From the NCBI GenBank assembly GCA_035461765.1, contig DATHUY010000126.1:1-48593 (forward strand): a DNA stretch of 48,593 nucleotides, in the 5' to 3' direction. Shown here piece by piece: positions 1 through 48,593 of the stretch. The notes below the pieces were generated by a model. That model had not been told where the DNA came from. It saw only the letters and a list, made by a program, of their open reading frames with translations, and did no database searches. The stretch's first letter is position 1. Every line of letters begins with the position of its first letter. The stretch comes from Longimicrobiales bacterium. Lineage in GTDB: Bacteria > Gemmatimonadota > Gemmatimonadetes > Longimicrobiales > RSA9. The position numbers and the translations under genes were made by a program.

Positions 1-1
1 G

Positions 2-1123
2 AAGACGATCGTGCCCGGCTTCGTCGATACGCACGCGCACATGTGGAACCTCTGGGGCATGCACTGGAACCGCCCCTGGATCTATCTCGCGAACCTCGCC
101 TACGGCGTCACGACCACGCGCGATCCGCAGACCGCGACGACGGACGTATTGACGTACGCCGACCGCGTCGACGCCGGGCAGATACCCGGACCGCGTGTCT
201 ACTCCACCGGCCCCGGCGTCTTCTGGCAGGAAGGCATCCGTAACCTGGATGACGCGCGTTACACGCTGCGTCGTTACAGCGACTACTACGACACGAAGAC
301 GTTCAAAATGTACATGGCCGGCAACCGGCAGCAGCGGCAGTGGCTGATCATGGCCGCGCGGGAACTGAACCTGATGCCGACCACGGAGGGCGGCCTCGAC
401 TACCGCCTCAACATGACCCACGCCATGGACGGCTATCCCGGCATCGAGCACACGATGCCGGTCATCCCCGCGTACAACGACGTCGTCGAGCTGTTCAAGG
501 CATCCGGCACGACCAACACGCCGACGCTGCTCGTGTCGTACGGCGGGCCGTGGGCCGAGAACTACTTCTACACGAACGAGGACGTCATCGGCGACGAGAA
601 GCTGAAGTACTTCACGCCGGCCGAGGAGCTGAACATGAAGATCCGGCGCAGGAACCCCGGCCCCGGACCGGGCGGCTGGTTCCACGAGGATGAGTACGCG
701 TTCAGGAAGCACTCGGCATGGCTGACCGACCTGGTCGAGGCCGGCGGCAGGATCGGCGTCGGCAGCCACGGCCAGCTCCAGGGGCTCGGCTATCACTGGG
801 AAGTGTGGGCGATGCAGAGCGGCGGCATGAGCAACCATGACGTGCTGCGCGCCGCCACCATTCTTGGTGCAGAGGCGATAGGACTCGGACGCGACCTCGG
901 CTCGCTCGAGGGCGGCAAGCTGGCGGATCTGGTGATCCTCGATGGCAATCCGCTCGAGAACATCCGCAACACAAACACGATACGGTACGTGATGAAGAAC
1001 GGCCGCCTGTACGACGGCAGCACCCTCGATGAGGTGTGGCCGCAGCAGAGGACCGCGGCGCAGGAGCCGTGGCGCAACAATGCACCGAGCGTTCAGAACG
1101 GCGTGCGGGGAGGTGTGCGATGA
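2..1123 (+). CDS. Amidohydrolase domain of a PD40/amidohydrolase fusion (5' truncated by window edge)
   Basis: The reading frame is open from the first complete codon, and the residues before the first possible start (K-T-I) match the interior of the next gene (K-T-L-I-P-G-F-V-D-T-H), so this is the C-terminal part of a longer protein. The metal-binding H-x-H motif is seen at the left edge (FVDTHAHMW), followed by a conserved Lys/His-containing barrel (KTFKMYMAGN, GIEHTMP, VGSHGQLQGLGYHWE) and the closing LADLVILDGNPL strand. It is a close paralogue of the downstream gene over its whole visible length, including the C-terminal NGVR-GGVR tail. The family hydrolyses amide or ester bonds with one or two divalent metals; the substrate is unknown. 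The downstream start overlaps its stop (ATGA), so the pair is probably co-translated. By analogy the missing N-terminus should carry a signal peptide and TolB-like propeller. Confidence 0.88.
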   Translation, partial: KTIVPGFVDTHAHMWNLWGMHWNRPWIYLANLAYGVTTTRDPQTATTDVLTYADRVDAGQIPGPRVYSTGPGVFWQEGIRNLDDARYTLRRYSDYYDTKTFKMYMAGNRQQRQWLIMAARELNLMPTTEGGLDYRLNMTHAMDGYPGIEHTMPVIPAYNDVVELFKASGTTNTPTLLVSYGGPWAENYFYTNEDVIGDEKLKYFTPAEELNMKIRRRNPGPGPGGWFHEDEYAFRKHSAWLTDLVEAGGRIGVGSHGQLQGLGYHWEVWAMQSGGMSNHDVLRAATILGAEAIGLGRDLGSLEGGKLADLVILDGNPLENIRNTNTIRYVMKNGRLYDGSTLDEVWPQQRTAAQEPWRNNAPSVQNGVRGGVR

Positions 1124-4100
1124 GCCGCCTCAGCAGCCGCTACGCCAGCAGGATCGCCGCCTTCGCTCTCGGCAGCGCACTCATATCCGCTCCGGCATTC
1201 GCGCAGGGTCCGCCGGGAGGCGGGCCGGGCGGACCGAATGCGCGGGAGAAGCCACTGCCGCTGGAGGCGAAGCGCACGGCCGAGTTCACGGCGACGACCG
1301 CAACGTGGATGTCACTCGACGTGAGCCCGGACGGCAGCACGATCGTCTTCGACCTTCTCGGCGACATCTACCGCATGCCGATCGAGGGCGGCCGCGCGAC
1401 GCGACTGACGAGCGGCATCGCGTTCGACGCGCAGCCGCGCTTCAGCCCGGACGGCGAGAAGATCGTGTTCGTGTCCGACCGCAGCGGCGGCGACAATGTG
1501 TGGACACTGTCGCTCGACATGCGTGACACGACACAGGTGACGCTGGGTAACAATGCGCTGTACACGTCACCGGACTGGTCGCCGGACGGGAACTTCATCG
1601 TCGTCAGCCGCTCCGGCGGCCTGGGCGGTGCGGCCAAGCTGCAGCTCCATCACGTGGACGGCCGCAGCCCCATCCCGCTCATCCGCGCACCCGCGACGCT
1701 CAAGACGCTCGGCGCCGCGTGGAGCCCGGACGGACGCTACATCTGGTATGCGGGCCGCAACGGCGACTGGCAGTACAATGCGTTGTTCCCGCAGTTCCAG
1801 CTGTACCGCTACGACCGTCAGACGGGCGCGTCGACCCTGATGTCGTCACGTTACGGCTCCGCCTTCCGGCCGGCGCTGTCACCCGATGGCAAGTGGCTGG
1901 TGTACGGCACGCGTGAGGGCGCACAGACCGGTCTGCGCCTGCGCGACCTCGCAACCGGCGATGAGGAGTGGCTCGCCTACCCCGTACAGCGCGACGAGCT
2001 CGAGTCGCGCGCGCCGCTCGACGTGCTGCCCGGCTACAGCTTCACGCCCGACTCGCGGTTCGTCGTCGTGTCGTACGGCGGCGAGATCTGGCGCGTGCCG
2101 GTCGACCGCAGTCCAGCCGCGAAGATCGCGTTCGAGGCGGATGTGAAGCTCGATATCGGTCCCGAGGTGAAGTTCGCATATGCAATCGAGACTGACGAGA
2201 ATCTCATCGCGAAGCAGATCCGCAATCCGACGACATCGCCGGACGGCAGGCGCGTCGCATTCACCGCGTTCGACCGGCTGTGGCTCCAGGACATCGCGAT
2301 CGATGACCTCGGCAAGGTCACGCTGCAGGGCACACCGCGCCGCGTGACGACCGCCGAGGTCGGTGAATACCAGCCGGCGTGGTCGCCGGACGGGCGCTCG
2401 CTTGCATTCGTTACCTGGGGCGATGGCGACGGCGGCCACATCATGCGGGTCGCGACCACCGGCAACGCGCGGCCGACACAGCTGACGCGTGCCGCGGCAC
2501 TCTACACCAATCTGGCCTGGACGCCCGACGGCTCGCGCATCGTCGCAACCCGCTCGGCCGCGCGCGACCTGAAGGAAGGCGTCGCAAGCGGATTCTTCCC
2601 GACGCTCGGCGGACAGTTCGTATGGCTACCGGCGTCCGGCGGCGACCTGACCGTCATCGCGCCGTCCGGCAGCCGCGATGTCGCCCATTTCCGCGCGGAC
2701 GATCCCGACCGGATCTACGCGTACAGCCCGATGGAAGGCCTGGTGTCGTTCCGCTGGGACGGCACGGACGCGAAGTCCCATCTGCGGGTCGCCGGCACAC
2801 CGTCCATGGGCGGCACGCCGCACGATGATGAGCACCTGGTCCTGCCGCGGCGCGTGTTCCCGTTCGCGAAGCCGGAGCTGACGCTCGTCAATGACGGCAT
2901 GGAACCCTCCATGCCGGGCCCGCCCGCGGGTCTCGTGATGATGGCGCCGCGCGGCGACTACGCGTTCGCGCAGGTCGGCAACGACATCTACGCGATCATG
3001 ATCCCGCAGATCGGCGGCGCCGCTCCGGTCGTGAGCGTCGGCAGCGTCAACAGTCCGCCCGTGCCGATGCGCAAGCTCACCGACATCGGTGGCGAGTTTC
3101 CGTCATGGAGCGCGGATGGTGAGCGCGTGCACTGGGCGATCGGAAATGCACTCGTCACGTACGACATCGGCCGCGCACTCGCGGTCGAGGACAGCGTCGA
3201 GCGGTTCGAGCAGGCGCAGAAGGACAGCGCACACTACGCCCGTACCGTGATCGACAGCCTCAAGGCCGTGCGTGCACGTGCGGACAGTGTGAAGAAGGAG
3301 TCCGGCGCGGTTCCCGATTCACTCCAGGCACGGATCAACGCCTTGCGCGCGGACTCCGTGAAGGTGCGCGCCGATTCACTGATCGCACGCGTGGACTCGA
3401 TGCGGCTGAAAGCGGACTCGCTGCTCGCCCGTGCCGAGGCCATCCGCCTCGGCCAGGACACCATTGAGGCCGACACGACGAAGGGCTACAAACCGCACGA
3501 GACGCGCATTACCGTCACTACCGCGCGCGACATGCCGCGCGGCACCATCGTGCTGAGAGGCGGTCGCGTGCTCACGATGAAGGAGCACGAGATCATCGAG
3601 AACGCCGACGTGCTCGTGCGGGACAACCGCATCATTGCCGTCGGACCGCGCGGCGAGGTGGAGATACCGGCTGATGCCCACGTGATCGATGTCTCGGGGA
3701 AGACGCTGATCCCCGGATTCGTCGACACACACTACCACGCGCAGTGGCTCGTCCCGGAGATCCATCCGGGACAGGCGTGGCAGTACCTCACCAGCCTCGC
3801 CTACGGTGTCACCACCACGCGTGACCCGCAGACGGCCTCAACGGACATCCTGAGCTACGCCGATCGCGTGGACGCCGGCGGCATGGTAGGGCCGCGCATC
3901 TACTCCACCGGACCCGGCGTGTTCAGCGGTGAGAACGTGCGTAACCTCGAGCACGCGAAGACCATCCTCAGGCGCTATGCCGAGTATTACGACACGAAGA
4001 CGCTCAAGATGTACATGACCGGCAACCGGCAGCAGCGGCAGTGGATCATCCAGGCCGCGAAGGAGCTGGAGCTGATGCCGACCACTGAGGGCGGTCTCGA

Positions 4101-4827
4101 CTTCAAGCTCGATCTCACGCACGCGCTCGATGGCTATCCCGGCATCGAGCACAACCTGCCGATCGCGCCCATCTTCATGGACGTCGTCGAGCTGTTCAAG
4201 GCGTCCCAGACGACGAACAGCCCGACGCTGCTCGTCTCCTACGGCGGGCCGTTCGGGGAGAATTACTACTACTCCCGCGAGAACGTGCACGACGACCCGA
4301 AGATGCAGCGATTCATGCCGGAGGCCGCACTCGATGCGCGCAGCCGGCGGCGCGGTCCCGGCGCGGGTGGGAGCCCCGGTCAGGCCGGCTGGTTCCTCGA
4401 GGAGGAATACATCTTCCCGCAGCACGCGGAGTTCACGAAGAAGCTCATCGAGAATGGCGCCCGCGCCGCCGTCGGCAGTCACGGCCAGCTCCAGGGCGTC
4501 GGCTACCACTGGGAGCTCTGGTCCATGGCATCGGGCGGCCTGTCCGCCCACGATGCACTCCGCGCCGCGACGATCTACGGCGCCGAGGCGATCGGATTCG
4601 GCGCCGACATCGGCTCGATCGAGGCCGGCAAGCTCGCGGACATCCTGGTCCTCGACGCGGACCCGCTCGCCGACCTGCGCAATACGACCAGCCTGCGGTA
4701 CGTGATGAAGAACGGGCGGGTCTACGACGCTGCGACGCTGGACGAGGTCTGGCCGCGCCAGAAGCCGCTTCCGGCGCAGTACTGGCGTAGCGAGGCGCCG
4801 AACGGAGTACGCGCCGGCGTCCGATAG
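1120..4827 (+). CDS. Exported TolB-like (PD40) beta-propeller / amidohydrolase fusion protein
   Basis: A 1235-residue protein. The start at the ATGA overlap is chosen because a GGGGAGGT ribosome site lies 5 bases upstream and it opens a signal peptide (AAFALGSALISAPAFAQ); the upstream extension reads as shadow sequence. Residues about 60-670 contain repeated S-P-D-G blade motifs of a PD40/TolB propeller. Residues about 690-790 form a charged, helix-prone linker with repeated A-D-S-L/V units, likely coiled coil. From about 805 an amidohydrolase domain follows: IVLRGGRVLTM, PGFVDTHYHAQW (H-x-H metal site), GIEHNLP, VGSHGQLQG and LADILVLDADPL. Family knowledge: propeller-amidohydrolase fusions are exported metal-dependent hydrolases, often suspected of acting on cyclic peptides or imino acids; no substrate can be read here. 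It ends just before a strong terminator, so it closes the operon. Confidence 0.9.
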   Translation: MSRLSSRYASRIAAFALGSALISAPAFAQGPPGGGPGGPNAREKPLPLEAKRTAEFTATTATWMSLDVSPDGSTIVFDLLGDIYRMPIEGGRATRLTSGIAFDAQPRFSPDGEKIVFVSDRSGGDNVWTLSLDMRDTTQVTLGNNALYTSPDWSPDGNFIVVSRSGGLGGAAKLQLHHVDGRSPIPLIRAPATLKTLGAAWSPDGRYIWYAGRNGDWQYNALFPQFQLYRYDRQTGASTLMSSRYGSAFRPALSPDGKWLVYGTREGAQTGLRLRDLATGDEEWLAYPVQRDELESRAPLDVLPGYSFTPDSRFVVVSYGGEIWRVPVDRSPAAKIAFEADVKLDIGPEVKFAYAIETDENLIAKQIRNPTTSPDGRRVAFTAFDRLWLQDIAIDDLGKVTLQGTPRRVTTAEVGEYQPAWSPDGRSLAFVTWGDGDGGHIMRVATTGNARPTQLTRAAALYTNLAWTPDGSRIVATRSAARDLKEGVASGFFPTLGGQFVWLPASGGDLTVIAPSGSRDVAHFRADDPDRIYAYSPMEGLVSFRWDGTDAKSHLRVAGTPSMGGTPHDDEHLVLPRRVFPFAKPELTLVNDGMEPSMPGPPAGLVMMAPRGDYAFAQVGNDIYAIMIPQIGGAAPVVSVGSVNSPPVPMRKLTDIGGEFPSWSADGERVHWAIGNALVTYDIGRALAVEDSVERFEQAQKDSAHYARTVIDSLKAVRARADSVKKESGAVPDSLQARINALRADSVKVRADSLIARVDSMRLKADSLLARAEAIRLGQDTIEADTTKGYKPHETRITVTTARDMPRGTIVLRGGRVLTMKEHEIIENADVLVRDNRIIAVGPRGEVEIPADAHVIDVSGKTLIPGFVDTHYHAQWLVPEIHPGQAWQYLTSLAYGVTTTRDPQTASTDILSYADRVDAGGMVGPRIYSTGPGVFSGENVRNLEHAKTILRRYAEYYDTKTLKMYMTGNRQQRQWIIQAAKELELMPTTEGGLDFKLDLTHALDGYPGIEHNLPIAPIFMDVVELFKASQTTNSPTLLVSYGGPFGENYYYSRENVHDDPKMQRFMPEAALDARSRRRGPGAGGSPGQAGWFLEEEYIFPQHAEFTKKLIENGARAAVGSHGQLQGVGYHWELWSMASGGLSAHDALRAATIYGAEAIGFGADIGSIEAGKLADILVLDADPLADLRNTTSLRYVMKNGRVYDAATLDEVWPRQKPLPAQYWRSEAPNGVRAGVR

Positions 4828-4832
4828 ACCGA

Positions 4833-4868
4833 GCGGACCGGCCTGCGCATTACGACAGGCCGGTCCGC
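4833..4868 (+). terminator. Rho-independent terminator after the amidohydrolase pair
   Basis: A perfect 13-bp inverted repeat (GCGGACCGGCCTG / CAGGCCGGTCCGC) with a 10-base loop begins 6 bases after the stop codon and is followed by CGCTGCTTTTCC, a short T run. It ends the tandem amidohydrolase operon. The remaining 240 bases before the next gene contain only a GC-alternating stretch (4951-4977) and a TATACA hexamer at 5039-5044 that could be a -10 box for the following gene. Confidence 0.85.
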
Positions 4869-5107
4869 CGCTGCTTTTCCATGGATTCGAGGCGATTACT
4901 TCAGGCGTGAATCGGGATCGGCAGCGGCCCGCTGTGCGCGATTGACCCCCGCGCGCACCCGCGCGCTCGCGCGCGCCCGAAGCCGTATCCCCGACCTCCT
5001 GACCGTCCGGGGGTGCGCTTTCTCCCATCCCGGTCCATTATACAGGCCTGCCCCAGACCACCCGACAGCCGGATGAGCCCAGCTCGAACCTGAACCCCGG
5101 GTCCGTT

Positions 5108-5620
5108 ATGGAAGTCACGCTTCATGTGAATGGCAACGCGCACACGGTCGACGTTCCGGACGACATGCCGCTCCTGTGGGTGCTGCGCGACGTCCTGGAC
5201 CTGAAGGGCACGAAGTTCGGCTGCGGTGTGGCGCAGTGCGGTGCCTGCACGGTGCATGTGAACGGTTCGCCCACACGCTCCTGCATCACGCGCGTGTCCG
5301 CTGTGGACGGTGCGCAGATCCGCACGATCGAGGGGCTTTCGCCGGACGGTACCCATGCGCTGCAGCGCGCGTGGATGGAGCTGGACGTGCCGCAGTGCGG
5401 GTACTGCCAGGCCGGCCAGCTGATGTCGGCCGCCGCGCTGCTTGAGCGCACGCCGGTCCCGACCGACGATGACATCGATACCGCCATGAACGGCAATCTC
5501 TGCCGTTGCACGACCTACCTGCGCATCCGCAGGGCGATCCATCACGCGGCGTCGCTTCAGACGCAGGCGACGCCGGTGGGCGCAGGCGCACGACAGGGTG
5601 ACACCGGGGAGACGCCATGA
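5108..5620 (+). CDS. iorA: (2Fe-2S)-binding small subunit of a molybdenum hydroxylase (isoquinoline 1-oxidoreductase alpha-like)
   Basis: A 170-residue protein with the two-cluster signature of the xanthine-oxidase-family iron-sulfur subunit. An N-terminal plant-ferredoxin-like cluster is bound by C39, C44, C47 and C59 ([15 protein letters not shown]). A helical C-terminal cluster is bound by C97, C100, C132 and C134 ([18 protein letters not shown]). It would pass electrons from the molybdenum centre in the large subunit to an external acceptor. The downstream molybdopterin subunit overlaps it by 4 bases (ATGA), as in IorAB-type two-subunit enzymes, which lack the separate FAD subunit. No convincing ribosome site precedes the ATG. 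The last 30 residues are low complexity. The symbol is by family resemblance; the substrate is unknown. Confidence 0.9.
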
Positions 5621-7800
5621 GTACGACGATCAGCCGACGCCGCTTTCTCGGAGCGACGATCGTTGCCGGCGGCGGACTCCTGCTCGGCTTCAGACTCAGT
5701 CCTGCGGGTGCGACGGAGCCGCTGTTCGACGCGATCACGAACGAATTCGTGCCGAACGCGTGGATCCGGATCACGCCGGACAACGTCATCACGCTGATTG
5801 CGCAGAATCCGGAGATAGGGCAAGGCGTCAAGGCGATGCTACCGATGCTGATCGCCGATGAGCTGGACGCCGAGTGGAGCCGCGTTCGCATCGAGCAGGG
5901 CGGCTACGACCCGGAGAAGTTCACCGGTCAGTTCGCGGGCGGCAGCAACGCGACTCCGTCGCACTGGCTGCCGATGCGGCGCGTCGGCGCCGCGGCGCGT
6001 GCCATGCTCGTCACCGCCGCGGCACGCTCGTGGGGTGTGCCCGAATCCGAATGCGAGACGCGCGACAGTGCGGTGCATCATCGCACGACCGGCCGGTCGC
6101 GCACGTATGGCGAGCTCGGCACCGAAGCCGCGCAGGTGCCGCCGCCCGATCTCGAGACGGTGCCACTCAAGGATCCGACCGAATTCCGCATCATCGGCAC
6201 GAACGTCCGTAACGTCGACAATCTCGCGATCGTTACGGGCCGGCCGCTCTATGGCATCGACCTGACGCTGCCGGGGATGCTGCACGCCGTGTATGTGAAG
6301 TGCCCTGTATTCGGTGGCACCGTCGCGGGCGCGAACCTGGACGAGGTCCGTGCGCTGCCGGGAGTGCGTCATGCGTTCGTGCTGGAGGGCGGTACTGCTC
6401 TGAACGGTCTGCTCGGCGGTGTCGCGATCCTGGCTGACACGTGGTGGCAGGCGAACTCCGCGCGGCGGACGCTCGTGGTGGAATGGAACGAGGGTGAAAC
6501 GGCGGCGCAGAGCAGCGAGGCCTTCGCGCGACAGGCGGCCGCCCTGTCACAGCAGCCCCCGGAACGCAGTCTCCGGACTGATGGTGACGTGACGGCCGCA
6601 CTTGGTACTGCCGCGCACACCGTGAGTGCGGAATATCACTACCCGTTCATCTCGCATGCGCCGCTCGAGCCACAGAACTGCACCGCGCATTACCGCGACG
6701 GCAAGCTCGAGATCTGGGCGCCGTCCCAGACGCCGCAGAGCGGCATGCGGCTGGTGTCCACCACGCTCGGCATCGACGAAAGCGACATCACGATCCATCT
6801 CATGCGCATCGGCGGCGGATTCGGGCGCCGGCTCGCGAACGATTACATGGTCGAGGCTGCCGCGATCGCGCGCGAGGTCGACGTACCGGTCAAGCTGCTG
6901 TGGACACGCGAGGACGACATGCAGCACGACTTCTACCGGCCGGCCGGCTGGCACTACCTGACCGGCGGCGTGGACGGGAACGGCCGGCTGGTCGCGTGGC
7001 GCGACCACTTCGTGTCTTTCGGCGCGGGTGAACGGTTTGCGTCGAGCGCGGGTATCCAGCCGACGGAGTTCCCGGCGCGCTTCGTGCCCAACTTCGCGCT
7101 CGATGTGTCGCTCATGCAGTCCGGTGTCCCGACCGGCGCACTGCGCGCGCCTGGCAGCAACGGCCTGTGTTTCGTCATGCAGGGCTTCATCAACGAGCTG
7201 GCGCACGCGGCCGGTGTCGATCCCGTCCAGTTCCGGCTCGACCTGCTGTCGCAGGTACACGATACGGATGGCTGGGACGCCGACCGCATGCGCGGCGTGC
7301 TCGAGCTGGTGGCAGAGAAATCCGGCTGGGGCTCACGCCGGCTGCCGCGCGGCACGGGGATGGGTGTGGCGTTCCATTTCAGCCATCGCGGCTATTTCGC
7401 CGAGGTCGTCCAGGCGACCGTGAGCCGGGACGGCGAGCTCAAGGTGGACAAGGTGTGGGTCGCCGGCGATGTCGGCAGCCAGATCATCAATCCCCTGAAT
7501 GCGGAGCACAACGTGCAGGGAGCCGCCCTGGACGGCATCGCGGAAGCGCTCGGCCAGGAGATCACCATCGAGAACGGGCGCACAGTGCAGAGCAACTTCC
7601 ACAATTTCCCGCTGCTGCGGCTGACCCAGGCGCCGCCGGAAGTAGAGGTGCATTTCCGCGTGACCGACAATCCGCCCACGGGCCTCGGCGAACCGGCACT
7701 GCCGCCGGTGATTCCGGCTCTGTGTGCGGCGATATTCGAAGCGACGGGCAGACGAATCCGCTCGCTGCCGCTGTCGAAGCACGACCTGAGCTGGACGTGA
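5617..7800 (+). CDS. iorB: Molybdopterin-binding large subunit of a molybdenum hydroxylase (isoquinoline 1-oxidoreductase beta-like)
   Basis: A 727-residue catalytic subunit of the xanthine dehydrogenase superfamily. The N-terminus is a twin-arginine signal (SRRRFLG followed by a hydrophobic stretch ending near residue 32), so the folded cofactor-loaded enzyme is exported to the periplasm with its small subunit riding along. Cofactor-binding motifs visible are [22 protein letters not shown] and, near the C-terminus, [14 protein letters not shown], which contains the conserved catalytic Glu. The length is typical of IorB-like proteins. Translation is coupled to the small subunit by a 4-base overlap, with a GGGAGAC ribosome site inside the upstream gene. 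Known members hydroxylate N-heterocycles or oxidise aldehydes; which applies is undetermined. No cofactor-maturation gene (XdhC-like) is nearby. Confidence 0.92.
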
Positions 7801-7813
7801 CCGACAGGCGCAC

Positions 7814-7844
7814 GCCCGAAAACGCGGGCCGCCCGCAGACGGGC
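7814..7844 (+). terminator. Two tandem small GC hairpins after iorB
   Basis: GCCCG-AAAACG-CGGGC is immediately followed by GCCCG-CAGA-CGGGC, beginning 13 bases after the stop codon of the molybdopterin subunit. There is no T tract, so termination is only a guess; mRNA 3'-end protection is equally possible. Confidence 0.35.
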
Positions 7845-7848
7845 AGGC

Positions 7849-7860
7849 TCATGATCATGA
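7849..7860. promoter_or_regulatory. 12-bp perfect palindrome upstream of the small exported protein gene
   Basis: TCATGATCATGA is its own reverse complement and lies 37 bases before the next start codon, just after the tandem hairpins. It could be a dimeric regulator site; no regulator is known and no clear -35/-10 pair accompanies it. Confidence 0.25.
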
Positions 7861-7897
7861 TACAGCTATGCGCCATCACTCAACCCGGAGAACAACC

Positions 7898-8602
7898 ATG
7901 ATTCGTACACACCGTTCCATGCTGCTCACCACCGCGCTCCTGCTCGCTGCCGGAGCGGGCACCGCACAGGCACAGGAGACCAACCGCGCTGTCGCCGATG
8001 GCGGCATCAAGGTCGCGGGCTGGCAGGGAAAGATCGATGCACGTGCGGCCGCCGCGGGCGAGACCGTCAATGATGCGCTCCTCGCGTCGCACGGCGCTGC
8101 GCTCCACGTAAAGACCGGCCCGGCCATCACGTACTGGAATCCCGCGAATACGGCGTCCGGCAATTACACGGTGTCGGCCACGTTCAACGAGGCGAAGTAC
8201 ATGGAGCTGAACGACCACCCGCATCCCTACGGCATCGTCATCGCGGGGAACGACATGGATACCGACCAGCAGAGCTACCTGTACTGCGCGGCGAATGGGG
8301 CGGGCAACTTCATCGTGCGCGGCTTCGGACCCGAGCCGTTTCAGGTGAACGGCCGGCGCGGCGAGACGCATGAGGCGGTGAACAAGGCGGCCGGCAAGGG
8401 TGAGCCCGTCACCCAGGAGATCGCCATATCCGTGCATGGCGACCGGATCGACTGCTCCATCAATGGCACGGTCGTCGGGAGCTACCCGAAGGCGGACCTG
8501 GTCACCGCCGGTCGTCTGAAGTCGACGGACGGCGTGTTCGGCATCCGCTTCGCCCACAACACGGAAGCCACGGTCACCGGGCTCAAGGTCACGCAGCACT
8601 GA
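7898..8602 (+). CDS. Exported protein of unknown function, probable concanavalin-like beta-sandwich
   Basis: A 234-residue protein. The start is placed at the second available codon because CGGAGAA precedes it and it opens directly into a signal peptide (LLTTALLLAAGAGTAQAQ). The mature part is rich in alternating beta-strand patterns (NYTVSATFNE, YGIVIAGNDM, YLYCAANGAGNFIVRGF, DGVFGIRFAHN) that resemble the jelly-roll domains of 3-keto-disaccharide hydrolase/LamG-like secreted proteins, but no catalytic motif is evident. Two Cys residues in the mature region (YLYCAAN, DRIDCSIN) could form a disulfide. It follows the molybdenum hydroxylase on the same strand with a 97-base gap containing hairpins, so it may be separately expressed. 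The function is not recognised. Confidence 0.8.
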   Translation: MIRTHRSMLLTTALLLAAGAGTAQAQETNRAVADGGIKVAGWQGKIDARAAAAGETVNDALLASHGAALHVKTGPAITYWNPANTASGNYTVSATFNEAKYMELNDHPHPYGIVIAGNDMDTDQQSYLYCAANGAGNFIVRGFGPEPFQVNGRRGETHEAVNKAAGKGEPVTQEIAISVHGDRIDCSINGTVVGSYPKADLVTAGRLKSTDGVFGIRFAHNTEATVTGLKVTQH

Positions 8603-8644
8603 CCGACGCGGGGCCGCGCGTAGTATTGCGCGCCCGCACACAGC

Positions 8645-8681
8645 TTCGCAGCCGCGCCTGAATCAGGGGCGCGGCTGCGAA
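8645..8681. terminator. Bidirectional GC-rich hairpin between convergent genes
   Basis: A perfect 14-bp inverted repeat (TTCGCAGCCGCGCC / GGCGCGGCTGCGAA) with a 9-base loop lies between two converging genes. The position and strength argue for a shared terminator although there is no T tract on either side. Confidence 0.7.
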
Positions 8682-8703
8682 CCCCGCGGAATCGTCGAGC
8701 AGT

Positions 8704-10068
8704 TCATTGCACCGTCTCCCGCGCCGCCGGGTTGCGCCACGATTCACTTCCCTCCCGCGGCGCCTGCCTGAGCCGCGCCGCGAGTCCCGCGATCGCCCAC
8801 AGCGCGGCGCCTGCTATCAGGATCAGCATGAGCGCCCGAACCGCAGTCGCCGCGAGAGCCGCATTTGGCGCCGGCCAGCTGAGCTGATACTGCCTCAGCT
8901 CGTTGCCGCGGTCGGTCATCCAGTGCCAGCCGCTGTGAGCGACGAGGGCGGAGAGAACGATCGTGCCGACACGCTCCGCAACGACATGGCGGAACAGCAG
9001 CGTGAGCGCTGGCACCGCGATGGCGAGCACCGCGATCTGGCCGAGCTCCACCCCCACGTTGAATGCGAGCAGCGCTGCTGCCAGGTGTGAGCCCGCGAAC
9101 TGCAGGGCATCGCGCAGCATGAACGAGAAGCCGAAGCCGTGCACGAGACCGAATCCGAACGCGAAGAGCCAGCGTCGCTCGAGGTTCGCTCCGACGATGT
9201 TCTCCAGCGCCATCCACACGATCGAGAGCGCAATCAGCATCTCGATCAGCGGAGGAAACCAGAGCGCACCGGGCGCGAGACCGGCGGCCGACGCGATGAG
9301 CGTGATCGAATGCGCGACAGTGAATGAGGTCACGACGACCAGCAGCGGCCGCCACCTGCGGAACGGAATGACGAGGCAGAGCAGGAAGAGCAGATGGTCG
9401 AGGCCGGCGAATATGTGGCTGAAGCCGAGCCGCGTGAAATGCGCGGCCGCATGATGCCAGCGCGGGTCGAGGCGTACCACCCCCGGATTGCCGGTAAACG
9501 TGTAGACGCGCTCCGCACCGTCGGGTGGGATGAACCGCAATACCGTGGTCGTTCGGACGCCGAGATGCGCGAGCGCCGGCTCGATCGCGAATTCTGCGCG
9601 CGGCGATGCGATCGGATACTCGATGAGCACGTCGAGCATGGCCTGCTGCCACGGCAGCGCCGTGGCGGTGTCCACGGCCGGCGCCGCCATCAGTGCCAAT
9701 GCCGCGTCATAGCTCGAGAACGAGGGATCGGACGGCAGTGAGATCCGCGTGCGCGCGACTGCACCGCGTTCGAGCGGCCTGCCATCCTCCAGCACCCTGA
9801 CGTAGCCGGCGATCCACAGTGTCGCAGCTTCCGCGAGCAGCGGCTCGACTGCGGCGAGATCGAGGTAACCGGCCCCGCGCAGCGGTACATCGATGTCGCG
9901 CATGGCCTCCAGCGGCACGCGGACCAGCAGCCGCAGCCGCCCGCCGTCCGGCTTCACGAATGCGTGCACCGTTACCGTTGGTGGGATCTCGTGGGCGGAT
10001 GGCCGTGCCGGCAGCCCCAGCAGCAGCGCCGCGGCCACCGTCAGTGTGAACGTCGATTGTCGTGACAT
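8704..10068 (-). CDS. HupE/UreJ-like membrane protein with exported N-terminal domain
   Basis: 454 residues in two parts. A signal peptide (FTLTVAAALLLGLPARPSAH) is followed by about 200 residues of predicted extracytoplasmic beta-rich sequence beginning HEIPPTVTVHAFVKPDG. The second half is polytopic and carries the HupE/UreJ_2 signature: HFTRLGFSHIFAGLDHLLFLL, FTVAHSITLIAS, FGFGLVHGFGFSFML, FNVGVELGQIAVL. The intramembrane histidines are conserved in families linked to nickel or cobalt handling, but this long two-domain version is uncharacterised and no nickel enzyme genes lie nearby. The far C-terminus has one more hydrophobic helix. It is transcribed divergently from the following beta-propeller gene. 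Confidence 0.85.
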   Translation of the reverse strand: MSRQSTFTLTVAAALLLGLPARPSAHEIPPTVTVHAFVKPDGGRLRLLVRVPLEAMRDIDVPLRGAGYLDLAAVEPLLAEAATLWIAGYVRVLEDGRPLERGAVARTRISLPSDPSFSSYDAALALMAAPAVDTATALPWQQAMLDVLIEYPIASPRAEFAIEPALAHLGVRTTTVLRFIPPDGAERVYTFTGNPGVVRLDPRWHHAAAHFTRLGFSHIFAGLDHLLFLLCLVIPFRRWRPLLVVVTSFTVAHSITLIASAAGLAPGALWFPPLIEMLIALSIVWMALENIVGANLERRWLFAFGFGLVHGFGFSFMLRDALQFAGSHLAAALLAFNVGVELGQIAVLAIAVPALTLLFRHVVAERVGTIVLSALVAHSGWHWMTDRGNELRQYQLSWPAPNAALAATAVRALMLILIAGAALWAIAGLAARLRQAPREGSESWRNPAARETVQ

Positions 10069-10197
10069 GGCAGGCTTCGCTCGATGAGACTATGGACGGG
10101 GCCGCGGCCGCGGCCTTACAATGCGGGTGCACCTCGACACACTATACACTCGCCCTCCGCTCCCCGCACAGGGGACCTAATCGTCAGGAGAGGTCGG

Positions 10198-11373
10198 ATG
10201 AAGCGGCGACGCAGTCTGATTCTCGCAGTGTCTCTCGTAGCCGTGCTCGCCGGCCTCGGCGCCGCACAGGCGGCGCTGCAGTCCGCAGCCGATGCGGACA
10301 CCGTGGAAGCGCCGATCTTCGAGGTCGATCCGCTCTGGCCCATGCCGCTGCCCGGCAACTGGCTGCTCGGCTCCGCCATCGGCGTCGGTGTCGACTCGCG
10401 CGATCACATCTATGTCATCCATCGGCGGGAGAGCCTGAACGCCCGCACGGAAGCGGGCGCTGCCGCCGATCCGCCGACCGGCGAGTGCTGCATCGCGGCA
10501 CCCAACATCCTCGAGTTCGACCCCGACGGAAACCTGGTGAACTCCTGGGGCGGACCCGGCGAGGATTACGACTGGCCGGCATCGAACCACGGTCTGTCGA
10601 TCGATCACCTGGACAACATCTGGATCGGCGGCAACGGCCAGGGCGACTCGCACATCCTCAAGTTCACCCGCGACGGCCGCTTCCTCTTCCAGATCGGTGC
10701 GGCCGGGCAGGACGTGAACAGCACCAGCACGGAGAGCTTCGGGCGCGTCGCCAAGATCGCGTTCGACCCCGCCCAGAACGAGGCCTACGTCGCGGACGGC
10801 TACGGCAACAAGCGCGTCGCGGTCATCGATATGAACACCGGCGCCATCAAGCGCTTCTGGGGCGCGTACGGTAACGCGCCCGACGACACGAACCTCGGAC
10901 CCTACGATCCGGATGCCCCGCCCGCACAGCAGTTCCGCAACCCGGTACACTGTGCAGAACCGACGAACGACGGCCTCATTTACGTCTGCGACCGCCCGAA
11001 CAACCGCATCCAGGTGTTCCGCCGGAATGGTGAGTTCGTGAAGGAAGTCTTCATTGCGCCGCGCACGCTCGGCGACGGCGCGGTGTGGGACATCGCGTTT
11101 TCGCGCGACGCCGATCAGCGCTTTCTATACCTGGCCGATGGCAAGAACATGAAGGTCTACGTCCTGGACCGGCAGTCGCTCGAGGTGCTCACGAGCTTCG
11201 GTGCGGGAGGACGCCAGCCCGGCCAGTTCTTCGCCGTTCACAGCATCGCCACGGACTCGAAGGGCAACATCTACACGACCGAAACGTACGAGGGCAAGCG
11301 CGTCCAGAAGTTCGTCTACAAGGGTATCGGGAGGGTGCCGGCGAACCAGGGCGTCGTGTGGCCGCAGCGCTGA
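10198..11373 (+). CDS. Exported NHL-like six-bladed beta-propeller protein
   Basis: 391 residues. The start is fixed by GGAGAGG a few bases upstream and by a signal peptide immediately after (LILAVSLVAVLAGLGAAQAA). The mature protein is a run of NHL-like blade motifs: GVGVDSRDHIYVIHR, LSIDHLDNIWIGGNG, KIAFDPAQNEAYVADGYGN, RNPVHCAEPTNDGLIYVCDR, SIATDSKGNIYTTETYEG, KRVQKFVYKG. Such propellers act as binding platforms or as lyase/lactonase-like enzymes; peptidylglycine alpha-amidating lyase shares the fold. No decisive catalytic set is visible. Possible -35/-10 elements (TTACAA at 10116, TATACA at 10143) are poorly spaced. The gene is followed directly by the inverted-repeat element. Confidence 0.85.
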   Translation: MKRRRSLILAVSLVAVLAGLGAAQAALQSAADADTVEAPIFEVDPLWPMPLPGNWLLGSAIGVGVDSRDHIYVIHRRESLNARTEAGAAADPPTGECCIAAPNILEFDPDGNLVNSWGGPGEDYDWPASNHGLSIDHLDNIWIGGNGQGDSHILKFTRDGRFLFQIGAAGQDVNSTSTESFGRVAKIAFDPAQNEAYVADGYGNKRVAVIDMNTGAIKRFWGAYGNAPDDTNLGPYDPDAPPAQQFRNPVHCAEPTNDGLIYVCDRPNNRIQVFRRNGEFVKEVFIAPRTLGDGAVWDIAFSRDADQRFLYLADGKNMKVYVLDRQSLEVLTSFGAGGRQPGQFFAVHSIATDSKGNIYTTETYEGKRVQKFVYKGIGRVPANQGVVWPQR

Positions 11374-11399
11374 CACTGTGGTGCGTCCGGGCAGACGAC

Positions 11400-11600
11400 T
11401 TTTTTCACCACAGAGCACTCAGAGCACTCAGAGGGGGGCCGGCGCTTCGTCCGGTTACCCGGCACAGCATTCATTTTCCATTTTTGAAACAACGCCTGCG
11501 TCCCGCTCGACGTGTAAAATCACGCGTGTTCCAGCACCTGCTGTCCACACAGTGCGAAATCCGTTCTCTGAGTGCTCTGAGTGCTCTGTGGTGAATAAAA
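11400..11600. repeat. 200-bp non-coding element with perfect 28-bp inverted termini made of 9-bp direct repeats
   Basis: The left arm (11406-11433) and right arm (11566-11593) are perfect reverse complements over 28 bp. The match continues outward as a T run (11400-11405) against AATAAAA (11594-11600). Each arm is internally repetitive with a 9-bp period: CACCA then CAGAGCACT twice then CAGAG. The 132-bp interior is less GC-rich than its surroundings (ATTCATTTTCCATTTTTGAAAC) and has no plausible reading frame. It could be a MITE-like non-autonomous element, or the transcript could fold into one very long hairpin ending the upstream gene. From memory, related CACAGAG/CTCTGTGG tandem motifs recur in intergenic DNA of many environmental bacteria and produce spurious ORFs; this recollection was not checked. 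No second copy was found in this window. Confidence 0.85.
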
Positions 11601-11648
11601 GGAGCCGGCCCCGCCGCGACGCCTAAGCGGGCCAGCAATTCGTCCTCA

Positions 11649-12137
11649 TCAGTCAGCGTTACGCGCTCCCACCACTGCGATGCACTCGATCTCCACGCGC
11701 GCGTTGGCGGCCATGCCGTTCACGGCGATGGCGCTCCGGGCGGGGCGATGCTTCTGGAAGTAGCCGAGATATACTTCATTCATCGCGCCCCATTCCGCGA
11801 AGTCGGCCAGGAATACGGTGCACTTGACGACATCGTCCATGGTGGCGCCGTTTGCCTCGAGCAGCGTCTTGATGTTCTCCATCGCGGCGCGCGTCTCGGG
11901 CGTGATGCCCCGCTCACCGCCCAGGCCGAGCTGACCCGACAGATAGAGCGTGCGGCCGACACGGACGGCGCCGGACAGGAGTCGGCCGTTGTCGATGAAC
12001 TCGATGTCCTGCTGCTGCTGCGCTTCAGCCCTGCCGACAGGGCCGCCGTCCGGTACCTGCATCATCCACAGGGCACCGGCGCCGGCGAGGGCGACACTGC
12101 CGAAAAGGACCGTGGTGAGCACGCGTGTGACCTTCAT
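11649..12137 (-). CDS. Exported or membrane-anchored RidA-family protein
   Basis: 162 residues. An N-terminal hydrophobic segment (VTRVLTTVLFGSVALAGAGALWMM) and a Q-rich spacer precede a complete YjgF/YER057c/UK114 domain: LYLSGQLGL, a GATMDDVVKCTVFLADF motif, the Arg-containing RPARSAIAVNGM and ARVEIECIAVV. Cytoplasmic RidA deaminates reactive enamine/imine intermediates; the conserved Arg that binds the carboxylate is present. Export is unusual for the family and suggests action on imines or other products made in the periplasm. A CGGAGAC ribosome site precedes the start. It lies 20 bases downstream of the GMC oxidoreductase on the same strand, so the three genes may form an operon in which RidA clears oxidation products (inference). 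Confidence 0.88.
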   Translation of the reverse strand: MKVTRVLTTVLFGSVALAGAGALWMMQVPDGGPVGRAEAQQQQDIEFIDNGRLLSGAVRVGRTLYLSGQLGLGGERGITPETRAAMENIKTLLEANGATMDDVVKCTVFLADFAEWGAMNEVYLGYFQKHRPARSAIAVNGMAANARVEIECIAVVGARNAD

Positions 12138-12157
12138 GATGTCTCCGTTGCGGATGT

Positions 12158-13813
12158 TCAGATCGTGTTCTGACGTGCGGCACGCGCGATGTGCTCCGAT
12201 GCGCGGAACGCGAGAGCCATGATGGTCATCGTCGGCTGACCCCTGCCCGATGTGACGAAGCTGCTGCCATCACATATGAACAGGTTCGGCACATCGTGTG
12301 TCCGATGGTAGCGGTCGACCACGGACGTGCGCGGATCGTCGCCCATGCGGCACGTGCCCAGCAGATGCGCGCCGAGCGTACTCTCCACGGCGGGCTCACC
12401 CCATACCTTCCTGGCCCCGGCCGCCTCCATGATCTCGCGCGCGCGTTCCTGGAGGAAGGCCACCGTGCTGACGTCATCCGGATGATCGCGGTACGTGGCG
12501 CGGAGAGCCGGTCGACCGTGCACATCCTTCACATCGGGATCGAGCGTGACCGTGTTCGTCTCGAGCGGCAGTGACGTTGCCGCAGCCGCGACCTGCATCG
12601 TGCGCGTGTAGTATTCGCGCAGCCTGTCCTTGTACTGCTGCCCCCACCATGGCTCATCCGGCGGCATGTTGAACGCGCTGAACATGATGGGACCGGGGAA
12701 CAACCGGCCGTCGAGGCCGCCACCCCCGTAGAATCCGCGCTTCGGATCGCTGTCGTAGAAATCGTGGACAATGCGCGTGACCTGTACGCTCTTGTACTCG
12801 TTGAGCGGGTGCTCGAACGCTGCGTACGTGTCGCCGTGTGCGTTCCACATCATGTACTTGCCGACAAGCCCGCTCGAATTGGCCAGGCCGTCCGGGAATT
12901 GCGGCGAATGCGAGAGCAGCAGCAGCCGGGGTGTCTCGGCGCCGTTGGCGGCGAGGATGACAGCGCGCGCCGGCTGCCGTTGCTCCGCGCCATCACCGTT
13001 CACGTACGTGACGCCGGTCGCACGGCCGGCCGCGTTCGTGTCGACACGCAGCACTGTCGACAGCGGTCGGATCTCGCAGTTGCCGCTGTCCATCGCCGCT
13101 GGGATCATGGCTGCGAGCGTCGACGACTTCGCCCCCATCTCACAGCCGTAGCCCATGCAGTAGCCGCAGTGGGCGCACGCATTACGTCCATTGAACGGCT
13201 GCGACAGGATGGCCAGAGGTGCAGGCTGCGGGTTCAGGCCCAGCTTCCTCGCGCCCGCCTCCAGCAGCACGCCGGACGACTTCACCGGCATCGGCGGGAG
13301 CGGATACGGCCGCGAGCGCGGTGGATCGTTGGGGCCCGGCGCACCGGACACACCGATCTCCCAGTCGACGCGTGTGTAGTACGGCTCGATCTCCTCGTAC
13401 GTGATCGGCCAGTCGGCGAAGCCGGTGCCAGGTATGGCGCCGAGGAGGGACCGCTCGCGGAAATCCACGGGCCGGAACCGCCAGAAATTGGCGGTGAAAT
13501 GCACACTGCTGCCGCCCACGCCGGACGAATAGAAGAGCGGTGGCGGGCCGCCCTGCACCACTTCCGCCTTTTCGTCCGCCGTCTTGCGGAACGTCTGGGG
13601 GAAATCCGCCGGCGACGGGAGCAGTGCGTTGTAGAAGTATGTGTCGAACTCGTCGTGCCGGAAATCCTGCGCGTTGCGCCACGGCCCCTGCTCGAGAACG
13701 ACCACACTGAATCCCGCGGTGGCCAGCTCCTTCGCCATGATGCCGCCCGCCGACCCCGAGCCGACGATGACGAAGTCGACGGTCTCGCTCTGGGCAAACG
13801 TTCGCTGTCTCAT
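12158..13813 (-). CDS. GMC-family FAD oxidoreductase, large subunit of a gluconate-dehydrogenase-like enzyme
   Basis: 551 residues. The start is chosen at the ATGA overlap with the upstream small subunit; the sequence further upstream in frame is shadow. The FAD-binding Rossmann motif is at the N-terminus (VDFVIVGSGSAGG), followed by LEQGPW, the GMC substrate region (NACAHCGYCMGYGCEMGAK, a Cys-rich loop typical of gluconate/sorbitol dehydrogenase relatives), VILAANGAETPRLLL and the C-terminal catalytic HLLGTCRMG. The second catalytic region reads GRGQPTMTIMALA, with Gln where most relatives have Asn. It oxidises an alcohol or sugar, probably in the periplasm with the Tat-targeted small subunit. 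The usual membrane cytochrome c subunit is not adjacent. Confidence 0.9.
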   Translation of the reverse strand: MRQRTFAQSETVDFVIVGSGSAGGIMAKELATAGFSVVVLEQGPWRNAQDFRHDEFDTYFYNALLPSPADFPQTFRKTADEKAEVVQGGPPPLFYSSGVGGSSVHFTANFWRFRPVDFRERSLLGAIPGTGFADWPITYEEIEPYYTRVDWEIGVSGAPGPNDPPRSRPYPLPPMPVKSSGVLLEAGARKLGLNPQPAPLAILSQPFNGRNACAHCGYCMGYGCEMGAKSSTLAAMIPAAMDSGNCEIRPLSTVLRVDTNAAGRATGVTYVNGDGAEQRQPARAVILAANGAETPRLLLLSHSPQFPDGLANSSGLVGKYMMWNAHGDTYAAFEHPLNEYKSVQVTRIVHDFYDSDPKRGFYGGGGLDGRLFPGPIMFSAFNMPPDEPWWGQQYKDRLREYYTRTMQVAAAATSLPLETNTVTLDPDVKDVHGRPALRATYRDHPDDVSTVAFLQERAREIMEAAGARKVWGEPAVESTLGAHLLGTCRMGDDPRTSVVDRYHRTHDVPNLFICDGSSFVTSGRGQPTMTIMALAFRASEHIARAARQNTI

Positions 13814-14394
13814 GCCGCCCCGCCTTCGCTGCGGGCATGCTGCTCGTCGTACCAGCCGAACGGCGGCTGATATGCCGCAGCGTGCTCCATCCCCAGCAGC
13901 GTGAAGCCCGCATGATCGCGGTTGCCACCGTGCGAAGGATCGGAGAACGTGCCGGCAAGCGTCAGCATGCGCGCCATGAAGAAGAACTGCGTGTCCTCGA
14001 TATCGTGCATGATGGCGTCCTGCTGCTCCGGTGCGGCATCGCCGAACGCCACGCCGTGCGCCTCCGTGGCGCGCGCATCGAGATCCGCCAGTCCTTCGTC
14101 GAACAGACCTCGGACCCCGCCGAAGGGGCCACCCAGCGCTGCATCGACGAACCAGGCTGCGCCCGCTTCCTCGGCGCCCGGCAGGCCGTCGCCGGACGGG
14201 AGGATCCGTGACGCGAAGGCCCGCATCACGCGTCCTTCCACGGCTGTGAGGTTCGTAAACGGGTCGTTGCGCATGGCAGCGTCGCGCGCGCATGCGGACA
14301 ACGTCGCGATGGCGGGGAGCTGGAGCCACAGCCAGCCGCCGCCCAGCAGGGCGGCAGTGGATGAGACGAACTCCCGACGGGTCGGCTCGGACAT
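13810..14394 (-). CDS. Gluconate 2-dehydrogenase subunit 3 family protein
   Basis: 194 residues. The start was chosen to open the twin-arginine-like leader EPTRREFVSSTAALLGGGW; 28 codons of upstream open frame are not coding-like. The mature domain has the family pattern F-T-N-L-T-A-V-E-G-R-V-M-R-A-F-A, ILPSGDGLPGAEEAG and a following helix-rich region. In known enzymes this small subunit is exported by Tat with the bound GMC flavoprotein and is needed for its maturation. It overlaps the GMC gene by 4 bases. A near-palindrome (14446-14462) lies upstream and could be its control site. Confidence 0.87.
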   Translation of the reverse strand: MSEPTRREFVSSTAALLGGGWLWLQLPAIATLSACARDAAMRNDPFTNLTAVEGRVMRAFASRILPSGDGLPGAEEAGAAWFVDAALGGPFGGVRGLFDEGLADLDARATEAHGVAFGDAAPEQQDAIMHDIEDTQFFFMARMLTLAGTFSDPSHGGNRDHAGFTLLGMEHAAAYQPPFGWYDEQHARSEGGAA

Positions 14395-14445
14395 GTCGGT
14401 TACCGGTGTGTCGATTTTAGGAAGACTTCGGGGCAATACCAGTCT

Positions 14446-14462
14446 GCACGTGTACACCGTGC
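14446..14462. promoter_or_regulatory. 17-bp near-palindrome upstream of the GMC operon
   Basis: GCACGTGTACACCGTGC contains the perfect 8-bp palindrome GTGTACAC and outer GCAC/GTGC arms offset by one base. It sits about 50 bases upstream of the small-subunit start, where an operator would be expected. No cognate regulator is adjacent. Confidence 0.3.
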
Positions 14463-14480
14463 GGGGCAAGGCTTCCATGA

Positions 14481-14521
14481 GGGAGCCCCCGGATCACGCC
14501 ATTTCCGGCGCGCGGGCTCCC
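14481..14521 (-). terminator. Weak hairpin downstream of the DUF3667-like gene
   Basis: GGGAGCCC and GGGCTCCC pair over 8 bp with a 25-base loop, 22 bases after the stop of the minus-strand membrane protein gene. No T tract follows on that strand. Confidence 0.35.
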
Positions 14522-14542
14522 GCCGCGCCCGTCATGCTGGTA

Positions 14543-15286
14543 TTACCGCAGGAAACCCCATGAGTACCAGGCGACAAGCAGCATCGGCCCGTACACACTG
14601 GCGACGGCAGTGGCGGCGACGAGCGCGGCACGCAGCCAGCCATGCCAGCGCCGCTCACCCGTGAACTGTACCACGGCCGCCACGCCGTACAGCGCTTCCA
14701 CCGCACGGACCCCCCACGCGATCCAGCCGGGCGCCCCGGCGTACAGAGCGAGCGTCAGGCCGGTCTCCATCAGCGCAATCTGGGCACTCGCGTAGAGGAC
14801 CATCACATACGATTCCGCCGCGCCGAGCCGCTGGCGCCGGAACAACGCGTTCAATACGAGGGCCGTCGGTATCAGCAGCGGGATCGCCACGTAGGGAGCG
14901 GCTGCCCCTAGCCGGATGACGGGATCGAGACCGGCAAAGAAGCTATCCCGTTCAAGGAACTGGCGAATCACGGCGTAGGCGGTCACGCTGGCGAGCGCGT
15001 AGGCCATCGGATGCGAATACCGCTCGCGCGCACCCGCGACATAATCGCGCGCCATGCCGCCCGCATTCACGACCAGTGCGCGCAGCGTCCGCAGCCAGCG
15101 GGAGTTTACACCCAGGGCAGCGGCGACCCCGTCCCGCAGCAGGGACTCGAACGTGATCCTCCTGCGCTCTGCGGGAGGCGGCGCGTCAGCGACAGCGGCG
15201 GAATCCGGCTGCTGCCCGCCGCGGTCAGCGGCGACCGTCGCCCTCTGCCGTTCTGGCTCCCGCGGGAGGGTTCCTGGCGCGTCCAT
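14543..15286 (-). CDS. DUF3667-like polytopic membrane protein lacking the usual zinc ribbon
   Basis: 247 residues, starting 5 bases after the upstream peptidase stop. After a Pro/Arg-rich N-terminus, the motif TLRALVVNAGGMARDYVAGARERYSHPMAYAL fits the DUF3667 core, in which a soluble helix leads into the pattern E-Y-L-x-G-x-R-x-R-Y-x-x-P. Several membrane segments follow (VIRLGAAAPYVAIPLLIPTA, SYVMVLYASAQIALMETG, WLRAALVAATAVASVYGPML). Typical members begin with a C-x2-C zinc ribbon, which is absent here. Function is unknown in the family. The tight spacing to the S9 peptidase suggests co-transcription. Confidence 0.7.
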   Translation of the reverse strand: MDAPGTLPREPERQRATVAADRGGQQPDSAAVADAPPPAERRRITFESLLRDGVAAALGVNSRWLRTLRALVVNAGGMARDYVAGARERYSHPMAYALASVTAYAVIRQFLERDSFFAGLDPVIRLGAAAPYVAIPLLIPTALVLNALFRRQRLGAAESYVMVLYASAQIALMETGLTLALYAGAPGWIAWGVRAVEALYGVAAVVQFTGERRWHGWLRAALVAATAVASVYGPMLLVAWYSWGFLR

Positions 15287-15291
15287 GACCG

Positions 15292-18111
15292 TCAGTTGTT
15301 CGCCGCGGCCGGGCGTGCCGGAACGTTGATCCGGATCGGCTCGCGCCGCTGCTTGTCGATGAAGCGCTCCCCGTCGGTCATCCACGGCGCCGCCGGCTCG
15401 CCCTTCAGATAGTGTCCGAAGAAGTGCGACATGCGTGTCTGATAGTCCAGGTTGTTCTCAAGCTTCGACAGGCTGTGCCCCTCACCCGGATACGACAGGA
15501 AGATGACGGGCTTACGGTTGAAGCGGAGCGCGTTATAGAACTCCATACCCTGGTTGTACTCGACGATCTGGTCGTTATCGCCGTGCATGTAGAGCAGCGG
15601 CGTGTCCATCGTGCGCACTCCCGAGATCGGCGACTGGTCCCAGTACATGTCGAAGTCATCGTACGGGTTGGAGCCGTAGCGACCCTGGCCGTAAATATCG
15701 TACGAGTGATTGTTCTGACCGCTGCCGCGGAACAGGATGTTGAACTCGTTGACCAGGTTGATCGGCGCGGCGCCGGCTACAATGGCCGCGAATGCCTTCG
15801 ACCGCGTCGCGATGTAGGACGCGCCGCCACCGCTGTAGCTGTGGCCGTGCAGCCCCACCCGTGCCGGATCCGCATAGCCGAGCTCCACCACCTTCGCGAT
15901 CGCGGCCTCGACGCACTCCAGCATGTCGCTGTGCGAGCTGCCGCCGCGGAAGTGCACGTCCGGCTGCATCACGAGGTAGCCCTCGCTCACGTAGCCCGCG
16001 AACTGCGGTCCGGAGGAGAACCGCGGTGTCGGATACAGGTGCAGGTTCTGGGAGTACTTCTCGTAGAAGTTCACGAGCATTGGCAACCGCTGGCCCGGCT
16101 GGTAGTCCTCCGGGATCGCGAGCGTGCCCTGGAGCCGGACGCCGTCGCGGTTCGTGTAGTCGAACAGGATGCGACGTCCCCATGAATACTCAGCCTGATG
16201 CGGATTCGCGTCCGTGATCTTCTGCGGCTGCGCGAAATCCGTGCGTGCGACCTGCAGGTCCGGAAACTCCGTCCAGCTCTGTCGCGTGAACACCAGCCTG
16301 TCCGCGTCGCGCGCCTTCTGCACGCCGCCATAGATGTTGTCGGTATACACCAGCTCCCGCAGTCGTCCGCCACTCAGCTGGTAGAAGCCGGCCTCCTTCG
16401 TCCACTGGCCGTACGCCGACAGCAGCAGTGGCTGCGACAGGTCGATGAACCGCTCTTCCGGGTCCAGCTGTACGTAACGGAACCGGATCTCGCGCTCACT
16501 GCCGACTCCGTTCGTCAGATTCCGCGCTTCGCCACCGTCGAGCGGAACCAGCCACAGATCGTAGCGATGCATCAGCACGATGCCGCGGCCGTCCTTCGCC
16601 CATCCGGCGACACCATACGCGGGCGGTGTGCTCAGATAATCCCATTCCGCATTGACGAAGCTGACCGGCGCACGCGCTGTGAGGTTCACGTGCCTGCCGG
16701 ACGCAAGCTCATACGACCACACGTGGTCGTCCTTCCAGTACGCGTAGCGGCTCCCGTCCGGCGACATGCCGAACGTGCGCATCTGCGCCTCCAGCATCGG
16801 CGTCCGCTCGCCGGTGTTCACGTCGATCCGGTAATAGTCCGCGCGCGACTCCTCCCAGTCGCTCATATATGCACGATCGTCCCACGCAACGGCCCAGCGT
16901 CCGTCGCGACCGATCGTGATGCCGCGCAGTGTGGAGTCCTGCAGCATCACCACACGCCTCGAGCCCGTATGCAGTACCGCGCGCTCGGCACGGTTCCGGT
17001 CGCTCTCCGCCTGCTTCTCCTGGACCGTCTGCAACCGGTCGTCGTTCCAGTGGAACACGGTGACGTCGGAAGGCTTCTGCCAGGCCTCGTCCTCGTCCTC
17101 GTCATCCTTCTCCTTCGGCTCCTGCGCCTTCACACCGAAGAACAGGCGGTCGCCCGCCTCGCTCCACTGGAGCGCCGCCTTGTCGCTCACTACATGACCC
17201 GCCGGTACGTCGTCGGCGTGGGGTGCGACTTCGACGCGGGTCGGACTCTCTCCGCCCATGTTCGTGAATGCAATCAGCGTATTCGCGCGATGCGTGAGCG
17301 TGTCCACGTCGACGCCGCGCAGCACCGCCAGCGCGTTACCGCTCTCCGACCATGCCGCCCGCGCGTACTTCGCCCGGTCGCTGTCGAGCGGCTTGCGGAC
17401 GCGGGTGCGCAGATCGACGACGTACAGGCCGTTGCCGTCCATCTCATCCGCATCGGTCGTCCAGGCCAGCAACGTCCCGGGCTTGTTGAAAGCGTGCCAG
17501 GAAACGCTGCCGATCAGCTCGTCCACGCCCGTACGCAGATCCCGGAGGATCAGGTCGGCGCCCTCGTGCTCCGGCTCGGGATCCGGCCGGCTCTTCTGCA
17601 CCGCCAGATGCGATGAACCGTCCGCGAAGTCGAACGACGCCACGTCATCCCAGCCGGTCTTCGCTCCCGTCTCCAGGTTCATCAGCTCGGCACGACGGGG
17701 CACCGGCTTCTTGTCCTTCTGCAGCTTGTCGATTTCGGATATGGTCGGGGACACGCTGTACGCGACCCAGCGGCCGTCATCGGAGAACACCGGCCGCGAC
17801 GCGCGCTCCACCACGTGCTCCCGCCCGCTGTCGATATGCCTCACATGCAGCTCGTCATCCTGACGCACCTGCGTGTACGTCCACGCCACCCATGCGCCGT
17901 CCCGCGACAGAGTCGTCGACGCGATGGCGCGCCAGCGCGCGAAATCGGCGATCGGCAGGGACCGCCGTGCCGGCACGATAGCTGTCGGCGCCGCAGCCGA
18001 TACGCTCGCCTCCGACGACTGCTGCGCCGCGGCCGGAGCCGGCATGAGACAGGGAATCAGAAAAGCCGGGAGCAGGTGGCGCCGGCTGCGTCGGAGAAGT
18101 GCGCGCTTCAT
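15292..18111 (-). CDS. Secreted S9-family (prolyl oligopeptidase-like) serine peptidase
   Basis: 939 residues. The N-terminus has an Arg-rich start, a hydrophobic segment and AAAQQ, giving a signal peptide cut near residue 30. An N-terminal propeller of about 620 residues (FSDDGRWVAYSV, MSPDGSRYAYWKD and similar blades) is followed by an alpha/beta hydrolase domain. The catalytic triad is visible: S760 in GHSYSGGG, D847 in HGDNDQIVEY and H879 in YPGEGHSL. A charged loop (EPKEKDDEDEDEAWQ) interrupts the propeller. The family cleaves short peptides, often after Pro or with dipeptidyl specificity; here it would act in the periplasm or outside the cell. It is longer than average for dipeptidyl peptidases because of the large propeller. 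Confidence 0.92.
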   Translation of the reverse strand: MKRALLRRSRRHLLPAFLIPCLMPAPAAAQQSSEASVSAAAPTAIVPARRSLPIADFARWRAIASTTLSRDGAWVAWTYTQVRQDDELHVRHIDSGREHVVERASRPVFSDDGRWVAYSVSPTISEIDKLQKDKKPVPRRAELMNLETGAKTGWDDVASFDFADGSSHLAVQKSRPDPEPEHEGADLILRDLRTGVDELIGSVSWHAFNKPGTLLAWTTDADEMDGNGLYVVDLRTRVRKPLDSDRAKYARAAWSESGNALAVLRGVDVDTLTHRANTLIAFTNMGGESPTRVEVAPHADDVPAGHVVSDKAALQWSEAGDRLFFGVKAQEPKEKDDEDEDEAWQKPSDVTVFHWNDDRLQTVQEKQAESDRNRAERAVLHTGSRRVVMLQDSTLRGITIGRDGRWAVAWDDRAYMSDWEESRADYYRIDVNTGERTPMLEAQMRTFGMSPDGSRYAYWKDDHVWSYELASGRHVNLTARAPVSFVNAEWDYLSTPPAYGVAGWAKDGRGIVLMHRYDLWLVPLDGGEARNLTNGVGSEREIRFRYVQLDPEERFIDLSQPLLLSAYGQWTKEAGFYQLSGGRLRELVYTDNIYGGVQKARDADRLVFTRQSWTEFPDLQVARTDFAQPQKITDANPHQAEYSWGRRILFDYTNRDGVRLQGTLAIPEDYQPGQRLPMLVNFYEKYSQNLHLYPTPRFSSGPQFAGYVSEGYLVMQPDVHFRGGSSHSDMLECVEAAIAKVVELGYADPARVGLHGHSYSGGGASYIATRSKAFAAIVAGAAPINLVNEFNILFRGSGQNNHSYDIYGQGRYGSNPYDDFDMYWDQSPISGVRTMDTPLLYMHGDNDQIVEYNQGMEFYNALRFNRKPVIFLSYPGEGHSLSKLENNLDYQTRMSHFFGHYLKGEPAAPWMTDGERFIDKQRREPIRINVPARPAAANN

Positions 18112-18222
18112 TGGAATTCGGAGGTCTGGTCAGTGGGGATGTACCTCCCAATTGTAGCGCAGTCAGCCCACACGCGGCAATCACGGGCCGCGGCACGGCA
18201 GCGGCCTTTCGTCCCAGCGCCA

Positions 18223-18250
18223 TTGCCCGGACGCCGGCTCCCCGTAGAGT
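18223..18250 (+). promoter_or_regulatory. Candidate promoter of the padR-permease operon
   Basis: TTGCCC and TAGAGT are separated by 16 bases, about 50 bases upstream of the PadR start. An inverted repeat begins at the next base after the -10-like hexamer, where a repressor would block initiation. Confidence 0.45.
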
Positions 18251-18282
18251 TTGAGGGGAACGTCGGCCCGGGTACCCCTCAA
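18251..18282. promoter_or_regulatory. Inverted repeat overlapping the expected transcription start of padR (putative operator)
   Basis: TTGAGGGG and CCCCTCAA form a perfect 8-bp inverted repeat with a 16-base spacer; 2 of the next 3 inner bases also pair. It is placed between the -10-like box and the PadR start codon. PadR proteins commonly repress their own operon, so this is a reasonable operator candidate. It could instead be an mRNA leader hairpin. Confidence 0.5.
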
Positions 18283-18299
18283 CCTGCCGGAATACCGCC

Positions 18300-18629
18300 A
18301 TGGACCTGCTCAAGGGCACACTGGATATGCTGATCCTGCGGACACTCTCGGACGAGCCGATGCACGGTTACGGCGTGTCGCAGCGTATACGGGCACGAAC
18401 GGGCGGCGCGCTGGAGGTCCAGGATGCGGCGTTGTACCAGGCGCTGCGGCGGCTGGAGGAGAGGGGCCTGGTGGATGCGGCGTGGGGTGTATCGGAGAAC
18501 AACCGGCGGGCGCGGTACTATGAGTTGACGGCCGGTGGGCGGCGGGCGCTGGCGCGTGAGGCGGCGGCGTGGTGCAGATACGCGGACGCGGTGTTCCAGG
18601 TGCTGGAGCCGCTGCACCGGGAGGTGTGA
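18300..18629 (+). CDS. PadR-family transcriptional regulator
   Basis: 109 residues with the full PadR winged-helix domain: LLKGTLDMLILRTLSDEPMHGYGVSQRI, ALYQALRRLEERGLVDAAWG and the wing RARYYELTAGGRRAL. It is a short PadR of the class that pairs with duplicated permeases. The permease gene starts 1 base after its stop, so the two are coupled. It most likely represses its own operon and releases DNA on an unknown cue. The ribosome site before the ATG is weak. Confidence 0.93.
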   Translation: MDLLKGTLDMLILRTLSDEPMHGYGVSQRIRARTGGALEVQDAALYQALRRLEERGLVDAAWGVSENNRRARYYELTAGGRRALAREAAAWCRYADAVFQVLEPLHREV

Positions 18630-18630
18630 A

Positions 18631-21288
18631 GTGGCACGCAGATTACGCGAAGTGCGGTGGCTGTTCCGCTCGCGTGGCGAGATCGCGGGCGATGTAGAGG
18701 AGGAGATCGCGTTTCATCTGGAGATGCGGACGGCAGCGCTGGTGGCGGAGGGTCGGACGCGTGCGGAGGCGGAGGAACAGGCTCGGCGGGAGTTTGGCGA
18801 TGCGCGGGGGCTGGGAGCTTCGCTGCGGCGGAGCGACGCGCGGACGCAGCGACGGCGGCGGTTCACGGTATGGTGGGATGAGCTGAGGCAGGACGCGTCG
18901 TTCGCCTGGCGTTCAGATCTGCGGGCCCCGGGATTCACGACCGCGGCGCTGTGCACGCTGGCGCTGAGCCTCGGTGCGGCGGTGGCGATGTTCACGGTGG
19001 TGAACGCAGTGGTCCTGCGGCCGCTGCCGTACGCGGAGCCGGATCGACTGGTCCAGCTCTCTCCCGGGCAGAACTTCAACATAGCGATGGCGGAGACGCT
19101 CGAGCAGAGGGTGCCGAAGCTGGCCTCAGTGACGGGAATGTCGCAGTGGGGATTGACGCTGACCGGGGCTGGGCCCGCCGTGGAGCTGGAGACGCAGGTC
19201 GTCGAGCCGGCGTTCTTCGAAGTGTTTACAGTACGGCCGGCACTGGGCCGCGCCTTCCGTGAGGACGAACGCGATCCGGCGCGCTCGGATGTCGTGCTGT
19301 TGAGCGATGCGCTGTGGCGCACCCGCTTCGGCGGCGATCCGGGAGTGATCGGACGGCGCATCGATGTGGACGGCTACGGCCATCGTTCGCGGGAAGTGAT
19401 CGGGATCATGCCGGCGCGCTTCGTCGCACCGCTCGTTGCATCCGGCCAGCGGCCGCATCTGTGGGTTCCGCTCACGTATGTGCCAGGCCGTACGATCGCG
19501 ACAGACAGCAGCTGGTACGTGAACCGGATCGTCGGCCGGATGCACGCGGGCGTTCACGTCGCCGATGTCGCACGGGACGTACGGGCAGCGATGGAGCGCG
19601 TGCGTGCGGACAATGATCAGATCTCGGACGAGGCAGTCCGGCAGGCGGGTGCGGCCGGGCTGCTGGAATCGATCGTCGGCGACACGCGTGCGACGTTATG
19701 GACACTGCTCGGTGCAGTTGGCCTCGTGCTGCTCCTGGCCTGTGCGAACCTCGCCAACCTGCTGCTCGCGCGCGGTGTGCGCCGGAGGCAGGAGCTGGCA
19801 GCCCGGGCAGCGCTTGGAGCATCGCGGCTGCGGATCGTCAGAGGTCTCGTCACCGAGAGCGCGCTGCTTGCATCCGCCGGAGCGGTGCTGGGCATCCTCC
19901 TCGCACAGGTGGTACTGCAGCTGCTGCGCGTGTCGGAACTATCAGCCCTGCCGCGGGCGGCCGACCTGAGCATGGACGGTCGCGTCCTTTTGTTCGCCGC
20001 CGCCACGACTGGCTTCTCCGTCCTCCTGTTCGGGGTGCTGCCCGCACTCCGTGCCACAGCCGGCGACCTGCGACCGGCGCTCGGGCCCGGAGTACGTGTG
20101 AGCGGTCCGTCACGCGGCGGTCGACGGTTCGGCTCGGCGCTGATCGGGGCCGAGGTCGCGCTCGCGATGGTGCTCGTTACGTCTGCAGGACTCCTCATCT
20201 CCAGCTTCCGGGCGCTCCGCGCGGTCGACGCCGGTATCGACGCGCACGATGTGCTCGCCATCCGGGTCTCGCCGGCTCCCACGGAATACGAGGGTATACG
20301 CGCGCTGCAGTTCTATGATGAGCTTTTCGAGCGGCTCGGCCGGCTGCCTGGCGTGAGCGCGGTGGGCGCCATACATCTGCTTCCGTTTACGGGCGGCAAC
20401 TGGAGCTTCCCGTATCTCGCCGACGGTCACGAGCCACCCGTCGGAGCGCCACTGCCGAGTGCCAACTTCCGCGTCATCGCCGCGTCATACTTCGATGCGC
20501 TCGACATCCCGCTGCTCGACGGCCGCGTGTTCGACTCCAGGGATCGAAGCGATGGGGAACCGGTCGGGATCATCAACCATACCCTCGCAGAGTCGCTCTG
20601 GCCGGGGCAGAGCGCCGTCGGACGCGAGATAAAGCTCTTCGGCAGCTCGCCGTTCCGTGTGGTCGGGGTTGTCGGTGATGTCAGACAGCACGGGCTGGAC
20701 ACGCAGCCGAGTCCGGAGATGTACCGCCCCCTTACACAGTGGACGCTCGCCGCGATGACCGTCACGGTCGAAGCGGACGGTGCCGGGAACGCGCTCGTGC
20801 CGCTGGTAGCGGCCGCCGTTCGCTCAATCGATGAGGATGTTCCCGTGGTGGATGCCCGGCCACTCGATGCAGTGCTCGATGAGTCGCTCGCGCGCCGCCG
20901 CTTCTTCGCCGGAGTCCTGACGACGTTCGGGGCCGTCGCACTGCTGCTCGGCGTGATCGGCATCTACGGGGTCATGACCTATGCGGCATCTTCGCGTGTG
21001 CCCGAGTTCGGTGTGCGCATCGCGCTCGGCGCCACACACGCCGACGTACTCCGCCTCGCCTTCACTGCCGGGATCGCACCCGTGGCGCTCGGGCTTGCGG
21101 CCGGGGCTGCAGCCGCCGTCGCCGGGAGCCGGCTCCTGTCCGGCCTGCTCTACGGCGTCCGGCCGCATGACCCGCTCACGCTCCTGCTCGCCGCGCTCGT
21201 TCTCGGCAGTGCCGCTGCGCTGGCCAGCTGGCTGCCAGCCCGCCGGTTCAGCCGGATCGAGCCGAGGGACGTACTCGGCTCAAACTGA
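18631..21288 (+). CDS. ADOP-type ABC transporter permease (MacB/FtsX-like, duplicated)
   Basis: 885 residues from a GTG start with GGGAGGTG upstream inside the padR end; earlier in-frame codons overlap padR and are not coding-like. A cytoplasmic N-terminal segment of about 85 residues (EEEIAFHLEMRTAALVAEG) precedes the first membrane helix at TTAALCTLALSLGAAVAMF. The MacB periplasmic-core motif VVNAVVLRPLPYAEPDRL follows, then FtsX helices (LVLLLACANLANLLLARG), a second periplasmic domain and a second FtsX block (VMTYAASSRVPEFGVRIALGA). This duplicated layout is typical of orphan permeases first noted in Acidobacteria, which lack an adjacent ATPase gene and sit beside PadR. The cargo is unknown; export of lipids, peptides or drugs is possible. 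Confidence 0.92.
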   Translation: MARRLREVRWLFRSRGEIAGDVEEEIAFHLEMRTAALVAEGRTRAEAEEQARREFGDARGLGASLRRSDARTQRRRRFTVWWDELRQDASFAWRSDLRAPGFTTAALCTLALSLGAAVAMFTVVNAVVLRPLPYAEPDRLVQLSPGQNFNIAMAETLEQRVPKLASVTGMSQWGLTLTGAGPAVELETQVVEPAFFEVFTVRPALGRAFREDERDPARSDVVLLSDALWRTRFGGDPGVIGRRIDVDGYGHRSREVIGIMPARFVAPLVASGQRPHLWVPLTYVPGRTIATDSSWYVNRIVGRMHAGVHVADVARDVRAAMERVRADNDQISDEAVRQAGAAGLLESIVGDTRATLWTLLGAVGLVLLLACANLANLLLARGVRRRQELAARAALGASRLRIVRGLVTESALLASAGAVLGILLAQVVLQLLRVSELSALPRAADLSMDGRVLLFAAATTGFSVLLFGVLPALRATAGDLRPALGPGVRVSGPSRGGRRFGSALIGAEVALAMVLVTSAGLLISSFRALRAVDAGIDAHDVLAIRVSPAPTEYEGIRALQFYDELFERLGRLPGVSAVGAIHLLPFTGGNWSFPYLADGHEPPVGAPLPSANFRVIAASYFDALDIPLLDGRVFDSRDRSDGEPVGIINHTLAESLWPGQSAVGREIKLFGSSPFRVVGVVGDVRQHGLDTQPSPEMYRPLTQWTLAAMTVTVEADGAGNALVPLVAAAVRSIDEDVPVVDARPLDAVLDESLARRRFFAGVLTTFGAVALLLGVIGIYGVMTYAASSRVPEFGVRIALGATHADVLRLAFTAGIAPVALGLAAGAAAAVAGSRLLSGLLYGVRPHDPLTLLLAALVLGSAAALASWLPARRFSRIEPRDVLGSN

Positions 21289-21348
21289 GTACGGTGCGGA
21301 CCGGCCGCTCTCCGGTGTGCAGGGATCCGCCGCGGGGCAGGAATGCGG

Positions 21349-23961
21349 TCAGAAGCTCAGTCCCATGAATACCGCGTTCGCGAACAGCGGCAGCATGCTC
21401 CGCCAGAGGTCGCGGAAATTGGGGTCATCGGCAAACCCGACCACCCGCCCGCGGCCCACGCTCTCCGTCCACACGTATGTCCCCTCCGCCAGGCGCGGTG
21501 GCGCCTCCGGCCAGAGGTAGCCGGCCGCACGCAGGTCCTCCTCGGCGGCGTAGCGGATCACGACCTCACCCGGACGGACATCGTCCGGAGCCGTCAGTAC
21601 GCGGGAGGAGAACACGAGGACGGGAAGTTCGCGCGGGACACCGGCCATGATGGGTGACAGTGTGTCGCCGACTGCATTCACGAACGCACCCGGAACGGAG
21701 ACGTTCACCTCGAATCCGTCGCCGCCCTCGCGGATGGTGTCACGGAGCACCTGCACGCGTGACAGGTCCAGTGCCTCACTCGCCAGCCATTCCGTGGCGG
21801 CATCGATCGTTATCAGGAGCCCGCCCGCCCGCACCCAGCGCGCCAGGCGCTCGCGGCCGCCCTCGCCGAGTGCGCCGTTCATGGCGCCCGCGGATACGGA
21901 CGGTACGATGAGCACGTTGAAATCGTCGAGTGCGGCACCACTCACCGCATCGACATCGATCTGTGTGGTCGGATACCCGATGCGCTGGTCGAACGCATAC
22001 CACGCGTACCCGAAGGACTGCCCGCCGATCGGTGAGCCGCCGACGAGCGCAATGCGCGGAAAATCGAGCGGGAACACACTGTTGCTCCCGAGATCCGTGC
22101 CCTCATCCGCCCGCGCGGACGACAGCGGTGCAACAGCGGCGCCGGCCGCCGCGGCGTGACTGCGAACGCGTTCATGCACGTCTTCGCGATTTCCCGCAAC
22201 GCGCACGACGAACCCGCCGTTCGGGAACTCGTAGCTGCCGGACCGGAACGCGCGCGGAGCGTACCAGATGCGGACGCTGTCGGCCATGAGCGCCGCAAGC
22301 AGTCTGATCGAGGACTCGCTGCCCGCGGCGAACGCGTAGCCGTAACGCGCTGCGGGCGGCGGTGCGGGCCGCATCGCATCCAGCGAGGCGTATGTCACCG
22401 GTTCGGCCGGAGTCACTGCCTGGCCGCTGCCCCACGTCCTCACATTGAACGTGAATGGCAGAGAGAACGCGGTAAGGTCGTAGAAGCGGTCGCCCATGCC
22501 ACTCCTTCGGCGCTCCAGTTCTTCCGCGATGAACGCGGAATCGAGCGGTGCGTCCGGCTCGAGCAGTGCACGCGCCAGTCGGCCCATCGGCTGCGACAGG
22601 TCCACCACGTACGCTCCAGCGCCGACATTGACGTTCGTCGCTCTGCCGTCGCCACCGTACAGCGTCGCGCCTCTGACCGTAGTGCTGCCTGTCAGGCGGC
22701 CCACTTCAATGCCGTTGTCGAGCAGACTCCTGGCGAGCGAGTCCGCACGGCCATGCATGTCGCGCTCGAATACGATCGTGCGCAACGACGAGCGCGCTCC
22801 ATCCGTGATTGCGGTCTGCCGGTACGTCAGGTAATCACGCACCCGCCGGTCACGACGCACCGCCGTTCCCAGCGCCGTGGCCCACGCCGCAGTATAGTGT
22901 TGCCGCGCTGCCTGCTGGAGCGTCAGCACTGTACCGTCCGTGCGCTGGATCGCGCCGCCGCGGCTGGACGCCTGCTCGAACGTCATCCCGACCGCTCCCG
23001 TGTACAGCGGCCACGAGCTGCCGTATCCGGGATAGAACTCGTCATAGCCTTCGCGCCGGAAAAACGACCAGCCGCCGCGGTCGAACGCCGTGATGATGTC
23101 CTCAGCGTAGATATCCCACCAGTCGAGGATGTTCTCGTGCACGATCTGGTTGATCGGGTCCATAGCTGGCGGGAAGAAATATGTCGAGTTGGATCCCATC
23201 TCGTGCAGGTCGACGGCCACGTGCGGCCACCACTGGAGCATCGACTGCACGCGTCCCCGTGTCTCCGGATGCGACTGGGCGTACCAGTCGCGGTTCAGGT
23301 CGAAGTAGTAATGACTGGTGCGGGGCCCCGGCCAGGTGCCGGAGTGGATCATGGCCGACGGATGCGTCGGCACGCCCCACGCCGAGCGCATGCGCATGAC
23401 ATCCTGCGCGTGGCGCTCGTGACCGTCCGGGTTCTGCACGGGATCGATGAGCACGACCGTGCTGTCGAGCACGAGCCGCGTCTGCTCGTCCTGACCGGCC
23501 GCCAGCTGGTACGTCATTGCGATCGCAGCCTCGACACCGGACGCTTCCGGGCCGTGCACGGTGAAGCCGAGCCAGACGATCGAGGGCATCCGCGAAACCA
23601 CCCGATCCAGATCGGCCTGCGCCGCGCCGCGCGGATCCGCGAGCCTGCGCGCATCCGCGCGGATCTGATCCATGCGTCGGTGATTCGCCTCACTCGTCAA
23701 CGTGACGAGCATCACCTCGCGGCCCTCGAAGCTGTGCGCCACGGTGTCCAGTCGCACGCGCCCGCTCGCGGCCGCGACCTGCTCGAGGTAGCGCATGAGC
23801 AGATGATGCGGTGTGAACCGCTCGCCGACCTCGTAGCCGAGCACGGACTGCGGTGTCGGAATGGCGGGATCGTACGGTCCGCCAGGGACGAGCGCATGCT
23901 GTGCGCTTGCGGACGTGCTGAACAGAAGGGCTGTAACGGCCAGGCCGAGGGCGCGCCTCAT
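21349..23961 (-). CDS. Secreted M14-family zinc carboxypeptidase
   Basis: 870 residues. The start is set at the signal peptide (LGLAVTALLFSTSASAQ), ignoring 70 upstream open codons that are rich in Cys and not coding-like. Zinc ligands are visible: H136 and E139 in VHGPEASG and H253 in VDLHEMGSN. The conserved DPVQNPDGHERH and FDLNRDWYAQSHPE segments are present. The C-terminal half contains a GATase1-like stretch (YATDQIDVDAVSG-type region, LARWVRAGGLLITIDAAT) often seen in long M14 proteins of environmental bacteria. It would trim peptides outside the cytoplasm and fits the S9 peptidase and TonB receptor nearby. The gene converges on the ADOP permease with a 60-base gap that lacks a clear terminator. 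Confidence 0.9.
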   Translation of the reverse strand: MRRALGLAVTALLFSTSASAQHALVPGGPYDPAIPTPQSVLGYEVGERFTPHHLLMRYLEQVAAASGRVRLDTVAHSFEGREVMLVTLTSEANHRRMDQIRADARRLADPRGAAQADLDRVVSRMPSIVWLGFTVHGPEASGVEAAIAMTYQLAAGQDEQTRLVLDSTVVLIDPVQNPDGHERHAQDVMRMRSAWGVPTHPSAMIHSGTWPGPRTSHYYFDLNRDWYAQSHPETRGRVQSMLQWWPHVAVDLHEMGSNSTYFFPPAMDPINQIVHENILDWWDIYAEDIITAFDRGGWSFFRREGYDEFYPGYGSSWPLYTGAVGMTFEQASSRGGAIQRTDGTVLTLQQAARQHYTAAWATALGTAVRRDRRVRDYLTYRQTAITDGARSSLRTIVFERDMHGRADSLARSLLDNGIEVGRLTGSTTVRGATLYGGDGRATNVNVGAGAYVVDLSQPMGRLARALLEPDAPLDSAFIAEELERRRSGMGDRFYDLTAFSLPFTFNVRTWGSGQAVTPAEPVTYASLDAMRPAPPPAARYGYAFAAGSESSIRLLAALMADSVRIWYAPRAFRSGSYEFPNGGFVVRVAGNREDVHERVRSHAAAAGAAVAPLSSARADEGTDLGSNSVFPLDFPRIALVGGSPIGGQSFGYAWYAFDQRIGYPTTQIDVDAVSGAALDDFNVLIVPSVSAGAMNGALGEGGRERLARWVRAGGLLITIDAATEWLASEALDLSRVQVLRDTIREGGDGFEVNVSVPGAFVNAVGDTLSPIMAGVPRELPVLVFSSRVLTAPDDVRPGEVVIRYAAEEDLRAAGYLWPEAPPRLAEGTYVWTESVGRGRVVGFADDPNFRDLWRSMLPLFANAVFMGLSF

Positions 23962-24087
23962 CGGGTCAGTTCCTTTGACTGCGGTCAGCAACGTCGGGTT
24001 CCGCGCGTACGGCGGGAATGAGCGGACGTCGCACGTAGGAGGACAAAATGTGGCGCACCCCGCGGCGCCATCGCAAGGAGTCCCGCC

Positions 24088-24168
24088 GTGAAACGCTTTC
24101 AGACTGCCGCAGTACCTGCTTACATTGGGCGGGACGCCCCCTGCACCCTCTTTCCGCCGGCAGCATGA
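24088..24168 (+). CDS. Possible 26-residue leader ORF coupled to the ABC ATPase
   Basis: A GTG start preceded at 7 bases by AAGGAG opens a 26-codon frame (begins MKRFQTAAVPAYIG) whose TGA stop overlaps the ATG of the ABC ATPase (ATGA). The ATPase itself has almost no ribosome site, so coupled translation from this ORF would explain how it is initiated. Against it: the candidate promoter (TTTCAG, TACATT) lies inside this ORF, and if that is the real promoter the leader is not transcribed from it. No similarity is recognised. Confidence 0.35.
   Translation: MKRFQTAAVPAYIGRDAPCTLFPPAA
24097..24126 (+). promoter_or_regulatory. Candidate promoter of the ABC exporter operon
   Basis: TTTCAG and TACATT are spaced by 18 bases, about 40 bases before the ATPase start, giving a leader of about 30 bases. 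The alternative start at 24048 has an excellent AGGAGG site but would add 39 residues of Arg-rich, non-conserved-looking sequence to the ATPase. Confidence 0.35.
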
Positions 24169-25088
24169 CAATCATTGAAGCGACGCGGCTCACGAAGCGG
24201 TACGGCCGCAGGACACTCGCGGTCGACGAGATCTCGTTCACCGTGGAGGCCGGGCAGATATTCGGCTTTCTGGGTCCGAACGGCAGCGGCAAGACGACCA
24301 CGATCGGTATGCTGCTCGACATTATCAATCCGACGTCTGGCGACATCCGGCTGTTCGATCAATACGGCGGCCACGAGCTGCACGTAGCACGAAGGCGCAT
24401 CGGCGCTACCCTCGAGACGCCGAACTTCTATCCCTACCTCAGCGGTTACGACAACCTGCGAATCGTCGCGCGGATCAAGGAGATCCCCGAATCGCGAGTC
24501 GCTGCAGCCCTGGACGCGGTCGGCCTCGCCGCCCGGCAGAAGGACCTTTTCCGGAAATACTCGCTGGGCATGAAGCAGCGGCTCGCGATCGCCGGCGCCA
24601 TGATCGGCGACCCCGATCTCGTGATCCTCGATGAGCCTGCCAATGGGCTGGATCCCGAGGGCATGCGCGAGATCCGTGACATCATCAAAGGGCTCGCCAT
24701 TGATGGCCGCACGATCTTCCTGTCCAGCCACCTGCTCAACGAGGTGGAGCGGACGTGCACGCATGTCGCCATCATCAAGCGGGGCCGCATCGTCCATCAG
24801 GGCAGCATTGCGGAGCTGACTGCGCGGCACGCGCTCGCGCTCGCCCGTGCGCCCGATCCCGTCGCGCTGATCGAGGCCGCACGCTCGTATCCGGCCGCCG
24901 TCCAGGTTCACGACGAAGGGGATGACGTGCTGGTCGAGCTGCTGGATGGCGATCTTGCAGGACTCAATCAATACCTCGCCTCGCGTGGCGTGTACGTCTC
25001 CTATCTCGCCCCACGCAACGTCTCGCTCGAGGACGTGTTCATGGAGCTCACAGCGGACACGCCCGCGTCCTCGCAGGTGACCGCATGA
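24165..25088 (+). CDS. ABC transporter ATP-binding protein
   Basis: 307 residues with all ATPase motifs: Walker A GPNGSGKT (residues 37-44), signature YSLGMKQRL (132-140), Walker B LVILDEP (152-158) and the switch His at 189 (LSSHLLNEVE). The C-terminal 90 residues are the accessory region usual in ABC-2 exporter ATPases (bacitracin/nodulation-type). The start chosen aligns with the usual MxxIEAxxLTKRYG opening; an in-frame start 39 codons upstream has a better ribosome site and cannot be excluded. It overlaps the permease by 4 bases. Together they form a two-gene exporter; the substrate is unknown. Confidence 0.93.
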   Translation: MTIIEATRLTKRYGRRTLAVDEISFTVEAGQIFGFLGPNGSGKTTTIGMLLDIINPTSGDIRLFDQYGGHELHVARRRIGATLETPNFYPYLSGYDNLRIVARIKEIPESRVAAALDAVGLAARQKDLFRKYSLGMKQRLAIAGAMIGDPDLVILDEPANGLDPEGMREIRDIIKGLAIDGRTIFLSSHLLNEVERTCTHVAIIKRGRIVHQGSIAELTARHALALARAPDPVALIEAARSYPAAVQVHDEGDDVLVELLDGDLAGLNQYLASRGVYVSYLAPRNVSLEDVFMELTADTPASSQVTA

Positions 25089-25927
25089 GTATCGCGAAGC
25101 TGGCATCGATAGAGCTGCTCAAGACCCGCAAGCGGTTCGGATTCTGGATGGCCCTGCTCTTCTTCTTCGGGTTCTTCCTCCTCAATCTCGGCGCCGGGCT
25201 CTACGAACATATGCGCACGGGCGTTGCGGGCACTCCACTGCCACAGAGCTGGCCGGGCATCGTAAATCTGAGCGGCAGCCTGGGTATGCTGGTCATCCTG
25301 GTCACTGTCGTTCTGCTCACGGCCAGTGAGAAAACGTGGCGCACGCAGCGGCAGAATGTCATCGATGGCCTGTCGCGTGCCCAGTTCTTCACCGCGAAGA
25401 TGATCACGATGGCCGCGATCGTGGCACTGCTGTGGATCGGCGTGATTGCCCTCACGCTGTCGTTCGGGCTCGTCGAGCGGGCCGGCGGGGTCACCGAGCT
25501 CCCGATCGTGCGCGCACTGGACCTGAAGCTTTTCGGTGGACTGCTGCTGAATCTCGGGATGGTCGGCGCCATGGCGCTGCTCTTCGGCATTGCGACAAGC
25601 AGCTCGGGCGCCGCTCTCGCATTCGCCTTCCTCTTCATGTTCAGTCAGTCACCGATCGGTATGCTGATGGTGCGTGAGGGCGGGATATGGGAAGCAATGG
25701 CTGCGTTCCTGCCAATGCAGGTGCTGCAGGCTCTGACGAGTACCGTCACATACGACGCCAGGGCGCTCGCAGAGACGCTCGAGGGGCTGCGGCAGATGGA
25801 AGAAGCCGGGCGCTCATTCCCGATGCCCCGTCCGCTCGCGGCGGTCGAGACCTTCACTGCAGCGCTCGTCTATGTGGTGGTGTTCCTCGGCGCTGCGTGG
25901 CTCGTGGTGCGCCGCCGAGACCTGTAG
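25085..25927 (+). CDS. ABC-2 type transporter permease
   Basis: 280 residues with six hydrophobic segments, the first at FGFWMALLFFFGFFLLNLGAG. A large loop follows, then LGMLVILVTVVLLTASEKTW with the ABC-2 motif NVIDGLSRAQFFTAKM (G-L-S-R coupling helix). Further helices are ITMAAIVALLWIGVIALTL, LLLNLGMVGAMALLFGIAT, ALAFAFLFMFSQSPIG and a C-terminal VVVFLGAAWLVV. It is the membrane partner of the preceding ATPase and is translationally coupled to it. The stop is followed by 80 bases with no obvious terminator before the convergent anti-sigma gene. Confidence 0.9.
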   Translation: MSIAKLASIELLKTRKRFGFWMALLFFFGFFLLNLGAGLYEHMRTGVAGTPLPQSWPGIVNLSGSLGMLVILVTVVLLTASEKTWRTQRQNVIDGLSRAQFFTAKMITMAAIVALLWIGVIALTLSFGLVERAGGVTELPIVRALDLKLFGGLLLNLGMVGAMALLFGIATSSSGAALAFAFLFMFSQSPIGMLMVREGGIWEAMAAFLPMQVLQALTSTVTYDARALAETLEGLRQMEEAGRSFPMPRPLAAVETFTAALVYVVVFLGAAWLVVRRRDL

Positions 25928-26008
25928 CCCCGGGCGGGCAGACGTTGAACGCCGAGCGGCGGGAACCGTCGTGTGCTCCGGGCGCGTACCGAATCCGGGG
26001 CCCCCACA

Positions 26009-26734
26009 TTACGGCCGCAGCGGCAGCCGCAGCGTCCCACTGTCAGGAACGTGGTGCTCTGTCACGGTATCACCCCGCCGCAGGCGCACCTCTACATTCG
26101 GCGGGAGCGTCAGCGCGTACACGGCGTCCGGTGCACCGCCGCCTTCGATGCGGATGCCTCCGGGCATGACCGTGAGCGCCCCATCCGGCGAGCCCATGAT
26201 CTCGGCAGTTGCGACGCCGACGTCGCCGCGGCGTATCACGACGGTACCCGCTGCCGTTAGGGCCGAGATGTCGAACGTGGCCGAGGCCCACTCGAACGAA
26301 AGCCGTACGTCCGATGCCGCAGGAGGCGGCTCCGGCGGGTCGGGGACCGCCTGGACATTGATCAGACCGAGGCTCCCCGCAGCCGCGCGCAACTGATCGC
26401 CGACCCAGGCGCGAGCTGGCTCCACCAGCAGCAGACCGCCGAACAGCAGAGTCGCGATGGCGGCAGCACGAAGCAGTGCTGTCCGGTGGCGCACCTGCTG
26501 AAGCGGGATGACGGAGCCATCGAGCGCCGGCTGGATGCCGCGCACGCTCGCGAGCACGTCCTCCTCGGAGGGGTCAACGGCCGTGAGCAGCGCACTCAGC
26601 CTCAGCGAGCGCTGCTGCAGAACGCGCAGCCGTTCGGCCGCGCCGGGTGTGCCTGCGACCTCGGCTTCCACGCGCGCCCGCTCCGACTCGCTCAGCTCGT
26701 CGTGCACGTAACGCAGCAACTGTGCATCGCTCAT
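26009..26734 (-). CDS. Membrane anti-sigma factor
   Basis: 241 residues. The start is chosen at the second ATG because AAGGAG lies 8 bases upstream; a start 7 codons earlier would overlap the sigma stop. Residues 1-85 are a helical cytoplasmic domain (LLRYVHDELSESERARVEAEVAG) typical of anti-sigma N-termini, but the zinc-binding H-x3-C-x2-C motif is absent. One membrane helix follows (LRAAAIATLLFGGLLLV), then an extracytoplasmic beta-rich domain (RLSFEWASATFDIS to GTLRLPLRP). It would hold the upstream-encoded sigma factor at the membrane until a signal, probably from the TonB receptor, arrives. Confidence 0.82.
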   Translation of the reverse strand: MSDAQLLRYVHDELSESERARVEAEVAGTPGAAERLRVLQQRSLRLSALLTAVDPSEEDVLASVRGIQPALDGSVIPLQQVRHRTALLRAAAIATLLFGGLLLVEPARAWVGDQLRAAAGSLGLINVQAVPDPPEPPPAASDVRLSFEWASATFDISALTAAGTVVIRRGDVGVATAEIMGSPDGALTVMPGGIRIEGGGAPDAVYALTLPPNVEVRLRRGDTVTEHHVPDSGTLRLPLRP

Positions 26735-26751
26735 GACGCCGTCTCCTTCAT

Positions 26752-27243
26752 TCATGCATCGTCATCCAGCGGCAGCAGCGCGGCCAGGCGGTCCAGTGCA
26801 CGGGCCAGCATGGTGCCTACCGACCCCGTCGTCGTGCCGACGGCTTCCGCAATCTCGCGGTGCGAGAATCCCTCCTCGCGCATCAGCAGCATCACCCGCT
26901 CCTTCTCCGGCAGTGCGGCCAGTGCGGCGCGCACGCGGGACCGGTCCGACTCTGCGATCGCGCTGTCCTCGGGCGTCGGCCCCGGATCGCCGTGAGGGCC
27001 GCGTGCCCCGCCCGCCGCCAGCAGCGCGGCCCTCCGCCTCCTCGTGCTGGCGCCTGCACGCACCACGTTCGTCGCCACCGTGAACAGCCAGGCCCGCAGA
27101 TGGGTGTCGCGGGGCGGCTTCGACACGAGCCGTACGAACGCCTCCTGCGCGGCGTCATGCGCCGTATCGAGATCGCCGGTGAGCCGAACCAGATACCGCA
27201 GGAGTGACTCATGATGCTCCTCGAACAGACGGGCGGCATCCAT
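26752..27243 (-). CDS. ECF-type RNA polymerase sigma factor
   Basis: 163 residues with region 2 (FEEHHESLLRYLVRLTGDLDTAHDAAQEAFVRLV split over residues 6-40, then LRAWLFTVATNVV) and region 4 (LAALPEKERVMLLMREEGFSHREIAEAVGTT). The start overlaps the TonB receptor stop by one base (TGATG), so its synthesis is coupled to that of the receptor. In front of the ATG the open frame is shadow of the receptor gene. It probably directs transcription of this operon or related nutrient-uptake genes, and is restrained by the anti-sigma protein encoded next. Confidence 0.92.
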   Translation of the reverse strand: MDAARLFEEHHESLLRYLVRLTGDLDTAHDAAQEAFVRLVSKPPRDTHLRAWLFTVATNVVRAGASTRRRRAALLAAGGARGPHGDPGPTPEDSAIAESDRSRVRAALAALPEKERVMLLMREEGFSHREIAEAVGTTTGSVGTMLARALDRLAALLPLDDDA

Positions 27244-29738
27244 CAGAACCGGATCCGCAGACCGGCCAGGGGCATGCGCGGCAGGCCGCGCTCGAACCGG
27301 TCGTCCCACACGAGCTCCGGTCCGTCCCGGCCCTCCACGCGACCGATCACGCCACTCCCGGCATACGTGCTGGCGTTCCTGCGCGCGAGCGCGTTGCGCA
27401 GCTGCATGTACACGCCGAGCTGTAGAGGACCCGCGGCCTGCGACCACTCGGCTGACAGGTCGAGTACACGCTGCTCCGGCGTGCGCTCGGCATTGTACGC
27501 ATCAACCCAGGAGCCCTGCGGGTCGTCGCAGCCGAAGCCGAACGCCGTGCAGTCCTCCGGCGAGCGCGAGTAGGCGCGCGTGAACGGCGACCCGGACATT
27601 CCCGTGAAGGCAGCGCCGACGCGCAGGTTGCGCGACAGCCGGACGCCTGCCACCGCATCGACAGCGTGCCGGCGGTCGGCGGCTGCGGGGTAACGCGCGC
27701 CCCTGACCTCCACTTCCGACACCCCGTACGTATATCCGAACGATGCAGACCATGCCGCGCCTATCCGTCGCACGCTCACCTCCGCACCATGCGCCGCGCC
27801 CGCGCCCCGCACGAACAGGGGCCGCCGTCCCAGTCGGCCCGGCGTCGGGTCAGGCAGCGTCAGGCCGTCGCTCATGCGGGCAAACACGTTCACCGACGCC
27901 AGCCAGCCGGCGCCCATCCATCGTTCGCTGCCTATGTTGACGATGTCCGCGCGGATGGCCGGCGTACGCTCATCCGCCCACAGCCAGAAATGCGTGGCGT
28001 GGAACGCCGGGTGGATGCTGGGCCCCGCCAGCGCGATCGACTGCGTGTGCTGCCAGGTGCGTCCCACCGAGACCGATACGGTATGCGCGTCCGATAGCAT
28101 TGCACGCAGCGACACGCGTGGCGACGCGCGAACGACCGCTGCGCTCGCGATAGTGCTCCCCGTTTCCAGCCGAACACCCATGTCGACCGCGACGCGCTCT
28201 CCGAGCGGCGCACGCACGGTGCCCCACAGGGAACCCACAGTCAGATTGCGTGCGTAGGTGAGCCGCATTGAAGTGTCGGGCCTCACGGCATGGTAGCGCG
28301 GGAACGGTCCATCGTAGTCCACGCTCTGGACAGCGAGCTCGTATCCGGCCGACCAGCCTGCTCCCTGTCGCTGTCCGCGCGGTGCGACCGTACCCGCGAC
28401 GCGCACGAACTCGATCTCGTTGCGGCTCGCCTGTTCCGTCCACACCGGTGTCGTCTCGCGGGTGCGCACAGTGTGCTCGTCCGTGTGTGCATCGAACCTG
28501 CTGATGCCGAACGACTGCGACCATTCCAGTGACCCGACCGGCACATGCACTGTCGTACTGCCTGCCGTGTTGCCCCAGCGAGCGCGCGTGCGCTCCAGCA
28601 CACCCTCGACATCGCCCTCGAGGCGATCCTGCTCCCACAGGCCGCTCGCCTCCAGCCGCACGCCGCGCCCCACATCCAGGTCGATCCGGCCCGCCAGATC
28701 ATGGAAGACGTATGGCAGGTCGATCGTATCGAGCCCCATGATGTCGAGACCGCTCAGCACGCCGAGATGTGAGCGTCGCCCGCCGACCAGCCAGGATCCG
28801 CGCGTGCCCATGCGCTGATCGAGCACCAGTTTTGCGCTCACGTTCGAAACGTCCGCCACGCCCTGCACCGCGCCGCTTCCCGTCCCGCGACGGGTGCGCA
28901 TGTCCACCACGCCCGCCGCACCCTCGCCGATCGATGCAGGCCGGACGCCCGGGTGCAGATGCACGGACCCGAGCACCTCGGGTGCGATCGCCGACAGCAG
29001 CCCGACGGCATGCACGGGGTTGAACAGCGGCACACCATCGAGTGTCACGCGCGTCTGCATCCAGCCCGCACCGCGCAGCCACAGCTCTGCCGTGTAGTCG
29101 TCGCGCGTTCCGACACCGGCAAACCGCTGTAATGCGCGGAACACGTCACCACCGCCCAGTGTCACGCCGTCGATTACATCCGCATAGGTAAGCACGCGTG
29201 TGTCACCGGCGAGAAACCGCTCCTGCCGCTCGAGCTCGGCCGACAACCGCGCCTCGTCCGTTTCGTCGGGGGAGTTGGATGCACGCTGAAAGAGCGACGC
29301 AGCACGCTGCTCCACGACCACCGCGCGCAGCGCCACGGGGGCGAGCTCCAGGCCGACGGACACGCCGGCTTCTACCGGCCTGCGCACATCGACCTCGACC
29401 GTCGCGGAACGGTAGCCTATGCGCTCGATGCGGAGGCGGTAGGTGCCGGCGGCGAGGTCGGTGAAGCGGTAGAGCCCGCCCGGTCCGGTGACGACTACGC
29501 GTACCGGCACGACCGCATCCGCGGAGTCAATGTCGGCAGTGAGGCCCGCGGCAGCCGGCTCCAGCGACACGAGCGCATCCGCTACCGGATCGCCCGAGCC
29601 TGCATCGATCACGCGACCCGCCAGCGCGCCGCTCGACTGCGCATGAATGTGCCGGGGCAACGCAGTCGCGGTGATCAGGAGGAGCACGGCCATGATGCCC
29701 GCGCACGGGGTCCCTTGCCATCGTGGTCGCTCTGTCAT
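27243..29738 (-). CDS. TonB-dependent outer-membrane receptor with N-terminal carboxypeptidase-regulatory-like domain
   Basis: 831 residues. A signal peptide (IMAVLLLITATALPRHIHAQ) leads to a beta-sandwich domain (GALAGRVIDAGSGDPVADAL, GLYRFTDLAAGTYRLRIERIG), then a plug (TYADVIDGVTLGGGDVFRALQRF, LWLRGAGWMQTRVTLDGVPLF, GAAGVVDMRTRRG) and a 22-strand-type barrel ending in the outer-membrane C-terminal Phe (GLRIRF). The ligand is unknown. Placing the receptor first, then sigma and anti-sigma, in one operon suggests surface signalling, although the receptor N-terminus is of the regulatory-like type rather than the classical FecA signalling domain. The promoter region holds a strong inverted repeat shared with a divergent lipoprotein gene. 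Confidence 0.9.
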   Translation of the reverse strand: MTERPRWQGTPCAGIMAVLLLITATALPRHIHAQSSGALAGRVIDAGSGDPVADALVSLEPAAAGLTADIDSADAVVPVRVVVTGPGGLYRFTDLAAGTYRLRIERIGYRSATVEVDVRRPVEAGVSVGLELAPVALRAVVVEQRAASLFQRASNSPDETDEARLSAELERQERFLAGDTRVLTYADVIDGVTLGGGDVFRALQRFAGVGTRDDYTAELWLRGAGWMQTRVTLDGVPLFNPVHAVGLLSAIAPEVLGSVHLHPGVRPASIGEGAAGVVDMRTRRGTGSGAVQGVADVSNVSAKLVLDQRMGTRGSWLVGGRRSHLGVLSGLDIMGLDTIDLPYVFHDLAGRIDLDVGRGVRLEASGLWEQDRLEGDVEGVLERTRARWGNTAGSTTVHVPVGSLEWSQSFGISRFDAHTDEHTVRTRETTPVWTEQASRNEIEFVRVAGTVAPRGQRQGAGWSAGYELAVQSVDYDGPFPRYHAVRPDTSMRLTYARNLTVGSLWGTVRAPLGERVAVDMGVRLETGSTIASAAVVRASPRVSLRAMLSDAHTVSVSVGRTWQHTQSIALAGPSIHPAFHATHFWLWADERTPAIRADIVNIGSERWMGAGWLASVNVFARMSDGLTLPDPTPGRLGRRPLFVRGAGAAHGAEVSVRRIGAAWSASFGYTYGVSEVEVRGARYPAAADRRHAVDAVAGVRLSRNLRVGAAFTGMSGSPFTRAYSRSPEDCTAFGFGCDDPQGSWVDAYNAERTPEQRVLDLSAEWSQAAGPLQLGVYMQLRNALARRNASTYAGSGVIGRVEGRDGPELVWDDRFERGLPRMPLAGLRIRF

Positions 29739-29765
29739 CACCTGTGAAACCCCTCGCCGCCGGGT

Positions 29766-29796
29766 TTTCTGACAACACACCTCATACTGTCAGAAA
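29766..29796. promoter_or_regulatory. Inverted repeat in the divergent TonB-operon/lipoprotein promoter region (putative operator)
   Basis: TTTCTGACA and TGTCAGAAA are perfect 9-bp arms with a 13-base spacer, centred near 29781. It is placed 28 bases upstream of the receptor start and about 70 bases upstream of the lipoprotein start. The AT-richer composition against a GC-rich background supports a protein-binding site controlling one or both directions. A regulator is not identified. Confidence 0.5.
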
Positions 29797-29868
29797 CTCC
29801 GACCCTGGAAGATTCCACCTGCAGACGCCGGACGGTCCGGCGACGAACCTCACTCAGGAGACTGAGCC

Positions 29869-30492
29869 ATGATGCGCAGACTGTTCTCCGTAGCGATCCT
29901 CGCCCTCACCGCGTCGCTCGCCGCCTGCGAGTCGGATCCGCTCGCTCTCGACACCGCGGAATCGGTCGGCGACGACGAGCTCGCCGCCGTGCTGGTGGCG
30001 GAGAGCGGCTCGAGCGACCTGCGCGGCGCCCGTGACGGAGCCGACCGCAGCAACTCGCTGTTCGAGCGACTGGCTGCGCAGATCCCCGGCTTCGGCGGAC
30101 TGTACCGCATTGCGCCGTGCGTGGTGGCCGTAGTGCTCACCGCAGATGCGGATGTCGAGCAGGCCGTGCGCATCGTGCACGCTGCCGTCGAGCCTCTGGT
30201 CGTGCGCAGGTGCCCGACAGACGTCCGTGTGGAGCCGGTACGTGGGCAGTACACGTTCATCGAGCTGCGCAGATTGCTGCTCGCATCGCGGCCGCTCAAC
30301 ACGATCGAAGGCGTCGGTGGCGCGCGCATCGACTTCAGGCACAACCGGCTGGTGATCTACGTGTCGTCGCGCCAGGTCGCGCGCGTCGTGCTTCATGCGC
30401 TCCCGCGTGTCGGCATTCCCGCCGATGCAGTGCTGTTCCAGCGGGACAGGAAGCTGGAACGCCCGGAGAGCGTAGCGACCGCAATGCACTGA
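29869..30492 (+). CDS. Lipoprotein of unknown function
   Basis: 207 residues. A lipoprotein signal (LFSVAILALTASLAAC) has its lipidated Cys at residue 20, followed by E-S-D. The mature part contains an IPGFGGLYR motif, then a beta strand (CVVAVVLTADADVEQAVRIVH) and a second strand-rich half (VEPVRGQYTFIELRRLL, GARIDFRHNRLVIYVSSRQ). The I-P-G-F-G-G-x-Y motif followed by a strand and A/V-rich helix is one I have seen in other secreted hypothetical proteins, but no function is known to me. A GGAG site precedes the ATG. It is divergent from the TonB receptor operon and shares its promoter region. Confidence 0.8.
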   Translation: MMRRLFSVAILALTASLAACESDPLALDTAESVGDDELAAVLVAESGSSDLRGARDGADRSNSLFERLAAQIPGFGGLYRIAPCVVAVVLTADADVEQAVRIVHAAVEPLVVRRCPTDVRVEPVRGQYTFIELRRLLLASRPLNTIEGVGGARIDFRHNRLVIYVSSRQVARVVLHALPRVGIPADAVLFQRDRKLERPESVATAMH

Positions 30493-30832
30493 GCGGAGCG
30501 GATCGTCGCCGCGTGGTCCCCGGCACGCGCGCGCGATCCACAGCCGTGCACACGTAACTGCAAATGCCAGCCTCGGCGTCCTGGCTTTCCGGTCATCGGT
30601 CTGTGGTGATTCTGCGAGGGCAGGAGAAACGGGTCGGTTGGGCCCGCCTCCGTGGGCCGATCGGCATGCAGGCTACTCCGCCGATCGCGGCTGAATCGTG
30701 AGCATTGCACAGTATGTGGCAGCCTCGTATCCACCCGCAACCCTGGGCCTCCCTGTGACGCGCGCTTGCAGGATCGGTGGCACAGGGCCTAACGTCCGGT
30801 TTCGCTCGACGACAGGAATCACAGGGGCCGAC
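30493..30832. other. 340-base gap without a gene
   Basis: No coding-like frame, repeat or RNA gene was seen. A small GCCAG/CTGGC stem-loop lies about 75 bases after the lipoprotein stop and is followed by TTTCC, a weak terminator candidate. At its right end is the candidate promoter of the sugar dehydrogenase. Confidence 0.5.
30766..30795 (+). promoter_or_regulatory. Candidate promoter of the sugar dehydrogenase gene
   Basis: TTGCAG and TAACGT are separated by 18 bases and lie 38 bases before the start codon, leaving a leader of about 30 bases. Confidence 0.4.
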
Positions 30833-31999
30833 ATGAATTACACCGATGGTTGCGGGCCATTGCGCACGCTGCTCGCACGCGGGCCGGGCGCCGCGCTCGT
30901 TCTGGTCATCGCCGCGGCATGCAGCGCGCAGCCGCTGTCCGCACAGACGCACGGCTCGCAGCACCACACGTTCCGAACGGTCAACGTCGTACAGGGACTG
31001 GAACACCCGTGGGGCATGGCGTTCCTTCCCGACGGGGCGATCCTGGTCACCGAGCGGCCGGGCCGCCTGCGCATCGTGCGTGAGGGCGTGCTCGATCCCC
31101 AGCCGATTGCGGGTGTGCCCGAGGTCTACGCACGCGGACAGGGCGGCCTTCTCGATGTCGCCATCCATCCGGACTTCGCGAACAACCGTTTCGTGTATCT
31201 CAGCTACTCCAGGCCGGGCCCCGATCGCAGCGCTACCACCGCAGTTATCCGCGGCCGCCTCGAGGGGCATGCGCTGACCGATGTCGAGGAGATCATCGAG
31301 GCGAAAGCCTGGCGCAATGCCGGCCAGCACTTCGGCTCGCGCTTCGCGTTCGACCGCGACGGCTTTCTGTATATCACCATCGGTGAGCGCGGCGAGATGC
31401 AGGCGGCGCAGGATCTGACGAACCACCAGGGCACCGTACTGAGGCTGCATGACGACGGGCGCGTGCCCGCGGACAATCCGTTCGTCGGCCGGTCAGACGC
31501 CTTGCCGGAAATTTTCACGTACGGCAATCGCAGTCCGCAGGGGCTCACGGTCCATCCGCAGACCGGCGAGCTGTGGGAAACTGAGCACGGACCGCGCGGC
31601 GGTGACGAGATCAACCTGCTGCGTCCGGGTGCGAACTACGGCTGGCCGGTGATCACGTACGGCATCAACTACAACGGTGAGAAGATCAGCGACATTCAGG
31701 AGAAGGAAGGCATGGAGCAGCCACGCCACTACTGGGTGCCCTCGATCGCCACATCGGGTATCGCCATCTATGCCGGTGACCGCTTCCCGAACTGGCGCGG
31801 TGATGTGTTCGTCGGCGGTCTCGCCGGCCAGCACCTCGCACGCGTGCGTTTCGATGCCGACCGCAGGAAGGTCGAGGAGGAGAAGCTGCTCGAGGGGATC
31901 GGCCGCGTGCGCGACGTGCGCTCCGGCCCGGACGGCTACCTCTACCTGCTGATCGACGCGCCGGACGCGCCGCTCATCCGTATCGAGCCCGCCGGTTGA
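30833..31999 (+). CDS. PQQ-dependent sugar dehydrogenase (YliI/soluble aldose dehydrogenase type)
   Basis: 388 residues. The start is chosen nearest the signal-like segment (GAALVLVIAAACSAQPLSAQ), ignoring 45 upstream codons. The domain has the GSDH six-bladed propeller hallmarks: LEHPWGMAFLPDGAILVTER, GGLLDVAIHPDFANNRFVYL, the catalytic-site H in NAGQHFGSRFAFDRDGFLY, GNRSPQGLTVHPQTGELWE, EHGPRGGDEINLL and GANYGWPVITYG. Known members oxidise aldose sugars in the periplasm using PQQ and pass electrons to quinone or cytochrome. No PQQ synthesis gene is in the window, so cofactor would come from elsewhere or from outside the cell. Confidence 0.92.
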   Translation: MNYTDGCGPLRTLLARGPGAALVLVIAAACSAQPLSAQTHGSQHHTFRTVNVVQGLEHPWGMAFLPDGAILVTERPGRLRIVREGVLDPQPIAGVPEVYARGQGGLLDVAIHPDFANNRFVYLSYSRPGPDRSATTAVIRGRLEGHALTDVEEIIEAKAWRNAGQHFGSRFAFDRDGFLYITIGERGEMQAAQDLTNHQGTVLRLHDDGRVPADNPFVGRSDALPEIFTYGNRSPQGLTVHPQTGELWETEHGPRGGDEINLLRPGANYGWPVITYGINYNGEKISDIQEKEGMEQPRHYWVPSIATSGIAIYAGDRFPNWRGDVFVGGLAGQHLARVRFDADRRKVEEEKLLEGIGRVRDVRSGPDGYLYLLIDAPDAPLIRIEPAG

Positions 32000-32005
32000 G
32001 TCTGG

Positions 32006-32034
32006 CGCCGCCCGCCCTGCACTGGCGGGCGGCG
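32006..32034. terminator. GC-rich hairpin between convergent genes
   Basis: CGCCGCCCGCC and GGCGGGCGGCG form a perfect 11-bp stem with a 7-base loop, 7 bases after the sugar dehydrogenase stop and 10 bases from the convergent stop. The only T run is GTTTC a few bases later on the plus strand. Confidence 0.7.
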
Positions 32035-32043
32035 GTACCCGTT

Positions 32044-32619
32044 TCAGCCGTTCTGATCGTACGCCGCGCGCAGAAGATCCGCGACCTCGCCTGTCACGTC
32101 ATCCACAGTGGTGAGAGAGAGCCGGTGCGTCGCCTGGCCGGGCGCGTTCGCGGGCTGGAGCAGCGGCGATTCCGGTGCGTCGACGAACCGTAGTCCGACG
32201 TCTACCCGTGTGACCGTTGCGGCGGCCACGGCGGCGAACTGCCGCTGCCGCACGAACGGGATGTACGTCGCTCTCCCCTCGACGCGCACGTCATCGCCGA
32301 AGCTCTCGAGTATGTTGGACACCGCTTCGAAGACGGGACGAAGCGAGGCCTTCGCACCGGCATACTGCTGATCGATGAATGCAGCGAGTGAAGGTCGCTT
32401 CCAGCCGGCGGCGCGCGCCGCCGCATCCGCGATCGCCCACTGCGTGTTCTGCCCGATGCCGTGCTCTTCCCTGAGCCAGCGACGCACCGCGTTCTGAGCG
32501 AGCGGATCGATCCCGCTCGCGCGGACGGCCTCAGTCCACTCGTCGATGGAACGACCGGTGCGCTCCTTCATGGATGCGGTGACAGCGGCCATCATGGCGT
32601 CCGGACTGGATGGTGTCAT
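32044..32619 (-). CDS. DUF4287/DUF5655-type protein of unknown function
   Basis: 191 residues in two parts. Residues 9-75 have the DUF4287 pattern (AVTASMKERTGRSIDEWTEAVRASG, WLREEHGIGQNTQWAIA). Residues about 85-185 have the DUF5655 pattern (LRPVFEAVSNILESFGDDVRVE, TYIPFVRQRQFAAVAAATVTRVDVGLRF). The domains often occur together in small cytoplasmic proteins with no assigned role. AAGGAAG precedes the ATG. It follows the CYTH gene by 22 bases and may be the last gene of a four-gene unit headed by the histidine kinase. Confidence 0.85.
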   Translation of the reverse strand: MTPSSPDAMMAAVTASMKERTGRSIDEWTEAVRASGIDPLAQNAVRRWLREEHGIGQNTQWAIADAAARAAGWKRPSLAAFIDQQYAGAKASLRPVFEAVSNILESFGDDVRVEGRATYIPFVRQRQFAAVAAATVTRVDVGLRFVDAPESPLLQPANAPGQATHRLSLTTVDDVTGEVADLLRAAYDQNG

Positions 32620-32641
32620 GACTTCCTTCGCGTGACGTGTT

Positions 32642-33193
32642 CTACGATTCGATCTCGCGCATCACATCCGCCCGTTCCCGCTCCGGCCAGGTGGCAAAGG
32701 GACGGAGGGCGAGGCTGCTGTTGGAAAAGCGCGGCTCACCGGTGATCTCGCGTCCGGCCCAGTCCGGCCGTCCGCGATCGACGCTGGAGTCCCACGCGGC
32801 GCGCGTCCCTCCTTCGGGGAGCTCGACCTCGGCCAGCACCAGCCCTGCGTTGCCGCCCTCGAACTGATCGACCTCCCATACCAGCTTCCCGATGCAGAGG
32901 GTGCTGCGCGTCTTTTCGACTGGCGTACCGGTGAAGAGACGCGCGTCGAGTATAGCGCGCGCGGCCACCGGATCAATGGCGCACTCTATTTCCGTCCGCG
33001 CACCACGCTCCGCTGGTCCCTTGACCGTCAGCACGGCGCGCTCTGCGCCGAGACGTATGCGCACCGTCCGTTCCGGTTCGGCGGCCAGGTACGCCTGCAC
33101 GAGATGCTCGCGCGTGGCGTCAGCCGCAACGGCTGCCCACGACCGCACCCGAACCAGAAAGCGCCGTTCCGTTTCAGTCGACATCCCGCTCAT
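32642..33193 (-). CDS. CYTH-domain protein (triphosphate tunnel metalloenzyme family)
   Basis: 183 residues. The family signature E-x-E-R-R-F-L-V is at the N-terminus (TETERRFLVRV), followed by a tunnel-strand series: RTVRIRLGAERAVLTVKG, RTEIECAIDP, EKTRSTLCIGKLVWEVDQFEG, GLVLAEVELPEGG. Members hydrolyse or bind triphosphates such as inorganic tripolyphosphate, or act as class IV adenylate cyclases; the ExExR form resembles bacterial tripolyphosphatase-like proteins. The start is taken at the ATG that overlaps the stop of the preceding tiny ORF (ATGA); a second ATG lies 3 codons in. The long open frame upstream is shadow of the kinase gene. Confidence 0.88.
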   Translation of the reverse strand: MSGMSTETERRFLVRVRSWAAVAADATREHLVQAYLAAEPERTVRIRLGAERAVLTVKGPAERGARTEIECAIDPVAARAILDARLFTGTPVEKTRSTLCIGKLVWEVDQFEGGNAGLVLAEVELPEGGTRAAWDSSVDRGRPDWAGREITGEPRFSNSSLALRPFATWPERERADVMREIES

Positions 33194-33273
33194 CGGACGA
33201 TATCCATGTCGTAGCGCTCCCCGGTCAGGATCGCACCCACCTCTACATCGTCTCCCGTGATAAACTGCCACAT
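33190..33273 (-). CDS. Possible 27-residue protein between histidine kinase and CYTH genes
   Basis: An ATG 3 bases after the kinase stop opens a 27-codon frame (begins MWQFITGDDVEVGAILTG, ends DMDIVR) whose TGA overlaps the CYTH start by 4 bases. TGAGGT abuts the ATG, a ribosome site that is too close to be ideal. It fills the whole gap exactly, with couplings on both sides like those of neighbouring real genes. It is acidic with no membrane segment. No similarity is recognised; it could be a real small protein, a translational coupler or chance. Confidence 0.5.
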   Translation of the reverse strand: MWQFITGDDVEVGAILTGERYDMDIVR

Positions 33274-33276
33274 ACC

Positions 33277-34500
33277 TCAGTCGCTGGCGGTCGAGGGCGC
33301 GCGCGGGAGCGTCACCGTGAACGTCGACCCCTCCCCCAGCGTACTCGCGGCCGTCAGCTCGCCACCCATGCCGCGCGCCAGGTCGCGGCTGATCGCGAGC
33401 CCGAGGCCTGCCCCTTCGTGTGCCGAGCTGTGTGTGCGCCCCACCTGCACGAACGGCTCGAAGATCGTGTTCAGATTCTCCGACGGTATCCCAATCCCCG
33501 TGTCCGTCACCTCGACGCTCGCCACCGTGCGGTTGACCCGGCACGCTATCGTGATGCGGCCGCCGGTCGGCGTGAACTTGATGGCGTTGGTCAACAGGTT
33601 GAGCAGGATCTGCTCGGTCTTGGCGCGATCCACGTAAACCAGCGAGCGCACATCCTTCGGCCACTCCGTCGCGAGTGTCTTCGCGGCCGCCAGTGGCTCG
33701 ACCATGTCGTGCACCGCATGCAGGATCTCGCTCAGCGGCACGTACTCCAGGTCGTACGTGAGATGACCCGCCTCGATTCTGCTGAAGTTGAGCAGGTCAT
33801 TGATGATGCCCAGCAGATGCTGCTGACTTCGGCGGATCCGCTTGAGATCATCGATCTGCTGCTCCGTCACAGGCCCGCGGATGCCGAGCGAGATCAGATC
33901 GACATATCCGCCGATCGCGTTCAACGGCGTACGGAGCTCGTGCGACATCGTCGCCAGGAACTCGGCCCGTGCCCGGTTCGCGGCCTCGGCTTCCGCGATG
34001 CGGCGGGCATCCTCTACCGCGCGCATCTCCGCAGCGCGGCGTTCCGTGAGGTCCCGCGTAACCTTCGCGAAGCCGACCAGCTCGCCATTCGGGCCGCGCA
34101 GCGCGGTGATGACGACATTCGCCCAGAACCGGCTCCCGTCCTTGCGCAGGCGCCAGCCCTCCTCCTCGAAGCGACCCTCCGCTGCTGCGACCCTGAGCTC
34201 GTAGGCGGGGTGTCCCTCATCGATCTTTGCCTGCGGATAGAAGATCGAGAAATGCTTCCCGATGATCTCCTCTGCAGTGTACCCCTTGAATCGCTGAGCG
34301 CCGGGGTTCCACGTGAGAACGCGCCCGCTCGGGTCGAGGGCAAAGATCGCATAGTCCCTGACGCTCTCCACCAGCAGGCGGTAGAGAGCGACCGACTCCT
34401 CCTGTGCGGATTCGTCCGGCGCACTCGACGCGGGGGCATCGCGGGCGTCCGGTTTCCCCGTGGTATCCGGGAGGCTGTTTCCTCCCTCAGCCTCTTTCAT
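33277..34500 (-). CDS. PAS-domain sensor histidine kinase
   Basis: 407 residues, no membrane segment, so cytoplasmic. A single PAS domain spans about 38-155 (YRLLVESVRDYAIFALDPSGR, WNPGAQRFKGYTAEEIIGKHF, and PAC-type LVGFAKVTRDLTERRAAE). The HisKA box is SHELRTPLN with phospho-acceptor H187. The ATPase domain shows N305 in NLLTNAIKF, DTGIGIP at 333 and GAGLGLAI at 363-370. The Y-A-I-F-A-L-D PAS subtype is common in kinases that sense redox or light through a bound ligand, but no cofactor residue can be named. There is no response regulator next to it, so its partner lies elsewhere; downstream are the tiny ORF, CYTH and DUF4287 genes. Confidence 0.93.
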   Translation of the reverse strand: MKEAEGGNSLPDTTGKPDARDAPASSAPDESAQEESVALYRLLVESVRDYAIFALDPSGRVLTWNPGAQRFKGYTAEEIIGKHFSIFYPQAKIDEGHPAYELRVAAAEGRFEEEGWRLRKDGSRFWANVVITALRGPNGELVGFAKVTRDLTERRAAEMRAVEDARRIAEAEAANRARAEFLATMSHELRTPLNAIGGYVDLISLGIRGPVTEQQIDDLKRIRRSQQHLLGIINDLLNFSRIEAGHLTYDLEYVPLSEILHAVHDMVEPLAAAKTLATEWPKDVRSLVYVDRAKTEQILLNLLTNAIKFTPTGGRITIACRVNRTVASVEVTDTGIGIPSENLNTIFEPFVQVGRTHSSAHEGAGLGLAISRDLARGMGGELTAASTLGEGSTFTVTLPRAPSTASD

Positions 34501-34750
34501 TGCCTTCGCGTCTCATTGGCTCCGTGCAGTTCCCGGCTGCCGGACCGGTCGGCGGCCATACTGCAAGTGCGATTCGTCGCCCGCAATGATCCGGCAGGAA
34601 CACGCGCCGCCGCGGGGCCCGCGACCGCCAGCGTGGCGAGTCCGGGAATGGGACTGACGGGTCAATACGGCGGGTTGGAACTGCCCGCCCCCGTCCGATT
34701 CCCGCACTCCGCGTGCCGTAAACATCGGATACAGGGCTCCATGCCCGCCC

Positions 34751-34784
34751 CCGGGGCCGGCCGGCCAGCCGGCCGCGGCCCCGG
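34751..34784 (-). terminator. Very GC-rich hairpin downstream of the CPBP protease gene
   Basis: CCGGGGCC pairs with GGCCCCGG and GGCCGGC with GCCGGCC, interrupted by a 2-base bulge, around a CA loop centre: 15 bp in total. It sits 7 bases past the stop on the minus strand. No T tract follows. The remaining 250 bases up to the kinase gene contain nothing recognised. Confidence 0.55.
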
Positions 34785-34790
34785 CGCGCC

Positions 34791-35612
34791 TCAGGCCACC
34801 GGCCGCTCCGTGACGCCCGGATGGGGTGAGGTCGCAGGACGGACATCGCCGGCGACAGCCGTCAGTACGCGCCGCCAGCCGAGCACACCCAGTGCAAGGA
34901 GGACCAGTCCGCTCAACGCGTTGGTCGTCGCGCCGGCTGTGTACTCGGTGCCCATGCGGGAAGCGATCGCCTCCGCGCCGATCATGCTCCCGTTCCAGGC
35001 GCAGTGCATGAGCACAGCGGGCCAGATCGAGCGGAATACGTGGACGGCGAGCCCCGCCGCGAGTCCGAGCGTGAGTGAAATGCCGAGGATCGACCAGTGC
35101 GGCACGCCGACATGCAGGCTCATGAACAGGATGGCGGACGCCGCAATGGCCACGGGCACGCCGTAGCGTCTCTCCAGCAGGCGCTGGACATGGCCGCGGA
35201 AGGAAAACTCCTCGACCAGCGGGATGGCGAACGCGATGAGAAGCGTCAGGGCCACCCAGCCGATAGTGGTTTCACGATAGGGCCGCAGCATGTCATACCA
35301 TTCCGGGATGTCAGCCGCGTCCAGGTCCGGCGCAATGAGGCTGGCGAAGGAGCCGATCGCGAGCAGCAGCAGGATGGTGGCGGCGCAGCTCAGCAGTACC
35401 CAGCGGAGTGCCGCGTTCGGCGGCCGCACACGCAGCCTTGCCAGCCGCTCCCGGCGGTGGCGGCCAGGGCGCGTGGACCACACATAGAATGCCGCGGCCA
35501 GCACGAGCACCCACACCAGACCGGCCACCGGGGGCAGCGCCGCCAGGCCGAACATCGCCGTCAGGTTGAATGCGATGACGGTCAGAACGGCGCCGGCGAT
35601 GCGGAGAATCAC
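34791..35612 (-). CDS. CPBP-family intramembrane glutamic endopeptidase
   Basis: 273 residues from a GTG start 1 base after the upstream lipoprotein stop. About seven hydrophobic segments are visible. The CPBP (Abi/CAAX protease-like) motifs are present: EEFSFRGHVQRLL (E-E-x3-R), FMSLHVGVPHW (F-x3-H) and LMHCAWNG (H-x3-N/G). The active site lies in the membrane. Bacterial members process or protect against peptides, or act in membrane protein turnover; the role here is unknown. The close spacing to a small lipoprotein gene suggests co-expression, possibly as substrate or partner. Confidence 0.88.
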   Translation of the reverse strand: MILRIAGAVLTVIAFNLTAMFGLAALPPVAGLVWVLVLAAAFYVWSTRPGRHRRERLARLRVRPPNAALRWVLLSCAATILLLLAIGSFASLIAPDLDAADIPEWYDMLRPYRETTIGWVALTLLIAFAIPLVEEFSFRGHVQRLLERRYGVPVAIAASAILFMSLHVGVPHWSILGISLTLGLAAGLAVHVFRSIWPAVLMHCAWNGSMIGAEAIASRMGTEYTAGATTNALSGLVLLALGVLGWRRVLTAVAGDVRPATSPHPGVTERPVA

Positions 35613-35613
35613 G

Positions 35614-36072
35614 TCAGGACTTCGTCACGGGTCCAATCCACGGAATGCTGCCATCGATCGGCTGACGCAGCTCGAAAACCGCCCTGTCGCGCGTGCGGCA
35701 GTACCACTGCTCCGGACCGGGCGTGCCGAAGTCGCCCTTCGCGATGGGATACATGACATGCGATACGACGGTGCTGCCATTCACAAATGCGATGAGCGTA
35801 GCATCACTGCCGGTCTCGAGGCCCGTCTCGCGTGCTGCCGGCCAGTCCACCCCGATCACGGAGTCGACGCGCTCGTACGTGTTGCCGGGCCGGAATATGC
35901 ACACGCGGTCCCAATCACCCTGGACGAGGCGCCCGAGATCCGCACCGGATGGTGAAGTAGCGAGTGCCTGCTCGATCGTGAACACGAGTGACTCGTTCGA
36001 TTGCGACGCGCATGCGGTGCTCAATCCGAGGAGCAGGGTCAGTCCCGTGATGCCGCGGCCGATGATGTTCAC
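35614..36072 (-). CDS. Small lipoprotein of unknown function
   Basis: 152 residues from a GTG start preceded by a strong GGAGGAGGG site. Signal (GITGLTLLLGLSTAC) with the lipidated Cys at residue 21. The mature part has WDRVCIFRPGNTYERV, TLIAFVNGSTVVSHVMYPI and EQWYCRTRDRAVFELRQ, with two further Cys that may pair. I do not recognise the family. It is followed by the CPBP protease with a 1-base gap and is divergent from a retropepsin-like lipoprotein. Confidence 0.75.
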   Translation of the reverse strand: MNIIGRGITGLTLLLGLSTACASQSNESLVFTIEQALATSPSGADLGRLVQGDWDRVCIFRPGNTYERVDSVIGVDWPAARETGLETGSDATLIAFVNGSTVVSHVMYPIAKGDFGTPGPEQWYCRTRDRAVFELRQPIDGSIPWIGPVTKS

Positions 36073-36202
36073 TGTCCCTCCTCCATTGGACTACACTGTC
36101 ACTGCCGGTATCTGCAGTACACCGGGCAGGCGTGAGCCGTTTCGCAGCGCTGGATCGTTCATTGCACGATGCCGCCCATCAGCACAAAACGGGAGCCTGG
36201 AC

Positions 36203-36691
36203 GTGATACGATTTCTGCCCTGTCTGTTCATCCTCAGCGCATGCGTCGATACCGCGCCCGACCGCGTGGAGTTCGCCGCCGACTCCGCAGCAGGCGAAAT
36301 CGCTTTCGAGCTCGCCGGTCCCGGCGGCGCAGCACTGCTGGTCCCGGTCCATCTCAATGGTCAGGGACCCTTCCAGTTCATACTGGATACGGGGGCCACG
36401 GTCACGTGTGTCGATGACGCACTCGCAGCGCAGCTCGCACTTCAGGACGTGCGCGGCGTCATCGGCACTGCGGCCGGCGTCGGCGGACAGGGAGGCGTAC
36501 GACTGGTATCGGTGGACTCGCTGCGCATCGGATCCGTGCGTGCCCACGAGCTGCAGGCATGTGTCGTCGACCTCGAACACCTCGCCGGCATGGGCCTGGA
36601 CCTCGACGGCCTGATCGGGCTGAACGTGCTGAAGGAGTTCCTCGTAACGATCGATTTCGAGCGCCAGATCGTCACACTCACCCGACCATGA
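36203..36691 (+). CDS. Retropepsin-like aspartic protease lipoprotein
   Basis: 162 residues from a GTG start with GGGAG about 9 bases upstream; the longer open frame to the left is not coding-like. A lipoprotein signal (FLPCLFILSAC) anchors it, with the lipidated Cys at residue 14. The protease core shows VHLNGQGPFQFILDTGAT with the catalytic D-T-G, then VDSLRIGSVRAHELQACVV and the flap-side LDGLIGLNVLKEFLVTIDF, matching TIGR02281-like or aspartyl_protease_2 single-domain enzymes that act as dimers. It would work in the periplasm. The substrate is unknown. Confidence 0.85.
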   Translation: MIRFLPCLFILSACVDTAPDRVEFAADSAAGEIAFELAGPGGAALLVPVHLNGQGPFQFILDTGATVTCVDDALAAQLALQDVRGVIGTAAGVGGQGGVRLVSVDSLRIGSVRAHELQACVVDLEHLAGMGLDLDGLIGLNVLKEFLVTIDFERQIVTLTRP

Positions 36692-36696
36692 CAGCG

Positions 36697-36721
36697 GCAT
36701 GCATGGTGGCGCACTGCATGC
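36697..36721 (+). terminator. Hairpin after the retropepsin-like gene
   Basis: GCATGCA and TGCATGC pair over 7 bp with an 11-base loop, starting 5 bases after the stop codon, between convergent genes. No T tract. Confidence 0.4.
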
Positions 36722-36760
36722 TGGCGACAGCTGCACTGCGTGCGTGCAGGTCGGAGTGAA

Positions 36761-37000
36761 TCAGTCGGTCTCCGAGCTGCCGGTATCGTCCGAGCCCAGG
36801 AGCTCGGACGCCGCCTCGTAATGCGTCTCAGGAACGAGCAACGTCACGCCCTGCGTCGTCGGCCCGGCGAAGCCGGGGCCGAACGCCCCGGTAAGCGGAC
36901 CCTTCAGCATGACGGGTATGCCCGAATGCTCGATCATCTGTTTGTCCAGCTCGGCCAGGAAGAGCGCCGCGTATTCCTTTAATGCTACCCACTCGCTCAT
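36761..37000 (-). CDS. DUF2007-type small protein
   Basis: 79 residues. EYAALFLAELDKQMIEHSGIPVML, GPTTQGVTLLVPETHYEAASELL fit the DUF2007 (putative signal-transducing protein) fold: a short alpha/beta domain with the conserved AELxxxxLEAxGIPxxL and VLVPxxxxxxAxxxL patterns. The acidic C-terminal tail (SDDTGSSETD) is disordered-looking. AAGGA precedes the ATG. It follows exbD by 9 bases and is probably co-transcribed with it. Confidence 0.82.
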   Translation of the reverse strand: MSEWVALKEYAALFLAELDKQMIEHSGIPVMLKGPLTGAFGPGFAGPTTQGVTLLVPETHYEAASELLGSDDTGSSETD

Positions 37001-37009
37001 GATGTCCTT

Positions 37010-37423
37010 TCAGCGCTGCGTCTGCAGCGAAATCCGTTCAGCGCCCGACGCCTGAAGTGCGTCGAGCACGTCGATCATGAAACGGTACGGCGCGTCGGGG
37101 TGCGTGCGCAGTGCGGCAATGAGGTTCGGATTCTGACGGAGCTCCAGCCGCCAGAGCGCCTCCACATCGGATGCGCGCAGCAGCTGCACCTGGGGACTCG
37201 TGCCGCGCTGCAGCTCGATCATGCCGTCGGCCCGCACGTTGAAGAACGCAATGTTCTCCGCGGCAACGTCCTGCGGCCCCGGATCAGGCAGCACGACCTG
37301 TAATCCCCTCTCCTCATCGAATACGGTTGTGACGAGGAAGAAAACCAGGAGCAGGAAGGCGATGTCCGCCATGGACGATGTGGGCACCTCAGCGCGCGTG
37401 GCTACTCGGGTCCGGAGAATCAT
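37010..37423 (-). CDS. exbD: ExbD/TolR-family biopolymer transport protein
   Basis: 137 residues. AGGAGG lies 7 bases before the ATG; upstream open frame is ignored. A short cytoplasmic stretch leads into a single membrane helix containing the conserved Asp (SSMADIAFLLLVFFLVTTVF, D20), which carries protons in the motor. A periplasmic domain follows (FNVRADGMIELQRG, LIAALRTHPDAPYRFMIDVLDALQASGAERISL). ExbB, its usual partner, is not adjacent, so it either uses a remote ExbB or serves as an extra copy. It could energise TonB receptors such as the one at 27-30 kb. Confidence 0.9.
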   Translation of the reverse strand: MILRTRVATRAEVPTSSMADIAFLLLVFFLVTTVFDEERGLQVVLPDPGPQDVAAENIAFFNVRADGMIELQRGTSPQVQLLRASDVEALWRLELRQNPNLIAALRTHPDAPYRFMIDVLDALQASGAERISLQTQR

Positions 37424-37767
37424 CGCGGCCTCCTGGGAAGAAAGGATTGCTGGATCGTACATCCGTGACCGCCGCGAATGTTCCGCCTTCGTTCGCGGCC
37501 GGAGGAACAGGACGATCGCGTGCGTGACGCGGTGAAGGGGACGCCAGCGGCACAGGATACGCGCAGGGCCATTGCGGCCTCCCGGGCAGGGATTCACAGT
37601 ATGCGGGCGACACCCTGGCGGCCGCAATCATTCACTGGCTCCGCCTGCCCGGGAAGGTCCGGCCACTGGCGCTCCGCCGTTCGCCGGCGTGAGCGGCGCA
37701 CCGTTTGCAATCGCTGCCTGCACCGGGCGAAGACCCGGCGGACCCGCACCCCGATACCGGACCGTCC
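37424..37767. other. 344-base divergent gap with two interleaved inverted repeats
   Basis: No gene was seen. ATTGCGGCC (37571-37579) pairs perfectly with 37620-37628, and the directly following TCCCGGGCAGG (37580-37590) pairs perfectly with 37644-37654. The order A-B-A'-B' is that of a pseudoknot, although with no linker between A and B both stems could not form in full. It lies in the presumed leader of the ABC1 kinase gene and upstream of exbD. Confidence 0.5.
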
Positions 37768-39450
37768 ATGCCGATCTCTCTGAAGCCGAAGCACCTGGGC
37801 CGCTACACCGACCTGGCGCGTCTGCTCGTGAAATACGGGCGCCGTGACCTCGTGGAGGGATCAGGCCTCGAGGAGGCGCTGCCGAAGGAGGAGCGACCGT
37901 CGCGGACGGCGCACGCCCGGGAAAAGGAGGACCCGGATGCGGCGGCGCTGGCTGACGACCTCGAGAAGCTCGGGCCGACCTACATCAAGCTCGGCCAGCT
38001 GCTCTCCACGCGCGCGGACATCCTGCCGATCACGTACATGGAAGCGCTGGCGCGGCTGCAGGACAAGGTGGAGCCGTTCCCGTCGCCGATCGCCGAGCAG
38101 ATCATACAGGACGAGCTCGGGGTGCGCATGTCCAAGCTCTTCGAGACGTTCGAGTCCGAGCCGATCGCGGCCGCATCGCTCGGCCAGGTGCACCGCGCCA
38201 CGCTGCGCGATGGCCGGCCCGTCGCGATCAAGGTACAGCGACCGGACATCCGTGAACGCATAATGGCCGATCTGGAGGCTTTGAACGAGATCGCTGTGTT
38301 CGTCGATGAGCACACCGAGATGGGCCGACGCTACGGCCTCGCGGGCATGCTCGGCGAGTTCCGCGCTTCGCTCCTGCGCGAGCTCGACTACATGCGCGAG
38401 GCACAGAACCTCGGCGTGTTCCGCGAGAACATGCGCGAGTACGACCGCATCGTCATTCCCGCCCCGATCATGGACTACACGACATCGCGCGTGCTGACCA
38501 TGGAATGGGTGGAGGGTGAGAAGGTCACCGACATCCCGCCCGTTCGCCTGATCGAGCTGGATGGTGCCGCACTGGGTGACGTGCTGTTCGAGGCGTACCT
38601 GAAGCAGATCCTCGTCGATGGCATCTTCCACGCCGACCCGCACCCCGGCAACGTCTTCCTGACCGATGATGACCGCATCGCACTGATCGATCTGGGCATG
38701 GTCGGTTACGTGACGGAGTCAATGCAGGAGAAGCTGCTCAAGCTGCTGATCGCGATCAGCGACGGCAAAGGTGAGGAGGCAGCGAGCACGGCTGCGTCCA
38801 TGGGCGAGCGTCTGGAGGATTTCAATCGCCAGAAGTACACGCGCGAGATCTCGAACCTGGTCGCGATGCACCGTGACTCGACCATGGGCGACATGGATGT
38901 CGGTCGCGTGGTCGTGGAGATCACGCGCATCTCCGGCGAGAACGGCGCGCGCCAGCCGGTCGAGCTGACGATGCTCGGCAAGACTCTGCTCAACCTCGAC
39001 CGCGTCGCCACCACGCTGGCACCGGACTTCGATGTCAACGAGGCGATTCGCAGCAAGGCCGGATCGCTCATGCGGCGCCGCATGCTGCGGCAGATGTCGC
39101 CGACACAGGCGCTCGCCGGTGCACTCGAGCTGAACGAGTTCGTACAGGAGCTGCCCGGCCGGCTCAACCGGCTGATGGATCGCGTCGCCGACAATCGCAT
39201 CCGGATCAAGGTGGATGCGATCGACGAGACGGAGCTCATCAGCGGCATGCAGAAGATCGCCAACCGCATCACCACCGGACTCATCCTCGCCGCTCTCATC
39301 ATCGGCGCGGCCATGCTGATGCGGGTACCAACCGCATTCACGATCCTCGGCTATCCCGGATTCGCCATCCTGCTGTTCGTGGGTGCGGTGGTGGGCGGGC
39401 TGCTGCTCGTGTACGACATCGTCGAGCACGACAGGAAAGGGCGGCAGTAA
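37768..39450 (+). CDS. ABC1/UbiB-family atypical kinase
   Basis: 560 residues. The start is set at MPISLKPKHLGRYTDLA, as in homologues, without a clear ribosome site. Family motifs: LGPTYIKLGQLLSTRADILP (KxGQ motif of the N-terminal extension), AAASLGQVHRATLRDGRPVAIKVQRP (Ala-rich loop and catalytic Lys), LDYMREAQNLGVFREN, GIFHADPHPGNVFLTDDDRIALIDLGMVG (catalytic H-x-D-x2-P-x-N and D-L-G). Two hydrophobic helices close the C-terminus (TGLILAALIIGAAML, GFAILLFVGAVVGGLLLVYDI). Members support ubiquinone or other isoprenoid-lipid metabolism and are ATPases rather than protein kinases. The stop is 3 bases from the convergent gene end. Confidence 0.92.
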   Translation: MPISLKPKHLGRYTDLARLLVKYGRRDLVEGSGLEEALPKEERPSRTAHAREKEDPDAAALADDLEKLGPTYIKLGQLLSTRADILPITYMEALARLQDKVEPFPSPIAEQIIQDELGVRMSKLFETFESEPIAAASLGQVHRATLRDGRPVAIKVQRPDIRERIMADLEALNEIAVFVDEHTEMGRRYGLAGMLGEFRASLLRELDYMREAQNLGVFRENMREYDRIVIPAPIMDYTTSRVLTMEWVEGEKVTDIPPVRLIELDGAALGDVLFEAYLKQILVDGIFHADPHPGNVFLTDDDRIALIDLGMVGYVTESMQEKLLKLLIAISDGKGEEAASTAASMGERLEDFNRQKYTREISNLVAMHRDSTMGDMDVGRVVVEITRISGENGARQPVELTMLGKTLLNLDRVATTLAPDFDVNEAIRSKAGSLMRRRMLRQMSPTQALAGALELNEFVQELPGRLNRLMDRVADNRIRIKVDAIDETELISGMQKIANRITTGLILAALIIGAAMLMRVPTAFTILGYPGFAILLFVGAVVGGLLLVYDIVEHDRKGRQ

Positions 39451-39453
39451 GCG

Positions 39454-40449
39454 TCAGTCGGGCCGACCGCGCAGGCGCTCGAGCGCGGCGCTGATCCGAC
39501 GCGACAGCAGCAGGTCGTCGGAGATGGCGGCGATCCTCTCCGCATCCCGCCACGCACTTTCCAGCGATGCCAGCTCGCCCTCCAGCGCGCCGCGCTCCAC
39601 ATCCTCATGCACCGCCATCTCGATGGCCAGGCGTATCGCCCCGGGGCGCAGCACGATCGGCACCGGTTCACGCACGCCCGGCACATGTGCGGCGCGCTCC
39701 AGGAACGCCGCTGGCGATCCGTCGCGCTCGATCTGTGACACCGCGTCACTGACCACTCTCTTCGACCCACCGAATCGATTCATCGCAGGCAGCAACGCAC
39801 TCGACGCCCGGTACGCCGCGTCGCCGTGCAGAGCGATTGTCGTACGGCCGTGCGGCACGAGCAGCTCCCAGGGATGGTCCGCTGACTGGCCGAGACGCAC
39901 TCCCCGCAGGTCCCTGCGCGGCACGTCCACCAGCCGGCCGTCATTCCCCGGGATGCGTGCGATGATGGTGTTTGGACTGCCGTGAATGAGATGACTCGAG
40001 AGGCGCGAGAAGCCGCCCATGAACATGAATGTCAGCATGCCCGACGAGACGCCGCCCGCGACGCCGGCACCGAGCACGCCGAGGCCTGCACCCGTACGCA
40101 GCACGGCACGGCGGAGGCGGCGGCCGAACTGATCCCCGTAGCGCCACGCGGCGAACTCGGGTCGCTGCGGCTCGCCGATCCGCACCAGCTCGAGGCCGGA
40201 CTTCAGGCGGGCGAGTCCCACGTTCGGTGTCGACACCCGCAGTCGCGTGGCGCGGTACTGCTCCTCGCACCACTCGATGGCTTCCCACCGCTCCTCGAGC
40301 GGGCTCAGGTTCCAGCGCTCGCACGACCGGCACACGACCCACAGCCGACCCTTCCCTGCGTCGAACGCCAGCCGGCGGCCCACGGGGAATATCTCGATGA
40401 CGTCGTTCCGGCCGAGCGGCGAGTTGCAGAAGATGCACGCGGAATACAC
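39454..40449 (-). CDS. Uncharacterised protein with N-terminal C-x2-C pairs
   Basis: 331 residues from a GTG start fixed by the Cys pair right after it. The N-terminal region has CIFCNSPLG and VVCRSCERWNLSP, a treble-clef or zinc-ribbon-like arrangement, then WEAIEWCEEQY. A Gly-rich hydrophobic segment (TGAGLGVLGAGVAGGVSS) could be a membrane hairpin. The C-terminal half is predicted helical (AAFLERAAHVPGVREPV, GALEGELASLESAWRDAERIAAISDDLLLSRR). No family is recognised. It starts 10 bases after the preceding 195-residue protein gene and is the last gene of the minus-strand run that begins with the Rnf cluster. Confidence 0.8.
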   Translation of the reverse strand: MYSACIFCNSPLGRNDVIEIFPVGRRLAFDAGKGRLWVVCRSCERWNLSPLEERWEAIEWCEEQYRATRLRVSTPNVGLARLKSGLELVRIGEPQRPEFAAWRYGDQFGRRLRRAVLRTGAGLGVLGAGVAGGVSSGMLTFMFMGGFSRLSSHLIHGSPNTIIARIPGNDGRLVDVPRRDLRGVRLGQSADHPWELLVPHGRTTIALHGDAAYRASSALLPAMNRFGGSKRVVSDAVSQIERDGSPAAFLERAAHVPGVREPVPIVLRPGAIRLAIEMAVHEDVERGALEGELASLESAWRDAERIAAISDDLLLSRRISAALERLRGRPD

Positions 40450-40459
40450 GCGGACCGGC

Positions 40460-41047
40460 TCAGCCGGCGCGTCGCCGCACCGCCGCCACGATCATGTCCA
40501 CCAGCGCTGCGCGGCGTAGAGCGAGCAGGTCCATCTCGTCGTCACCGACGAGATCGTGGGCCCGCAGGATGTTGCGGAGATGGCTCTCATCCAGCGCACC
40601 GAGCTCATCGCGCAGCAGATCCTCTCCCTGGGCGTGGACCTCGAACGGGTTGAGTATGGCATGCGTGGGCTTTACGGCGGCCGCCGCGGTCGCCTTCCCG
40701 GTCGTCGGGGTGGCCGCGCGGGTCGGCTCCCCGGGCGCCGGTCCGTCGTAGGTGGGTCGGGTATCCACGGCCCGCGGGCGCCGATCGGGCACCTCCGGCT
40801 GCATCGCCCGCTCGAGCGCGCCCTCCAGATACGCTTCGGTCAGGCCCGTGGCCCAGTACTCCAGATCGGGCTTGTTCGGCTGCGTCGTCTCACGGGGGGT
40901 GCGCAGGACGGGAGCACCGCTGCCGGGATCGAACTCGATCCAGCCTTCCCACATGTTGTCCGCAGCCTTCCGGCCGCAGACGCGGGCGATGTACGCCCGT
41001 CCATCATCCCCGCTGACGGGGCCTTCGAACTGCACCAGCACCACCAT
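40460..41047 (-). CDS. Uncharacterised protein with C-terminal helical domain
   Basis: 195 residues. GGAGGT lies 6 bases before the ATG; the upstream open frame is not coding-like. The N-terminal 85 residues are beta-rich (VVLVQFEGPVSGDDGRAYIARV, MWEGWIEFDPGSGAPVLRTPRE) ending in YWATGLTEAYLEGALERA. A Pro/Ala/Thr-rich linker follows, then a compact helical C-terminus (NPFEVHAQGEDLLRDELGAL, HLRNILRAHDLV, LRRAALVDMIVAAVRRR). No known domain is recognised. A 119-base gap separates it from the zinc-ribbon protein upstream, with no terminator visible. Confidence 0.78.
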   Translation of the reverse strand: MVVLVQFEGPVSGDDGRAYIARVCGRKAADNMWEGWIEFDPGSGAPVLRTPRETTQPNKPDLEYWATGLTEAYLEGALERAMQPEVPDRRPRAVDTRPTYDGPAPGEPTRAATPTTGKATAAAAVKPTHAILNPFEVHAQGEDLLRDELGALDESHLRNILRAHDLVGDDEMDLLALRRAALVDMIVAAVRRRAG

Positions 41048-41166
41048 GACCGCACCTCCGCAATCGTGAGCCGTCGCGGCGCAGAGCCGCAGATCATCCA
41101 TCTGCGACCCTCGTGCCACCCGCGCCGGCTCAGGCGGTGTGCCGCGGAAGCGCTGGCTGTCGTCCT

Positions 41167-41556
41167 TCAGTCGCCGCTGCCGACGGACGCGAGCGCGATG
41201 TAGTCGGAGTCGCCGACCTGCAGCCGCACCCACTTGCTCCGCGAGCCGCAGCTCGGGCAGTACACGTACTGGTCGTCGATCATCTGCAGATCGACGCGCG
41301 CGTCGCACGCCGGGCACGGCGCGGACACGGTGGGAAAGGCGTCGGGCCGCAAACCGCTCTGCGCCAGGCGCACGCCCATCAGGATACGCGGCAGCCCGAA
41401 CATCGGGCACATCGAGCCGGTACAGCGCGCGCCGAAATCGAGGCAGACGACCTGTGCGTCGGCGAGCGGTGCCTGCCCTTCATGAGCGGGCGCATCGGTG
41501 ATGACGACCCGGACATCCTGGTCGCATGCCGAACAATACGCGGTCTGGCTTTGCAT
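41167..41556 (-). CDS. Small Cys-rich protein with CPMFGLP motif and C-terminal zinc ribbon
   Basis: 129 residues; GAGGAGG precedes the ATG. The N-terminal half (AYCSACDQDVRVVITD, VVCLDFGARCTGSMCPMFGLP) resembles the 71-residue protein encoded just upstream, sharing A-Y-C, V-V/G-C, C-x-G-x2-C-P-x-F-x-L-P. The C-terminal half adds a separate zinc ribbon (APCPACDARVDLQMIDDQYVYC with CPSCGSR) absent from the smaller paralogue. Metal or iron-sulfur binding is likely from the Cys spacing. Function unknown; the position close behind apbE in an Rnf cluster hints at redox-cofactor work (inference). A start 13 codons upstream is possible. Confidence 0.8.
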   Translation of the reverse strand: MQSQTAYCSACDQDVRVVITDAPAHEGQAPLADAQVVCLDFGARCTGSMCPMFGLPRILMGVRLAQSGLRPDAFPTVSAPCPACDARVDLQMIDDQYVYCPSCGSRSKWVRLQVGDSDYIALASVGSGD

Positions 41557-41576
41557 GCTGTCCTCCTCTGTGAACG

Positions 41577-41792
41577 TCACCTGCGCCCGAACCATTCCAC
41601 TCTCAACATTGCTCCGTCCATCGGCAGATCGAACAGCGGACAGCGAATGCCGAGACACTCCTCCGCGTGCTCGCGGCACACGATGCCCGGGATCACCACG
41701 TTCTCCGGATCCGTCTCGTCATACAGGACGGGCCGGACGTACACGTGAACGATACGCTCGAGGGCGTCGCAGTATGCCAGGTGCGTCTCCAT
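41577..41792 (-). CDS. 71-residue Cys-containing protein with CPLFDLP motif
   Basis: It begins METHLAYCDALERIVHV and ends AMLRVEWFGRR. The core IVCREHAEECLGIRCPLFDLP aligns with VVCLDFGARCTGSMCPMFGLP in the next gene, so the two are paralogues. Four Cys residues (at AYC, IVC, EEC, IRC) could bind a metal; the first C-x2-C of the larger protein is reduced to a single Cys here. The start lies 14 bases after the apbE stop, and the gene ends 20 bases before the next one, so it is in the apbE operon. No family is known to me. Confidence 0.75.
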   Translation of the reverse strand: METHLAYCDALERIVHVYVRPVLYDETDPENVVIPGIVCREHAEECLGIRCPLFDLPMDGAMLRVEWFGRR

Positions 41793-41806
41793 CCGTGCCG
41801 GCCCTT

Positions 41807-42796
41807 TCAGCCAGATCCGACGATCTCCGCATCCCCGCCCACCCCACGCAGTACGGCAATGGCATCGTGCGCATTGCGGCTGAACACCGCCGTCGCCGCG
41901 GCATCGGCACACATGCACGTGCTGGCGGCGACCGTGAGCGAGTGTACGTTCGTCTCGCGTGGCGCGCCGGTGGCCGGATCCAGCAGATGGTGGTACCGGC
42001 GGCCTGCATGATCGAAGTACTGCTCGTAATCACCGGATGTAGCGACCGCGCGATCGCGCAGCATGATCGTTCCGGACAGGCGGGTCGGGTCGTCCGGCGA
42101 GCGGATACCGACACTCCAGCCGTCCGCGTCCAGCGGACTGCCGAGCGCGTACAGGTCGCCGCCCACGTTCACGAGACCGTCCGTCACGCCCCAGGTGCGC
42201 AGCGCCGCCACAGCGCGATCGACGCCATACCCCTTTGCGATGCCGCCGAGATCGAGCGCGACATCACGGTCGCGGTACCGCACGACATCGCTGCCGCGGA
42301 ATCGATCCACCTCGATGTGCCGGTGCAGCCTGCGGCCGGCCAGGCGTCGCACCGCGCCCGCCGCCGGCGGTGCGTTGCGCTGCGTCACATCCCACAGCTC
42401 CGTCACCCGGCCGAGCGCCGGATCGAAGCTGCCGCCCGCGACACCTGCCCAGCGCAGAGCTGCCGTGATCACGGCAGCGGTGCTCGCGTCAATGGCGACC
42501 GGGCCGGCATGTGCCGACACGTTCGCACGACCGATGTCGGAGTCCGCGCGGAACCGCGACATCAGACGCTCGACCCTGTACAGCTCATCCGCCGCCGCCG
42601 TCATTGCTGCATGGCCTGCGCGCTCGTCGCGCGTCACCACTATCAGCTCCGCCGTGGTGCCCATCACCGGTACGGTGCGTCGCACTACGCGCCGTCGCGC
42701 GACACCCACCCCGAGGGTGGAGACCACGAACGCGCCCGCGCCGAGCACCAGGAACTGACGGCGCGACGGTCCGCGTGCATCATCATGCTGTGTCAT
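41807..42796 (-). CDS. apbE: FAD:protein FMN transferase (ApbE)
   Basis: 329 residues. The start overlaps the stop of the small Cys-rich gene (ATGA). A twin-arginine-type leader (SRRQFLVLGAGAFVVSTLGVG) would export it, matching the periplasmic location of its targets. ApbE motifs are present: VPVMGTTAELIV, VERLMSRFRADSDIG, DLGGIAKGYGVDRAV, LVNVGGDLYALG, ATSGDYEQYF and HHLLDPATGAP. It attaches FMN through a phosphoester bond to a Thr in the RnfG and RnfD subunits, both encoded in the same operon, so it is a dedicated maturation enzyme. Confidence 0.93.
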   Translation of the reverse strand: MTQHDDARGPSRRQFLVLGAGAFVVSTLGVGVARRRVVRRTVPVMGTTAELIVVTRDERAGHAAMTAAADELYRVERLMSRFRADSDIGRANVSAHAGPVAIDASTAAVITAALRWAGVAGGSFDPALGRVTELWDVTQRNAPPAAGAVRRLAGRRLHRHIEVDRFRGSDVVRYRDRDVALDLGGIAKGYGVDRAVAALRTWGVTDGLVNVGGDLYALGSPLDADGWSVGIRSPDDPTRLSGTIMLRDRAVATSGDYEQYFDHAGRRYHHLLDPATGAPRETNVHSLTVAASTCMCADAAATAVFSRNAHDAIAVLRGVGGDAEIVGSG

Positions 42797-42924
42797 TTGT
42801 GCTCCCCGCGCTCGCACACCGCGCCGCACGCCCCGCAGTCATGGCTGCAGCCGCCGCGTGTCCTGAGTGCCGCGGCCAGACCGAACAGCGCCGCGAATCC
42901 GATGAGTGAGAGTATGATCGTCAT
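42793..42924 (-). CDS. 43-residue membrane protein with four-Cys tail, possible NqrM-like Rnf maturation factor
   Basis: An ATG 7 bases after the rnfA stop opens one membrane helix (IILSLIGFAALFGLAAAL), an RTR positive-inside stop, and a tail with C26, C30, C33 and C37 (CSHDCGACGAVC). The stop overlaps the apbE start by 4 bases, so it is embedded between the two. The architecture (one helix, short tail, four Cys) recalls NqrM (DUF539), needed to assemble the membrane iron centre of the related Na+-NQR, but the Cys spacing differs and homology is not shown. FeoB-associated Cys-rich proteins are an alternative resemblance. It may deliver iron or a cluster to RnfA/RnfE (inference). Confidence 0.75.
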   Translation of the reverse strand: MTIILSLIGFAALFGLAAALRTRGGCSHDCGACGAVCERGEHK

Positions 42925-42931
42925 GCCTGCC

Positions 42932-43507
42932 TCATGAGCTGAACAGCCCGGCGAACCCCATGAATGCCAGCGAGAGAGTGCCGGCAATGATCAGTACGAC
43001 GCCCATCCCGCGCGCCAGATCCGGCACGCTCGCGAGCTCCGTCTGCTCGCGGATTGACGCCATGAGCACGAGCGCGAGCGTCAGCCCGAGCCCCGCACCA
43101 ATCGCGAAGAACATCCCCTGTGCGAAGTTGTAGCCGCGGTTCGTCTGGAAGATCGCAAGCCCCAGTATCGCGCAGTTCGTCGTGATCAGCGGCAGGTAGA
43201 TGCCCAGCTCCCGGAACAGCACCGGACTGACTTTCCTGATCGTCATCTCCACGATCTGCACGAGCGACGCGATCACGACAATGAAGGAGATCAGTCGCAG
43301 GTAGGGTGCTTCGGCAAGGATGAAGCGGTTGAGGAACCATGCCGCAAACGCCGTCAGCACGAGCACGAAGATGTTGGCGGCACCCATGCGCAGGGCGGTC
43401 GACACGCGACCGGACACACCCATGAACGGGCACAGCCCCAGGAACAGCGCCAGGGTGAAGTTGTTGACGACCATCGCCGAGATCAGGATCCATAGCAGGT
43501 CGTTCAT
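42932..43507 (-). CDS. rnfA: Rnf electron-transport complex subunit A
   Basis: 191 residues, six membrane helices. The inverted-topology twin of RnfE, with C26 in ALFLGLCPFMGVS and C112 in LITTNCAILGLA; each protein contributes two Cys to the intramembrane [2Fe-2S] centre at their interface. Length and motifs match RnfA/RsxA/NqrE closely (VNNFTLALFLG, GLGLTLALVLMASIRE). It overlaps rnfE by 4 bases. Confidence 0.96.
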   Translation of the reverse strand: MNDLLWILISAMVVNNFTLALFLGLCPFMGVSGRVSTALRMGAANIFVLVLTAFAAWFLNRFILAEAPYLRLISFIVVIASLVQIVEMTIRKVSPVLFRELGIYLPLITTNCAILGLAIFQTNRGYNFAQGMFFAIGAGLGLTLALVLMASIREQTELASVPDLARGMGVVLIIAGTLSLAFMGFAGLFSS

Positions 43508-44190
43508 CGTTCACCTCCAGCGACCACGGGAGTCCGCGCCGGCGTCTGTACCGCCGCCTGATGCAGCCAGCGCCTCGGCTGCGGCCGCTTCACACCGCGC
43601 TGCGAGCGCCACGACAGCACGAGCAGCAGGATCCCCAGCGTGAAGAAGCCGCCCGGCGGCAGGATCATGATGATCCACGGCTCGAACTGCGTTCCCATCA
43701 CGTTGATACCGAGCAGCGTGCCGTTCCCGAGCAGCTCACGGAATCCGCTCATGAGAAGAAGTGCGATCAGGAACCCCGTGCCGGTGCCCATCGCGTCGAG
43801 CGCGGAACGGCCGACTGTGTTGCGCGACGAGAACGCTTCCTGGCGACCGAGGATCATGCAGTTCACCACGATAAGCGCGATAAAGGCGCCGAGCGCCTTG
43901 TGGATGTCGGGCACGATAGCCGCCAGCAGCATGTCCACGATCGTGACGAACGTTGCGATGATCAGGATGTAGGCGGTGATCCGGACTTCCGCCGGGATCA
44001 GCCTGCGCAGGCTGGACACGAGCACGCTCGAGCCGAGCAGCACGAAGAACGTAGCGAGCCCCATGGCCAGGCCGTTCGCCAGACTGTTAGTCACGGCGAG
44101 CGCCGGACACAGCCCGAGCATCTGCACGAGCACCGGGTTCTCACGCCAGACACCGCGCAGCAGGTCCTGCTGCGGCGTGGTCGCTCTCAT
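43504..44190 (-). CDS. rnfE: Rnf electron-transport complex subunit E
   Basis: 228 residues, six membrane helices. The start is set by the 4-base overlap with rnfG; the long open frame before it is shadow. Cluster ligands are C28 in VQMLGLCPALAVTNS and C111 in ALIVVNCMILGRQEAF. The C-terminal tail (about 35 residues after the last helix, Arg-rich then Ala/Pro-rich) is cytoplasmic or disordered. Pairs with RnfA to carry electrons across the membrane through the shared iron-sulfur centre. Confidence 0.96.
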   Translation of the reverse strand: MRATTPQQDLLRGVWRENPVLVQMLGLCPALAVTNSLANGLAMGLATFFVLLGSSVLVSSLRRLIPAEVRITAYILIIATFVTIVDMLLAAIVPDIHKALGAFIALIVVNCMILGRQEAFSSRNTVGRSALDAMGTGTGFLIALLLMSGFRELLGNGTLLGINVMGTQFEPWIIMILPPGGFFTLGILLLVLSWRSQRGVKRPQPRRWLHQAAVQTPARTPVVAGGER

Positions 44191-44846
44191 TGTGCGCCTC
44201 CAGCCTGTTCCAGCAGCAGCGGCCGCATCTTCTCGATGCGGCGGTTTATGATGCCGATCACCGCACGCGATGAGATCGTAGCACCCGTGATCGTTTCCAC
44301 CTCGGTATCGTCGCCCGATCCGCTGCCGGGCTTGATCGGCTCGAGCGGAGCACGCGCTCCGTCGAACAGCGCGACCCACGCGGAGTCCTTCACGATCTTG
44401 TCGCCGAGCCCCGGTGTTTCCTTGTTGTCCAGCACGCGCATCCCGAGTACCTGCTGCGTAACCGGGTCGTAGCCGAACATGACGTTGATCAGGTCCTGGA
44501 AGCCGGGCTCCGCGGCCAGCAGCGCGTAGCCGATCGTGCGGCCGCTGTCGTCGTAGCCCGTCCACACGCGCTCCAGCTTCAGCGTGTCGAGCCCGGCAGG
44601 AGGTGTCGGTGTCAGTGCGCCATCGACCACGTAGAGCGTCGTGGTGCGCGCGGGTGCGTGCAGTACTTCGTCGACCGCAGCCGCGATCACGCGTGCCTGG
44701 TTCGTCAGGATGCGCGGCTCCGCCCACTGATGGACCGTGACGATGAGCAGTCCCGCGATCGCGCCCGCTGCCGCCAGCGTAGCGACCAGACGCCAGGACT
44801 TCGTCCCTTCCCTGCCCTGGCCTGCGGTGCCCGGCGAGTCGCTCAT
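44187..44846 (-). CDS. rnfG: Rnf electron-transport complex subunit G (covalent flavoprotein)
   Basis: 219 residues. One N-terminal membrane helix (LVATLAAAGAIAGLLIVTVH) and an extracytoplasmic FMN-binding domain. The flavinylation motif is TITGATISS with acceptor T190, the site modified by ApbE. DNKETPGLGDKI is the other conserved block of the family. It receives electrons from RnfD or the RnfA/E centre in the chain. It overlaps both neighbours by 4 bases. Confidence 0.95.
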   Translation of the reverse strand: MSDSPGTAGQGREGTKSWRLVATLAAAGAIAGLLIVTVHQWAEPRILTNQARVIAAAVDEVLHAPARTTTLYVVDGALTPTPPAGLDTLKLERVWTGYDDSGRTIGYALLAAEPGFQDLINVMFGYDPVTQQVLGMRVLDNKETPGLGDKIVKDSAWVALFDGARAPLEPIKPGSGSGDDTEVETITGATISSRAVIGIINRRIEKMRPLLLEQAGGAQ

Positions 44847-45886
44847 GCGCGCCTCCCGCGCGGCACCGTGCCGAACACACGCGGCCGCGTGAACCGGTTG
44901 ATGAACGGGACCATCGCGTTCATGAGCAGGATCGCGTACATCACGCCTTCAGGCAGACCGCCCCACGTGCGGATCAGCACGACCAGGGCGCCAATGCCCG
45001 CGCCGAAGATCCACGCGCCCAGGCGCGTCACCGGTGACGTCACCATGTCGGTCGCCATGTAGACCGCCCCGAGGACCAGTCCGCCGGAGAACAGCATGAA
45101 CAGCGGATCCGGGTAGCGGGCGGGATCGATGAGCCGGAGGATGCCGGCCAGCGCAGCAACCGTCGCGAAGATGCTGACGGGGATGCGCCAGTCGAGGTAG
45201 CGCTTCCACGCCAGGTATCCACCGCACAGCAGGATCAGCAGTGCGGATGTCTCACCGAGTGAGCCGCCGGTGTTGCCCATGAGCAGCGGCATCAGGTCGG
45301 TGCCGGTCTGCTCGAATTTCATGAGTCCGAGCGGTGTCGCCGCAGTCACTACGTCGGGTGCATTACCGCTCATCAGCGGCAGTGCGAAGTTGTCGCCGCG
45401 CAGGTCAAAGAGTCCCGCGCCCGCGACGGGCCATGTCGTGATCGCCGCGGGGAACGCCGCCTGGAGGAACGCACGGCCGACGAGCGCCGGGTTGAACACG
45501 TTCTGGCCGAGGCCGCCGAAGATGATCTTGCCGAAACCGATCGCCACAACGCCGCCGACGAACGGCATCCAGAGCGGCATGCCGGCGGGCAGGATCAGTC
45601 CGAGCAGCAGTCCCGTGATCAGTGCCGAGCCATCACGCAGCGTGCTGCGCGGCCCGGACAGGCGTTCCGTGATGAGAGCACCGGCCACCGCCGCGGAGAT
45701 GACGAGCAGTGCGCTGATCCCGAAGAAGACCACGGCCGCACCCACGATCGGCATCAGTGAAGCCACGACCGTCCACATGATGCGCATGGTGGAATCCGCG
45801 GAGTGCACGTGCGGCGAGGCCGAGAGCTCGAGGCGCGGCGCGTCGGTGTGGAACGCGGCAGGTGTCTGCGTCGGAGTCATGCTCAT
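44843..45886 (-). CDS. rnfD: Rnf electron-transport complex subunit D (covalent flavoprotein, membrane core)
   Basis: 347 residues with about nine to ten membrane helices. Motifs: SPHVHSADSTMRIMWTVV, LRDGSALITGLLLGLILPAG, FGGLGQNVFNPALVGRAF, VYMATDMVTSPVTRLGAWIF and FINRFTRPRVFG. The covalent FMN site reads VVTAATPLGL, with T184 as the expected acceptor; most family members have Ser/Thr-Gly-Ala-Thr or Ser-Ala-Thr, so the Ala at the second position is a variant. An N-terminal extension of about 20 residues is Pro/Thr-rich. The start overlaps the rnfC stop by 4 bases. Forms the ion-translocating core with RnfA, E and G. Confidence 0.95.
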   Translation of the reverse strand: MSMTPTQTPAAFHTDAPRLELSASPHVHSADSTMRIMWTVVASLMPIVGAAVVFFGISALLVISAAVAGALITERLSGPRSTLRDGSALITGLLLGLILPAGMPLWMPFVGGVVAIGFGKIIFGGLGQNVFNPALVGRAFLQAAFPAAITTWPVAGAGLFDLRGDNFALPLMSGNAPDVVTAATPLGLMKFEQTGTDLMPLLMGNTGGSLGETSALLILLCGGYLAWKRYLDWRIPVSIFATVAALAGILRLIDPARYPDPLFMLFSGGLVLGAVYMATDMVTSPVTRLGAWIFGAGIGALVVLIRTWGGLPEGVMYAILLMNAMVPFINRFTRPRVFGTVPRGRRA

Positions 45887-47199
45887 GCGACCTTCGGCTT
45901 CCGGCGCAGCGCCGACTTGCTGAGCGCAAACATCTGCGACAGCGGGATGCCGGACGGGCAGACGTAGGAGCACGAGCCGCACAGCATGCAGTCGGCCAGA
46001 TTCCACTCCTGCATCTCGTCATAGCGGCCGAGCTGCGCCAGCGCGCCGAGCTGCTGCGGCATCAGGAACACCGGACACGCGTCCACGCACCGGCCGCACC
46101 GGATGCAGGGCAGCGTCTCCCGCTGCGCCGTCTCCTCGTGGGTCAGCACTACGATGCCCGTCGTACCCTTGGTCAGCGGCGTGTCCAGGTCCGCCTGCAC
46201 CATGCCCATCATCGGGCCGCCGAACACGATCTCCGCGGCGCGCTCATTGATGCCGCCGCAGAAGTCGAGCACATCGCGCAAGCGTGTCCCGACCGGGACG
46301 ATCAGGTTGGACGGACGGTTCACACCGCGACCGGTCACGGTCACGATGCGCTCGATCAGCGGCAGGCCCGTCTCGAAGACTTCTGCGATCGCGGCGATCG
46401 TGCCGACATTCTGCACCACGGCCCCGACGTGCACCGGCAGCTTGCCGGACGGCACCTCACGGCCGGTCACGGCGTGGATCAGCATCTTCTCCGCGCCCTG
46501 CGGATACTTGACTGTCAGTGATTCCACGGTGATGTCGAGATCCGTGGGAATCGTGGCGCGGAGCGCCGCGACGGCGTCCGGCTTGTTGGCCTCGACACCG
46601 ATTACGGCGCGCTCCACACCGAGTGCTCGCATCATGATGCGCGCACCGAAATGCACGCGCTCCGGATACTCGACCATCACGCGATGGTCGGTCGTCAGGT
46701 ACGGTTCGCACTCCGCACCGTTCAGAATCAGCGTTTCGACCTTCGTGTCTTTCGGCGGTGCCATCTTCACGTGCGCCGGGAACGCAGCCCCGCCGAGTCC
46801 GACCACACCGGCCTCCTGCACGGCGCGCGCGACCTCGTCGCCCTCCAGCGACTCCCACTCCGGCACCATGCGCGGGCGCGGCAGCTGGGCCGAGTGGCGT
46901 TCGACAGCGATATGCACCGCCTCGACCATGCTGCCGTCCGGATGCGGGCACCAGTCGATGCCCGTCACGACACCGGCGGCGCTCGCGTGCATGGGCACCG
47001 ACATGTAACCGTCCGCCGCCGCGACCTTGTCGCCGCGCTCCACACGGTCGCCACGCTCCACCAGCGGAACCGCCGGCTTGCCGGCGTGCTGGCGCAGCGG
47101 CAGCACGATCTCGCGCGGGAACGGCATCCGGCGCACCGGCACTGCTGCCGTCAACTCCTTCCGCTCGGGCGGATGGACACCATGTCGAAATCCGCTCAT
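45883..47199 (-). CDS. rnfC: Rnf electron-transport complex subunit C (NADH/flavin/iron-sulfur subunit)
   Basis: 438 residues. The start at MSGFRHGVHPPERKEL matches the usual N-terminus (TFxxGxHPxExK); the frame stays open 38 codons further upstream through the inverted repeat but is not conserved-looking. Features in order: barrel-sandwich/biotinyl-like N-domain (MPFPREIVLPLRQHAGKPA), Rossmann-like flavin/NADH region (VGLGGAAFPAHVKM, LILNGAECEPYLTTDHRVM), SLBB domain, and two [4Fe-4S] motifs, CIRCGRCVDACPVF and CMLCGSCSYVCPSGIP. It exchanges electrons with NAD(H). Its weak GGGG ribosome site lies at the base of the hairpin upstream, so folding could limit its translation. Confidence 0.95.
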   Translation of the reverse strand: MSGFRHGVHPPERKELTAAVPVRRMPFPREIVLPLRQHAGKPAVPLVERGDRVERGDKVAAADGYMSVPMHASAAGVVTGIDWCPHPDGSMVEAVHIAVERHSAQLPRPRMVPEWESLEGDEVARAVQEAGVVGLGGAAFPAHVKMAPPKDTKVETLILNGAECEPYLTTDHRVMVEYPERVHFGARIMMRALGVERAVIGVEANKPDAVAALRATIPTDLDITVESLTVKYPQGAEKMLIHAVTGREVPSGKLPVHVGAVVQNVGTIAAIAEVFETGLPLIERIVTVTGRGVNRPSNLIVPVGTRLRDVLDFCGGINERAAEIVFGGPMMGMVQADLDTPLTKGTTGIVVLTHEETAQRETLPCIRCGRCVDACPVFLMPQQLGALAQLGRYDEMQEWNLADCMLCGSCSYVCPSGIPLSQMFALSKSALRRKPKVA

Positions 47200-47203
47200 C
47201 GGC

Positions 47204-47339
47204 CCCGGACCAGGCTTCGGTTTGCAGTTATGGCCGAGGCCGACATGGCCATACGGCCCGAACCCGCGCATTCCGGCTGCGGCGCGGGACATTCCCCGGT
47301 CAGGATCGGCCATAACCGCAGACCGAAGCCTGGTCCGGG
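47204..47339 (-). repeat. 136-bp imperfect inverted repeat filling the gap between the PFOR-like gene and rnfC
   Basis: The 33-base arms 47204-47236 and 47307-47339 are reverse complements with only two mismatches (both would be G-U pairs in RNA on at least one strand). Arm core: CCCGGACCAGGCTTCGG. The 70-base interior holds further stems: CCCGCGC/GCGCGGG (47263-47269 with 47282-47288) and GGCC/GGCC (47238-47241 with 47247-47250). The minus-strand transcript would form a long stem topped by two hairpins. It starts 2 bases after the PFOR-like stop and ends at the rnfC ribosome site. It could be a transcription attenuator, an mRNA processing or stability element tuning subunit ratios, or a REP/MITE-like insertion. 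Confidence 0.85.
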
Positions 47340-47341
47340 AA

Positions 47342-48593
47342 TCAATTGAACGGCTTCGCGCGCTCGATCCACTTCGCCAGATCCTTCTCGTTCGGGTTGA
47401 GCGGCGTTCCCGGATGGATCAGGCCGGCCGGGCACCGCTCCGCCGCCTGCACCAGCTGCGCGAACGTTCCCGCACGCGCGTCCTTGATGTACGCCTGCTT
47501 GTTGTCGTCGTAGGCGAACATCTTTCCGTTCAGGTTCGTGCATTCGTTGCACGTCGTGCAGCGATCGGTGTCGATGTACGGCTCCAGGGCCATGTCATCA
47601 TCGGCATCCTCCACCGCGGGCGCCGCGGCGGGAGCTGCCGTCGCCGCTGCGACAGCACCGTTGCCGGCGACGGGAGGTGCGGTGGCGGCGGCCATGACAC
47701 TGCCGTCGGCAGTGCCAGCCTGCTGGACAGGCATCCCTGCCGCCGCCGTCACCGCAGAGCCGTTTGGCCCGGTCGGTATCCCCAGCACATCGGCGCCGAT
47801 CGGCTCGACGTGCATGCGACCCGCCTCGGCCACGATCTCGGAGATCGTACGTCCCGCGTTGCCGCGCATGAGCGACTCCGCCATGCGCCGTGCCACCACG
47901 CGCGGGTAGGTCGACTTGAGCTCCGCAATGCGCTGCTCGAACTCCGCCGTCATGGCGGCGATGCGCGCGTCGTATTCCGCTTCGAGGGACTGCGTGATCG
48001 TGTCCCGCACCGTCTGGGGCACCACCACACCCGCCATCTCGCGCAGCTGGCCCCACAGCATGAGGCGCTCCTGCGCCAGCGTGACGATCTCCTCCGCGAC
48101 ACTGAGCCGGCGCAGGTGACCCTCACGATCGACCGCGTGCACGAACGGCGTCTTGCCCTCGCGCTCGTCCGCGCCGAGCTGGAGGTACTCGTGGAACACC
48201 ACCATGTCCTCGTTCCAGCTGTCGGCCGGCACGTCGCGGAAATGCTTGCGGAAGCGCGCCTCCGTGGCCGCCCAGTCCGCAATCGTCAGCGGCAGCTCCA
48301 GCTCGTGCGTGCCGCTGTCGTCCGTGTAGCTGAGCTTGTACATCGGCCACAGATCGTCGACCGCCGGGTTGCCCTCCAGCGACAGGCACTCGGTCATGCT
48401 CGTGCCCGCGTCGGGATCGTACGTGAGATACGGGAATGCGCGGCTCTCGAGTGCGAGGCGTGCGCCGTGCGGCGCCCACTCGTCCGGCAGGCCGTGCTCC
48501 ACGGGGCACGGCGTGTAGATGCTGAACACGGCCGGGCGACGCGAGTTGAGGCCCTTGATCACGCCCCCGATCAGGTGCGTTGCCGAGGCCTGC
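47342..48593 (-). CDS. C-terminal part of a pyruvate:ferredoxin-oxidoreductase-like protein with fused ferredoxin domain (5' end beyond window)
   Basis: 417 residues visible, frame open to the window edge. The first about 75 residues (ATHLIGGVIKGLNSRRPAVF, YTPCPVEHGLPDEWAP, LALESRAFPYLTYDPDAG) match the TPP-binding domain of PFOR-type 2-oxoacid oxidoreductases, in which a C-P/I-x-H-G motif and a W/F-P-L-x-R/T-Y-D-P motif recur. A middle region (PLTIADWAATEARFRKHF and onward) is followed by a helical coiled-coil stretch (LEAEYDARIAAMTAEFEQR, IAELKSTYPRVVARRMAESL). A long Ala/Pro/Gly linker then leads to a ferredoxin-like domain, CTTCNECTNLNGKMFAYDD with the fourth ligand in ERCPAGLIHPG, for one [4Fe-4S] cluster. 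The first Met in frame is internal. It is first in order before rnfC, so it may feed electrons directly to Rnf. Confidence 0.82.
   Translation of the reverse strand, partial: QASATHLIGGVIKGLNSRRPAVFSIYTPCPVEHGLPDEWAPHGARLALESRAFPYLTYDPDAGTSMTECLSLEGNPAVDDLWPMYKLSYTDDSGTHELELPLTIADWAATEARFRKHFRDVPADSWNEDMVVFHEYLQLGADEREGKTPFVHAVDREGHLRRLSVAEEIVTLAQERLMLWGQLREMAGVVVPQTVRDTITQSLEAEYDARIAAMTAEFEQRIAELKSTYPRVVARRMAESLMRGNAGRTISEIVAEAGRMHVEPIGADVLGIPTGPNGSAVTAAAGMPVQQAGTADGSVMAAATAPPVAGNGAVAAATAAPAAAPAVEDADDDMALEPYIDTDRCTTCNECTNLNGKMFAYDDNKQAYIKDARAGTFAQLVQAAERCPAGLIHPGTPLNPNEKDLAKWIERAKPFN

Follow-up and report, generated by a model that had tools for sequence, protein, structure and literature searches.

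A complete Rnf operon, conserved in Gemmatimonadota, with a ferredoxin-tailed PFOR-like gene between rnfB and rnfC

The Rnf gene cluster at the right edge of the stretch of DNA analyzed here raises the question of whether an Rnf complex could take up electrons through a ferredoxin domain tethered to a 2-oxoacid oxidoreductase rather than through RnfB, which is the electron entry point and ferredoxin acceptor of Rnf (PMC12174285). This stretch, the window, comprises all 48,593 bases of contig C126, one of the 171 contigs of its genome. Read along the minus strand from the right edge, it encodes the C-terminal 416 of the 1705 amino acids of a PFOR-like 2-oxoacid oxidoreductase (47342-48593), followed by rnfC (438 aa, 45883-47199, start taken at MSGFRHGV), rnfD (347 aa, 44843-45886), rnfG (219 aa, 44187-44846), rnfE (228 aa, 43504-44190), rnfA (191 aa, 42932-43507), a 43-aa Cys-rich membrane protein (42793-42924), and apbE, a flavin transferase of 329 aa (41807-42796). 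These genes are spaced by 4-base overlaps or short gaps, and our reading of the window's open reading frames, together with domain matches, bears out both the order and the tight packing described in the original prediction. No rnfB is visible inside the window alone, which favors the central claim of that prediction, namely an Rnf without RnfB that uses the tethered ferredoxin of the PFOR as its electron entry point.

The window shows no rnfB because contig C126 ends there. A search of the whole genome for rnfB, set beforehand as the refuting test of this claim, returned a single match to PF04060, the RnfB FeS domain, on the 6209-base contig C46. C46 begins with exactly the 141 bases with which C126 ends, and an end-to-end contig overlap search for the window end found no second overlap. 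An exact overlap of this kind looks like the k-mer overlap between neighboring contigs of a de Bruijn assembly. Across the join, the PFOR-like gene continues to its start at C46 position 4007, where a TGATG junction connects it to rnfB (280 aa) directly upstream; the end of a further gene, which we call X, overlaps the start of rnfB through a junction of the same type. The far end of C46 in turn shares 141 identical bases with contig C55, which adds korB and korA. The joined order C55-C46-C126 is korA-korB-X-rnfB-PFOR-rnfC-rnfD-rnfG-rnfE-rnfA-small Cys protein-apbE, and the Rnf gene set is complete, with all six subunits. The apparent lack of rnfB was an artefact of the contig end, and the PFOR-like gene, taken to lead the cluster, is preceded by korA, korB, X and rnfB. 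Nor have the small Cys gene and apbE taken over places vacated by rnfB, since rnfB-C-D-G-E-A is itself a known order, cited for Bacteroidetes and Chlorobi (PMC3534657). The case carries a caution: a gene that is absent at a contig end is not thereby absent from the genome.

All six Rnf subunits exceed their Pfam cut-offs. By the stricter comparison of NCBIfam bit scores with cut-offs, RnfB (69.5 against 68.7), RnfC (528 against 246), RnfD (320 against 207) and RnfE (231 against 213) pass, and RnfG (95.1 against 102) and RnfA (227.1 against 229.3) fall slightly below. RnfB matches PF04060 with 50.8 bits, is also above the cut-off for Fer4, and has a hydrophobic N-terminus, read from its sequence, as expected of an N-terminal membrane helix. 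Both RnfA and RnfE carry, in their translations, the LGLCP and NC motifs with the cysteines for the intramembrane [2Fe-2S] center. RnfG has an FMN_bind domain and a flavinylation-type TGAT motif, which reads TGATIS in the translation.

We then asked whether this order holds among relatives. It is uninterrupted in three of them (G006, G007 and G036), occupies a single contig in G004, where it was read in two adjacent parts, and is found in two pieces in G001, which belongs to the same genus, and in G002. Because relatives show the order on unbroken contigs, it is not an artefact of our contig join. The G004 contig (C381; loci L027 and L028) carries two adjacent Rnf sets, one with korAB-X-PFOR and the other a minimal rnfB-C-D-G-E-A-apbE set without PFOR. 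Across 61 genomes, a strong RnfD match goes together with a strong rnfB match, G032 excepted. That genome has an RnfD-like match and no rnfB, but its A, D and E genes are distant and NQR-like, so we do not count it as an Rnf without RnfB.

Searching species genomes with the PFOR C-terminus yielded 80 loci from other genomes, most of them titled Gemmatimonadetes or Gemmatimonadota and some Planctomycetota, Acidobacteriota, Deltaproteobacteria or others, titles that may be wrong for metagenome-assembled genomes (MAGs). The order korA-korB-X-rnfB-PFOR-rnfCDGEA recurs in most loci of sufficient length, and the PFOR gene and its neighboring Rnf genes overlap or almost touch in most loci. An Rnf cluster lacking rnfB is not what the relatives conserve: rnfB lies directly upstream of the PFOR gene in 50 of the 56 loci that extend at least 1 kb upstream of it (48 identified by script, and L057 and L113 by inspection). 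Two loci that might have passed for rnfB-less, L081 and L107, have PFOR matches that begin only at residues 736 and 1164, respectively, and an X-rnfB-PFOR N-terminus is found elsewhere in the same genome, so they appear to reflect assembly breaks or rearrangement. At four loci (L070, L087, L092 and L093) no Rnf genes lie beside PFOR; three of these genomes have rnfB elsewhere, the exception being that of L070, a MAG titled Dehalococcoidia that may be incomplete, in which a search for PF04060 found no match. Locus L070 itself reads korB-X-PFOR, with the ferredoxin tail and neither rnfB nor rnfC nearby. Of the rnfB genes located elsewhere, those of two acidobacterial genomes adjoin another ferredoxin-tailed PFOR: at L116 and L122, both from MAGs titled Acidobacteriota, this second tailed PFOR stands directly upstream of rnfB and is followed by a further PFOR-like gene, a different arrangement of the same parts. 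A locus titled Deltaproteobacteria (L102) has rnfB-PFOR-rnfCDGEA with korAB-X absent within 16 kb. The operon is thus widely conserved in Gemmatimonadota and present in some loci filed under other phyla. It is apparently undescribed, as a literature search that lay outside most subscription journals found no paper describing it.

Given rnfB on C46, adjacent to the PFOR gene just past the contig end, and rnfB in the loci of relatives, including all those relatives whose RnfD match is strong and of the Rnf type, an Rnf without RnfB is ruled out for practical purposes, and we assign that reading a negligible probability.

What, then, is the tail of the PFOR-like enzyme for? The 1705-aa protein has POR_N, POR, PFOR_II, TPP-binding and 4Fe-4S domains, all above their Pfam cut-offs, which place it in the 2-oxoacid oxidoreductase superfamily. 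Its score against the NifJ/PFOR equivalog model TIGR02176 is 384.5 bits against a cut-off of 911.35. We therefore call it PFOR-like, and pyruvate is uncertain as its substrate because the score is so far below the cut-off. As had been predicted, the protein ends in a ferredoxin domain on a long linker, which domain and sequence matches confirm. The single-[4Fe-4S] domain lies at residues ~1628-1682, within the last 83 aa (47345-47593, minus strand), fits single-cluster ferredoxin models and matches Desulfovibrio ferredoxin I with an E value of 7e-7. The flexible, 50-110 residue linker before it abounds in Ala, Gly and Pro and varies in length among loci, with a median of ~75 residues by a rough rule. 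Of 78 loci, 77 retain all four cysteines of the tail, and a contig end cuts off the remaining one; the median identity to the window protein is 71% for the tail as against 65% for the PFOR core. Since its cysteines and sequence are conserved, to the same degree as the catalytic core, while the linker varies, the tail is under selection.

The tail is retained at all four loci where PFOR has no Rnf neighbor, so it is neither a substitute for RnfB nor a device for Rnf only; the most fitting view is of an electron carrier that belongs to this class of PFOR. Nor need it replace soluble ferredoxin, as originally proposed, because the ferredoxin search of the genome found an FdxA-like 7Fe ferredoxin. 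These same observations lend weight to an explanation in which the tail delivers electrons generally, to other redox enzymes or to soluble ferredoxin, and the operon merely co-regulates enzymes of anaerobic metabolism with no contact between PFOR and Rnf. The four loci without an Rnf neighbor, one of them in the MAG with no PF04060 match, and the encoded FdxA-like ferredoxin are both consistent with it. However, the PFOR gene is flanked by rnfB and rnfC within the Rnf order, and in most loci the genes overlap or almost touch, an arrangement tighter than co-regulation requires, and we place general delivery somewhat short of an even chance.

Upstream of rnfB, KorA (alpha) scores 523.6 bits against the TIGR03710 cut-off of 482.75, and KorB (beta) scores 237.7 bits against 261.9 for TIGR02177. 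The C-terminal domain of 2-oxoglutarate dehydrogenase (OGDH) also finds a match in this genome, so KorAB is not the sole candidate for 2-oxoglutarate oxidation, and the cluster therefore probably serves particular conditions. With this OGDH domain available for oxidative flux, and with Rnf being reversible (PMC12174285), the cluster might instead run mainly in reverse, such that Rnf, driven by NADH and the ion-motive force, reduces the tethered ferredoxin, and PFOR and KorAB carboxylate acyl-CoA; we consider this unlikely. Between korB and rnfB lies gene X, whose 335-aa product is encoded upstream of the window's right edge (C46:4846-5853 in locus L003, minus strand). Orthologs of X occur in 48 loci with a median identity of ~38%, and X has no match among Pfam, NCBIfam or PDB sequences. 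The homolog from L035 gives a confident predicted model (pLDDT 89, pTM 0.83), which matches no PDB fold at E <= 0.001. X is thus a conserved protein without a known family or solved fold.

At the other end of the cluster, most loci have the small Cys protein encoded in the rnfA-apbE gap. Although it resembles the FeoB_associated family (PF12669), this likeness is weak: 15 of 24 small Cys proteins match PF12669 weakly, with a best E value of 2e-5, and the window protein scores 10.6 bits against a gathering cut-off of 27. With no match to Pfam NqrM and only this weak one to PF12669, we do not identify it as NqrM; an NqrM-like sequence composed as a positive control matched nothing and was disregarded. 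NqrM is needed for the intramembrane [2Fe-2S] center of NQR, and the role of ApbE is flavinylation (PMC12174285). By analogy, the small Cys membrane protein may help to assemble the iron-sulfur center of RnfA and RnfE. The gap between the PFOR gene and rnfC is filled by an imperfect inverted repeat with 41-nt arms that are 88% complementary (47204-47339, no strand). An Rfam search of positions 41000-48593 found no match. Because partial copies of the repeat occur on contigs C12, C83 and C149, and because a same-genus relative lacks it at this place, where the gap is ~20 bases, it probably represents a REP-like insertion in this species.

Taken together, this is a complete Rnf operon with a tailed PFOR between rnfB and rnfC and with KorAB and X upstream, into which electrons from 2-oxoacids in all likelihood enter via RnfB. 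The conserved gene neighborhood points strongly to a coupling of 2-oxoacid oxidation with Rnf. Of the original proposal, this coupling and the tethered ferredoxin survive and the replacement of RnfB is refuted, as rnfB is present; direct wiring of 2-oxoacid oxidation to ion pumping is a hypothesis. Given the known roles of RnfB and ApbE (PMC12174285), we infer the substrates, the direction of electron flow and the docking of the tail on RnfB as follows. PFOR and KorAB would oxidize 2-oxoacids, perhaps pyruvate-like and 2-oxoglutarate-like ones, to acyl-CoA, with ferredoxin taking up the low-potential electrons. In PFOR, the final carrier would be the single-[4Fe-4S] domain, which would shuttle, still tethered, to RnfB, and KorAB would reach RnfB by way of free ferredoxin. 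From RnfB, electrons would travel through RnfAE-G-D-C to NAD+ with pumping of Na+ or H+. ApbE would attach FMN to RnfG and RnfD, and the small Cys protein probably aids assembly of the iron-sulfur center. A bolder version, in which Rnf includes PFOR as a peripheral subunit whose tail docks on RnfB, 2-oxoacid oxidation drives the ion pump inside a single assembly without free ferredoxin, and X helps to hold KorAB, PFOR and RnfB together, strikes us as rather doubtful. If PFOR and Rnf do work together physically, they would form a respiratory unit that channels 2-oxoacid electrons to an ion pump, which would explain how Gemmatimonadota, a phylum that is widespread but has seldom been cultured, could conserve energy when oxygen is low. 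Two further proteins of interest emerge from the cluster: a conserved one that has neither a known family nor a known fold, and a likely Rnf assembly factor.

Several known systems share features with this operon. The B-C-D-G-E-A order with apbE behind it is shared with the rnfBCDGEA type of Bacteroidetes and Chlorobi, as cited in PMC3534657; here, in contrast, a 5-kb PFOR-like gene stands between rnfB and rnfC, and korAB and X lie upstream. The small Cys protein shares with the NqrM/FeoB-associated Cys-rich proteins (PF12669) its small size, its membrane location, its Cys cluster and a gene position beside pump genes and apbE, but it adjoins Rnf genes rather than FeoB or NQR. As in the PFOR/NifJ enzymes of Desulfovibrio africanus (1b0p) and Moorella (6cin), the PFOR-like protein has POR_N, PFOR_II, POR, 4Fe-4S and TPP-binding domains in one chain, whereas it is ~1700 aa long, as compared to 1170-1230 aa, and has an extra C-terminal single-cluster ferredoxin. 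The pyruvate:NADP+ oxidoreductase of Euglena likewise joins a PFOR and a C-terminal electron-acceptor module in one chain; that module is flavodoxin/cytochrome P450-reductase-like, and the one here is a ferredoxin. Finally, the tail has the single-[4Fe-4S] fold of Desulfovibrio ferredoxin I (1dax/1fxr), which is a free protein, whereas the tail is tethered and carries a conserved extension at its C-terminus.
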